The notes under the pieces are model-generated. The model made no database searches and was not told the origin of the DNA. It saw only the letters and a list, made by a program, of their open reading frames with translations. The translations under genes and the position numbers were made by a program. Source: Heterotrichella gracilis (taxonomy: Eukaryota; Sar; Xanthophyceae; Tribonematales; Xanthonemataceae). Taken from it: a stretch of 64,000 nucleotides of DNA. The stretch spans positions 1-64,000 of the forward strand of contig JAULBX010027495.1 of NCBI GenBank assembly GCA_032358255.1, read 5' to 3'. Positions 1-64,000 of this stretch are shown piece by piece. Each line of letters starts with the position of its first letter. Position 1 is the first letter of the stretch.

Positions 1-1431
1 GAATAGATAGCACATAACGGCAGCTATCAGTGGCGGGGCAGAGCCCATGTGGAAGCCGACCCAAAGAGGGGGCCTCAAAGTCACGAAAGGTCAAGGCAGA
101 ACCCACCAACCAGCCCATGCCAACAGAGCACATGCAAGCCAACATGCAAGTCCCGAAAAAGCCGTCATCAAGGTGGATCACCAGCGAAAAAGTACGCAAG
201 TGACCTCCCCGAAACTACTCCAATGAAGGAGCCCTCCCATGCTGGGATGACAGGTGGGCGCTACCCCACCCGGGACGGTTGTTTTTGTTTTTTACGCTAC
301 GCACAAAGGTTACAGAGGCAAAACGGGATACAAAACATTTCACCCACGAACAAAACCCAGGCTACAAAACCTCGGTCAGGAGCACGCAGGCTTGGTAGGC
401 CAACAATTGGCAGGTGGAATACAGAGTAATATTAACCACCAGGTGGACAACAATCAAGCTGTTAAGTGGGGCACAAGACCCAAGGGGACTTCCCACAAAG
501 CAGGAAAGTCAAGCGCGTAAAGCGCGCAAGCATGGAATGCACATGCCCAAATAAAGGCAACCATCTAGATACCTAGCCATGATGGAAACAACGCCAACCG
601 CCAGCACACTGCAGCCAGTGACAACAAGTGCTTAAAACATAAGGAATAATAGTAGCACAACAAAGACCTAGAGACGTGGTGTAGGTACCACGCTACATGC
701 CGTGAAGTACCTAGGGAGTGTGGAAGAAATGGCACAGCCAAACCCTAGGGGAAAACACACACAAAAAGTGAGGAATCACCTGGGCAGCAGGTGCAAGTGT
801 ATGGGCAGCAGCCTAAACCACAACTGCCTCTAGTAGAGAAACTAGGAAGCATGCTGCGGAAGTTGCACAGCTTCAACTACAGACGAGAGCACATTCCACA
901 TTTTGCACATTTGTTGAAACAAAAAACCCTGGTTAAACTTTGGCATGTGTCTTTGCCATCTTTGTAACCTTGTGCGCTGCATGAAAATAATCAGAATACA
1001 CCACTAATAATGACAGAAATGGTGGTTCATGCAAAGTATGCTGCTGTAGATTGCTTAACACCCAAAACAAAACCTCTAGATTATAGCTAAGATTAACCAT
1101 TTCACACAACTACATGCTAATTTCACAGCTATCTTCAATGGGTTAATAAAAAGAACTCCGTGGTGTCCAGCTCATCGTGTATAATCTGTTGGATTACCTG
1201 CTCTTGCACACCGTGATCAGTGGCACTTACATGTGTGCAACTCTAGGTCTCTCTTACAATACTTTCTGAAAATTGACAAGAAATTGCTTGTTGCTAATGC
1301 AGTGCAAACTCCACTGTAATGACTATAGCAGCCAGTGCATCAGGTTGTGTACCATGTGTGCACGCAGCACTGATCTGCAAGGCGCTTGTCACAAGCACTA
1401 AGAAGCCTTCATTGCACGGGGCAGCTGATGC
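1..1431. other. Intergenic stretch with no recognised gene
   Basis: No reading frame here shows a domain I recognise. The first 520 bases carry two overlapping plus-strand open frames rich in Lys, Arg, Gln, Pro and Thr that look like A-rich, low-complexity translation. The rest is more AT-rich than the genes to the right and frequently interrupted by stops. A short hairpin-capable inverted repeat (CGTGGT/ACCACG) lies near 674-692. The right end should hold the 3' UTR and terminator of the minus-strand kinase/U-box gene that stops at 1432. A gene running in from the left edge cannot be excluded. Confidence 0.5.
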
Positions 1432-4312
1432 CTAGCCGGCCACTTTAAGGTCTGGCGCAGCGCGCGGGCGGGCATCACGCCACTCGTGGATCGCAGACCT
1501 CACAGCATGGTTTGGCGTGAGCTGCTTGTGCGCCATCAAGGCATTGGTCATTGGCGACGAGGTATGCTTCTCCAGCCATGCTTGTATGGCCGCTCGCTCG
1601 TAGGTGTAACCATCCGCCGCCACTACGGGATCCATCATGACATCCTGCAAGGGCAGCATCAAACATAAACTAAATGCACTCCAACGCTAAATACCAATGC
1701 CGGGTTGTTTGCAGGCGCATGCGGTATACGGCAGGCTGCACAATTTCCCCTCAATTTTCTCATGTGTGTGTGTTTGTGTTTCTGCCTCTCCGTCGTGGGT
1801 GGTGTGGTGTAGTGGTGTGTGGGTGGGGGGAGGAACACTGACCTGTGTGATGGGGCACGTATACATAGCAGGCACCTCCTGGCTTTCCTGCAACTCCACA
1901 CTGGCCGCCAGCTGCAGGAGCTTGGCCTGCCCTGCCAGCTGTTCCAACGCAGGCACCACCTCGCTGCGCAGGTCGGGGCGGGCAGCGCTGCGGAAGGACA
2001 AGCACCTGCAACACAGGAAAATAATGATATATTGGGAGTAAGAAAGTAGCATGCCCTCCATTATGTGTGGTCTCATCACTCGACCCATGCCAACCCATGC
2101 TCATCTACCGGTCAGTCACAAATACAACAGCGCGCTGCAGAAACAATATAAAGGGCTTACAAAGGGAGGCTTCTAGAAAAGCAGAGCTGGCAATGGTTCA
2201 GGGAACCTACACATCAGGGTTTTCAATTATGTCGGGTTATTGTAGGAGGTGTTCCAACGGTAGAGATTTGATAGGGTATACTCCGGATGTGGCGGTTTCT
2301 GATGCATCCAACCGCGTGTTCATCCCCCATCAGTGGAAAAAGACCTCGGTAAAGCTTCCAACAACAGCAACCCAACAAATTGCAAGCTTGTGCGTAGTCG
2401 TGACACCGGCCACGCCAGAATTCATCAGACGAAAATCCACTAGGAGTTCTTAATTAATCTGCATGGCCTGACACTTGCCTCCCATAGCAGGTTCCCTGCT
2501 CAATGTACAACATCACTGAACATGGACCTTCCCCACCCCCTTCCACTTTCCCAATAACCCCCCCAAACCAAATTGCAGTGCAAAATGCAAACACGCATGC
2601 ATGTTACTTTCTGTTACCAAATGAAGGATCCAGAACTAGAAACAACGTGACATGGGGAGGCAGGCATGCCTGTCCCAAGACCCCACCTGAGCGCCAACTG
2701 TGCCAGCGCACTTGCCTCCCCAGAGGGCCACCCCCTCACACCCGGGTCCACCACATCATGCACCATGCCCCGTGCCACCGCCGCCTGCACGCGCCCCGCC
2801 ACCCCACTTGGCTCCTGCGCCCCCGTCAGCAGCATAAGCAGCACCACCCCCAGAGAGTACACGTCTGATGCAGGTGTGGGCCGACCACCTGCCGCCACCT
2901 CGGGGTCAAGAAACATCACACTGCCCTGCATGGGGGGAGCAACATTGAACACCAAAAGTGGGTAGCATTGCACCAAGATTCACCTGGATATCATACCCTA
3001 TTGCTTATTCAACCCAAAACCATGCAACTTGTCTGTGACAAAGTGTGATAGGAGAGTGGATAGGGATAGGGCACCGTACCATGCAGTTAGACCTGCGCAC
3101 GTATTGGAAACAAATGTGCAGCTCCCCAATTTGCCAGGTTCAGCCAGACAAAATCATTGAATATGCAATGCAATTTGTGCAATATATGTTGTTTGGAGGG
3201 AATTAATGTTAATACATGTGCTGACCACCTGCTTGTGGCAGTGACACCACACAGACATCACGGCAACCACACACCCAGTGCCCACCACGCACCGCCAGGC
3301 CCGGGTCCACCTGCACCCCCAAGAAGTGGCGCACCACCTCAGGCAGCCCCACGTCCGCCACTTTGGCGCCAAGATGGCGGTCCAGCAGAATGTTGGAGGG
3401 GCGCAGGTTGGCGTGCACCAGCGGATGCGGGCGGGCGCTGTGCAGGAATAAGAGTGCGGCTGCAACATCCATAGCAATGTGCAGGCGATCGCACCAGGGC
3501 AGGGGAGCTGGCAGGGTGCTGCGACCGCACAGCACCTCCTGCACATGAGTACCCCAGGGATGAAGGGCGGCGCAAGCGGCATGAAACCAGGTGGCACAGT
3601 TAAGAGGCTGCCAAACCAACTGCAATCTGCCAGTCATGAGACATGCAAGCACACTGCTAGATTATGACCATCAGGGCAAGACCATCAACCTCACTGTACC
3701 GCCAAGATGGCCAGGCCCGGGCCCGCACCTGCAGGCTTGTCTCCATGTCCTCACTCACGATGCACGCGGCCTCGGGGCACAAGCCAAGTGTGAGCACCAC
3801 GTTCGGGTGGCGTATGCGACACAATGCAGCGACGTCCTGCCGCAGCGCCTGTGTGTCCGCTGCCAGGGTGGTGCAGTACAGAGCCTTGACCGCCACGGGA
3901 GTGTGGCGCAGTCTGCCTCTGTATACAATACCTGTACAGGGGCAGATCACAATTTGATTCATTAATGCCTACAGACAGGACAAGTTGTAACGATCAGCAC
4001 GCCAAGTAAGCAAATCTGGACAGCATATTGCAATAAAGAAATTGTAAAAAAAAAATTGCCTGAGGTGAATGGCAACAGGTTAAAATAATCATGCTCTCTG
4101 GATTCTAAATGCTTTGGCAGGACCTTAGGTTAGACACCGCAGGCACTCTGGAGATTTCATCATGCCTTGTCATGAATCACTCCATAAATGAATCAAGACC
4201 AGGTAGCAGCTCTAGATGCAGGCCTTATAGCCATGCGACCATACCGTGCCCTCCCATTCCAACGCGGCGGTCAGGCGCAAAGCCATTGGTGGCCTCATAT
4301 ATCTCGGCATAG
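1432..4312 (-). CDS. Kinase-like/U-box protein (plant PUB-type), probable pseudokinase
   Basis: Six exons join in frame: 4245-4312, 3729-3931, 3293-3538, 2687-2925, 1843-2005 and 1432-1644. They encode about 377 residues. The order is a receptor-like-cytoplasmic-type kinase domain, a short linker, then a C-terminal U-box (starting YTCPITQDVMMDPVVAADGY). Plant U-box E3 ligases with this order act in ubiquitin transfer, the U-box binding E2. The kinase keeps the Gly loop (VGMGGHGIVYRG) and the VAVK lysine. However, the catalytic loop reads VHANLRPSNILL, with Asn in place of the HRD aspartate, and DFG reads DVG, so phosphotransfer is unlikely. The N-terminal UspA-like domain of some plant relatives is absent from what I can see. 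The start codon is unresolved: the first exon seen opens at an acceptor (4312), and only about 380 bp separate it from the upstream gene. Domain calls are strong; the 5' end is not. Confidence 0.85.
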
Positions 4313-4693
4313 CTGCAGCCAGTGAAGGGGGGGGGTGAGCACACATGCACCACATTGTTCGGCACGGCTATGGTGTACAGGGCAAAGAGTGCATAATGTC
4401 ATCCCTGTGGGCATTCATCCATGATGTGATGAGCCATGAGGCGAATCAGGGAGTACGGCAACAAGGCAGTACATTGCGGCAGGAAAACGCGCACAGTCCC
4501 TTGGGCATTGGGTTTATGGTGTTGCGCCTCCTTTTGGCGTGCCAGGCCCTTTGACTAAAAAATTGTAACGTGGACAGAATTGGGCTCATGACGTGGACGT
4601 GGACGTCCTGAAACGAATGACAGAATTGGGCTCATACTGCACATAAGTTGGATGCATCCTCGGGGGTTGCATGCTGTCAGTGTGTGCATCTCC
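4313..4693 (-). promoter_or_regulatory. Short spacer holding the kinase/U-box gene's 5' end and promoter
   Basis: This gap lies between two minus-strand genes and must contain the unresolved first exon and promoter of the kinase/U-box gene, plus the 3' UTR of the ankyrin gene. A 17-nt perfect direct repeat (GACAGAATTGGGCTCAT) occurs at 4573-4589 and 4619-4635, 46 bp apart. No start exon could be chosen with confidence. Confidence 0.4.
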
Positions 4694-7600
4694 TCACGAG
4701 TAGGTGTATTCCTCTTCGCCTGCACGCCCTCCCTTGGGCTGCTGCCCAGCTAGGCTCAGCTGCAGCTCCTGGATGGTGCGCTGCAGGGCCTCGATCTCTT
4801 GCTGCTTGTGGACCACAAGGGGGTCGGTGGGAGGGAACGGGGCCTGTCAGGGGGACAAATCCAGTGGGGTTCAGAGCACCACTGGCGCAGGCTTGGAAGT
4901 CACAAACAGCATTGCAAGGTACAGCTGCAGATGTGTACGAAGTAACCATTCCCACCCCTCAATTCTCAAGTGCATGATGGCCATAGCCTGGCAGCAAACA
5001 CCCGCCCTGCACGCCACAAGATAAGCCATGCACAGCGGACTCACCTGTTGCTTTGTCCCTTTTTGCCCCCCTGCAGCCTCACCCCCTCGAATCCACCCCT
5101 CCCTGTTGTTCATCTCCCGCTCCACACGTGCCACCTGGCGATGCAGCTCCTCACGCTGCACACAGGGATGTTTGACCAGCATTGCAGAGGTTGCAGGGCA
5201 CGATTAAAACTTACTTGTGCACAGCCAAAAGGCGCCACATCGCCTCAGGAGCCAAAGCGCCTTAACAACAAAGCGCAAACCCCCATGACCACACAGCGTC
5301 ACACACCAGGAATCCCAGCTGCATGCTCCTTCATGTACATATTTGCAGCGCAACAAGTGCCCCCAATACAAGAACTGTTTAGGGTTTCCCACAATCTTGA
5401 CCGCAGCTTGCCTGGTGGCATGACCAGCGCACCTGCTTGTCCGTGAGCGCCCCCGTGGTTATGCCCAGCTGCTCGTCCTCGTAGTCATCGTCATCAGCAA
5501 ACTCCGCTGCCTGCTGGTCAGGACCGTCCTCCAGCACTGCAACGGGATGTGCCTGCAGCAAAATGGTGGATTGGGGTGAGCCGCTGCCATACCGCTGCAT
5601 GGGCTGGTGTGGCTGTGAGGCCACCGATCCGACATGCGCGAGGGTAGGGATGCGTGATAGGGCCACGACGCATATGGTGAGGGGTGTAGCCTGGTCCAGG
5701 TGCAGGTTATCCAAGCATACAGCAACACAGTTTAGAGCCAATGCCATGCCATGTACAGGCAACAGCGACACCCGCCAGCAGCATGGCCATGCACATTGTC
5801 CCACCTGCACTGATCTGGCCGCTGCGGTCTGCAAGACTGGCGCAGACGGCGCCATGCGGTGCGCTGTGGATGCTTGCCACGAAGGCACGACTGGTGGATA
5901 TGGGGTGCGACCGCCAGATGCCACTGGTGCTGGCGTAGTAGCTGCACCAGATGCGGTGCCGGCCCGCCCCTCCTTCCCCCCTCCCCACCCATCATCCTCA
6001 CCCTCAGCCTTTTCGTCAGCCCAATCAAGATCAGCGCCACCACCAGTTGGTGCACGGGGTGGTGCCACCCTAGATTGTGGAAGCGGTGTTGCGGGTGACT
6101 GCGCTTGTGTGTCTGCCGGCGCACGTGCTGCACCCTTGCCTTGCTGGTGCTTCTTTTTGTTGGCCTGCTCCATCTCAGCTGCTCTGTCAAGCAGAAATCC
6201 AGCAGCTGCTGCCGCGCCCTTCATCGCCGCAGCCATAGGGCCAGGAATGTGTTTGGGGGCAGCAGTGGTGGTCTCGCCCTTTAGTGGCGCTGCAGGCCTG
6301 CGGTCTGTGCTTTGTGATGGCAGCGGGCCTGGTGGTGGCTGTTCCTCTGTTTTCTCACCCCAGTCCAGGTCCACATTAGGCGCACCTTCAATTGGAGAGG
6401 CTGTCGTTTCTAATGACTGTGGCAGATTTTGCCCCCTTTTTGTATCAAACAGCTCCACCAGCTTGGTTTGCAGTACCTGCTGCGCCTGCTGGAGCTGCTG
6501 CTGGAGGGTGGAGGGGGGAACCCGTTCTGGCGGTGGGGAGGCTGGAGGAGGGGGGTGTACCACTGAACCGAAACCAGGCTTAGATGAGCCCTGAGCATCA
6601 TGACCTGTCGATGTGCTTGGTTGTTGACCTTCCCTGTCTGAACCGCCGCGCTCCCGCTTGCCCTCATCCCACCCCATGTTGGAGCGAATGGATGCAACGA
6701 CCCGCTCGTGGTACGCAGGCTCTCGGTCAGCTCCTGATTTGGGCTGTGCACCCTCCGCCACGGTGTCTACATGGCTGGGTCCACCATCCTCAAATGGTTC
6801 CAGCCCCAGCAGGACATTGTGCTCCACACCCCCTGTCCTTGCAAAGGCTGTGGCAGAGTGCGGCTGTCCCTGCGGCTGCCGCTGCTGCTGGGGGTTGTGC
6901 CAAAGTGACAGCGGGCCAGTGGTGCCTATCTCGGGGTACATAGCCGACATGGGAGGTGCGGAGGGCCGCTCCGAGGATGCAGCGGGGGAGGTGGGAGGCT
7001 CGCGGGGCGGCACGGTCGAGGTGAGTACATGATCAGAGCCCTGCGTGTGCATGGCACAACATCCACATTGTGGCAAGAAAAAGCAGTTGCGTGCTCATTC
7101 CTGTACTATAAGTGTTGCTTCAAGGCATGATAGCAGATTCTAGGAGGTAATACCCATGTGTACAGCGCCCATTGGAAATGCAAGCTACATGAACGTTGTT
7201 GCGTGCGTGCCAAGGCAACCCAGATTCCTCACCCTGAGTGGCTGCACATGCAGTGTGCTGTCCAAGGGGAGCAGGTCGGCTGTGGAAGGGTGGCCAGCGG
7301 CAATAGCAGCAGAGCGGGCAGTGCGGCCGTCCTGTGGGGGCACACGTACCACGGGTACTGTGCCATGCATGAGGATGACAGCTACCCATGGCTTACCCAG
7401 AGATCACGGCATTCAAAGCAAGAGAAAAACGCATCTACTAGGCTGCAGCAGTGCCCCATATGCCCCTCATGCCCACCTTGTCGACCAGCTTTGTGTTTGC
7501 TCCACAGGTCAACAGGCAGCGCACCACTTCCTTGTGCCCGCCAGCTGCAGCTTCATGCAACGCACTCTGCCCATCAATGTTGACCGCCTACATACACCAA

Positions 7601-8877
7601 CTCATGTCATAAATTTTCAATTATTTCCCTTTTCTCCATAGGGGGATAATATGTAGCACAGGTTGCAAGCAATATGCCATCTGCAGGTGCAAAGGTGGCA
7701 GCTGCGGCATGCTGGACCGCTCCGCTGGGTGCGCAGTAGCGGTGCCACAATTACCACCAGTGGACCCATTCCCCCGCATGCCCAACTCCGCACCATGCAT
7801 CTCCCCCCATACCTGCACATCTGCCCCTGCTGCAACCAGGAACTTGACTGGGCCCACATGGCCCTTCCATGCCGCCAGGTGCAGCGCGGTAGTACCGTCC
7901 TGCACATTCACATGCCATGCACCTCTCCAGCTGTTATCAATGCCAGCATAAGAAGCAACACAGCACAGGTGTAGCCCAACAATGCCGCGCCAGGCACAAG
8001 CACACAAGTACCGTACTAGTACTCTTCTCAAGACCCACGCCACACAGCGCTGTCAGTAGCACATGCAGCACCTTACCGGCAGTGGCTTGCGAGGGTCCGC
8101 GCCGTGCGCAATCAGCGTGCGCAAGATCTGCACGTGCCCGTGGGTGGCTGCCTTGAGCAGCGGGGTCATGTGGTTGTGGTCCTCCCCACCCACCTCACAC
8201 CCAGCGTCACACAGCAGCTGCACCACCGAGTTGTGGCCATCCAGCACAGCCAGATGGATTGGGGACCGTCCGGCCTGTGCACACCGAATTTTGTATGACT
8301 GGTAGAGCATTGCTGCCAGGTGTCGGTGTATCCAGTCTGCTGTACTCACCCAACAGTTGGGTTCTACATGCCTTGTCACTGCCTAGCAAGCCCTGCCACA
8401 AAGTACCTTCCCTACCTAGTAGTACCTACATAAGCAGCAAACACGCACAAAATCACAGGCCAAAGCTTCTGAACCCCTCCAGCGGGCCCATATCCCTTTC
8501 CTGCATGCATGCCTCATAGTTTTTGTATTGCATATGCCACCAAACCCACCTTGTCTCGCAGGTTCACATCGGCCCCACGAGACAGAAGCTCCTCGGTGAT
8601 GGCATGGTGTCCCTTCCAGCACGCAAAGTGCAAAGCAGTCCATCCGTCCTGCCAAACCACACACCTCTCGGTTTTTGCCGTAAAACCCACCCACTTGCTA
8701 GCAATCCCATGTGTGGCATGGCATGCCAGATTGTCGCAAACCCGCTGCGCTGCACGCTGAACCGCCTGTACGCACCTTATCCGCGTCATTGATATCTTGT
8801 GTCTCCAAAAACTGTCGCAAGGCTTGAATGTCTCCGGTCGAGGCTGCCACGCATAGGCTGCTAGCAGTATTTCCCAT
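4694..8877 (-). CDS. N-myristoylated ankyrin-repeat protein with disordered middle and coiled-coil tail
   Basis: The ATG at 8877 gives MGNTASSLC, a good N-myristoylation signal with a nearby Cys, so membrane anchoring is predicted. About seven ankyrin repeats follow in separate exons between 8877 and about 7230 (for example DGWTALHFACWKGHHAITEE, DGTTALHLAAWKGHVGPVKF and DGQSALHEAAAGGHKEVV). A Pro/Ser/Gln/Thr-rich, probably disordered region is encoded by 5805-7054 and 5433-5552. Two last exons (about 5046-5158 and 4694-4851) encode charged coiled-coil heptads (REELHRQVARVEREMNNREG, then QQEIEALQRTIQELQLSL) and end EEEYTYS. The role is probably a membrane-linked scaffold, inferred from architecture only. 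The 252-bp intron at 5553-5804 is in frame and free of stops, so a retained form is possible. Joining the ankyrin and low-complexity halves rests on compatible splice sites at about 7237 and 7054. Confidence 0.75.
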
Positions 8878-9514
8878 GTTTGCCAAGTGGGTTTTCCGGT
8901 TTAGGCTCTCGCGAGATAGACACGCTGTTCACTGACTGACAATACGAAGGTTTCAGTCCCTGATGTCGCAACATATATATGCGAGGTTACCCCGTGAGGG
9001 CAACCTTCTCGACAGCTGACCGCCCACAGAATCAGCTCGAATTGTCACATTTATAAACATTTGTTTTTATAAATGATCTCACTTATTTACTAGAAAAAGG
9101 ATCCCTTGGCGGCTTGCATGCACACAAAAGCCTTAACTGCCACTGCAAACCTTCAGTGTTTGCCTGTGGAACTCCTGAAAACCCCTTCATTCGCCGCACC
9201 TGCCTTTTTAGTCAGAGGTCCTTGCAGGCTAAGGGCAACTGCCACTCTGCTGCTGTCACTATCCCATAGCCCAATAATAGCTTGTGCAGCAGCCGAACAC
9301 CGGCAGGTCCAGTACTTGCCGTTCTATCCGTGTGAAGCAACGTAGGTTGCGTTGTGTCGCTTGTGTTGGAGGCGTTGTGGCGAGGCCTAGCGTCTTTCCA
9401 CCCTACACGTCACAACGCCGGCACAACACAGCTGTATCTCTAAGCGTCCACAAGACCCTACGCTGCATCTCTAAGCGTCTGTTTCTTTCCGAGTGCAACG
9501 ACCAGAAATAAAAG
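8878..9514. promoter_or_regulatory. Divergent promoter region between the ankyrin gene and GRWD1
   Basis: This 637-bp spacer sits between two divergently transcribed genes and should carry both promoters. Near the GRWD1 side a 17-of-18 direct repeat occurs at 9431-9448 and 9462-9479 (GCTGTATCTCTAAGCGTC and GCTGCATCTCTAAGCGTC), 31 bp apart. Near 8980-9012 an imperfect inverted repeat (GAGGTTACCC/AGGGCAACCTTC) could form a hairpin. No function is shown for either. Confidence 0.4.
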
Positions 9515-12256
9515 ATGAGGAACCCAAAGAAAGGCAAAGCGAGAAGAAAAAGCAAGTCAGGGGCGGTGCGTTCGCATACCCAAGTCTGTTCAGCTTGACG
9601 GCATGTTGTTGATGCCAATGTGCTCACTAAGCCTTGTGTTGCAGAAACCGAAGCCTGCTGCTATGGAGTCGGATGCGCCAACGGAGCCCCAGCGGGTATG
9701 TATGAACGAACTATCCTGGCGAGGCTTGACTCTGACCATATGCATGCATATGCGCTTGCCCAGCCACCACTGGTCCTGTCTGCCTGCCCTCACTTGCCCT
9801 GGCACGTGCAGGTGTGGCAGCCGGGCTTTGACACAGTAGGCGAGGACGAGGCGCTGCAGTACGATCCCACCGCCTATGACTGCCTGCACTCGCTCAGCCT
9901 GGAGTGGCCCAGCCTCAGGTAAGGGTGCATTCAGCTTTATGCGCTGTCGCTGGTACGCTTGACAGGTGGGGCTTTGGTTACCGCTACTTGCGCACACAGT
10001 CTTATGCATGTCAACTTGGCCATCAACACTTGCTACAAGCATCGACTGGCCATTCTACCGGGGGCACTGGGCCCATGCTGGACGCACATGCCTGACACCC
10101 TCCCGGCTCATACTCCCAATGCATGCGCAGTTTCGACATCATGAAAGATGATTTGGGTGGGCCCCGCTCCACATTTCCGCACTCGCTGTACATGGTGGCG
10201 GGCACACAGGCGGTGGACCCCAAGCAAAATTACTTGGCAGTCGTGCACCTGGCAGACATGGGGCAGGGCAAGCATGGAAAGCACGCGCAGCAGGTGTGTG
10301 CGTGTATGGTGGGGTGCACCACTATATTGTGCAGTGTATGCGGCACCATGACAGTGGAGGGATTTCGGTGGATGCATCCCTTTGGGGCCACGCATGTAAT
10401 ATATGTAATATATTGGGCGTGTGAGTGGTGCACTGCTAATGCATGAGGAGCAACAGCCTGCGGATGTCCCACTGCTGGACAAAGCAATACGTTTCTACCT
10501 GCATGCAAGTTTCCAGCCCATGGCAGCCAAGCTTTGGCCTTTGCTGGCAGTAATGGCGCATTTATGAAGTGCCATTGCCCCAGGACTCGGATGATGACGA
10601 CATGAGCGAGAGCGATGATGATGAGGAGCCGCCACAGATGCACATGCGCAGCTACGCACACCATGGGGGGATCAACCGCGTGCGCTGCATGCCACAGCAG
10701 CCCACACTTGTGGCCACATGGGCAGAGTTTGGGCAAGTGCAGGTATATATGCGGTTTGGGGTGGCACTGCCCTATTGTAAGGCCACTTAGAACAACCATG
10801 GATGGGAGTACACATGCATCCTTGCAGCTTGTTGGCAACCTTTATGGTCATCACACCGCAGTGAGTATGATGTTGACGCCTTGGTGTTGGTAGTGCTCAC
10901 AAGCAGATCCTTGTTCCCCCATGTGCATGTGCACCTGCAGATATTGCATTGCATTGGCCGTGCTGGTGTTGCATCAGGTTGCTCTGGACCAATGTGTGAC
11001 CCACCATTGTTCATGCATCAATTGTCCCCACAGCATGAGCCATGTGTGACATCCCCCCTGGTGGCAGGTGTGGGATGTTGCCAAGCTGCTTGATGAGGTG
11101 CGCCAGGACAAGGCCGGCAGCAAGGCAGCCACCCGCCCCTACAAGACCGCCCCCAAGCAGCTGCATGCTCACGCTGCTGAGGGCTTTGCGCTGGACTGGT
11201 CGCCCGCCAAGGCTGGCCTGCTGGCCTCGGGGGACTGCCGGCGGAACCTGCATGTGTGGAGCCCCACGTCTGCTGGGCGGTGGGACGTCAGCGGCGCGTA
11301 CAAGGGCCACACCGAATCGGTGGAGGATATCCAATGGAGCCCGCTGGAGGAAAATGTGCTTGCATCATGCTCTGTTGACAAGACCATCCGGATATGGGAC
11401 ACGCGGGAGCGGGGGCGGCCCATGGTAACTATTAATGCGCACGCCACTGATGTAAATGTCATATCATGGAGCCGGAGGGCAGAGCACATGCTGGCATCGG
11501 GCGGTGACGACGGGTCGCTGCGCGTGTGGGACCTGAGGACCGTGTCAGAGACTGACACCGCCTTTGTGGCCAACTTCACGTACCACAGGTATGGGGACTA
11601 GCAAGGGCACTGCTGAGTTTGCAGGCATTGGTAAAAACACAGCACTCAGCCGTTTACATTTGTGCTCTCCTCTCAAGAGGGAGAGTGCATCAACAGTGAT
11701 GATTGATTATTGCATTGTGTTTGTCTATTCATGATTGTCAACATGTAAGTGCATTATCGGTGCTTTGGAATGAGAATGTTGAGGCCAATAAGCAGCCTGT
11801 GATCAAGACACCTCTGCTCCTCACAATGTCAAAGTGTTTTGCATTCACATCAATCTTGCGGCATTTTAATAAAAAACATTATACCAATCACGCATACTGC
11901 GTCACCCCACATCATGTAAACACCTGCCTGCCCCGCTCATATCCCTCTCCTCCACTTGTAGGGGGCCCGTCACATCTGTGGAGTGGAGCCCACATGAGGA
12001 GTCTGTGCTGGTCACCAGCTCCTCCGACGGCCAGGTTGCGGTGTGGGACTTGTCGCTGGAGCGTGACCCGGAGGAGGAGGCAGCCATGGCCCTGGAGGGG
12101 AATGCAGAGGCGCCAGAGGGGCTGCCCCCACAGCTGCTGTTTGTCCACAGCGGGCAGCAGGACCTCAAGGAGGCGCACTGGCATGGGCAGATTCCAGGGC
12201 TGCTGGTCAGCACGGGGGCGGACGGGTTCAATGTGTTCAAGCCTGCGAATGTCTAG
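9515..12256 (+). CDS. GRWD1: GRWD1/RRB1-type WD40 protein (ribosomal protein chaperone)
   Basis: Seven exons (9515-9565, 9645-9695, 9812-9918, 10131-10293, 10584-10742, 11068-11588, 11962-12256) sum to 1347 nt and 448 residues, in phase throughout. The first exon is tiny and encodes a basic nuclear-type signal (MRNPKKGKARRKSKSGA) that resembles the plant orthologue's N-terminus, which fixes the start. Next come the family block around WQPGFDT, the SLYMVAGTQAV motif, an acidic stretch (DSDDDDMSESDDDEE) and a WD40 propeller including EGFALDWSP, SVEDIQWSP, DVNVISWSR and SVEWSPHEES. The C-terminus contains LLFVHSGQQDLKEAHWH and LLVSTGADGFN. In yeast and human, Rrb1/GRWD1 binds ribosomal protein L3 and works in nucleolar 60S assembly; human GRWD1 is also linked to replication licensing. 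The match is full length with no gaps. Confidence 0.96.
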
Positions 12257-12417
12257 GGGCGGTAGAGGCAGTCACACAAGGGGATGATGGCACAGTGGAA
12301 GGTGGGGAACCTGGATGCGGGCGGGTCACTGCCTGCTGGGGCGGGACTTGATGCTGCATGCCTGACCAAGCAGCAGTATAAGGGACAGCAGTGGGTGAGA
12401 TGTGGCTCAGGAGCCAC

Positions 12418-14136
12418 TCAGCACTTGAGAGTAGCTCGCCTGCCCTTTTGGGCAGCAGACAGGGCGGGTACTGGGCGCCTGGCCACCGCTGCATCTGGGG
12501 TGCACGTGCTCTGGGTGCGGTGTGCCGCCCGCTGCTCCGCGCGGCGCTCGGTGTTGAAGGTGAAGGGCTTGACCACGGTGCACTGTGCTAGGGGAAATTG
12601 AGGGGTGAGAGTTTAAGAGTGTCGAGACTGGCTGGATATGTGTGTAGCCCAATGCAATGCAGGATGAATAGTACCCATTTTCTGTTGGGATTGGACATGG
12701 TAGTGTGTGCAGATGCGCTCAATTGTGGGGTTTCCAGTACATTGGGCAGTGTAACAATGGTGTAGCACAAACATTCAACCCTGTGCTGTACTGGGCATAC
12801 CCGCACCTTTCTAGGCTGCACAGACTTCTGCCTGCCAGTGCTCTGTGGGCGCTGCAGCAGGGAGCTGTCCCTGGGGGTGACCGTCGCGCTGTCCACTATG
12901 GCCTTTTGGAGGGACGGTGTGAAGAGGGGTGGCTGAATGCTGGGCGTGTGCGGGGGGGTGTTGATGCTGGGCGGAGAGGAGGCAGTTGATTCTGCTGGGG
13001 TGGGGATGCACAGGGCCGCTGGGGTGGCAGCGGTGGTGGTGTCCATAGGCTGGCGGGGAGAGGAGTGTGAAGAAAGGCTGGGCGATGTGGAGGGTGCGAC
13101 CGTCGCGGGTATGGGTGGGCGCGGTGTTTGTGGGCATACAGGCAGGTGCTCTAGTGCTGCCTTGATGAAGGGGTCATCCTCACCCTTGCGCGTGAAGGGC
13201 AGTGCCACTGACTGGTTCATGGTGGCGTGAGAATGCTCTGGCTCGTCAAAGGGCGAGGGCACTTGCTGAGGGGTGGGGGTGGGGGTGGGGGTGGAACCTG
13301 CTGGTTCATCATCATCAAAAGGAGATGGAGTTGGCAGGCTGATGACAGGCTGGTTGCGTACTGGTGACTTTGCTGCCGTAGAGCCTGTGGCAAGTGTAAG
13401 TGCCCAATGGTAAGTGCGGGTACCAGAGGTTGCATAACTGACCAACCATTTTACGGCATGAACAACATTTGGAGTTTTAACAGAGACAATGCATTAGAAA
13501 GAAACAGAAATTAATACACACGGCGGCACTGGGACACCACAGCCAGCATTGCTGAGAAACACACAGGCCCTGGGCAGCAGCCAGTGGCACACTTGGTTAG
13601 AACTTTGTATACTACGCACGAACTAAATTTTATTTCTGGAAAATTTATACAGTTGTTCAGTTGTGTTCAAGATCAGCAGTGGCACACTATTTGCAACTTG
13701 CACTGCAATTCCAGGGTGAAATGCACTTGGGTCATTGGTGTTCGACAAGTGTTGACTTACCAGGCTGTCCTAGCGCCATACACATGTGAACAGGCGCGGC
13801 CGCGGGCTGGTTGGACACCAGGGTTGGCGAGTCAATACCCGGCCGGCGCAGTCCTACACGCTTGCACTCGGCTCTGCACGTCTGTATCAGCACCAATAGC
13901 GCGTCCATGGTGATGCCTGTGTGCTGTTGCAGCCCAGCTACCTGGGTGCACAGCGCCAATTCCACGGCGTTCATACTGCCGAGGGACGAGCACAACTTCC
14001 TGTCACAGTTCGACTTGAGAACGCATGCTTCTAAAAAGGGCCGACTCTCAGCGACCTTGAGCGCTTCGAGGAACTGCAGCGTGTCGCTGCTGGCGTGCAC
14101 GCGTTCGCTGGTGTTCATATGTATATGGCCATGCAT
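12418..14136 (-). CDS. Protein with C-terminal TPX2-like motif, otherwise unrecognised
   Basis: Three exons (13761-14136, 12807-13384, 12418-12582) sum to 1119 nt and 372 residues with matching phases. The first ~125 residues (MHGHIHMNTSER onward) are mostly helical and of no family I know. The middle exon is Pro/Ser/Thr-rich and probably disordered, with a PT dipeptide run and repeated short motifs SPFDD, SPFDE and DPFIKAAL. The last exon reads CTVVKPFTFNTERRAEQRAA, which resembles the PFxFxTERRA core of TPX2-family microtubule-binding motifs, and ends RRATLKC. A microtubule-associated role is an inference from that motif alone. The gene is tail-to-tail with GRWD1, 161 bp apart. The start could instead be the Met six codons downstream. 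Confidence 0.65.
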
Positions 14137-14894
14137 GCTTGGCGGACTTGAGCTTGCAGGAAGCGAACCGGAGCAGAAAAACAAATCGAATAGCAAAGGC
14201 AGGCAGTGAACAACAGGACGCCTCACGGTCTGCGATAAAGTATACTGTGCGTCAAATGGAAGCGGCGTTTGTTTTATAGAGCACTGCGCGACAGGTTCCG
14301 CTGCAGGCAATTGCACGTGCGTCCACAGCGCCAGGCGAGGCCTCGGCTCCCTGAGCTAAAACGCGCGCTACCGATACTTGCGCTGCCAGTTGGGTGTGGA
14401 TAACGTAAGGTTGTGTGTCGGATAGAGTGATCTAGAGAGTGATCTAGAGAGTGCGCAGACTGTGAAAGCATGCCCTTCATTCAGCAAGCCATCAGTGCTG
14501 TCCTTGGTGCGGCAAGGGTAGCCCAACCAGTGGTCCCAGGGGCTCATGCACAGTCTCTCCTGGTTAATCTCTTGGGGTATACCAAGGAATGAGAACAAAT
14601 TACGGTATGCGTGGGGTGCAGCAAGCCTCGGGCGCGCAATGCATTCAGGTTTAGGGGTAGACATCAGAGGCATTGTGTCCAGTCTCTGTGGAGGGCGCAG
14701 CTTGGTGCCTGCCGGCAGGCATCTCCTCGCGGGACACACATATGGCTGTAATTACATACAGGTAGTGGTAACATCAAGTCAGTCTCCAGCTGCAGCTGGC
14801 CATGGGTTGTGAACTGCCTTCCACACACCCGCCGCTGGGTGCTCAACGCTCAATGCCTGTAAAAGCCGCTCACAGTCTGTTCCCCACAGCTTCC
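14137..14894. other. Spacer between two minus-strand genes
   Basis: It should hold the 3' UTR of the WDR3 gene and the promoter of the TPX2-like gene. A 12-nt unit (GAGTGATCTAGA) is repeated in tandem near 14425-14453. Nothing else is recognised. Confidence 0.4.
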
Positions 14895-17800
14895 TCACTC
14901 CTCCTCCTCTTCCTCCCTTGCCCGCTTGACCACATGCATCGACACAGGCTCTTCTAGCGCGTCTGCCCCTTTTGCCTTTGCTGCCATCTGCAGGTGCGTG
15001 AGCGCCGCGATGTTGAGGCCCATCATGTCCTTCACCTCATGCAGACGCCGATGAAGTAGGCCGCGCAGGCGCAGCAGCGGGGCCCGGGCAGCGGGGGTGG
15101 CCACCAGCTGCGCATTATGCAAGCGCACCACAAGAACTGCCACACGGCTGCTCAACTCAATCTGGGGGGGCAGGGGGCAGGGGTTAGGCCTCCTTCAGCA
15201 GCCAGCCGTGCAATCACAACAGTCACCAGGGCAGGGCAGTGCTGAGGACAGAGGGGAAATGGCAACTACCATCTGTTGGTGCTGAAGTGCAAACACCAGC
15301 CTAAGTTCATGATACAACCAACATTATCATACCATCGCGATTTACCAAGTGGAAACCAACTAAACCCCCCACGGCCATCATGCCACCACCCTTTCCATAC
15401 CTGCGTGCCCGCCTCCAGCCAGATCGCCAGGTGTATCAGCATGCGCAGCGCGTCTGCGAATGGCAGCATGAGCAGCGCCTGCTCCAGCTCCGGTGCGCGC
15501 ACGCGGGTCAGGGAGCGCAGCACATAGGCGGCGGGGGACAGGCCGAGCATGAGCGGGTTAGGCGGGGCGGGCTGTTCGCCGGTGTGCTCCTGCCATGAGG
15601 GAGGGACATGAGGAGTATGTGATGCGACACAGGGGTGCACAAGCAATACGGTGGGCACCAATGTTCTGCTTGCAGCACAAATGGAAATGCACTGAGGGCT
15701 GCAGCGCTATAGAATTTATGTCCCGGAAACAATTAATTTAATTTTCGGACAAATTTAGCCACTATACGGTACAGCCCCCCACAATGTCCTCAACAAGTCT
15801 GCTTCTCCCCACCGGCACCATCCAACCCACACACCTGCAGCCGCTGCTCCTCGTGCGCCGCAGCCTCCAGAGCGTCCATGATGCTGTCGGCAGCGCTCAG
15901 CGACTCCAGTGTCCGCCGCCCCGCCAGCGCCACAGCCCCCTCCTCGCCCACCTCCTCACCCACTCGCCGCACTGTTGTGTCCTACACATGTGAAGAGTTG
16001 GGTTGAGGTGGGACAATGGCATTGTCATTGTAGAATCTTCTGGCAGACAATCACGCCATTGCTCACAACCCACATACAGAGGAATAGCTGCAATCACCCG
16101 TGGGTAATACGCAGCCATCAGAATGGTGGCACATGGGTCACTCATGCAGCACACCCCTCCTACCCAGCAGCCCTCCCCCCTCCACCATTCCCCCACACAA
16201 GCACCCCACCTCCAGGTCGGCCTCAAACAGCGACTCCAGCTTCTTCTCCCGCTCCTCCTCCACAAAGAAGGGCTGGTCAGTGCGCTCCCAGCGCCGCAGG
16301 CTGCGGTCATGTCCGGCACTGACCACAAAGTCGCCGCGTGAGCTGACCGCCAGGCACCACACCTCGCCGTGGTGGCCGCTCAAGGAGAGGAGCTCCTCAA
16401 ACTTGTCGCAATCCCAGTACTTGACAACCTTGTCCTTGCCTGCAGCAGGAAAGAGGAATGCGGGTCACGCGGGCTGTTAAAAGCTGATAGGAGTCAACTC
16501 CTCTCGTCCAGGGATGCGTTCAAGCTCTGACCATCACAAAGTGCACACAGGGTTGCATGTAACCAGGGGAATCAAGTGGCCCCAATGCCCCTGCAGCATT
16601 GGCAATGGTCCCACACATACAACTGCACACTTTCAATGCCCAACAGCAAGTCGCCATGACGGTGCGGCCTTGCCATCCAAATCACATTGCCAGTCAATGC
16701 CGTGCCACCATGCCCAACCCTGCCCTCACCTGCCGTGAAGGCATAGTGCGTGTTGTGCACAAACGCCACCGCCATCACCGAGTCTGCGTGTGCAAACAGC
16801 GACCTGTGGCAATCTCCGTAGTCCAGGCCCCACACCTTGATGTTCTTGTCCGCGCTGGCACTGACCAGCAGGGTGCTGTCTGAGCTGATGTCCATGCTCA
16901 GCACAGGCAGCTTGTGGCCATACAGCGACAGGAAGAACTTGAGGGAGTCGGTGAAGAACACCTTCATGGTGCTGTCCAGCAGGGACACAGCCAGCAGCTT
17001 GCCTGCGAAAGTTGGTGTGGGAGGAGAGTGGCTAGCGGGGAGGAAAGGGACAAAAGCACATGGCCAGGTACTGATACGCGGCATTTGAAGCCTGTTTTCA
17101 GTGCAGTGTAGCTGTACATAGCAAGCACATGCCCACAAGCGCCCCCCTCCCCCCCTTCCCAAAGCATGCACATGCATTGGATCCTCCAATGATGAACCAT
17201 AGCATGCGCTGAGGCACAAGGTGAGGCTGTTCAATTGGGGCACACACCATTGGGGCTGACGCGCACACACAGCACGTCGTCCGTCATGCGCAGCGTGCGT
17301 GTGAGCTGCAAGCTCAGCCGCCTGCTCCCGCCCTCCCCAGACACAATCTGCCACTCCCAAAACTTGACGCAGTGGTCTGCACTGCCGCTCACAAAGCCAC
17401 TTGCATCCGGCAACGGCGCTAAGGACCACACTGCGCCCTCATGCCCCGCCACGCTGTCCACCCGCTCCCCCGCACCAATGTCAAAGAGCTCAAGAGTGCC
17501 CTCCTGAGGCAACGCAAGGGAAAGGTGCAGGTCAGAGCTTGCCGTGTGAGGGCACGCATTTGGTTAGCCGCGCCACATGGCCTCATATGCAAAGCTAGTG
17601 TTGCTGCTCAGGATGCTTAGGTGCTATTGATATGGACAGTGGCCCCCCACCAGCTTGCATGCAGACCCTTTCCAACCCCCCCCTCCCCCCCCCCAAGTTA
17701 TGCTTACCTTTGTCCCCACCACCGCGTGCCTGTTGCCAGGCGCGAAGAGGGCGCACAGTCCATACCCTGACTCCATGGTGCGCAGGCAAGACCCTGTAGT

Positions 17801-20233
17801 AGGGTTCCACAGCTTGATGCTGTTGCTGGAGGCTGACAGCAGGAGGGAGTCGTCACTGGACAGGGCCACCGCGCGTATGTCAGACCGGTGGCCCGCCATG
17901 TCCACAGCACCGCTGCGGGAGCTGTCGCTCTCTGTCACCTCCCACACCTGATGGCCACAGTACAATGGTCTCCAAAGTGATGCACGGCCCTCTCAAGGGC
18001 AATCAGACAATAGTGGTGTACACAGTGCCAGGACTGCAGTGCTTGGCACAATAAATGCAAGGCTGGCTGCTAACCTAACTGCATTGCTGGTAACTGCATT
18101 GTAATAACCAACTCCTTGCAAAGATGTTGTCCAGGCACCCAAACAATGCATTGTGACATTTCCTGACAATCAGACAGTACGCTTCCTGGGCCTGCGCACT
18201 GCTCCACCAAGCACGCATACACCCTGTTCGCTGGTCTGTTGGCGCTACTTCCCCAGCCCGCCATACCTCCAGTGCATTGTTCGTCAGTGCCAATGTGATG
18301 TGAGCCAACAGGTGCTTCTTGTGTGCACTGGGTTGGACTGCAAAGGAGCTGATCTTGTGCTTGCTGCGGATCACCTGGAGGAGGACAAGGCAGTAATTGG
18401 GAAACATCATCCTCACCACGCCACACCTCACCACGTCACTTGAGCAAAAGTTTGTGTCACATCACACAGAATCATGCCATGTATCCATTTTTAATAGCAT
18501 GCAGGTGTGTGGTGGTTGCCATCAGGTACCTGCAGCGGCACTAGCTCGTCACTTGCGCTCAGCTCCTCCTCCTGCTCCTCCACTTCACCCGCCTCCCCTG
18601 CCTCCTCTTTTTTATCGTTCTTCTCCTTCCGCCGCCTCTTCCGCCGCTTGAGGTGCTTGGCCGCATCAGACTCGCTGCGCACACTGCGGGGGTGGAGGGG
18701 GGGGCTCACACGGCGTCAGGGGTACCGCATGTGGCGGCCCAGGCAGGACGCACAAGTATGCAATTAGATGTGTAGTAAGGACATTTACAATTATGGCGGT
18801 GGTAATACACGTGATGTGGACATAGCCATAGCGCCGTGCTGCAGATGTGCCCATGCTTACCGCATCACCTCAAGCACCTTGCCCGCTGCCTGGCACAGTA
18901 GCAGTTCACTATCGCTGTCACCAGCAACAGGTGTGTAACGCAGCAACGCCACCCGGTCCGCCCCCTGCCGCCGCACGCTGCCCATGGGCTGCAGGAAATC
19001 CCCTGAGGTTGATGCCACCCCCTCGTCATCAACCTCCTTGTCCTCCCCAGACGCGATCTGATACACCCGAATGTCGTTGTCCCCAGACCCCGTGGCCAAT
19101 CGCGTCTGGGCGGCGTTTACATCCAAGGACCATACCTCCCCCCGCTGCCCCACCACCGTCTGGCTGCAGTGCTGGGTGTCCAGGTCCCACACCTTCACAT
19201 GCCAGTCCTTGCTGCAGCTGACAAGCTTGTTGCCCCGCTCCACAAATACCTGACGGGTAAAGAAGGGAGTTTGTACAGGATGCGGCAGTGTATGCAACAA
19301 TCACGCCCCATGCAGGCTTCATTGTGCAATCGCCCATCGAGGTTTGCAACATGTAAAAGGGAGCAGGCACTGGGTCAATACAAGTCACCCTGTGCGCTAG
19401 TGGGGCATCACTTACCAGGTCTGTGACTTGGTCCTTGTGGCCCCTGAGACGGTACATGCCCACTTCACCCACCACATCCCACACAATCACGTCAGTGTCC
19501 TTGGACCCCGAGGCAAGAAGGGTGCCCAAGCGGTTGTAGCGCAGAGCGGTCACCGCTGTCTGTGCGGGGGGTGGGGAGTGGGGCGGTCAAGAGGCTGGGC
19601 AAAGAGAAGTGCAGAGTGGCACATATAGAGCAGCAGTGGGATGCACCACGGCAGCCTCACCTTGTGTCCACTGAACGTGACTGAACTCTCCCCGCTGTGC
19701 AGGTTCCACAGCCGAACCTGGGCAGAGGGTATCACCAGTCAGCACAGGTACCTGCCAAGCAAAGTCCCACAACGACACTGTTCAAAGTGCAGCTTTCCTG
19801 CACGGCAACAGTCCCAGTGGCACCCACAGAGTACTCACCTTGCCGTCTGCGTGGCCCACCGCCAGCTGCATACCACTTGGGTCAATCGCGATGTAAGTCA
19901 CCTCTGCAGGGGAACTCTCGTTGCTGGATACTGGAGGCACCAGTGTCCTGACCTGTATGTGAGGCGCGGAAGAGGATTTTCAAGCGTCTGCAAGAGCTGG
20001 CCTGCCGCCATTGACCCCAGCCCACATGCATGCATATGGCACGAATGCATGCATGCATCGTGCATGTTCATAACGACTCGTACCAGCGTCGCCTGCTTCG
20101 TATTCCATATCGTGACATTCTCCAGCGATGCGGTCACCACCAGGTTGCCGGAGAGCTCGTGCACTATGTTGGCGCTGCTGGCGATGACGCCAAACGTCGT
20201 GCCCAGCTCATAGCGCAGATAGGCCTTCACCAT
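14895..20233 (-). CDS. WDR3: WDR3/UTP12 (DIP2), UTP-B subunit of the small-subunit processome
   Basis: About 14 exons run from the ATG at 20233 ([17 protein letters not shown]) to a stop at about 14895. Approximate exons are 20085-20233, 19838-19951, 19665-19718, 19416-19560, 18861-19250, 18531-18685, 18266-18374, 17708-17951, 17248-17506, 16729-17003, 16210-16442, 15834-15981, 15400-15594 and 14895-15162. Two WD40 propellers are separated by a Lys/Arg/Glu-rich linker ([19 protein letters not shown]). Diagnostic blocks include [47 protein letters not shown] and [14 protein letters not shown]. The helical C-terminal UTP12 domain ([16 protein letters not shown]) ends in an acidic tail. Family knowledge: UTP12 binds U3 snoRNP within UTP-B for 18S rRNA processing in the nucleolus. 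The domain set is complete. Exact splice sites were not all verified. Confidence 0.95.
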
Positions 20234-21154
20234 TGCGACACGGCGGCGGCTGTTGGAAGCGCACGGACAGAACTAGCTTTGGGTTATAAGCAACAGCATT
20301 TGGAGACAACGTACAGCCAGAGTAAGGTCAGTTGACAAGCAAACCACGCGGGCTCAACAAGGCCAGGACGACTGGAAGCACTTGCGCACAGCAAACTTGA
20401 ATTCGCAACTTGAGTACACTTTTGTGTGAACTTGTGAAGGGTAAATTAGCAGGATACAAAGCGGGCCGAACTGTACTGGGTAAACTTTGTGTGCATGGCC
20501 AGCCGCCCTGAACACCGCACGGCGGACACAGGCGGGACACAGGCGGGCCAATTTGTTGAAGATTTCCCTTTGCGACAGAGCCATACATACGATTGCAGCC
20601 AAACTGGGGAGTAAACAGTTTACTAGTAGGGCTGAGTTGCTGCAGTTCATATCTGTTGACACCTACAGGCACACTGCTTTGTTTTGGCTGTTCTATCCTA
20701 TCGCACTGCTGCAGCAGATCCTGCTTGCAACACACAAAAGCTTTGGTACAGTATACTGTCTACTCTTACACTTACAGTGTACTTCTTTTCCCCGTACTTC
20801 TATTGCGGTTCGCCGGCTGTTGATAGGCCTTGTGGACGCTCGTGTAGCCTGCAGTAATATATATGCACGTAGCGCGCAACACACAGGGTCTATAGGGCAT
20901 AGCAGAAAGAGTAGCACTGGGGAGCCCTGTATCCCTTCACAGACCAACCAACGATCTGATAAGTAAGCAAAGCCTAGTGCATGATCTGGTGATCGTATAG
21001 TCTGTGTCAATTGCCCTCACAGTTCATGCATATGCAAGCGATGACGTGCCGCGGCCATCTAATATACCTGTCCTACCTTTGCAGAGCACCAGTAGTCACC
21101 GTCAGGGGCCAGCCGCATTTTGCAAGGCGGTTCATCTGCCAGCAGCCCCCTGCC
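20234..21154. promoter_or_regulatory. Divergent promoter region between WDR3 and mL43
   Basis: A 921-bp spacer between divergently transcribed genes. It presumably carries both promoters and any 5' UTR exons. No coding sequence or known element is recognised. If mL43 uses the in-frame Met at 21026, its coding region begins earlier and this spacer is shorter. Confidence 0.4.
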
Positions 21155-21541
21155 ATGTCTCTCAAGCAGCTCAACCGGCTGGTGATCCAGTTCTCCCCCT
21201 GGACCCCCAAAGCACGTGCGGCCCGGGAGCTGTGGTCACGCGTCACCTCCAGTAAGGCACAGGCCTCCAACCCCGACTGCGTGGTGGAGACCAAGCTGCG
21301 TGTGAAGGAGGACAACCCCTTTGTGGAGGTGGAGTTCAAGAACAGCCGGACTGAGCGCATACCCATCGCTGACATGAATGCCAAGCAGATCCTGGAGAAG
21401 ATTGATGAGATCAGTGAGTCACTTGAGACGCAGGCGCTGCTGAAGAAGCATGGCATGGAGGGGGTGCAGCTGGAAACGCGGTGGCATGCTGGACGGCGGG
21501 AACGGGAGGTGGGGGTGCGCAACAACCTACCCAGCAACTGA
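21155..21541 (+). CDS. MRPL43: Mitochondrial large-subunit ribosomal protein mL43 (L51/S25/CI-B8 family)
   Basis: One exon of 128 codons starting MSLKQLNRLVIQFSPWTPKA. The thioredoxin-like L51/S25/CI-B8 fold is recognised by the N-terminal LxRLVIQFSPW, the run around CVVETKLRVKEDNPFVEVEF, and the NAKQILEKIDEIS helix followed by LETRW. In mitochondria mL43 sits on the solvent side of the large subunit. The same frame stays open upstream to an ATG at 21026, adding an Arg-rich stretch (VTVRGQPHFARRFICQQ) that could be a presequence. I chose 21155 because the family normally starts close to this block, but the longer form is possible. The extreme C-terminus (REREVGVRNNLPSN) may reflect an unrecognised intron. 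Confidence 0.82.
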   Translation: MSLKQLNRLVIQFSPWTPKARAARELWSRVTSSKAQASNPDCVVETKLRVKEDNPFVEVEFKNSRTERIPIADMNAKQILEKIDEISESLETQALLKKHGMEGVQLETRWHAGRREREVGVRNNLPSN

Positions 21542-22634
21542 GCAACTGATTAGGCATTGGCTGGCACAAGGACGAACCTGTCCAGGGATTCCATGCACAA
21601 CTGAGGAAGAATGGGCAGTGGTGCTGTGCTGGCTGATCAGGGGCTTTGGTATAGCCACCAGCACTGCAATTTCTGTGTGCACAATGCTGAATGTCGACGG
21701 GTATTGGGTGGGGGCGTTGCTTTGCTGTTGAATTGCAACGCAAATATTTGATGGTGGCTGTTGGTGATAGATGGAGCAAGGACAAGGCACCGCATGCTCC
21801 TGCCGCAGAGTCTGACGCGTGCTCATGGTCTCCTCCCCGTTTTTGGGACTGCACAATTAGTGGTTCCGTATTAATAATTTTGCATTGCCAAGACAAATCT
21901 CACTCAATTACCCACTTGACAACAATGTTTTTAGTAGTCGTTTTTTATTGCTAGTAATGCCCTGCTTCTGTGTGGTTGGCTAAAATGCACAGCCCTCTGC
22001 CAGCTTGTTTTCACGTCCTCAGAACTTCTGAATCAGTGATAACCTTTGACAAGACGTGCTTCAGCATGCATGTGGTGCGTGAGTTACCCATGGTACCAAT
22101 ATGACGGCATGTAATTCTGTATGCGTGAATCACTGGAACAGTCACTTTATTTGTTAGAACATGGTGTAGGTCATCCTGATGTCACTGCGCTATCATACAC
22201 GGCGCTGGCAGGGTGACACTGTTCAGGTTTGGCCTTGTCCATGCAGCTGGCAGATTTAATGGCATGGAGAACCACTGTGATGGTCCATGTGAAACGTCAA
22301 GGTCCAGTTGCGCCAACTCAACATCATGCCAGCTGACTGTACATCCCTTAATATCCACATGCTGGGCCAGAAATGCATAAGGTTGCCTGCTGCCAGTAAA
22401 TTCCCGTCTGCTGGACCACGCCAACTCGTCCGCGCAACACCTTTCACTAACGTCGCAAAAATGGCAGGACAGCAATGCCAGCTCAACATGTACCAATATT
22501 CATGTCGTGCCAGTGCACATCATGTCAACCCTGGCAACCACATGTCCCTATCCCTGCTTCTGCTCCCATACATGCATACATGCATCAGCATCAGCACCTA
22601 GCCTGTGTCTAGCCTATGGCCGCTGGGGTCCAGC
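21542..22634. other. Convergent intergenic region
   Basis: This 1.1-kb gap lies between the 3' ends of mL43 (+) and the primase gene (-), so it should hold both 3' UTRs and terminators. Short open frames are present on both strands but none has a recognisable domain. No repeat stands out. Confidence 0.4.
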
Positions 22635-25600
22635 CTACCACGCCAGGGTCGGCTGTGCCGCCGCCGCGCGCGCCCGCTCCGCAATGTCCCGCACCAACTG
22701 CGCATGCAGCGCATCAAAGAAGGTGGTGTTGAATAGGTCCACTGCCTGTGCCATGCTGGTGCGCCGCCACTCCTCGCCCTGCAGCCACAGCCACACATGT
22801 CAGCATCCACGCGCATCCCAAGCAGTCTCGCACATTGCACATAGCATCGCCAGGGCAAACAGCATGTGCATGGTTGTTACGCTGGCAGTGTGGCTGCCAG
22901 TCCTAATAAAAGAATGGTATGCACATGTCTCCATCCCAACACTGCAACGCGCATGGCACATCGGGCTCCCCATTCCCACCTTTGCCGCCCCCTCTGGCGC
23001 ATCGTTCAGCTCATTGAGCAGGTCTGCAATGGTGGGCACCGTCTCCGGGTCAAACTCCCATGCCTGCTCTGGGTCAATGGGCACACACAGCTTGCCCGTC
23101 TTGGGGTGCACGCAGAAGGGCGCCTTGAGCAGATGGTTCATCTTCTTGGACACCTCCATGTCAAGGCGCGGGTAGGCGTAGGCAAACATGATGTCCGTGT
23201 CAGCTTTGCTGCGGGTGCGCTTGCTCTTTCGGGCCTGGAGGAGGGGTGGGGGAGATATTTGAGGTTGGTGATGCAGGATACATGCAGGTGCAGGGGCATC
23301 TAGTCAGGAGGGTTATGGACCAGTATGTGCTCGTATGCCACTGGTGTGCACATGAATGCACATCATATAGTTGGTATATGGCAGGTTAATACAAGATAGC
23401 TTCAGCAAGGCTTGTATGGCACCACATGGGTACAGCACCCGGACGCCATCCCACACCACCCACCTTGACCATCATCTCCTCCAGCTCCTTCCAGCGCAAT
23501 TCGTTGATATCATCCCCCCCCCTGGCGCGTGTGTTCCGCCACTTTGACAGGATCTCGTCCCGCAGGTCTTGCTCCGGTATGTAGGCCAGGAAGGCCTCCA
23601 TCCCCGCCTCACTCTCAAGCAGGTGCTGCTCAGGGAGGATGCGCTGCAGGTCAGGAGCAGGGGCAAACGGTGAGGGAAGGGGACGACCATGAAAGAAAGG
23701 GCCTTGTTGTTGCCGACTGCATCCAGTGAGCACATGGCACACGCAGGAGAACATGAAGGTGCTGCTTTGGCCTCATATATGCATCATCCAAGCGCATCAT
23801 TTGGGACAGCTGCATGCGGCAACAGAGCTGGGGTGGCATTGTCATGCCATGCATGTGCTCCGCCCCACCTTGAGCCAGGCAGGCCGCAGCAGGTCTGCCG
23901 CGTGCCGCACCGCCGGGTGGTCGCTGGTTGCCAGCTTGGCCAGCCCCTTCTCCTGGCCCTTGTAGATGGCAAAGTAGTTGGCGATGCTGGCGCGCTGCTC
24001 GTCAGTCAGCTGCCGCGCGCTGCACACGTGGCACAGCGGATGGTCACATATGGGCATTCTAGGCATGAAGGGAGGCGGCATGCTGTTATGAGAGTGGAGG
24101 GACATGTCGCAATGGGGTATGAGGTGTGCATACCAGTGGTGCCCCATCTCAATCGTGTTTACAAGTCACGTATGCATCCCAGGACTAAAGTCCCCTCCAT
24201 CCTCCACCCATGCCAATCCCTTCCGCCCCAATGCCTCCGTGTCCCCACCTTGCGTCGCACACCCAGCAATGGATGCCACGCCTGCCTGAGAAGGCCCACA
24301 GGATGTGCTCAAACCCAAAGTCCTCACGCAGGCCGCGGTCCAGGATCTGCAGGCATGGGCATGACACGTGGCATCAGTGCAAACAACTGAACCCCTGCCA
24401 CTGCCGCAGCATCTTGTTACATGTTGATGGGATGGCAGACGCAAGGTGGGCGCTATTTATCGCCCATATGTGAACAATCCGTGCATGCAGGGGTAAAACC
24501 AAGACACACCACCAATTGCACAAGGCTCACATGGACTTTTTGATGTCATGTCATGCGTTCCTCTGTCATAAAACTCGTTCGCTCATCCTGCGCCACCCCC
24601 TGCTCCACCCCTACATGTGATCCCCACCTGGATTGCCACCCCCATGAGCGGCCAGCACTGGTTGCATATGTGCCCCTCCTTGCCGCACGTGCGGACATCA
24701 TCATAGTCGGTGAGATCAATGTCAAACACAAGCTCCCGCTCAACGGGGGTGAAGGCGCCGGGGGTGCCTGGAGGGCGAGAGGGGGTTGGGTGCGCATGGA
24801 GCAAGCTGATGCAGAGCATGGACGACTATGGCGTGATCGCTGCAGTAATGCTTCAACTGACGCCACCCACAGGCGCATGGCATAACGGCAAGGATATTGC
24901 ACAGCAATGCTTCAGCTGCCCCTCCCCCCCATTATGTGTGACGTGCATTTGATGGCCACACATGGCTATGACGGTGTCCCGCCCTGCTATCCCCCACAAA
25001 CACACACACCTGCATATGCCTGGCGCCTGGCTGGGTCAATGTTGTACACAGGGCCAATGTCGATCTTCACCGGCAGCTTGTCCTTTAGAGCATTGGCCAG
25101 CTCCTGACCATCCTGCACACACACCCGGGAGGCGCACTCAACCCCTGCCACACACACTGGCGACGCAGGTGACAAGGCAATGCCACCACGTCTGCTCAAA
25201 CCACTTCCTGAAGACAACTGGGCCATGGTAACCGAAGGCACCCACTGAAGGCACCCGCTGTGTATGCAGGTACCATGTGATAGTGATGCACATGCACAAC
25301 TCAAGCTGCTGCCCTGGCGCTCACCTTGAACGACTGGTACCTCACGAATATGTCGCCCTCAAGAGTGAAGCAGAATTCACGGCGCTGGAAGAAGGTGGCA
25401 TCAGCCTGGGGCTGCTTGCCGTCTGCAGGGGGTGGGGAGTGGGTCAAGGGCAGGGTATGGCCTAGGAGGGGTGGGTGGCCAGGCATGTGGCGGCGCTCGA
25501 GGGCAGCAGCCTCCACAGGTTCCAGCCAACGCATAAACTGGTACCATGTTACGTGCAGCATGCGTATGGAAGTGTGGGTGCAGGGGGGATATGGGAGGTG

Positions 25601-26223
25601 TGCATCGTGGGCAGGCAGTGGTGGGGCCTCACCGTTGCCATACGCCAGCCACTTGGACATCTGTTGCCAGGGAAACAACCGACCTGCGCATTGGGTGCCA
25701 ACCAGGTCAGCGCATGCCACGTGAAATTATTTGTGTACAAACCCAAGCACCCAGCTGCTGCAGATGCTTGCACTGGGGCTAAAGTTGCAAGCACGAGTCC
25801 CCGGCAGTGTGAGTTTCATATGCACAACCTTATTGGACAACCCTTGCAGGGGACGCACCGTAGTACAGCCTCAGGAGCTCCACCACGCTGTAAGAGGACA
25901 GGTCATTGGCCTTTGCTGGCGAGGCCCCTGCAAGAAGACCACAGGCGAGGCGCTCAGGGGGTGCATTGCCACCTGCATCTGAAACTATAAACCCGTGCTA
26001 CTGTGAATTGTATGTGGGCTCGGGGGAAGTGCTAGGCCAGTCACCTGCTTCGTGGTCCATCTCTTCCGCCTCGCCTTCGTCCTTTCTCTGCCTCTTGGTG
26101 GCTGCAACGGTGAGTGGTTGGGTTGTCACAGGGCAGTTAGATATGCATGCATATGGCTGTCAGGCCGTTCCAACGAGTTTTGCGTAAGTGGTGCAGACCT
26201 CTCTCACCTTTATCGTCCTCCAT
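22635..26223 (-). CDS. PRIM1: DNA primase small (catalytic) subunit, PRIM1/PRI1
   Basis: A tiny first exon (26208-26223, MEDDK) is joined in phase to a Lys/Arg/Glu-rich exon (26045-26101), then to [10 protein letters not shown] and [16 protein letters not shown]. Core motifs follow in order: [30 protein letters not shown], the catalytic [13 protein letters not shown] with its acidic metal ligands, a CxxxxxxCxxC zinc site, [16 protein letters not shown] (triphosphate-binding Arg and His), and [20 protein letters not shown] with [16 protein letters not shown]. The protein ends [13 protein letters not shown] at 22635. Family knowledge: it makes RNA primers as part of DNA polymerase alpha-primase in the nucleus. 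All catalytic motifs look intact. Many small introns interrupt it; internal splice sites were checked only near the 5' end. Confidence 0.95.
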
Positions 26224-26507
26224 TGCCCCAAAGCAAAGCCCGGCTGTTAGTTGAGAGTTGATTATGGCGTCGGAGCTTGTGGGAAACAAACCACTCAGCA
26301 CCTAGATGCGCTTTGTCGAACAAACCATGCAGACCTAGCTGCGTCAAGTGCGCACACAACAGAACGTTTCTTCAAGGACTGTTGCCCATCAAAGGGTTTG
26401 CAAGCGCTACCCGACAGTCCACCTGTTTGCAGCTCAAACAGGCACACAACAGCACAGCGCCTTCCGGGAGAAGGCGAGTGTCTGCAACAGTTGACACCGC
26501 TCACAAC
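26224..26507. promoter_or_regulatory. Compact bidirectional promoter, primase/PNPase
   Basis: Only 284 bp separate the start codons of the divergent primase (-) and polynucleotide phosphorylase (+) genes. Both promoters and both 5' UTRs must fit here. No TATA-like box stands out. Co-regulation is possible but not shown. Confidence 0.45.
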
Positions 26508-29500
26508 ATGGACAGCCCAGTGAAGTTTTCACGAACAGCCAACTTCGTTCTGCTTGCAGCAACAACAAAGAGGTGGGTTGGCGTGTTTGAAATCGTTTTT
26601 GAAACAGGATTGAATTTTACGATTGATGAAGCGAGGGCGTGAGTACCCGAGTTTTGGCGCCAAGAAACCGACACAGGGCTGCCTTCGCCCAAAAACGGGG
26701 ATATTCTAGGGATATTGGTGTTGATGGAGTCTTGTTCAACAGTGTTATCCGAATGAAAGCACGCTCTCTGGTAACTGGGTGTTAGAGAGTTGAGTTATGC
26801 AGCGGCATCTACCCCGCTGTCAGTAACCTACTGCTCGCCACACAACACTGCACACTACTTCGCTATATTGCACATATCCAGCTGTTCTTTGAAATGCATG
26901 GCGTAATTATGTAGTGTGTGAGCGTTTGCAATAGCATTGCTATCAGAGCGACGTGGGTCAACATGACGAGTGGCTTGGGACGGAGGGCACTGCTGTGCTG
27001 CTCATCTTCTGTGCGCAGGCTGCTGAACAACCCTCAAGGTATTCAGAACTGACACTGGATACCGGGCCTACACTTACCTGGCTGGGCTTCCGGCAGAATG
27101 CACCTACATTCAGACATTCCGGCCTGGTTAGCCGCCACGATAGTGGGACTGCCTTTGCGCCCTCTCACTGGGTGGCAGCACTCTGCGGCCCGGGCGGGAG
27201 TGTACAGTGGTCGTGCAGCTCATCAGTACTTTCTCTGCGATTGCCGCCTCTGGTTTAGTGACGCGCCCAAAGTCGGCGAAGAACACCTGCCAATGCATGG
27301 TAGACAATGCATGCATGCATAGTTCAGTATGGACACATATGCCCAGGTTGTACCGCGTAGGCGCCCACATCCCAGCATCAGCCAGCTCAAAAACTTTGGA
27401 TGGTCACTTGGTTGCACACCAAGGGTGGGCTTCTCCCTGCACGTAGCTGCAACCTGTTGCTGTGTCCTGACCCTATACTGTGTGCATGTAGGAAGCGCCA
27501 TTCAGGCCGTGGCACCTGCGCTCCAACACTTCAACCCACAGGTAGGTTGCACTGTGAAGAAACAACCTGAATACTCCACACAGGATCAAGTGGGTGGCAG
27601 GTGGTTACACTTGCGCACTTTCACCCCTGCTGCATCTGGGTGTGGCAAGGTGCGTTGTGAATGCAATCAAAAGCGGAGCTTTGCAAAGGGTTGAAGCTCA
27701 AATGCTATTCCCATACAGGACCCGTCTCTCCCCTTTGCACCCCCCCATGGTCGCCTGTACACCAGTAGTGACGCAGCTGAGGAACCCCTAGGGGGCGAGC
27801 CACCTGCGACCTTCAGCCCACCCCCCACAGACCACTTTGCCAACCTGCTACCAGGTGAGGGGAGGTAGTTTGCAGCGAAGATCTTGGACGCAAGTTTGCA
27901 TAAAGTGCCCTTGCTGGGTGAGGGGACATGCTTCGATGGGGCATAATGCACTCACTGTGCCAAGCCGAAAATTACCGTGCTTGCTTGCCGCGATTCCAGT
28001 ATCTACTTTGCAAGCACCCAACCTGCATGCGACCACTCGTGCAAGCAGGGTAATTGTCAAGTATGAATGACCGCCTAGCGCTGCACAATTCACTAGAAAA
28101 ATTGGATGAATGAATCAGTTGGCAAATACTCTTTTGTAGTAAAAGGTTGCATTTATTTGCCTCAAATATTCAGCACATGCCTGCGTGTAGGTGAATGTCT
28201 GTCCGCCGATGTTGACCTGGCGGGCAAACACCTGCGCTTTGAGACAGGCAAGCTGGCACGCATGGCTGACGGGTCATGTGTGGTGAAGCTGGGCGGTACC
28301 TATGTGCTGGCCACTGCGGTGTGCGAGGGGCAGCTGGGGCAGTACTTGAGCTTCATGCCGCTACAGGTGCGGGGTGCATGTGGTAGATGGATACATGTGG
28401 TGTAGCGAGTTGCACGCTCATGCAGTGCATGCCGGGAATGTTCTCCAAGGGTTTGTTTCCAGGGTTGATCGCAGCATGCACATCTCTGACAGATACCTCT
28501 GCAACACTTAACGACTAGACTGAAGTTTAACAATCCCCACCCACCCCAGGTTGACCACCGGGAGCGCATGTACGCCATAGGCAAGATCCCCACCACCAAC
28601 ACGCGGCGTGAGGGGGCGCCACATGACAGGGAGGTGCTGTGTTCGCGGGCGATCGACAAGGCGCTGAGACCGCTGTTCCCACCGGGGTTCAACTACGACA
28701 CGCAGGTGGGGAGTGCAACAGGGTGATGCTAGGGCAGGGCATGTGGGAGTGCTGTTGCCTTGTACGCCTTAATGGCCCTGTTGATGTAGTGGTGCGGCTG
28801 AGGGTGATGCGGTCAGCACTTGCACCCATATATGTGGATTGTGCCTACCATTCTCTTTGGGCTCCCACCCCCCCTGCATACACGAACCTTGGTGCTTACC
28901 AGCTCAACCCGCACACCTTCCATCACCTACGCAACTGGCACCTCGGTGCTTAGCAGCTATGGCACAAATAGATGGTATGCACGCGCACACACACCGCGCT
29001 GTTCACCCCTGATCGCCCCCGTGCAGATCTGCACCTCAGTCCTGAGCGCCGATGGCACCCACGACCCCGACACATTGTCGATCAATGCAGCATCAGCCGC
29101 ACTTGCCTGCTCCCACATACCCTGGGGTGGGCCGGTGGGTGCTGTACGGGTGGCGCTGGTGGATGGGGTGCTGGTGGTGAACCCCGGTGGTGACCAGCTG
29201 CGGCGCGCTGACCTCAACCTCATGTGTGTGGCCACGGAGGAGCGGGTGGTGTTGCTGCAGGGGCAGGTGGGTGGTGGGTGGGTGGCTCAGGACCAGGGGA
29301 GTGGTGGGTGGCACATGGGCCTCTGATTGGGAGTCCTGCCGTGCGGTCAGTAATGTGTTCTTGGTGGCAGGCTGCATGGCTACAGATCCCACTGCAGCAT
29401 CGACGCATAGCGTTGCTGGCCATGTGAACGGAGCACAGTTTGCACAGGACACTGCAGCCTGCTGCATGGATTAGCATTCAAAGGCACAAACCTATCCACC

Positions 29501-32500
29501 TCATCCCCTCCACAGGCCAAGCAAGTCCCACCCAAGGCGTTTGCCGAAGCCATTCACGTGGCCGCAGCAGCAGCAGCCAGCCTGGTCCCTGCCCAGCGCG
29601 CACTTGCAGCCGCCACTGGTCGCAGCAAGGCCCCCATGCAGCTTGCCGCCGCTGACCCGGCTGCCCGCACCGTCATCCGCACCATTGCCTACCCTGCGGT
29701 GTCGGGCGTCCTGCGCATGCCCGACCTCACCAAGGGGGAAAGGATTGCTGAGCTGGCAAAGGTGAAGGAGGATGTTGTGAAGCAGCTGAGGTCAAAAGGT
29801 GGGTGGAGAAGGATTGCGCAGTACTTCATATTCATTGTTTTTCTTTGCGCAGTTTCTTAGCATGCAGCCTGTATTGCTGCTGGGCACGCAGGGGAATTTC
29901 GCATGAATAAATGCGCCACCCAAAAAGTGCTGTTCATCTCGCCTAGGCTGTTGAGGTATTGCATGAACGAGCCCCCCACACACCCTTGCGTAGGTTATTG
30001 GCGCACGGGCGAGATGCGTGTGGCAGGCTCCGGCTGTGCCTCCTACGCTGACCTGAACCATACCCTGGACGAGGTGGCAAATGACGTCATGAGGCAGATG
30101 GCACTGGAGGACAACCTGCGCGTGGGAGGCAGGGGCTTGGTGGACTTGCGGCCAATCTATTGCGAAGTGGACACAGTGCCGGTGCGTGGGCGGTGAAGTG
30201 CTACTCGTTGACGGGAATGGCACTTTTGCTGCTTGTTGGGTGGGGGATGTATGGGCGGCATGATCGTGGGTCACTAATGGGATGGGAATGGCTTCCTGAC
30301 CACTTGCCTTGCTGTTCTGTGGGCGTGTGCCATGGAGGCTGCGAGGAGTCGCTTCACCCATGTGAGGTTGCATGCACCATGCAGATTTGCCCATGCACGC
30401 CTTTGGATCATGCCACATGCCACTGGTGTGAGGGCATGGTCTGTCTGATGGATGCGTGGATGCGTAGCCGGTGGCAAACATCCAGTGCGCTGGTGGCCCC
30501 TGCAGGTTGTGCATGGCTCAGCGCTGTTTGAGCGGGGTGAGACCCAGACCCTGACCACCATCACGGTGGGTGGGGAGGGGGACCAGCAGCGCGTGTCGAC
30601 ACTCCTGGGGGACCAGTCGCGGCGACTCATGGTGCACTACAACTTCCCACCTTTTGCTGTTAATGAGGTACGACTTTGCAGGGCTCAAGGGTCTGCATGG
30701 GAGGCAGCCCTAACCACTCACCTCCATGTACTCACCCGCTGCACTTCCTTCTCATTAATACCACTACCACGCTCTCCACCACCACAGACGGGGCGGATGG
30801 GCCAGGCAGGGCGGCGCGAGATCGGCCACGGTGCCCTTGCGGAGTGGGGCCTGGCGGGTGTGATGCCCCCCAAGTCCGACTTCCCCTTCACCGTGCGCCT
30901 CAACACCGAGGTGCTTGCGTCCAACGGGTCCTCCTCCATGGCCAGTGTGTGTGGGGGGGCGCTGGCGCTCATGGATGCAGGGGTGCCAATCACAGACCTG
31001 GTGGCGGGTGAGTGTAGGGGCGCGGGCGCGTGCGGGGGGAGGGTGTCGGTGTAGGGTGCCCATCACAGACCTGATGGTGTGTAACCGGGCAGTGGGGAGG
31101 ATGGGGGAATGGGAGGTGCCCACCACAGACCTGATGGTGGTGGGCAAGGTGTCAGGTTGACCCTTGACCAGCTTCTGATCATTGCTCTAGGGCTGACCTT
31201 CCTCCAGGGTTCATCATGTGTGGGATACATTGTGTAGGGGGGTAAGCTATTGGTTACACTTGTGCATGGACAGGCAGCACAACAACTCTTGTTACAAATC
31301 ACATCGTACGTAGTGCTTCCTTGTGCAAGTGGAAGCACTTTTGGGTGGGCAGTTGAGAGCGTTCCATACAGCGATATTCAACAACCCTGCATGCATAAGC
31401 ATTGGATCATCACCAGCCATTGCCAGTCTCCTGTCTACCTTGTTGACACACATTTCTTTCCATGTTTGCCAGGTGTCAGCATTGGGTTGCTCAGCCGACC
31501 AGATGGGGCCTACGAGCTCCTAACTGACATTACAGGGCTGGAGGATGATAAAGGGGAGATGGATTTTAAGATAACGGGGACAACTGCCGGCATCACTGCC
31601 GCATCGCTGGATGTCAAGGTCCCAGGTGGGGTGGGTGGAAAGGGGAGGAAGTGCAGGACTGTGTGCCAGATGCCTTGTGATTAGGGAGTTCCAGACAACC
31701 TACTGACTGGTCAATGTGATGAATGGGAAGTATTTCTTGCAGAGGGTTTTACATAATTGGACATATCTAGCTGTTGTAAGTTTCATGCAGTGCACTGTTG
31801 CACAAGGTCTAGACATTCTCCTGTGCAGGATGAGCATGCATCTAAAGCAAGCCCCTACATGCCATGCCATTCCCCTGTCTCATGCAAGCTACCTCTCCCC
31901 CCATAAGCTCCCAAATCCCCTTCTTTTCAGTGCATGTGGATGTGCTTGTGGAGGCACTTGACCGCGCCCACACCGCCCACAAGAACATCATCCGGCAGAT
32001 GGAGGCGGTACTGCCACAGGTGAGCAATGGCAGGCACAACGAGGGGATGCAATGTCTTTGCTTTGCCGTTGCAAAGCCTTTAGCGGGTGATATTTTGGGG
32101 TGGCTACATGTGGGAGGTCGGCCTGCCATGGGTGGTGCCGTGTACGAGGATAGCTTGGGCTTGCACCATGGCAGATGAATTCACCTGGGTCAAACCTTCA
32201 CATCCCCATACATCATCCCTTCCCTGGTGATTTCCACCCCCTCTCTCTTGCACCTATCGCCTCCAGAGCCAACTCACACAGCACCTTGACGATGCCAGTG
32301 CCCCAGTGGTTCCTCTACTTCCCCGCATGATGCTGCCTGCACATTCCCCCCCACCCGCCACTTTCTAATGACTCCCTCCTGTCCCCTCATCCCAGAACCG
32401 CGGGCCCGAGGCCCCCATGTACGGCCAGGTGGAGATTGACCGCCAGTCCATTGGCCGCCTCATTGGGCCAGGTGGGAGTACCATCAAGGGCCTGGAGGAG

Positions 32501-33827
32501 ACCACCGGGGCGCGTGTGAATGTGTCGGATGACGGCGTAGTGCGCCTCTTTGCGCCCACAGCGGAGCAGTACAACCAAGCTGCCACAATGGTGCAGAACC
32601 TGGCGGGCACGAGCATCAAGGTAGGGTAGCATGGAAACCTTCTAGGGTATCCCAGGCTGTATTTCTTAGTATTTTGTGTGCAACATTTGGAGGCAAGTTG
32701 TCTGTAGGAAATGGAAGTGGATTAGCTATTTCAACGCTGCTAGCCTCGTCAGTGTGGAGTATTGGTGTTGTTTTCTCCCCTTGCTGTTACCCTGTTGAGG
32801 GTTTCTCTCTGGTTGCTTCAGGACGGCGAGGCGTACCGGGTAAAGGTGGTGAAGCTGCTGGACTATGGGGCGTTTGTGGAGTTTGAGGGGGGCATGCAGG
32901 CATTGCTGCACATATCGCAGATTTCACTGGAGAGGGTACGCGCCTGCACCTGGTGTCAACCTACCTTGGGGTTGGCTTTGCGCCCTTGCTGTGGGCCCAG
33001 TGTCTGATGCTTGCATGCATTGTCTCCTGCAGTGCTACCAGGGTTGTCAAATCAGGCCAGCATTTCCTTGCCACGTCGCGCTTGACATGGCATCACGTAG
33101 GTCACCCATGTGTTTCTTGTAATCTTGCATGCTGCACACTGCTTGACGTTGTCAGGGTTGGTCAAGGTCGCCAAACCAAAGTGCGCATCCGCCCCACCCC
33201 TCCAACATATTCCTCCCTTGCTGATCACGCGATTACCCCCCTTGCACAGATCCGCAGTGTGCAGGATGAGCTGGAGGTGGACCAGGAGATTATGGTACTG
33301 TGCCAGGGGAAAGACCACAAAACGGTAAGAAGGGGTGGTGCATGGGCAGTTGATAGGGGGCGGTGTGGGTGCACTGCTGGCTGAAAGGTGACCAGGCTGC
33401 TGTATGCAAATGAGAACAGGGTGCACACAGCAATGAGTTAATTTCGGGTGGTTGATCATCAGTTTACAGGAGAAAAAGTATGCATTGGGCGTTACCAGGC
33501 CTCGCAGCCCACATTGGCCCAAGTGCTGCTGTGCTGTGTGGGTTACTGTGGCGCCAACTGGTGGTTGACTGTATTGCTTGCTTTCACTGACAGGGCCAAC
33601 TAAAGATTTCACGGAAGGCACTGCTGATGGCTGCACAAGCAAATGACGCCGCCCCTCAGGGATTGCCTAGAGTAGCAGGGACTGGGGAGGGGGGTGAGAT
33701 TGATTTTGATGCCTTGCTGCGTGAGCCACCAAGCAGTGGCAGTGATGCCCAGGGTGAGGGGGCGCTGGGGCGCAGGCGGCATCATGGCCACCAGCGACAC
33801 AGCTCGGGCAATGGCCCCCGCACATAG
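26508..33827 (+). CDS. PNPT1: Polynucleotide phosphorylase, organellar (probably mitochondrial)
   Basis: The ATG at 26508 opens a 65-nt exon ([20 protein letters not shown]), joined in phase through [23 protein letters not shown] and [20 protein letters not shown]. This looks like a mitochondrial presequence with a possible cleavage near RLYTSS. Next come RNase PH domain 1 ([20 protein letters not shown]), the helical linker, RNase PH domain 2 ([60 protein letters not shown]), the metal-site block GEMDFKITG, a KH domain ([20 protein letters not shown]) and an S1 domain ([20 protein letters not shown]). The C-terminal tail is Gly/His/Arg-rich. The enzyme degrades RNA 3'-5' by phosphorolysis and can add tails. 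The phosphate-site NGSSSM and the metal-site Asp residues are present. Plastid targeting is the alternative. Confidence 0.95.
30980..31140 (+). repeat. Three copies of an exon-edge segment in PNPase
   Basis: The exon encoding the [12 protein letters not shown] block has the segment GGTGCCAATCACAGACCTGG at about 30982. Close copies recur in the following intron at about 31054-31079 and 31113-31140, the last two spaced exactly 60 bp. All three encode VP(I/T)TDL when read in the corresponding frame. The authentic junction is taken as the donor near 31009, joined to VSIGLLSRP. Confidence 0.8.
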
Positions 33828-35319
33828 CAGCCGCTGCTTGTAGCGGTCTGTGTGAGCACTAGAAGGCCACGCTAGCAGCAGCGTGGAGGAAAGAAACAGG
33901 GACAGGAACGTACAATGACAAAGGATGAGGGGGGCACTGGCGCGCACAAGGGCGCCAGCGCAACAGATTACACAGTGGACATGTCAAAGCGCTGCATAGA
34001 ACTTCAGCATCAATAACTTAGCAATACCCACGTGGGCCTGAATGTGACGCCCGGCAATGTCGGGGCCGGGCAGAGACTAAAGTTACTGCTCACAAAGTAC
34101 GGTCTGTCAGTCACCAAGGCTTGGACCTCACATCCAAACTGTAAGAGTCAGTTTCATAACTGACTACAAGAATGGTCAATGACCAAACTAGCAACTGGCT
34201 CCAGGGCCTGCATTTATGCAATTATTACATCTTAATTAAAGCCCACATGATATTATCATTGATCTTGACTTTGCCATCACAGGTTGTGAGGCCATATCGT
34301 ATTTGATATTATCAAGTGATGGCGCCGCCATCTGATTCAGTGATTTATTCAGATGTGACAGTCAAGGTGTCGTCAGAGTCTGACTGAGTGAATTTGTTTC
34401 ACTGACAACACCGCACCTCTGAGGCTCCAGTGCCTCTCCTAATTGGTCTGCAGCAGTCTAAGGAGGCCTGCTATGCTGCCAATTGTCAGGATTGTGGGGT
34501 GTGCACTTTACACTTGCTGTGTGCGCTGCAGGATGGGCAAAGCTGCAAGAAGCGCTTCCTGACCTCTCATTGCAATGCACCTTTGACAGCATCAGGTTCA
34601 CTAGGCTCAGGAGGTGCTGTGTGAAACCATGGCAAAGAAATAGTTTGTTGTGGTAGTCTGCTCACCCATGAAGGCCACCACAAGCTGGCAAAAATTCTTC
34701 ACACACGGCCCCATAGAAAGGCAAGGGCAAAAAAGGGAAGGTTCAGGCGCTTTAGGGCCTATGTGTGGTCAATACCAGCAGGACAGCCAGATATTACAGC
34801 CAGTCTCCACTCAACACATAAACAGCACTGGTAACTAGTGGATGTTGTAGATTCCAACTGCAGAAATCCGTTCCACTGGTTGTAACAACATCTTGTATGC
34901 GTGCTTATTGGTTCAAGGTGAAAAAAGACATGTCCCAACAATGACGATCACATTTGCCAGGAGCCCACCTCGACATACATGCACTTGATAAATATTTTGA
35001 CCACTGTGAGCCTGCTTCACTTGCAACCTGCCAGGCTGAACGGGACTCCAGCCCTAGCCCTGGCAACGCTATCCTGTTGGTGTCCACTGAAGGCGCTGCT
35101 TGGTGAATAACCGCATAGGCTGAAACCAAGGAAGCTTCGTTGTTGTAAGTTTTTTTAATGTGCTGACCTGGGGTTGCTGCACGGCGCCCAATCCCATCCT
35201 AGCAACCGCCAAGCTGTTCCCTCAAAATGTAACCCCTCCCGCTGCAGTGCTTGACCTACTCTACCCCTTGCGCAGTCTGCTGTTCCCCATCTCCCATAGA
35301 GTTGAAAGCAAGGCCAGAC
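33828..35319. other. Convergent intergenic region
   Basis: A 1.5-kb gap between the ends of PNPase (+) and the TM9SF gene (-). The part at 34190-34400 is AT-rich, with the direct repeat TGATATTATCA at about 34247 and 34308 and an inverted GCCATCAC/GTGATGGC pair between them, so it could fold. No coding sequence is recognised. Confidence 0.4.
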
Positions 35320-37956
35320 TTAGTCGATCTTGACTGCAGCATAGATTTTGCGCACAAAGATGTAGCAGGCATAGAAGCCAATTGTCCCAGTCAAGCAGAA
35401 GAAGCCGTATGAGACAATGGCCATGTACCCAAAGTACATGATGGCTGGCACCAGCCTGGCAATATCCAGCTTGGTGTAGAAGTAGAAGCCTGAGTACAGG
35501 AACAGGTACGCCGCTGAGGAGCCGGAGGTGAAGTACGACCGCCACCACCAGTGGTAGTCCTCGCTGCACAGCTGGAAGTAGCACAGCACGATGGTGATCT
35601 CGGCGCAGGTGATGATCAGGATCACAAACACCAGGCACAGGAAGCCAAAGAGGTAGTAGAATTGGTGGAGCCACATGGAGGTGAGGATGAAGAACAGCTC
35701 GATGAAGACAGCGCCGAAGGGCAAGATGCCACCGATGAGAACGGAGAAGATTGGGTTCATGTACCACTGCTGCTCAGGGATCTGCCTTGGGATCTTGTTG
35801 GTCCTCACAGGATCCTGCAAGCAACGTTCAGTAAGCCAGGAGAACAGCATCCAACAGCAAACAGTTGGTCCGCTTGCAGAAAGCAACAGCAAACCACAAG
35901 CTTGGTGGGGTGGCTGCCTTACCTCTGGGGCAGGCTTCTTGAACCCAAAGTAGGAGCCAATGAAGACAAGTGGTACTGAGATGCCGAACCACAAAAAGCA
36001 CAGCGCAAACAGTGTGCCGAAGGGCACTGCACCGCTGGACTTCTGGCCCCACACCAGCAGGTTGAGCACAAAGAATATCCCGAAGAGGATGCCAGGGAAG
36101 GTCAGGGCAGTCTGCAGGGTCATCTTTTTCCACTCGTCACCCTGCAAGGCATGTTGCAGCGTGTGAGACAGCCATCGCAAGTGACCAACTCACCAGTGCA
36201 AGACACACTGGACAGGTATGCGGGCAACGCCAGGGTCCCGGTTACCTTGAAGCTCTTGTACAGGCGTGCCGCAAAGTAACCCGCAAACAAGCCCATGAAG
36301 ACAAACAGCAGCAGCATTGCTGTCATCAGTCCACCCCTGTTGGCAGGAGACAGGAACCCGAGGACGGCAAAGGACATGGTGACCAAGGCCATGCCAATCA
36401 ACTGGCTGCCGGTTCCAACATATACACACAGTTGAAGAGCTGCTTGAGGTGGGCGGAAGACGTCGCCGTGCACCTGTTGCAGGCCACACAACTCCTTACT
36501 ACAAGGGAGCTATCAGAGCCTGCAAACACTTGCAACAGAAGCTCAGGCCGTTCGTAGCTGGTGCAGTGAGCAGTGGCCACACTTACCAGCTTCCAGCCAG
36601 TCTCCTCCTGTGCCTCCTCTGCTGTCTCCAACTGGTTGTACTTGGAGATGTCCCGGTGCAAGGTGCGCATCATGATCATCGCCACCATGCCGGACAGGAA
36701 CAGCACAATCATGAGGGAGTTGATGATTGAGAACCAGTGAATCTGGTCGTCTGTCACCACCAAATAGGTGTCCCAGCGAGACGCCCACTTGACGTCACTT
36801 GGCTGCAAGTGCACAAACCCCAAATTCAAACCCCCTGCCTGGTTGCTCACTGTGCTCAGACTGGGTGGAGAACTTCACCGAGCACTGACTAGTGTGTTGC
36901 TTACCCTGTAACGGATGTCAAAGGTGAACACCACCTCCTTGCCTTCAGCCACCTCCTGTGGCTCTTCCTTTTCAGTGTCAAACTTGCTGCAGCTGGTCAG
37001 CGCAGGTGGCCTGTCATCGCTCCAGCCCCCAGAATACTTGTGGCGGATGCTGTAAGGCTCCACCTCAAACCCAACTATGCGCGAATTTTCCGTTTCTGTA
37101 TCCATGTGATACAGAATAGTGAACCGCAGGTGGTTGTTCAGGTAGAACTTGTCATCCTGCACAGGCATGGAGCCCTCAGTCCCAATGCAACAAGGTACAA
37201 GGAGTTTGTTGAGACAGCAAGTGGGGGTGAACACCACACACCTCCGATCTGCCAACAGGGAAGCCCCTTTCATATGTCTTGATAGGGTGGCCATTATCCT
37301 CGCGCATTCGCACGATGGCAACTGGAAGGTTGTCAAGAATCCTGCACCAAAAAAAGGCACGACAACGTAATTTGTGCTCCCACGAGACACCAGCGTATCA
37401 GCAGCAACACTTCAGCAAACCATGCGTACATATTGACACGGTATTCGTCCCCGATCCTGGATTGGAACGCCTTGGCTTGGTTGGCAGACAGGGCCTCTAT
37501 TCTGCACTGGACCTTGCATTGCTCGTCGATGCGGAAGTCCATCTGCAGATCAGGGCAGCTGGGGTAAGCTGGGTAGCCCGAAACCCGCCAAGGCGTGCAA
37601 CAACCTGCTATGCACGCACCGAGTAGGGCGAGTTCTCAATCCTGTCACCACGCAGGACCTCGCCAAGGTTCTCTGCGATGTTGATGATTTTCTCAGGTCT
37701 GCAGTACGGTAGCGTGTAGTACTCATAGGGCAGTTGCGTCTTGGTGGAGGTTAGCTTGTTCACTTTAAGGCTGATCCTGTCTCCCTGCAAACGGCGGGTG
37801 GATGTCAGCACAACCGGCCTGCTTGATCTCCAGCCCAGGTGGGGAGGCAACACCCACCTTCTTGAAGTCCTGTGGTGCAACGCCGGGCAGGTAGAAGGCG
37901 CTGGCCACGCCACAGAGGGCCAAGGCCGCACAGAAAAAGAGCATTGTTGGCCTCAT
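35320..37956 (-). CDS. Transmembrane nine superfamily protein (TM9SF/TMN/EMP)
   Basis: The ATG at 37956 gives a signal peptide ([20 protein letters not shown]) followed by the lumenal domain with the family pattern [11 protein letters not shown] and [14 protein letters not shown]. The lumenal domain ends near the conserved [13 protein letters not shown]. Nine hydrophobic segments follow, from [20 protein letters not shown] through [40 protein letters not shown] and [20 protein letters not shown] to [15 protein letters not shown]. The C-terminus is AVKID, matching the KXD/E retrieval signal described for plant EMP proteins, which points to Golgi retention through COPI. The role of TMN proteins in trafficking and adhesion is only partly known. 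About eight exons; no missing blocks seen. Confidence 0.95.
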
Positions 37957-38772
37957 TTTGCTATGTGCCTGAGAGTTCCCTGCCGTGGTGAGGTTAGTTC
38001 ATAGTTGTGACCTGGGTGTAGTGCCCAGCACAGGCAGGACCAGGTTGCCTCTCGCCAGACAGGGAGACGCCAAACAGGGTTACAGTGGCTCAATCCTAGC
38101 TGATCCAAATGACGAGGGCTAACAACAGGTAACAGGCTAACAGAGCTAGACAACAGGTTAGCTGGCACCCTTTAAAACCTAGTATTCTTGTCTATTTTTG
38201 TTGGGGTGTTTTTGTATAAGGGGAAGTACTCGGTAACTAGCGTAACGAGATGGAAATCAGAATGCCCTTAGGGTATTTTTATATGGGGCACTCGAGGGTA
38301 GCTGCAACACCTCTCGTAAGGCTTACAAGAGACGCATGCCGCAAGTGTGCTAGGTTTGTAGAGCGAAGAACACATATAAGGCTCCGAGTTCAGGTGTTGC
38401 TGCCTAAAACTCTTTGTAACCCGACTATACCTGCCCAACCGCCCACCACTGCACACCACCCATCTCACCATCAACTGGCGCGCTGTCGCCGCGAGATCAC
38501 ACCCAACACCACACAGGTGCGCTTCTGCAAAATTGAACCAGTTTTTCTTCCTGAGTATGTGTCCTTAGCCCTTGTAACTGCTGCACAGTGCACGGTTGCA
38601 CCCCTTGTGGACCACGCTGTGGATCCAGATGGTTTTGTGGTCGGTAGAACCCCGTTGCCTTTGTAACCTTAAATTGAACACTTGGTGTCCTGCAGGTTCA
38701 TTCTTGCTGTGTCACAGCCGTCTCGTCACGCCAGATCCACCGATCAGTGAGGGAGAGTCTGCGCATTCCACC
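37957..38772. promoter_or_regulatory. Divergent promoter region between TM9SF and the OPR-type reductase
   Basis: An 816-bp spacer between divergent genes. It should contain both promoters and leader sequences. No known element is recognised; several short open frames have no support. Confidence 0.4.
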
Positions 38773-40516
<1,744 letters not shown>

Positions 40517-41448
40517 GGTGGCAAAGGAGCACAGTCGTGGTGGTGCCACGCTTCAGGCGTGCAATGGGGGCACATAGCTTAAATTTTTTATTCTTTTCAG
40601 TGGTATTTGATGCAACTTGCAAGGCATTCATTGGTATCATTGAAATATACATCTAGATTGAAATTGACAAGCTTGAAATTTACATCCTTGCTGCTTTTTA
40701 TGGGGTTGCAACTTCACAAGACTCCCGTGTATTGTGTATTATGGTGGCAGTTACCTCGTTGGTATTTGTAGACCACAAACCCTTATGGAGGCAACCCATG
40801 GCTGTGAGTCAGCCTGGGTCAAGTTGCCTGGCTACTATTCAACACACAGCAGTGTGGAGCCAATCGCTGTGATCATCGTCAGTTACAATGTTACCTGGGT
40901 CCATGACAGTGTCCACTTGCTTGACTGAAAACCACTTTATACGTTGACGTCAATCTGATACTGAAAATTTGACTCAACTTCCAGATAATCCATTGGTGTT
41001 TACAATCAATAGATCCTACTGGCTGGCAGTGGCACCATGTCACATTGTTGTTCCTTTCCTGCCCGCTTGACAGTGCCAAGGCTATGCCTTCGGTCCCACC
41101 CTTGCCCACTGTCAGAGTCTGACAAGGCGTGTACACGTTGTGTAGTAGCACTTCCGGTTCATTATGAACGTCCAAGAAAGATTGCTTTTTCAAGAAGTCG
41201 CCAGCAGCGTCAGGGTGAAGCCATGCCCCTTAACTGTGCAATTTATCCCCAACAGGTTGTTACAATGGATGCCTGGATGTCATAATAATTGAGCGATTGT
41301 TTCCAGCGCCCGTTGAAGAATGGGGAAATTGCTAATGTAATGCTGTCAGCCACAGCTGTACAAATATAGTACATCCACGAGCAAAAGTACAACAAAGCTG
41401 CCAAACTGTGTAGTCTATCAAACTGGTCCACCAACCCTGCACAGCCGC
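40517..41448. other. Convergent intergenic region
   Basis: A 0.9-kb AT-rich gap between the ends of the OPR-type gene (+) and the DNAJB12-like gene (-), expected to carry both 3' UTRs. No gene or repeat recognised. Confidence 0.45.
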
Positions 41449-43626
41449 CTAGTATGCGTAGTTTGCCGCCTTGTAACCGAATTTCTGAGAGATTTCGTCG
41501 CATGACTTGAGCTCCACTTTCTTGGCCCTGTCTGTGTACCCCATGCGCATCAGCTGCAGCTGCCTGAGCCTCTCGTTGTAGCACTGGTGCTCCAGCCGGT
41601 CCTGCACGGGGCATGGAGTAGGGTTTAGGGTTTATACTTTTAAATGTTGTAGCTGATGTTGCCGATCGCTGCTGCCGTTGGGGCGTCCTGGCGGGTGCAA
41701 GGTAAGGCTCAGGGTTTGAAGTTCAGAGTAAGGTGTAAAGTCCAGGGTTCAGGGTTTGGCTGATTGTATGTCTTGTTTTCCAAGTTGCTGCAGCTGCCAA
41801 CTGTCGAATGGATACGGACAAGGGTTTTGTGTGGTAGCTCATTGTACCTCTCGTCCTGGCTGGGTGCACATAGGAAGCATGGCTATGCAACATGGGAAGT
41901 GTTCACAAGCATATGAGGGATTGTTGCAGTACGTGGCCTTGATACCTCCACAATCGGCGCACAACTGCCCAAAGCTGAGCTGCCTCGGTTGTGCTGACAC
42001 CTAGGGTTCAGGGTGTAGGGATCTCCCCACGCACCTTGGGGTCCACCACCCAGCCGTGCACCAGACCGATGTATATCAGGTCAAAGATGGCAATCTCATC
42101 CGTGAACTCAAAAGTCCTTGACACCGAGAACGTGCACACTTAGGGTTTGAAGTTTTGTGCTGACACCAGGGTTTAGGGTTTTGTGCTGACACATAGGGTC
42201 TAGGGTTTGGGGTTAAGGGATTTTCCCACACACCTTGTACTCGATCTCAATCTTGTTTTCCAGGTGGATCCTGTCTCTGCTGTTCTCTGGGTGCTTCTGG
42301 TTGAAGGCCTCAACAGACTTGACAAAGTAGGGCACAGAGTAGCGCTTGGTCTGGAAGGGTTGCCGGTACTCCCCAGCGCTGTCCAAGCTGAAGGGCTTCT
42401 CGCCAGGCGATGACAGGAACGTCAGGGCCAGCAGCACCAGCAGCGGCAGCAGGTGCATCAAGTACGCCACGGGGGAGGGCGTGGTCTCCTGTTGCGCCTG
42501 CTGGGTGCCTCGGTTGGGACGCATGTTGTGGAACACCCTGCCCCTTGGGTGAGTACCGAAGGCTGCCCCAAAGAACATGTTGAACAGCTCCTCTGGGTCA
42601 ACGTCGTTGGAGAAGCCTGCTGGCTCACCCCTGCGCCCCTGGGACAGACCACTCCCCCGCCTGTCATAGTCTGCCCGCTTGTCTGCATCACTCAGGCAGG
42701 CAAACGCCCCACTGACGAGCTTGAAGGCCTCATCAGCGCCGTGGGCCTTGTTCTTGTCTGGGTGGAGCTTCAGAGCCAGGGTTCTGTAGGCCTTCTTGAC
42801 CTCATCGTCTGTGGCTTGCCCAGAAATGCCCAGCACCTCGTAGTGCGTTTTACACTTGCGGATCTTGGCAACCAGTTCAGCCTGTCGACAGGCGAATGCA
42901 GGGTCAAAAGGGAAAGGGTGGACTAGGAGTTTGTTGGCGTTGTGCACCTGCCTGTCTGGCATGTGAAGCATGGGGCGCACTGCCTAGAGTAGGGGAGGGG
43001 AAACTGAGTAGTCAAGGCAACAGCTAACGACTGCAGGAAAGGGGCAGGCTGCACACAGTGCACCGCCGTTCAAGCTACCCTAGCCAACCCCTCCTGCCAG
43101 ACCCGCTATCAAGCACCACACCAATTTGCAACAACAGCAATCGCGCATCCACACCTTGACCAGCAAGTGCTGCTGCATATACTACACCACCTGCATCCCA
43201 CCCAACCCCATCCCCAACCAAACCCAGCCGGTGCCACCACCACACCCATTCACCCACCCACCCACCCCTTGCAGTGACCTACTCGATGCATGCCCTGCAG
43301 AAGACGTGCACACAGATGGTGATGCAAGGGGTGCTGGGGTCGTTAAGGGTGCCTTGGTTCACCTGAACTGCAGTCCCCTGGCCACTGGAGCTGCTGGATC
43401 GCCTGTGTAGATCAGGAGCTGCTGAGGTGGAGGGCTGTGCTTGCTGCTGTGTGGAGGACCTCTCACCAGTGGCGATGACTTTCAATAGCAGGCTGGCTTC
43501 TTCAGAAGGGAATAGCCTTGCCGCTTTTTCTGCGAAGCGTTTTGCCTTGGCTAGGTCGCCACTGTGCAGGGCTGCTCGGGCTATGCTGATGCAACGCTCT
43601 GCATCTTCCTTGTTTGCAGCAGTCAT
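41449..43626 (-). CDS. DNAJB12: DNAJB12/DNAJB14-type ER membrane J-protein
   Basis: Exon 1 (43363-43626, 88 codons) starts MTAANKEDAERCISIARAAL, close to the N-terminal helical repeat of animal DNAJB12/14. Exon 2 (42234-42881) holds the J domain (THYEVLGISG, HPD in ALKLHPDKNKAHGADEAFKL), a Gly/Arg linker with MFFGAAFG, one membrane segment (LMHLLPLLVLLALTFL) and the start of the DUF1977 region (RYSVPYFVKSVEAFNQ). The last exon (41449-41601) encodes DRLEHQCYNERLRQLQ and VELKSCDEISQKFGYKAANY. A middle exon ending at 42035 (FTDEIAIFDLIYIGLVHGW) is likely, but its 5' junction is unresolved. Family role: an ER-anchored Hsp70 partner in ER-associated degradation with the J domain in the cytosol. 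Introns contain TTTAGGG-like runs, and intron 1 carries the HLTF-derived segment. Confidence 0.9.
42900..43362 (-). pseudogene. Diverged copy of the HLTF-like gene's RING exon and intron, inside DNAJB12 intron 1
   Basis: About 450 bp match 50475-50935 in the same orientation with many substitutions and indels. Shared landmarks in order on the plus strand are GTGCACCTGCCTGT, GCGCACTGCCTAGA, TTTGCAACAACA, CACCTGCAT followed by CCCACCCAACCCCATCCCC, and GATGCATGCCCTGCAGAAGA. The RING part reads LNDPSTPCITICVHVFCRAC, against [20 protein letters not shown] in the helicase gene. The copy ends in a stop just after the second Cys pair and lies directly beside the exon-1 donor of DNAJB12, in frame with that exon. 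It lacks the first CxxC of the RING, so it cannot make a RING finger. It is best explained as a duplication of host sequence, not a functional exon. Confidence 0.85.
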
Positions 43627-44244
43627 GATGCTCAAGGAGTTGCTGGCACGACGGCAAGCCTGGCGTTTGGCTATTTTATTGGGAAACCAAAACACACAAC
43701 ATGAGGATACTAAAACAAGAAAAAGGACTGCATATGTCGCTGTTATGCCTTATTTGAGTTTGATCAGGCAAAGGGAAGGGACCACAGCGTTAACAGGAAC
43801 TGTACTCGAATGTCAAATGAGCTCCCACCGCACCCGAAACAAAACCACACAGGTTTTTACTCCTATCCAACAGGGTATGCGCTGCATGTGGCTGATCGTC
43901 ACTGGTTTTTGAGGTTTGGTTCACACACACACGTGCCACGGCTTTTTTGGCGGCAGAGAAGCAATAAATCAATATGTTTTTAGTTGGCTTGGAAATGTTT
44001 TTTATTAATTTGTTGTTAAATGCAGTGGTAAAATGGCCTTATGTTCAAATAAATGAGTGATATCTACTGGGAAATGCATGTATCTCAGAACCCTTCGTGA
44101 TTGTTACTGAGAGCCTCCTAGGTCTCACAACAGTGGCCTCGCTGAGCAAAGTACGCACAATTGAATTGCTCAGACTGAGCAAAGGACGCGACAAATATCA
44201 CAACCACGCCTCCCTTACATTCACAAACCAATACAACCTCCCTT
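43627..44244. promoter_or_regulatory. Spacer with the DNAJB12-like promoter
   Basis: A 0.6-kb spacer between two minus-strand genes. It holds the promoter of the DNAJB12-like gene and the 3' UTR of the next gene. AT-rich around 43960-44060. Nothing else recognised. Confidence 0.4.
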
Positions 44245-47200
44245 TCACATTATCAACAGCTTGCGAGACAACTCCTGCTCCCACTGCTGCCAATCCACCC
44301 CCTTGTTGATCGCGTGTGTCTCTTCCCACGAATAACCCCCATACAGTGGGGTGTGCCCCCTCAGACCCCACTCCATGTAGCTCAGCAGCACACCCTGCAA
44401 CAGCGCACGAGGTGGGCAAATCACACAAGGCAGAGGGTTGTGAGACCAGGATAAGCGCACATAATCGGGCAAACCAACCGCACATGTACCTAAAAATGCG
44501 GTGACAGCCGTTTATGCATGTACATAGCGACATCCAACGCATCAATACACAACAATCTGTCAGCCAGGACCGGCATCCAATGCATGGCACAGCTTGCCTT
44601 GCCCATCCACCCACACGCTTAAGTGCAATGGATCCATTGCGCCTCCCGTGCCTACCTGCATGCGCTCTGGCGCAATTGAGGAGCGGTGGAATGGCCTGTG
44701 CGTAGGGTTGGCGTAACGCTGCGCCTTGGTGAGCACCTCACCCGCAGGCGCCAGGCGCAGCAGGGGGCCCGAGTCCACCAGGCGCTCAGCGCGCCAGGCC
44801 AGCCCCGGGTCACCACCTGAGCGCTCCTCTAGGCGGGTGAGCACCTGGGGTGAAGGGGGACCAGAGGGTGGAGTGACAAATAAAAATGCTGGGGGTGATG
44901 GCAAATGGCAGGTTGGTGATTGCACACAAAACTGCGTCCTAAATACGTATGGTGACCCACCAGGGATGTATCGCCCCTAAACTTGCGTATTTTGATTGAG
45001 AGGTGAATGCTACACCATGCATGCCTCCTCACCTTGGCCAGGAATGTGAAATCAAGTCTTGGCCACACAGGTCTGCTGTAGACCCTCACAAACTGCGTGT
45101 ACTTGCCCTCCACCTCGTAGCGCTGCCCGCTGTACATGGTTAGCTGCAAGCGGGGCGCATGGGTCAAGGGGGGTAAGCACAAGGGTGGTGGCATGTTCAT
45201 GATTGGAAATAATCTTTCATGTGTAAGGGGCATTGGTAGGGCAAGAATTGCTGATGCGTGCCGATGGGGGAGGATTTTGGGCATGTCTGCATGATATGGT
45301 CAAAATATCATGCGCATGCATACACGAGGGCACATGCCGTCAAGTACTTCACTGCCACATGCAGGGCGTGTTCTCCCGGAGGTGTGGCAACCTGATGCTC
45401 TTTGCATGTCCCAACTCGTCCCAGCAGCACCAATAACATTGTTGAGTTAACCACATGGTCGGTCTGACCACCATTTGCAAAAGCTTACCACCGTGTCTGC
45501 TCCAATGGTTGTGCTGAACATGGGGTAGTAGTGCAGCGGGTGGGGGGCAGCCACCACCGCCAGGCCCACGTGCGGGTGGAGGGTGAGTTGGCAGGAGGGG
45601 GAGTGGAGCAGCTGATACCCAGACATCACCTGTGGAGGGTGAGCGGAGGGTGATTTAGAGGTGATAAAGATGAGGCCGGTGGTTGTATGAGGGATGCATG
45701 ATTTTACTGGCCAGAACAGAATCAGCGGCTACAGCCCGAATGAGGGCACACTAGGTCAGTACCAGGTGTGGCATGTTGGCTGAAGCGGCATGGGCATACC
45801 TCAGGTGGGTGTTGCAACAGAAAGGGCACCCCGATAGCACCCTTAAGAACGCAGACTCCAAGCACAAGTGCAAACCAGCATGCATATGTATTCGCATTGC
45901 CACTGTGCTGCTGTGATCGTATCCAACCCCCAACCTCTCCCACCTCGTCGTACTGCTCCCCCCACACATCCCGGTACTCATCAGGCCGCTGCAGCACTCC
46001 CTCCAATTTTGGCAACATTCCAGCAAATTTTGCCTCCCTGTCCTCTGCCCCCTGCACCTCGAAAGGGGTGGTGTAGCACGACCGCTCAACCGCGTCCACC
46101 CAGCAGGCCACCTTGAGAGCTGCTTCCACTTCCCTGTGAGGAGTTTGTAGTGTGTTATCACCCCTTTGCATGCAGCTGTATTCACATGCAATCTTCACCA
46201 GCTGCACTATGGAGCATGGGGGTACATGGGGGGGGGAGCATGCCAAGGGGACATGCAGGAGCAGGTAGAACAGGAATCCCTTCCAGTCAACCAGTACCAT
46301 TCCATGCCTATGTGCATAGTATCAAGAAGACGCCTACTTGTGCTCACACATCTGAACAGCATGCACTTTAGTGGGGCGCTGCACTGCCAACAATTTCCCC
46401 TACCCTCTAATGCCAATTTCATCTGCCTCCCTGGCCCTCAATGAGTGCTCATCGTCCCCCAGCGCAGCCTCTCGGAAGTCGCTGATGCGCGCGGCATGGC
46501 GCAAGACTACGAAACAGGTGGGGACAAAGCATGGGTATTCATGTGGGTAGGTGGTAACAGTGAGGAACGGGAAACAAATTGGGCCAGCGCTTTTTTAGAG
46601 ATGGGTGCAGTTAACGATAATGCCCTGTCAGTCACCGCCTTTATGATTGTGGCATGTGGTAGGTGGGTGACGCACGGCCCCTAGAACAGGTTCCTCACAC
46701 TGAGTGCAGTATTGCTCGCATATATACCTCACCCCACCATTAATGGCCACTAGCATGGCATGGCCACTGGCACCACCCCACCTGTCCATGCATGTTGTTG
46801 GACCCTACCTCCACTGAACTGGTTTGCGATGTGTGGGTTGAGGTACGCCCACACACTGAACAGCGCATCGCCGTCAAAGTGGTTGCAGCTGACCGCGGGC
46901 CGCTCCCACACGCTCTCAATACCCTGGCTTAGGGCGTTGAGCACTATGCCAGTGCTTGTGTCAGCGGCGGCCACCCCAGGAGGGTTGCGGTGGCCCTTGT
47001 GGTGGGTGAGCGTGGGGGCGAAGGGGTGGGTGCAGTCAACCACAAGGGTGTGGTGCTCAAACTCGGGGGTTCTGTCTGTGGTGAACGGGACGTAGGTTCG
47101 GCCTTCGGCGGTGCCTTGGGCTCGTTTCTTGCGGCGGGGGGGGTTACGGCTCCCAGCTGGGTCTTCAACCACCACTACTTGCTTTGCCCACGGCAGGCAG

Positions 47201-47265
47201 AACACGGTGGCTGCAATGGCTGCAGGCAGCAGCACGTAATAGAGAAGCCGCGTCAACAGCAGCAT
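44245..47265 (-). CDS. Uncharacterised conserved protein with N-terminal membrane anchor (possibly DUF6687-like)
   Basis: The ATG at 47265 gives a signal-anchor (MLLLTRLLYYVLLPAAIAAT) and a basic linker (RNPPRRKKRAQG). The conserved-looking core follows: HTLVVDCTHPFAPTLTHHKG, GVAAADTSTGIVLNAL and VSCNHFDGDALFSVWAYLNP. Later exons (about 46440-46530, 45946-46140, 45490-45630, 45034-45143, 44658-44846, 44245-44398) encode DFREAALGDDEHSL, VACWVDAVERSCYTTPFE, MLPKLEGVLQRPDEYRDVWG, LAVVAAPHPLHYYP, LAWRAERLVDSGPLLRLAPA and a C-terminus containing YGGYSWEETHAINKGVDWQ. The HFDGDA and ADTST patterns recall an uncharacterised bacterial/plant family (DUF6687, from memory, not checked). The His/Asp motif might bind metal, but no function is assigned. 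Gene reality is supported by exon-long open frames with consistent style across seven exons. Confidence 0.7.
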
Positions 47266-48230
47266 TGCTGAATTCAAAGGGTCTCAGGTACGTTCATGAA
47301 TGAGGGTTGTTGGGAAGCAGCAAGGCGTACAGATCAGGGCTGCCAGATGGTATATGCATGCATGCATGCATGCATCATGACACTGATAAGGTGTGGCATA
47401 CAATTACTACGGTGGCATAGCATGAACCCACGAAACGTGCCTCAACTGCAAACAAGCCGACTTTTTGCGCGTTAAGTGCTCTTCCGCTTGAAGCCCAGCC
47501 CAAATTACAACAATAGGACTTGGGTAGGGTTTGGTTCACCACAACAAACCCTACGAAGTAGGGCGGAGAACTGTCACATACTTCGTGGTGACCTGCTTCG
47601 CCATATCTGCAGACAGGTAGGGTGGGCAGCCTTGCCCTGTAGTGAGCCTGTGCAAGCCTCTTCAACGCACCTGGTGCGTGCCACCGACCCCAGAGGGTTA
47701 CGTGCCATGGGGCCCCTTGTAGTAAGGTGCTCCATATGAAATGCAGCATATCTCGTTGAGGTGGTTGGGTGTCAATCAAAGGACGCGCCGGCCAATCGTG
47801 GATGCTACCTTCCACCAATGAAAGCACTGACATGCGATGGCAGAAGAGCCGCTGTTTAATGAGACACGTGGTGCGTTCTGGTCACTGACAGTCCAGTTGC
47901 AGTGGCACTGTGGCACCATTTTCCAATACCCTGGATGAGAGCAATAAGTACACAGTATTCAGTCTTTCATTGGCTGTTCAGCTTGCTCTCACGCTGGTGA
48001 TACTACTGCACAGTTTTCAAATCCTTTCCAAACCCACACGGGGTGACCCACAATCTCCTGTCGACAGCATCATGGTTTCAATGAGCCACAACGCCCCACA
48101 TGCATTGCGGCCCATATGGACCCTTGGCTAGGGTGTGGCAGTCCAGGCCTCCTCAAGGTGCAGACCCTTTGCTACAATAGTGAAGCCACCCAGTAAACCC
48201 TTCGCTAGGGCATTCCACCCCTTGCCTCCC
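47266..48230. other. Intergenic spacer with a TGCA microsatellite
   Basis: This spacer carries the promoter of the 44245-47265 gene and the 3' UTR of the HLTF-like gene. A (TGCA)n run lies at about 47353-47375. A minus-strand ATG-initiated frame of 152 codons (47375-47833) has no recognised domain and was not called a gene. Confidence 0.45.
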
Positions 48231-51200
48231 TCACAGCTCCATGAGCAGCTTGACGTCGTTGATGCGCACCTGGGGGGGCAAGGGGGGGGAGGAGGTCAGC
48301 CATGGGTGGGGTGCAGCGCACCCCCAGGACATACTAAGCAACCCCACTCGCCAAGCCTAAAGCCCACCTTGCTACTGCCTCTTCCCTTTCCACCACTCCC
48401 TGTAAACCCTGTTCACCCATCTTACCTGGCACACCATAAAACCCTGAGATTCCCCTGCTAGGTCTGCAAGTCATCCTCTTCTCCCTACCCCTGGTGGCAT
48501 AGGACACAGCAAATAGAAAGGTCCCCATCCTCATCATCTCCTTCCAAGACAGGCAGCTTTGACATTCTACTTCCCTTACATTTCCCCCTACACATACAAC
48601 AGATTCAACCCGAGCCCCAGCACCCACCTCCCGCGCCTTGTCCGCATCCCTCTTCTCGAACGCCGCATGCTGCAGGTGCTTCTTGTTCTCCTGCAGGGCC
48701 AGCATGCGCTCCTCGATGGAGTCGCGCGCAATGTACCGGTGCACACTCACGGGGCGGGTCTGTCCCATGCGGTGCACGCGGTCCATGGCCTGCGGGGGAA
48801 GGAGGGGGGAGACTGTTAGGGCCCTGTTCTGGTTAAAGTTTTTGATGTTGGGCGGTACATGCGGCACAACGATCATCTTTGGCATCGATGCACATACCCA
48901 TGGCCTGTATGACTAGGTGTCTGCCAGGGTGTCAGTACTGACATATCATTGATGTGGCAAGTCAGGTGTAAAGTCATGCACACTTGTTAGGTGTTAGAAA
49001 CCCTAACAGGTTTCACTCGCAGTATTTTAGGGTCTCTTCTGCGCGATTTCATAATGCACATAACATACCCCTGATTCCGCTGTTCCACAAAACCCCATTC
49101 TAGCATTTTACTTTTGGTATCAGGATTGACTTGGCTTTCCGCTCACCTGGTCCTCCACCGCTGGGTTCCACCAAGGGTCCAGCATGTGCACCGTTGATGC
49201 CGCGACGAGGTTCATGCCCACACCGCCCGCCTTGAGGGAGGTCAGGAACACCTGGGGGCTGGCTGCGGGGATGGGAGGGGGCGGGTGGGGATGGCGACAT
49301 GCATTGCAAATATGATTTGATGCCTTTTGGGGATGGGCAGGGCCGGTGGGATGGCGGGATGCATTGCGGGGATGGCATAATATGCATTGGGGGATCAGGC
49401 CTGACAAAAATGAAGCATGCCATTCATCCTGGTATTCTGCTGCAGTTGTGGGAGTGGGCTGATGTGGCATGATGTGGATTGGCCCCCATTTCCCCCACCC
49501 ACCAGGGTCATGTGACGAGAATGCCTTGACCACCTCCCCCCTGCGCTTGGCTGGTGTGCTGCCATCCAGCCGCACGTAGCTGATGCCCTCCTCCCTGCGG
49601 GGTAAAACCCTAGGGTTATGCAACAGTGGGAGGTGCCCACCATATAGCGGTAGGCTACATCCTTCCCCAGGGTGTGCTTAAATTCTCATCATTAGAATTT
49701 TCTTCTCAAAAGTATTTATCAAAGCCAATAAAATTTATTGGCATTGATGAATCCTATTGGCTTTGATCAATCCTATTGGCTTTGATGAATACTAGCACAA
49801 TTGAAACGTTTGGATGCGTTCAAATATTTCATACTATTAGCCATAATTTTATCGCAATCTCCCCTCCCACCTGAGCGCCACCTCCACCAGGTTGAGCATT
49901 GCATTGAACTGCGAGAACACAACGCTTTTCACGGCGCGCGGGTCGGACGATGAGGTGCCGCTTGCGCTGTCGCTGCGCAGCTGGCGGATGAGGGCAGATA
50001 CCTGAGGAGGGGGGGGGGGGGGGCATGGCGTGATGAGAGGTGCATGGTGCATGCAAGCAGGGACAATGCGATGCAACCAAGCACTGCCCCGCATTAGTTA
50101 AGTGCATGCATTCCAGCGATACAGCCAGAATTGGCAGTCTGCCTTTCAGATGGCAAAAGTACCCTGCACTACATGGCAAACCCACTCCCCTCACCCCCAT
50201 GTCTATTATTCAAATACCCCCAATGCAGTTGCTAAATCCATGGACTGTGTGAATATGAAACAAGACGCGCAGTACAATATTCCCCCCTCCCTCTCATCCC
50301 ACCGGCAGTCCCCCCTCACTTTGGCGCTGCGCTTCCCCCCTGGTGCCACCACCTCCTCAGGCTGGGTGTCCTCCTCACCCCCCTCCATGGAGGGCGCATC
50401 AATGAGCTCCCCTATGCGGATGTGGGCACGGCACAGGGGGCACAGGGGCTTGTCCTGAGGGGTGAAAGGTCCAGGCAGGGGTCAAAAAGGGAAAGGGGGA
50501 CTGCAAGGCTGCTGGTGGTGTGCACCTGCCTGTACAGTGTGTGAGGCATGTGGCGCACTGCCTAGATTGTGAGTAATTCTGGCAACAGCTATTGACTCAG
50601 GGAATATTCGAGGGAATAGGCTGCACACACACCTATTTTAATGCCATTTCACCTCCCCTTGCCAATCCTTTCTGCCAGACCCCCCTGAAAAGCACAATAC
50701 CATACCACACCAGTTTGCAACAACACCAATTGTGCATTTGCACCTTGACAACCATGTGTCGCTGCATATACCACATCACCTGCATTCCACCCAACCCCAT
50801 CCCCAACCCAACCCTTGCCGCCATGCACCCACCCTTGCAATGACTGACTCGATGCACGCCCTGCAGAAGATGTGCGCGCAGGGGGTGATGCAGGGGGCGG
50901 TGGGGTCGTTGAGGCACACGGGGCACTCGTCACAGCCGCCGGCCTGTGTGGGAAGGGGGAGGGGGTGTACATAGAATGCATGCAGCATGCAGGATCAAGT
51001 ACAATGCGAGTGAGCGCTCAATGTAAAACAATGCACTCAAATATATCGCCTACATTTGGTGTTCCAATTGATGACCGAGCATTCCAGCAGTGATCAGGTG
51101 TATGGTATTGGCTACATCGCACATTCGCATATTGTGAAGCCTAGAATGCTGGCGCAAATCCACTGTATCAACCAGCCCAGACCCAGCCTCTTCATCAATG

Positions 51201-54200
51201 CTGCACAACCCATCGCCCTACACATCCTAACCCCCTCCACACAGCACACCTACCAACCCCGACACCCCCACCTTGACCACCGCCACCAGCTTGGCCACCA
51301 GCTCCGCCGCGTTAGGTGGCGCCTCCCCACCACCGCCCAGCCCGCCTGCCCCCGTGGGTGCGGCCGCTGGGCACAGGCACGCGGCGTTGCATATCTGCCT
51401 GAGCCTCAGGATGATCTCCAGCACCGTGGAGTAGTTCTGCAGCAGGGTGTTGGCCTGCAGGTGGTGGCTGATGATGCGGCGGCCTGCGGGGGCGGGGGGG
51501 TGGGGGGGGTGATGTGGTGATGGTGGTGGTGGGTGATGATGCACGGGATGTGCGTGGTGTGCGGCCAGATGAGGGGTGGCTGTCGTCGGCAGGGGCGCTG
51601 TAGGCAGTATTGTGCCCTGTAGATCACATGCAATGGCACGGTGGCAATGGGGAGATGACACCATTCACTCCAGCCACAACCCCAGCGTCCCCCTTTCTCA
51701 CACACCCTCCACCCCCCTTCCAGCCCCCAGCACACAATCACCTCCCACACTCCTGCCTTCCAGGCGCACAACCACCACCCTACACCACCACACCCAATAA
51801 CCCCCCCCACCTTCCAGCTCCCATCTGTCGTACACCTCCCTGTCCTCCTTCTCCATGCGCACATCAAGCACCTGCACGTGCTTGGGGGGCAGGCTGAGCA
51901 GTGGTGCGCCCCCCACCTGCATGTCCTTGGTGCGGCGCAGGGCCACAGCAGCCATCAGGGCCTGCGGGGGATGGGAGGGAGGTGGGGCAGGGGGTGGAAA
52001 GGGGAGGGGAAATGAATCACGACCAACCTCGTATAATTTTATATATAATCACGTATAATCATTTGCTGATCTGGCTTTTGTTTTAATGTATGCAATAATG
52101 ATACAGTAAAAAGCTTATCAACATCATTTGACTAAATTACAATATACGGTGACATTTGACGATACAGTAATCATCTGACGTTCTTGTACATGACAGAACT
52201 TGGATTGCCCTGGGTGCTCCTCCTACCTGCAGCCTCATGAGCCCCGCTGGGTCCGCCATCTTGACGGGTCGCTCTATGGTGCGAGCAAACAGCGAGCGTT
52301 CGTGCAGCGGCTCCAGGCGCAGGAAGGACAGCAGGCCATACAGGTCCTGTGTGTGATGGGGGGCAAAGGGGAAGGGACTGAGTTGCAAGGGAGGTGCAGG
52401 GCAACTACTAAATATTTATCTGCGGCTTTCTCACTGCACAACATGCATTCGAGCAACACAATCAGATGAGCAGTCAAAATTGTACATGCAGCGCTACGCA
52501 CTTTGGCCCTGGCATTGCTCTACCATCTCTTGAGCTTGCAATCCCAGGTCCAGGCCGGTCAGTGTACTCTGTACACTGATCAACATGGCCAGTTCCCCCC
52601 TCCATTGCACACCTTGAGGTTGTTCTGGATGGGAGTCCCCGTGACAGCCCACCTGCGCCCCGCATGCAGCGCCGCCGCCGCCTTTGCCTGGTTGGTGCTT
52701 GCGTTCTTCACCATATGCGCCTCGTCAAGCACCACACGCAGCCACTGCACCTACAAATCGCCACAGGCACGAAAATTAAAGTGATTTCTTCCATTTGAAT
52801 ATCTTCAATTTCAATGTGAGGAATGAAATTAAAGGTAAGTGGCCATCAAAATGGAGTTTTGCAAGGAGCATTCGAGAAACCCTCCCATGCAAGTGGACTA
52901 CGTGGGAATGATTGGCTGGCCACCAGTACCTGCCCTAGGTCTGAATCCCATGTAGGGGCCGGGGGGGCAAATTGTAGGGGGGTTTTCATGCAGTTCCCTC
53001 AATTTGTTTGGCCGCCCATGCAACGAGGCTGGCCTGACCACAAACCCTGGTCTAGGGTTGAGCTGCATGCGCAGGATGGCACCAAGGGCGGAAGCTAGGG
53101 TTTAGGGTTTTCATTGCCCCCCCCCCACCTTTGTGATCCCTGTGTGTGCCCCTAGCTCCGCCGACAGCACTGAGTATGTGGTGAGCACCACGTCGTGGTC
53201 TGCCAGGAAGGAGGGGGTGCGCGTGCGGTCGGCGCCATGGTAGGTGTACACCTGAAGGGAAGGGGAGGGGGAGCCTTGAGGGTTTGTAGGGAAAGGGGGA
53301 AATGGAGTCATTGTTTTGGGGAGGAAAGCAGGCAGCAGGACGCTATTGGGTCATTCTGGTAGGGCTTGCAGGCCTAGAGATGGAGACCGCTGTGCACCGC
53401 ATACACCGTCAATTCATCAAAATACCCCACATGTGCACCTTGAAGTTCCCCTTTGTGTACATCGTATCATGCTCCCCCTTCAGACTGCCCTAAGCATGCA
53501 TCGTATAAGTCCCTCTGGAAATTCTCATATGCATGCATGCCTGGTATCATGAGATGCCACCTTGAGGTTCCCCTGTGTGTGCTCCTCCAGCTGTGCCTGC
53601 CAGTTGGACAGCACCGACAGGGGGCACACAATGAGGGTGGGGCGAGGGGAGGATGCCGGGGGTGGTGAGGGCGGTGGGGGTTCGTCCTTCACTGCTGGGC
53701 CGCCCCCGCGTGCGCTGGTCTTGGCAATGAGGCTGGCTTTGGCCTTTGGCTCCTTCTTCTCCTTCTGTGGAGGGTGGGAAGGTGGGAGTGGGTATGGATT
53801 GGTTATGGGATTGGTGCGATCGGTTAATGAAGCTTGGCGGTAGAGTGCTTATATGCAAGCATGCAATGCTGCTGTTGATGGGCTATGGTTTGATGCTTCG
53901 GTGCGGGAGCGAATATTACTGTGGGGTCAGGAAGGGACATCATGCGAACACATGCGCCCCCACCACAGCAAGGGTGATCATGAAAAACCATCGGCAAACT
54001 GCAAAATAATTTGTACAACAATCCCTCACCAGCCAGCGCCCATTCCCCACAGGTGACACACCCCACCAGTGGAGGCATATGTGGAGGCATATGATTGAGG
54101 GAGATGACCCTAAGAAACCATAACAAAAAAATCCCACCCCCTGCGCCACCACCCCACATCTGCCCCCTCCCCTATTTCCATTCCCCACCTTTCTCTTCTT

Positions 54201-57193
54201 CGAGGGTGGCCCCCCCTCGTCCTCGCCTGCCTCCTCAATGGTGACGGGGGGCAGGGTGGCGCCAGGGCGGTTGGTGGCGATCAGGGCTGTGGTTGCAGGA
54301 GGGAGATGATCAAGAGGGCGAGGGGATGGGGGTTGTGTGGTAGGAGTGAGGGTTCAGCACAGGCGAAGATGAAGGTAAAGAATGTATGGTCGGGACAAGG
54401 GCTGGGCAGTAGGGAGGGATGGTGGTGAGGGGGACGGTGGATGGTGGACGGTGGTGAGGGGGTGGTTTGGGTTGTGGGTGGAGGTGAGGGTGGCTTATGT
54501 ATGGTGCGCGACAGGGGGTAATTGAACAGGCAACAGCAGAGGTATATTTGTGGTGATTACGCCTGGTCCACACTGGAGAAAGCAGCGAGCATCATTCGTC
54601 ACTCGACTAGACAGGGTTGAGAAGGTAACATCCAATAGGTGCATAATGCAACTGATTGCAAGCCTACCTATGACGGTGAGGGTCTTCCCCAGCCCCATGT
54701 CATCCGCAAAAATGCCCCCCCTGCAACAAACAGCAAGCCATACATCAGGAGTTGACCGCAAAGCAAGTGCTGAACTCCGTGCTAATGCAAATTCCACTCA
54801 TGCACTGATTGAAAGGCATCCCCACATGTGTGCCCATGGTCGATCTCCCTGCTTTGTTTGTTTGTCGTCCCCGCTCACTTTCGCATACCGTGATCAGCGG
54901 ATCCTTATCCCCCCTCACCTGAGCGGCCCTGGGCGCGTGTTTGACATGAAGTTGGTGAGGGCATTCACGTACAGCAGGGGGCCACCGCCGCGCGACTGGT
55001 GCGGCTCCCAGAAGGGAGGCAGCCCGTTGACGTTCTCGCGCGCCACCATCCACGCCAGCGCCGCTTGCTGGTGCGGGAACAGGGGCGAGGTGACCTCCCC
55101 GTCTGCCTGCATGCGCTCCTTGAGCGCCTCCCCTTGCTGCATGGCTGGGGGGCAAGGGGTGGGGGTGTCAAGGGCTGGCCAAGATAGGTATTGCCAGTGC
55201 AGTGCAGAGTATTTGCCCTGCGCTTGCAGCCTAATTGCACAAGGGGTTAAAGAAGCACAATGTGGGGGGGCGGAGGGAAGGCACTGCCTGCTGTACGCAC
55301 AGGCTGTCGAGATCCAGGGCAAGGCACATTGGGGAGAAGAGGAGACAGCGGCAAGGGGGCGGTGGGTAGGAGGGTGAAGATGGCTGCATGGCAAGGGGGC
55401 GGTGGGTAGGAGGGTGAAGCTGGCTGCATGGCAAGGGGGGGGTGGGTAGGAGGGTGAAGCTGGCTGTATGGCAAACCTGGCACCATCAGAGGTAGCACCG
55501 ATGGTATATCGCCACTCTGCAGAAACTGTACCCACAGCACAATTCCTACCGTCACACCGTAACCCAAACCCTAGCAATACCCTAGCATGTACCCAACCCC
55601 TGGCCCGCACCCTTACCGTCAAACATGCGCTCCAGCCTTGACTCCAGCTCAGCCTTGGTCAGCCGCGCCTGCTCAGCTTCCGCCGCACGCGGCCCAACAG
55701 CAGGGGGGGCGTCCAAGCGGATGCCACCGGCCGCCAGGCGCGAGAGTACCTGCAGGCGCACAGGCACACATGGGGGATCGGTAATGCAATTGGAAGGACA
55801 TTGCCAGCTGGTGACCAGGTGGTGTGGGGTCTCGCGGCATTATATATCATCGCATCCCAAGTGTCCACTAGTGCCTCAAACACAGTGGATGCACGTGATC
55901 TCCCAAAACCCCAAAACCCGAAACCCTTGTGCATGGCACATGACTTGCCGCCACAGCGTGCACAAATTTATAAATATCACCAGCACATCCTACATCTGCC
56001 TCATCCATTGGATGACACTACCATGTGGTACCATTCTGGTGGGCAGTAATCGAGTGTGCTTACATGCTGCCTGCTCTCTGGCAAACCAAAAAAGTGCAGA
56101 TCCACCGGCATCTTGAACTTATTGTCGGTGCCACGCGGTACCACGCCCTCCACCTTGATCAGGGACTGGTCAATAAGAGGGGAAACCTGAGGGCAGGGGG
56201 CAGGCCAGGGGGAGCGTCAGCGCAACGGTCAGGGCAAGGGTGCGCCAGGAAATGCCCTGAAAATGGGGCTGGCACTTGGCACAAAATGTTTTCCTCAAAG
56301 TTTTGATAAATCATAGTGCATAAACAGGGAGTACATGGCGCGTGGCGACTGTCAGTGGATGGGGCACGGCTGTAACTCTTGGCAGTGCAGTGCCCTGCTT
56401 TTGTGTGTTGGGAGGAATGGCCATTTGGCACTGTGTTTGATGAAGCATGACATCTAGAGTGGGGAATGGTGCCTCTTTGGTGTTGCAACCGACATGGCAT
56501 GGGTTCTACTTACATGGCACACCACGTATCGCCCGATGTGGCCCACTTTCTCCCCCTGGACGTTGTCAACGCGCAGCGCCCTGCAGCAGCAACAAGCGCA
56601 TGGGATCCCCCCGCTGGGCATGGCGATTTTCTTGCAAGCGAAGTGTGCAAGCCAGCAGGGGATGCATGGTGCACTTCCAAAATGTAAGCAGTACAGATGA
56701 TGCATTAGTACCCGGCCAACGTCAATTCCATCAATACCCTTTAGGGTAGTGCACGTTAGGTTATGCAAGAAAACCCTTGGGTACATACCACTTGTCATAT
56801 GGGTTGTCAGGCTCCCGCACGAGCTCCACCATCTGCAAACCAGGTGCCCGCATATGTCAGGGTTTTCCCTCGCATGCACTACAATTTATCTGACAAGGCT
56901 GTCCATTGACCAGTGGCTTTGAGGCATGGGGGAATATACAATGGACCTGACACGCGCATTTGCAGTTTAAGATATGCAGTGGCTAGCAGCGATGTCCATT
57001 TTGCATCAAGTGAACAGGGTGGCTTGGTTTTTGCTTGGCCTCTTGATGAAGCTCTTGCTCATGGGCGGTGTCAGTTGTACAAGTTTACCTCTTTGTTATT
57101 GACGTGGCCTGTGTAGTACTGTATGCCGACAATACTTGTGGAATGCACTCCATAGCACACAAACCGGTCTTCGATGCCGTCCTGCACGCCCAT
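48231..57193 (-). CDS. HLTF: HLTF/RAD5-type helicase and ubiquitin ligase (HIRAN-SNF2-RING)
   Basis: About 21 exons. The N-terminal HIRAN domain spans three exons (57089-57193, 56789-56832, and about 56522-56580): [20 protein letters not shown], then [20 protein letters not shown]. The SNF2 ATPase follows: [10 protein letters not shown], Walker [42 protein letters not shown] in [31 protein letters not shown] and ALRRTKD. Between the helicase lobes sits a C3HC4 RING ([29 protein letters not shown] at 50323-50943). The C-lobe has [52 protein letters not shown] and [12 protein letters not shown], and the end [11 protein letters not shown] matches HLTF. In family terms it remodels stalled forks and polyubiquitinates PCNA. 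The SNF2 part carries a long acidic/Lys-rich insert (54190-53700). All domains look intact. Confidence 0.95.
49690..49800. repeat. AT-rich palindromic/tandem island in an HLTF intron
   Basis: A 19-bp unit (TCCTATTGGCTTTGATCAA) is repeated in tandem at about 49751-49788. The reverse complement of its core (ATCAAAGCCAATA) occurs just upstream at about 49717. The island is therefore part inverted, part direct repeat, and is far more AT-rich than its flanks. It could be a small hairpin-type element, but no target-site duplication was established. Confidence 0.6.
50475..50935 (-). repeat. Source segment of the copy found in DNAJB12 intron 1
   Basis: The first part of the HLTF-like RING exon plus the intron downstream of it. 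This is the intact member of the duplicated pair with 42900-43362, because its RING reading frame is complete and spliced to [13 protein letters not shown]. Confidence 0.85.
55350..55474. repeat. 40-bp tandem repeat, three copies, in an HLTF intron
   Basis: Unit GGCAAGGGGGCGGTGGGTAG plus 20 more bases, starting at about 55350, 55390 and 55430, with only one or two differences between copies. G-rich on the plus strand, C-rich in the transcript. Confidence 0.9.
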
Positions 57194-58570
57194 GGCGAAC
57201 TGGATCAAGCCTAGCCATCACTAGTGGCCATGTGGTGCACATGCAGCACAGGTGCCCTGCCAAGTGATGCTGTGTGCATGCATTGTGGTGTGATCACAAT
57301 TTCAACTAGGGGCACGGAGACCAGAACAGCAGACCAGGTGGGCGATGTGATGGGCGATTCACAAGCTTTTGGCGGGAACGTCATATCTGAATGGCTGGTT
57401 CAAACCCACCGTGTTCTCCTCAACTTGAGTGGCACCAAGCGCTTCCTGCGATAACCCCACGGTGTGGTGCGAAGTGCTGGCCATCGCTCTCTAGTATGAG
57501 AACCCCAGTGTTCCCTTTGTCACGCTTTCACGGGAACAGCACAGCAGAGGTGTCAAGGTACCCAATGCGGTTGCCAGCACCTCGTTCACCCAGTGTGTGT
57601 CTCACAAAGGCGGTGTAGTTGGCCTGTACAGTCCGGAGACACGTTGGTAATTAGCACGCTGCTGCTGAAGCTCGTCGTCTTGTCTATGAGAGTTGCAACA
57701 ATGGGATGGGTCTGAGCAACCTCCTCGCTTGCACTGACTGTGGTATCCCTCTTGTTTGGGTCCGTCCAACTATGATAGGATGCAAGTCATGCCCAACAAC
57801 AAGTTTGCACAGCCACAAGCCAGACGCTTGCAAACCCAGCGACGCACAAGTGGCCTGGTTAACCCATGGTCTATGCACCTGTCGGCCTCGAACCTCTGCC
57901 GCCCAGCACCATTGCACCGTAGCTGGGGTACTGAGTGCTCCGATACCTAACTCACCACTTCGACACTTCAGAACCATTCCGGTGCGTGCGCTGTGAAGGC
58001 ACAAGGCCCGGTTTGAAACCTGTTGATCAAGAGCTGCTGTCTGTTGTCGGTGCCGACGCAGCTAGGGTTGTCGTCTCGTTGCTCATGACGTGGCGCTTGC
58101 CGACTGTGACATATGCATGCACCCCAATACCTAAACCCAGTACTAAGCACCCTCCGCCTTCACACTTTCGCATTCGGTTATTTGCTGTATAGTGGAGAGG
58201 TTGGCGTGCGCGCGTGTTCGCAGTAGCATAGGGTGTCGAGACGCCTTATCCAATCGGCATGTCTGGCAACCCATGCATGCCGACCTTACCACGCATGCCT
58301 ACAAACCTCTAGCGTGGCGTTTCACTGAGGCCAACGATCACTCAATAGATCGCGGTACCGTCACTGTGGTCGCCCAGCAAAGTGGAGCACTTGCACGGGG
58401 GCAACCCCTAGGGTTTCGGTATTTTAATTCCAACTTCCATTCCAGGCCCAATACAAGCTGTTTAGGATAGGCCTCCATAACGCAACGCTTCGCCCAGTCC
58501 CCCACCCCCCACCCCCCGACCTCCCCCACCCATGACCCCCCCGCCACCCGCAGGCGCACCCCCAACCACC
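57194..58570. other. Divergent spacer with coding-like plus-strand blocks of unknown origin
   Basis: This 1.4-kb gap separates the divergent HLTF-like and LRR genes and should contain both promoters. Between about 57220 and 58440 several plus-strand stretches read like protein, for example GGNVISEWLVQTHRVLLN and ACTDCGIPLVWVRPTMIGCK, the latter with a CxxC pair. I recognise no family. The blocks lie in more than one frame and the whole looks broken, so it may be a decayed gene or an old element, or a real gene with introns I cannot resolve. Confidence 0.35.
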
Positions 58571-61500
58571 ATGGGTGCTACCTGCAGCAAGGGGAGGAAG
58601 GTACGGGAGGACCCCCCGCCACTGGAGGGGGCCTTGCCGCTGGCCCGCTCCCCCTCTCGGCGCTCCTGTGGGGAGGCCAAGTGGAGCAGGGCGTTTGAAG
58701 AGGACAAGCAACCCACACTGCTGCAGGTAGCCGGGAACGCGGGAGTGTAGGGTTTGGGATGCAGCGTGTAGGGTTTGGGCGAGCCACGCCGTGAACAGGT
58801 GCAGGAGAGCGTGCATACCTCACCTGCCATCCATTCAGTGAAGCATATGGCACGCATCTTTTTTAGGCACCCAGTGTTGTTGACACTAACAGCGTCCACC
58901 GTGCCCACTGCCACTCTCTGCCCCCGCCTGCGGGGATCCAAAAACCCTAACCAAACCCTACCCCCCTGGCCCCCGCAGCTGTCCGTGGCCGCCCTGGCCG
59001 CCACCGCCCCCTCCCTCCCCGACTCCCTCCTGGCCTCGCTCCCCTGCGACCTGCTACAGCTGCTCATAGACACCCTCATAGACCAGGGCACGCTGCCGCT
59101 GGCCATGCTGTTCCGCCTCACAGACCACCAGCTGCACCACGCGGACTTTGGCCACATGCCGGCGCTGCGGGACGCGTGGCTGGCGGTCTTCTGCAACAAC
59201 ACGCAGCGCCTGGCGTGGGCAGACATCAGTTACTGTCCACAGGTGAGGGGACCTGGTGGGTGTGAGGGTTGTCCCATACGTCAACCCCGCCCAATAACCG
59301 TAACGACTCTTTGCCACAGCCAATACCCCGTGTTTCAATGTGTAAACATGCCAGCGTGACTATCTCTATTTTTGGGGGTGGGCTTTGAAGCACTGCATGG
59401 CAAGGGCCTGCATTCAGCCGTGTGCGATTCACTTCATCCATCAATGCCGTGTGGCCACCTTCGTTCCCCTCCTGACCCCCCACCCGCTCCCTGCAGATCA
59501 CTGACAGCGGTGTGCAAGCCCTGTGCCGCCAGACCTCCCTCAGCCGCCTGTCCATGGGGCACTGCGGGGGGGTGGGGGATGCGGCCATGGTGGCGCTGGC
59601 AGGTGCGGGGGGGCATGCACAACAACCCAAGCCGCAACCTCACATCCTAGAACAGTCGCAGCCTCTACAATCCCTGGCAATTAATCATTAGCCTGCGCAT
59701 TTGCACTCCTGTGCTGAGGGCACCTGTATTATGTGGTGAATTATCACACATTGTATGCCGAAGCAACTTCACTGCCAGTTTTCCTAACTCCAGTTCCCCT
59801 CCTTGCCTCAGGACTGCCCGGCTTGCGCGACCTGGCTGTGTCTGGCTGTGACGGGGTGACAGGTGGCGGTGTGCGCTGGCTGGCAGGGCTCACCGCACTG
59901 ACTCGCCTGGATTTGGAGCTGTGCAGGCATGTTGGGGGGCTGACCTGCCTGTCTGACCTCACGGTAAGGGAATATCTAAACCTTTTGTTAGGGTTTGATG
60001 GCTTGATTATGTGGACCCTTGGCGTGATTGTGTTGGGTGGAAGCACTAAACCCTTTCGTAGGGTTTTAAAAGCATGATTATTGTGGACTCAAGTGCAGGA
60101 GTTGTGGCAGCCTGGGATTAGGACGCGTGCAGGAGATGTAGGGGTGGGCCCTTAATATTAGCTTCCTCAACTTTGTGTAGATAACCCTGTGTGCATAGGG
60201 TTTCAGGTTTGGTATACGCGGTGAGCCTTAGTTTCAACCGCAGGTACTAACGCAGTGCATAAACCCTAGATTTGTGGAGCTGGCTTGCACCCCCCTGCAC
60301 TCGGCCCACTGCACTGCATGAACCAGGCCACGCCTGTGCCACCCTGGCTAGGGTTTGGCCAGGGTTTCACAAGGTTCCCCATCCCTGGCCGCAGGATCTT
60401 GTGGTGCTGCGGGTGGGCTGGTGCAGCAAGGTGGATGACTCAGACCTGGCGGTACTCGCATGCCTGCAGGGCCTCACGCAGCTGCAGCTGTCAGCCACAA
60501 AGGTGGGACGGGAACCCTAGGGTTTGGTCAGTCACGTCACCTGACTCCTGTGCTATTCGGCCCATGGTAGTGAGGATCATGAAATTCACGGCAGTATTTC
60601 TATTGACAAACGGCCATCTGGGCAAGGCCTGCCGTGATAAGAGGTGGGTGGCGCGAGGGTGACTAAATTGACTGCACTGCTTGACGCATGGGACTGAACA
60701 ACTTCCTAATGGCAAAATCTACCCGATCCCCAGGTGAGCGACGTGGGGATGACCATGGTAGCTGCGGTCCCCAACCTGCGCAAGCTGGAGCTTTCGGGGT
60801 GCACCTCCCTCACTGCCGCTGGCTGCGCCTCCATTGGGCGCTGCACCACACTCACCTACCTGGACCTGGCAAGGTGCAGCAACATACGAGACGCAGGTAG
60901 GCACGACAACCCTACACTAAATACTGTGCGCGCAATACCCTACGCAAAACACCCTCAGCACCACCAATCACGCACCAAAGACACGGGTGACGAGATGTTG
61001 TCCTATTTCATATCGCAATATCCTTGCCACATCTGAGTTCCAGCCTGCCTCATGAAGTACACACATCATCAGCATGACCCATCAAGGCCCTTGGGATTGC
61101 TTCAGGCCGCGCCTGCCACCACTAATGTTGTTTGATATCTGCTTTGCAGATTGGGCAAGTAATTGATGGCACTTGCATGTCCCTTGCTTTTTTTCAGGCG
61201 TTGACCACCTCACCTGCCTGGCCTCCCTCCAAGACCTGAACCTGTCCTACACCAAGGTGGGCGACCAAGGGGTGAAATGCGTATCAGGGGCGCTGGGGGG
61301 GCTGACGGCGCTCAACCTGGACTCGTGCCACATCTCAAATAGGGCCCTTGAGGGCTGTGGCCGCCGCCTGCCCCGCCTTGCTCGTCTGGACCTGAGCGAC
61401 ACGCGCGTGGGGGACGCCACCTGCGCCCACCTGGCGCACCTCAAGAGCCTCACGGCCCTGGACATGGCATACACTGGTAAGGCGTGGGGTGGGGTCGGGA

Positions 61501-62885
61501 TGGAGAAACCCTCTTAGGGTTTTATGCCCTAGCACCCAGTTACACATGACCCTCTCAGTGCCAGGTTATTAGTGTCACTGTTGTTAACACCGGGCTACAG
61601 TGCAATAAAGAATATTAAAGTTGAAAGGCCATGGCAAAAACTTTGCATTCCAAACCCTCTAGGGTTCTCATACCTGTGGACTTGTCCCTTTTTGCAGGCA
61701 TTGGCGATGCGGGTGCATGCTCCCTGGGCACCATCAGCAGCCTGGTTGAGCTGAACATAGATGCCAGGGGGGTGAAGGACGCGGGGGTGAAGGGGTTGTG
61801 CCGGCTGACGGGGCTGACTCGCCTGGACCTGTTTGGGTGCCGCATAACTGATGCCGCAGTGGCGCAGATCAGGTGGGTAACTTGAGCGACTTTCTGAAAT
61901 TTCTGAGCATTGTTAATTACAAAGAGGGCTGTTAAATGTTGCAATTACGCGAGGTGGCCACAGGAAGATTGCGATTGTGAAAGGCGCCTGCGACATTATA
62001 TTGTTCGTATTTGCTTTATGCCAGGGATTGAGCAGGACATGACCTACCAGGTAGCACAGCAGCACACAACACCTGCATCCAAACCTTGTCCAAACCCTCT
62101 GCCATGCAACCCTTCTCCCGCCCCTGACCTTGCCCCTTCCCCTCGCCCCCGCAGCCAGCTGACCAGCCTCCAATCGCTGGAGCTGTGCGGGGGCATGCTG
62201 ACCAACATGGCTGCCTGCCACCTCAGCACCCTCACCTCGCTGGTGTCGCTCAACCTGGGCAACAACGGCAACCTGTCAAACGTGTGCGGCCTGTTCCTGG
62301 CCCCACTCACCCGCATCACGCACCTCAACCTGTCGCACACGCGCGCAACAGTGGCGGTGCTCAGCTACCTGGCAGGCAGCAAGGTGCGGGGAGTCGCCAG
62401 AAACCCTAAACCCTGACAGGCGGTGGGACCTGGAATCGTTCCCTTGGGGTAGGGCTGTGGAGCAAATGGCGTACTTTATGTTGGTGCCTGCATGTGATGC
62501 AGTTGTGGGCTTTGTCCCTGTTCTTGGATCTGACCACATGCATCATCCACTTTGGACAAGCACGCAACAGTGGTGGTGCTCAGCTACCTGGCGGGCAGCA
62601 AGGTATGTCAAGGTGGCCGGACGCTTTAGAAAACCCTAGGAAACCATGGAGTGGGGTTGCACACAGTGTGTGGCAAAAGCTGGTGGGGGTCTTGGATGCC
62701 TGGTTGGGGTGCAATTTCTTTACCTTTGTTTTGCTGTGGTGGCCCAAGTTACCTTGGCTGATCATTACTGATGCCGTGGTTGCCTGCAGGAGTTGGAGTG
62801 TGTTGTGCTGTACGGCACCCGCAGCAAGGGGCCAGATGTGAAGCGGTGGAAGGCGGCAATGCCAACACGCAGAATCCTGGTCTAA
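58571..62885 (+). CDS. Acylated leucine-rich-repeat protein (plant RNI-like, MGG.C type)
   Basis: Ten exons (58571-58726, 58979-59242, 59497-59602, 59812-59963, 60395-60502, 60734-60896, 61198-61476, 61698-61872, 62155-62383, 62790-62885) sum to 1728 nt and 575 residues, in phase. MGATCSKGRK predicts N-myristoylation plus palmitoylation, so plasma-membrane attachment. A helical F-box-like/pre-LRR segment (LPCDLLQLLIDTLIDQG) precedes about 15 RNI-type LRRs, such as ITDSGVQALCRQTSLSRLSM and LVELNIDARGVKDAGVKGLC. Order and wording match Arabidopsis RNI-like proteins of the At1g15740/At4g23840 kind, including LTRLDLFGCRITDAAVAQI and SLELCGG. Function in plants is not established; a substrate-binding or scaffold role is inferred. 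Confidence 0.93.
62518..62604 (+). repeat. Duplicated LRR exon 9 edge with its own splice donor
   Basis: The last ~90 bp of exon 9 (ending TGGCAGGCAGCAAG, donor at 62384) recur in intron 9 at about 62518-62604. The final 43 bases are nearly identical (TGGCGGGCAGCAAG, donor GTATGT at 62603). The spacing of the cores is 219 bp. The copy has lost similarity toward its 5' end. Confidence 0.85.
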
Positions 62886-62998
62886 CATACCACACTTGGC
62901 ACCCTGGCGCGTGGAGATATGTGACACACCACTTTGTCGCAGCTTCTTGCAACCAGTGTAGTTGATCTTTCATCAAGGATGCGCATCAGCTGGCAGCT

Positions 62999-63362
62999 TT
63001 ACTTCAGACCAGTTTGACGCTTTTGGTCAGACTTCTTGCAAAGGTGGATGCAGAAGTCACATCTGCTGCTCTGCCCCATGTCAGCAATCGCCTGCCGCCT
63101 CGCACCGGTCCCCTCCTCACAGAACCAGCAGGCAGAGTGGAACGGTGTCTTCCAGAATGTACCATACCTTTGTACCAAATCCGGGGCCTCTGCAGCCAAA
63201 TGGGCATGCCGACACCAGTTTTGCCGATTTCCTCCCCACAGAGCGTAGTCAGCATCTGTGGGGGACCCGTCCAGCAAAGCTTTCTTCCCCTTTTCACCCG
63301 CTTGGACACTGACCAGCAGCAGTGTGCTAGCAGCCACCCACAGCAACCTGGCCACCAGCTAC
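62999..63362 (-). CDS. Possible small Cys-rich secreted protein, 5' end unresolved
   Basis: An open frame ends at a stop at 62999-63001 and runs back to about 63355-63362 without its own ATG. It encodes a hydrophobic signal-like segment (LVARLLWVAASTLLLVSVQA), then about 95 residues with six Cys, including SACWFCEE and CDFCIHLC. The first exon must lie upstream; one candidate, MCMLLGAKH near 63445-63471 with a GTAGGG donor, is unproven. No family recognised. It is tail-to-tail with the LRR gene, 113 bp apart. It could also be the last exon of a gene extending beyond the window. Confidence 0.4.
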
Positions 63363-64000
63363 TGTCTGCCGTCAAGGGGAATGTACCACCAGCGCAACAC
63401 TACGGAGTCAGCAATCGGCACCCAGCAGTACAGCCCCTACATGTTTTGCTCCCAGCAGCATACACATATGTGCTTTACTAGTGCCCCTTTGACTGTGGGG
63501 GCACCGCTTCAATGCAGGCGTAATTCTCTGTATCATATACGCACAAGGGGTGCCATAGATACACAGCTCAGGAGCTCCCGGAGCAGTTTTTGAGGCCATG
63601 TCCTCGCTCACCAGTAGCCGCAAGCCAATGTGCAGGCCTTGTACATCCAGCATGGGTATGCAGTGCATCTGCTTCACATGAGGCTGTGCAGCGCAGGTAG
63701 CTTACAATTTCAGCTTACAGCTTTGTTTTTGGTGGATTGTCCAGACCAAGGAAGGAATTCAATCCCTGTGTATGCTGCTCCCGACACAGCTCAGCATGTT
63801 GGATGCAGCACCCATGCCGGATGTTGTATGGAACTTCATGAGGGAACGGAGGCCATTTCTGGGGACAATGATGGATTGAAGGGGGGAAGTGCATCCAAGT
63901 GATGCACCTGGGAGTTGCAGTACTGGTGCAGTCACATAGGGTGCTGCTAAGTGGTGGCATTTACCATACACGGTGTTTTATGGGGGCCATTGAAGGGGTT
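63363..64000. other. Right edge, unresolved
   Basis: Short open frames occur on both strands and none has a recognised domain. It may contain 5' exons or the promoter of the small Cys-rich gene. Confidence 0.35.

Follow-up and report, generated by a model that had tools for sequence, protein, structure and literature searches.

Most new introns are of unknown origin, and intron 1 of a DNAJB12-like gene of Heterotrichella gracilis raises the question of where its sequence came from. Almost the whole of this intron resembles a piece of another gene, which offers a rare view of the origin of intron sequence. The source gene can be given a name here, with strong support for intron 1 and, for intron 2 of the same gene, with good support. 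Both genes of the intron 1 comparison lie in one stretch of 64,000 nucleotides of contig JAULBX010027495.1 (assembly GCA_032358255.1), referred to below as the window.

The DNAJB12-like and HLTF/RAD5-like genes

Analysis of the minus strand revealed three exons that joined in phase 0 to give a predicted protein of 354 amino acids (Table 1). The joined product matched the DnaJ domain (3.6e-23) and DUF1977 (2.1e-10), and this combination of a J domain plus DUF1977 identifies the predicted host as a co-chaperone of the DNAJB12 type. The best PDB sequence match of the protein was the J domain of human DNAJB12 (2ctp). The DUF1977 score improved from 0.0007 on the exon 2 ORF alone to 2.1e-10 when exon 3 was joined; as the domain was complete only after this join, the intron 2 junction was supported. 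The intron 1 junction was placed on frame, phase and a presumably gapless fit to human DNAJB12; the exon 1 product presumably resembles the DNAJB12 N-terminus. A search of the same genome for a second DNAJB12-like gene gave 25 listed matches, of which three were the gene itself and the other 22 lay in the J-domain region (query residues 69-215). One gene in this genome matched the N- and C-terminal parts. An orthologue search of viral and prokaryote contig collections gave 7 and 31 pattern matches, none of which was confirmed.

The proposed source gene showed SNF2-type matches at 54495-54797 and 52583-52750, to one side of the RING exon, and a helicase C match at 49120-49677, to its other side, which is the minus-strand order SNF2-rel_dom, RING, Helicase_C of HLTF/RAD5. 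The RING exon matched zf-C3HC4 at 2.2e-8 on a 37-amino acid translation shifted by 3 nt, and at 6e-10 when it was joined with the next exon. RAD5 (6l8n) was the second row among the PDB matches of this gene, and its first exon presumably resembles HLTF. The preliminary description had traced the copy to the RING exon and adjoining intron of an HLTF-like gene, and this identity was supported. It had also called the two genes neighbours; they did lie in the same stretch, but ORFs with DUF6687 similarity intervened at 45.7-47.3 kb (45722-47283).

Table 1. Features of the DNAJB12-like gene, the copied segment and the source genes (window positions unless stated)
Feature	Position	Strand	Remarks
DNAJB12-like exon 1	43363..43626	-	88 codons, ends CAG, phase 0; translation MTAANKEDAERC...GTAVQ
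DNAJB12-like intron 1	42882..43362	-	481 nt, GTGAAC...CGACAG; predicted from in-frame phase-0 exon join
DNAJB12-like exon 2	42234..42881	-	carries the J domain, a hydrophobic stretch and the first part of DUF1977; PF00226 2.1e-23 on ORF
DNAJB12-like intron 2	41602..42233	-	632 nt; MINDY-like exon-intron pieces including both splice-site ends
DNAJB12-like exon 3 with stop codon	41449..41601	-	translation DRLEHQCYNERLRQL...; DUF1977 score rises on joining
Copy of HLTF-like RING exon and intron segment	42901..43348	-	blastn to 50479-50914; own-genome searches
RING-exon relic up to stop TAG (43279-43281)	43279..43348	-	in frame with exon 1; read-through translation
HLTF donor-site relic GTGGGT	43260..43265	-	one extra G before; sequence, within the DNAJB12 intron
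Candidate alternative acceptor AG	42984..42985	-	common to the HLTF intron; predicted from alignment and translation
HLTF/RAD5-like RING exon (source copy, open frame)	50833..50943	-	111 nt; zf-C3HC4 match
HLTF/RAD5-like intron after RING exon	50455..50832	-	378 nt, GTGGGT...CCTCAG, phase 0 both sides; predicted
MINDY-like counterpart of intron 2	L036 (C27 stretch) 5450-6130		piecewise alignment

The copied segment in intron 1

A blastn comparison of 42401-43900 with 49901-51400 gave a single strong match, in which 42901-43348 aligned plus/plus with 50479-50914. The match contained 335 identical columns out of 476 (70%) and 68 gap columns, with an E value of 4e-62 against the whole window. With gap columns excluded, 84.1% of the 82 exon positions and 82.9% of the 328 intron positions were identical. 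The same-orientation alignment of about 450 bp between places 7.6 kb apart, which the preliminary description had reported, was thus borne out, the measured distance being 7578 bp. Its ends needed correction: on the HLTF side the match covered 50479-50914 and not 50475-50935, and on the DNAJB12 side the detectable copy began 14 nt inside the intron and did not abut the donor.

Smith-Waterman alignment of intron 1 with the HLTF exon plus intron scored 285. Scores peaked at 35 in 500 dinucleotide shuffles, and at 34 when 128 other stretches of the window were compared on both strands (256 comparisons). Low complexity or chance was ruled out as the source of the similarity by the score of 285 against at most 35 in the shuffles, and the blastn match agreed with these controls. 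A filtered self-comparison of the window placed the HLTF/DNAJB12 pair as the strongest of three repeat pairs (E up to 1e-6), at 231 bits against 72 bits for the next. The two segments are a homologous two-place duplication. The direction of copying was from HLTF to DNAJB12, as the RING frame is open in the HLTF-like gene and broken by a stop in the DNAJB12 copy.

Each copy was used as a query against the organism's own genome (68,512,230 bases, 903 contigs), and with either one the two known places were found among the matches listed. The DNAJB12-side query gave an extra partial match of 73 bp on C886, from a C-rich part of the query (43194-43267). As this search scores the best candidates only and skips very common words, these copy counts are lower bounds; a dispersed family of such length should have shown. 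No dispersed repeat was visible for the segment, with two long copies among the own-genome matches listed, and the occurrence at many unrelated loci that would have spoken against a two-gene copy was not seen beyond the two places and the 73-bp partial match.

The predicted intron 1 consists of the copy for 448 of its 481 nt, leaving 14 nt on the donor side and 19 nt on the acceptor side. The alignment of these tails with HLTF was no better than chance (p 0.71 on the donor side and 0.50 on the acceptor side). To the eye the homology might extend as far as the HLTF acceptor or the DNAJB12 donor, but these values did not support it. The copy therefore fills intron 1 without clearly supplying its splice sites. 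Divergence (K80) was approximately 0.19, being 0.184 over the 82 exon positions and 0.196 over the 328 intron positions. The duplication is real and old and makes up nearly all of the predicted intron 1.

The preliminary description had placed the copy in intron 1 of the DNAJB12-like gene, in frame with exon 1, and translation agreed with this. It had also proposed that a short protein would result if the exon 1 donor were skipped. The predicted read-through product was indeed 115 amino acids long and ended in ...CRACIE*, with the stop TAG 27 codons past the donor, but the relic showed no coding constraint, and an in-frame join would come about by chance in 1 of 3 cases. Across the 82 exon positions aligned, the relic differed from its source at 3, 5 and 5 of 27, 27 and 28 first, second and third codon positions. 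By eye, five RING Cys/His positions were kept and the first CxxC pair was absent. The relic looks like the product of neutral decay, with changes free of coding constraint and no RING kept.

The candidate acceptor at 42984-42985 would add 34 in-frame codons (42882-42983) upstream of exon 2. According to the alignment, the pyrimidine tract ahead of this AG lies within a stretch that is missing from the HLTF copy. The HLTF-intron-derived 42882-42983 is an open in-frame extension of exon 2, and its exonisation is possible.

Intron 2 and a MINDY-like gene

Intron 2 matches a third gene, a similarity absent from the preliminary description and found here. One piece of the intron (41988-42125) matched contig C27 over 149 bp with 81% identity (E 1.2e-34) and another (41646-41800) over 156 bp with 72% identity (E 1.9e-12). 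Two exons of the C27 gene scored as MINDY deubiquitinase (5.4e-15 and 1.6e-23); a third ORF gave no match. Intron 2 and the MINDY intron gave a poor global alignment, and piecewise matches were used instead, with the order of the exon relics judged by eye. Intron 2 contained the decayed end of a MINDY exon plus its donor (90% identity over 137 aligned positions, gaps excluded) and the decayed start of the next MINDY exon (89% over 45 positions). The ends of intron 2 matched both ends of the MINDY intron, over 68 positions at the donor (42168-42235, 85%) and 36 at the acceptor (41599-41634, 86%), and when the alignment was left unrestricted these end matches ran 2 and 3 nt into the adjoining exons before stopping. 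The K80 of the intron 2 pieces was 0.11 to 0.16, somewhat below that of intron 1. When the genome was searched from both sides, the matches over 80 bp were on C498 and C27 only, among the matches listed; the other 36 of 40 rows were shorter, many of them on the CCCTAAA-rich part.

Six query stretches, totalling about 23.2 kb outside the segment, showed, apart from the known pair and self matches, nothing longer than 93 bp; they mix exon, intron and intergenic DNA and serve as a rough background only. Against this background the presence of two gene-derived introns out of two in one gene looks unusual. A separate 15-kb query yielded 80 candidates, of which 39 were scored, and 42 matches; it was dominated by a short repeat, with its own place and the known pair unlisted, and among the matches listed were those on C27 plus others of at most 106 bp.

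In the MINDY-like gene itself, two consecutive putative exons had all four of their edges echoed in the adjacent introns, three of the four with a splice site. These echoes were found at L036 5212-5492, 5668-5900, 5927-6128 and 6242-6419, approximately 95-195 bp away, and several of the copies were beside CCCTAAA repeats. The CCCTAAA/TTTAGGG motif was about 8- and 18-fold over the base-composition expectation in L036 and L038 (11 and 18 found) and near expectation in C498:1-94000 (16 found, 12.3 expected). TTTAGGG-like repeats together with the gene content suggest an alga.

Routes to the present introns

For intron 1 we consider it fairly probable that DNA-templated ectopic repair of the SDSA type copied the HLTF segment into the DNAJB12-like gene, creating or replacing the intron. 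Approximately 440-450 bp of the HLTF/RAD5-like gene, starting within the RING exon and stopping shortly before the end of the intron that follows, would have been copied at the DNA level. The copy would have entered the DNAJB12-like gene, about 7.6 kb off, in unchanged orientation and between codons 88 and 89. The inserted product would now be removed as the predicted intron 1, either created or almost wholly replaced by this event, and the RING relic would then have decayed neutrally. Since the copy carries both exon and intron sequence, its template was neither an excised intron nor spliced RNA but DNA or unspliced RNA. With only 33 nt of the intron lying outside the copy, creation or replacement is favoured over the enlargement of an older intron; these 14 and 19 nt are too little for a normal surviving intron. 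The preliminary description, accurate on the facts, went further than the evidence both in reading an intron being built or enlarged and in proposing the truncated protein. The separate gene-derived copy in intron 2 also speaks for the repair reading. We infer the splice sites, the repair pathway and the choice between creation and replacement, and lean slightly towards creation.

At a K80 near 0.19 the event is too old for its junctions to be read. The absence of a decisive signature at the apparent intron 1 breakpoints counts against the repair reading, and the viral and prokaryote contig collections yielded no orthologue lacking the intron, which counts against a gain. No terminal inverted repeats were found at the intron 1 copy, the score being matched in 96.7% of 1000 shuffles. 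A near-repeat (CAGGTGAAC/CAGGCTGAAC) was present across the junctions with a p of about 0.02 in 20,000 simulated junctions; as a target-site duplication this is weak and was not relied on, and 26% of conserved Drosophila introns have repeats of at least 5 bp on their flanks (PMC3443670).

A human survey describes 824 closely linked repair-mediated duplications attributed to SDSA, of up to 619 bp, defined by an ad-hoc distance bound of 5 kb (PMC2671141). The present case resembles these in being a local copy of a few hundred bp (448 bp, two places among the matches listed), and the donors reported in that survey include partial exon and intron pieces, with copies in introns. It differs in that the copy is nearly the whole host intron, derives from another gene and lies 7578 bp from its donor, beyond the 5 kb bound, and in that its breakpoints are too old to classify by that scheme (PMC2671141).

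The main alternative is that an intron was already present at this position and that recombination or gene conversion either put the HLTF segment into it or exchanged it for that segment, enlarging or refreshing an old intron without making a new one. This overlaps the replacement branch of the repair reading, and we regard it as a serious possibility that falls short of being probable. The splice signals at both junctions are ordinary and not clearly derived from HLTF, and intron 2, whose splice ends match those of the MINDY intron, suggests that an intron sequence can pass whole from gene to gene in this genome; however, just 33 nt of non-HLTF sequence are left, so nearly the whole of the old intron would have had to go. 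Taken more widely, both DNAJB12 introns may have been gained from HLTF-like and MINDY-like exon-intron pieces, with ectopic copying as a working source of introns in this lineage, a proposal that we offer tentatively and with some doubt.

Intron transposition, in which an excised intron is reverse-spliced into the DNAJB12 mRNA and then copied back, would explain why intron 2 and the MINDY intron have both splice-site ends in common. It requires that only intron sequence moves, but the intron 1 copy holds 82 aligned HLTF exon positions, so that the explanation fails for intron 1 and is very unlikely overall. Elements of the Helitron and Pack-MULE types capture gene pieces, and a transposable element of this kind or of an Introner family could have carried the segment, with the weak near-repeat across the junctions as its trace. 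Two long copies among the matches listed, the lack of terminal inverted repeats in the intron 1 copy and an HLTF-side match that ends inside an exon make this highly improbable. Some Introners do take splice sites from target duplications, but family size in that survey ran from 5 to more than 2,000 copies (PMC9860276). The sharing of intron sequence with the intron of another gene, at both splice ends for intron 2, is a likeness to intron transposition and to Introners as those sources present them; the differences are two copies in place of a family and the exon sequence in intron 1 (PMC3443670, PMC9860276).

A review lists 5 unambiguous cases of intron gain through break repair and 14 through intron transposition, describes the evidence for break-repair gain as indirect, being similarity to mitochondrial rather than nuclear DNA, and refers to thousands of novel introns that the proposed mechanisms leave unexplained (PMC3443670). 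Possible sources were reported for four inserted segments in Daphnia, where one new intron was similar to a ribosomal RNA gene (PMC4202315), and mitochondrial matches were reported in a Drosophila study (PMC3296678). The DNAJB12 intron is like the cases described in these two sources in that filler DNA would have entered a coding region and then been spliced; it is unlike them in that its source is the exon-intron boundary of a protein-coding gene. A literature search by the topics of intron gain and break repair found no title on such a case.

That the RING relic is in use as an alternative exon, encoding a short, regulated protein that contains half a RING, deserves the least credence, since its reading frame shared with exon 1, which chance gives one time in three, and its five Cys/His positions kept by eye are set against an internal stop, the missing first CxxC pair and codon-position changes of 3/5/5.

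Exon relics within an intron label the direction and extent of copying, which similarity between introns only cannot do. Scanning algal genomes for such relics would gauge how frequently gene copying fills or makes introns.

Further repeats were observed around these loci. Short dispersed repeats of about 60-100 bp, with a core of roughly ACATGCATTCCAGC.ATACAGCCAGA, were present at 50094-50152, 18008-18113 and 52441-52533 and in tens of places in the genome. Local direct repeats were common: among repeat pairs within 1 kb in 192 kb of sequence, 51 were direct and 3 inverted, in a sample biased by the many loci chosen for carrying a short repeat. The region C498:78269-85372 (L041, L042) contained diverged direct repeats of up to 1.2 kb, perhaps a tandem gene family.
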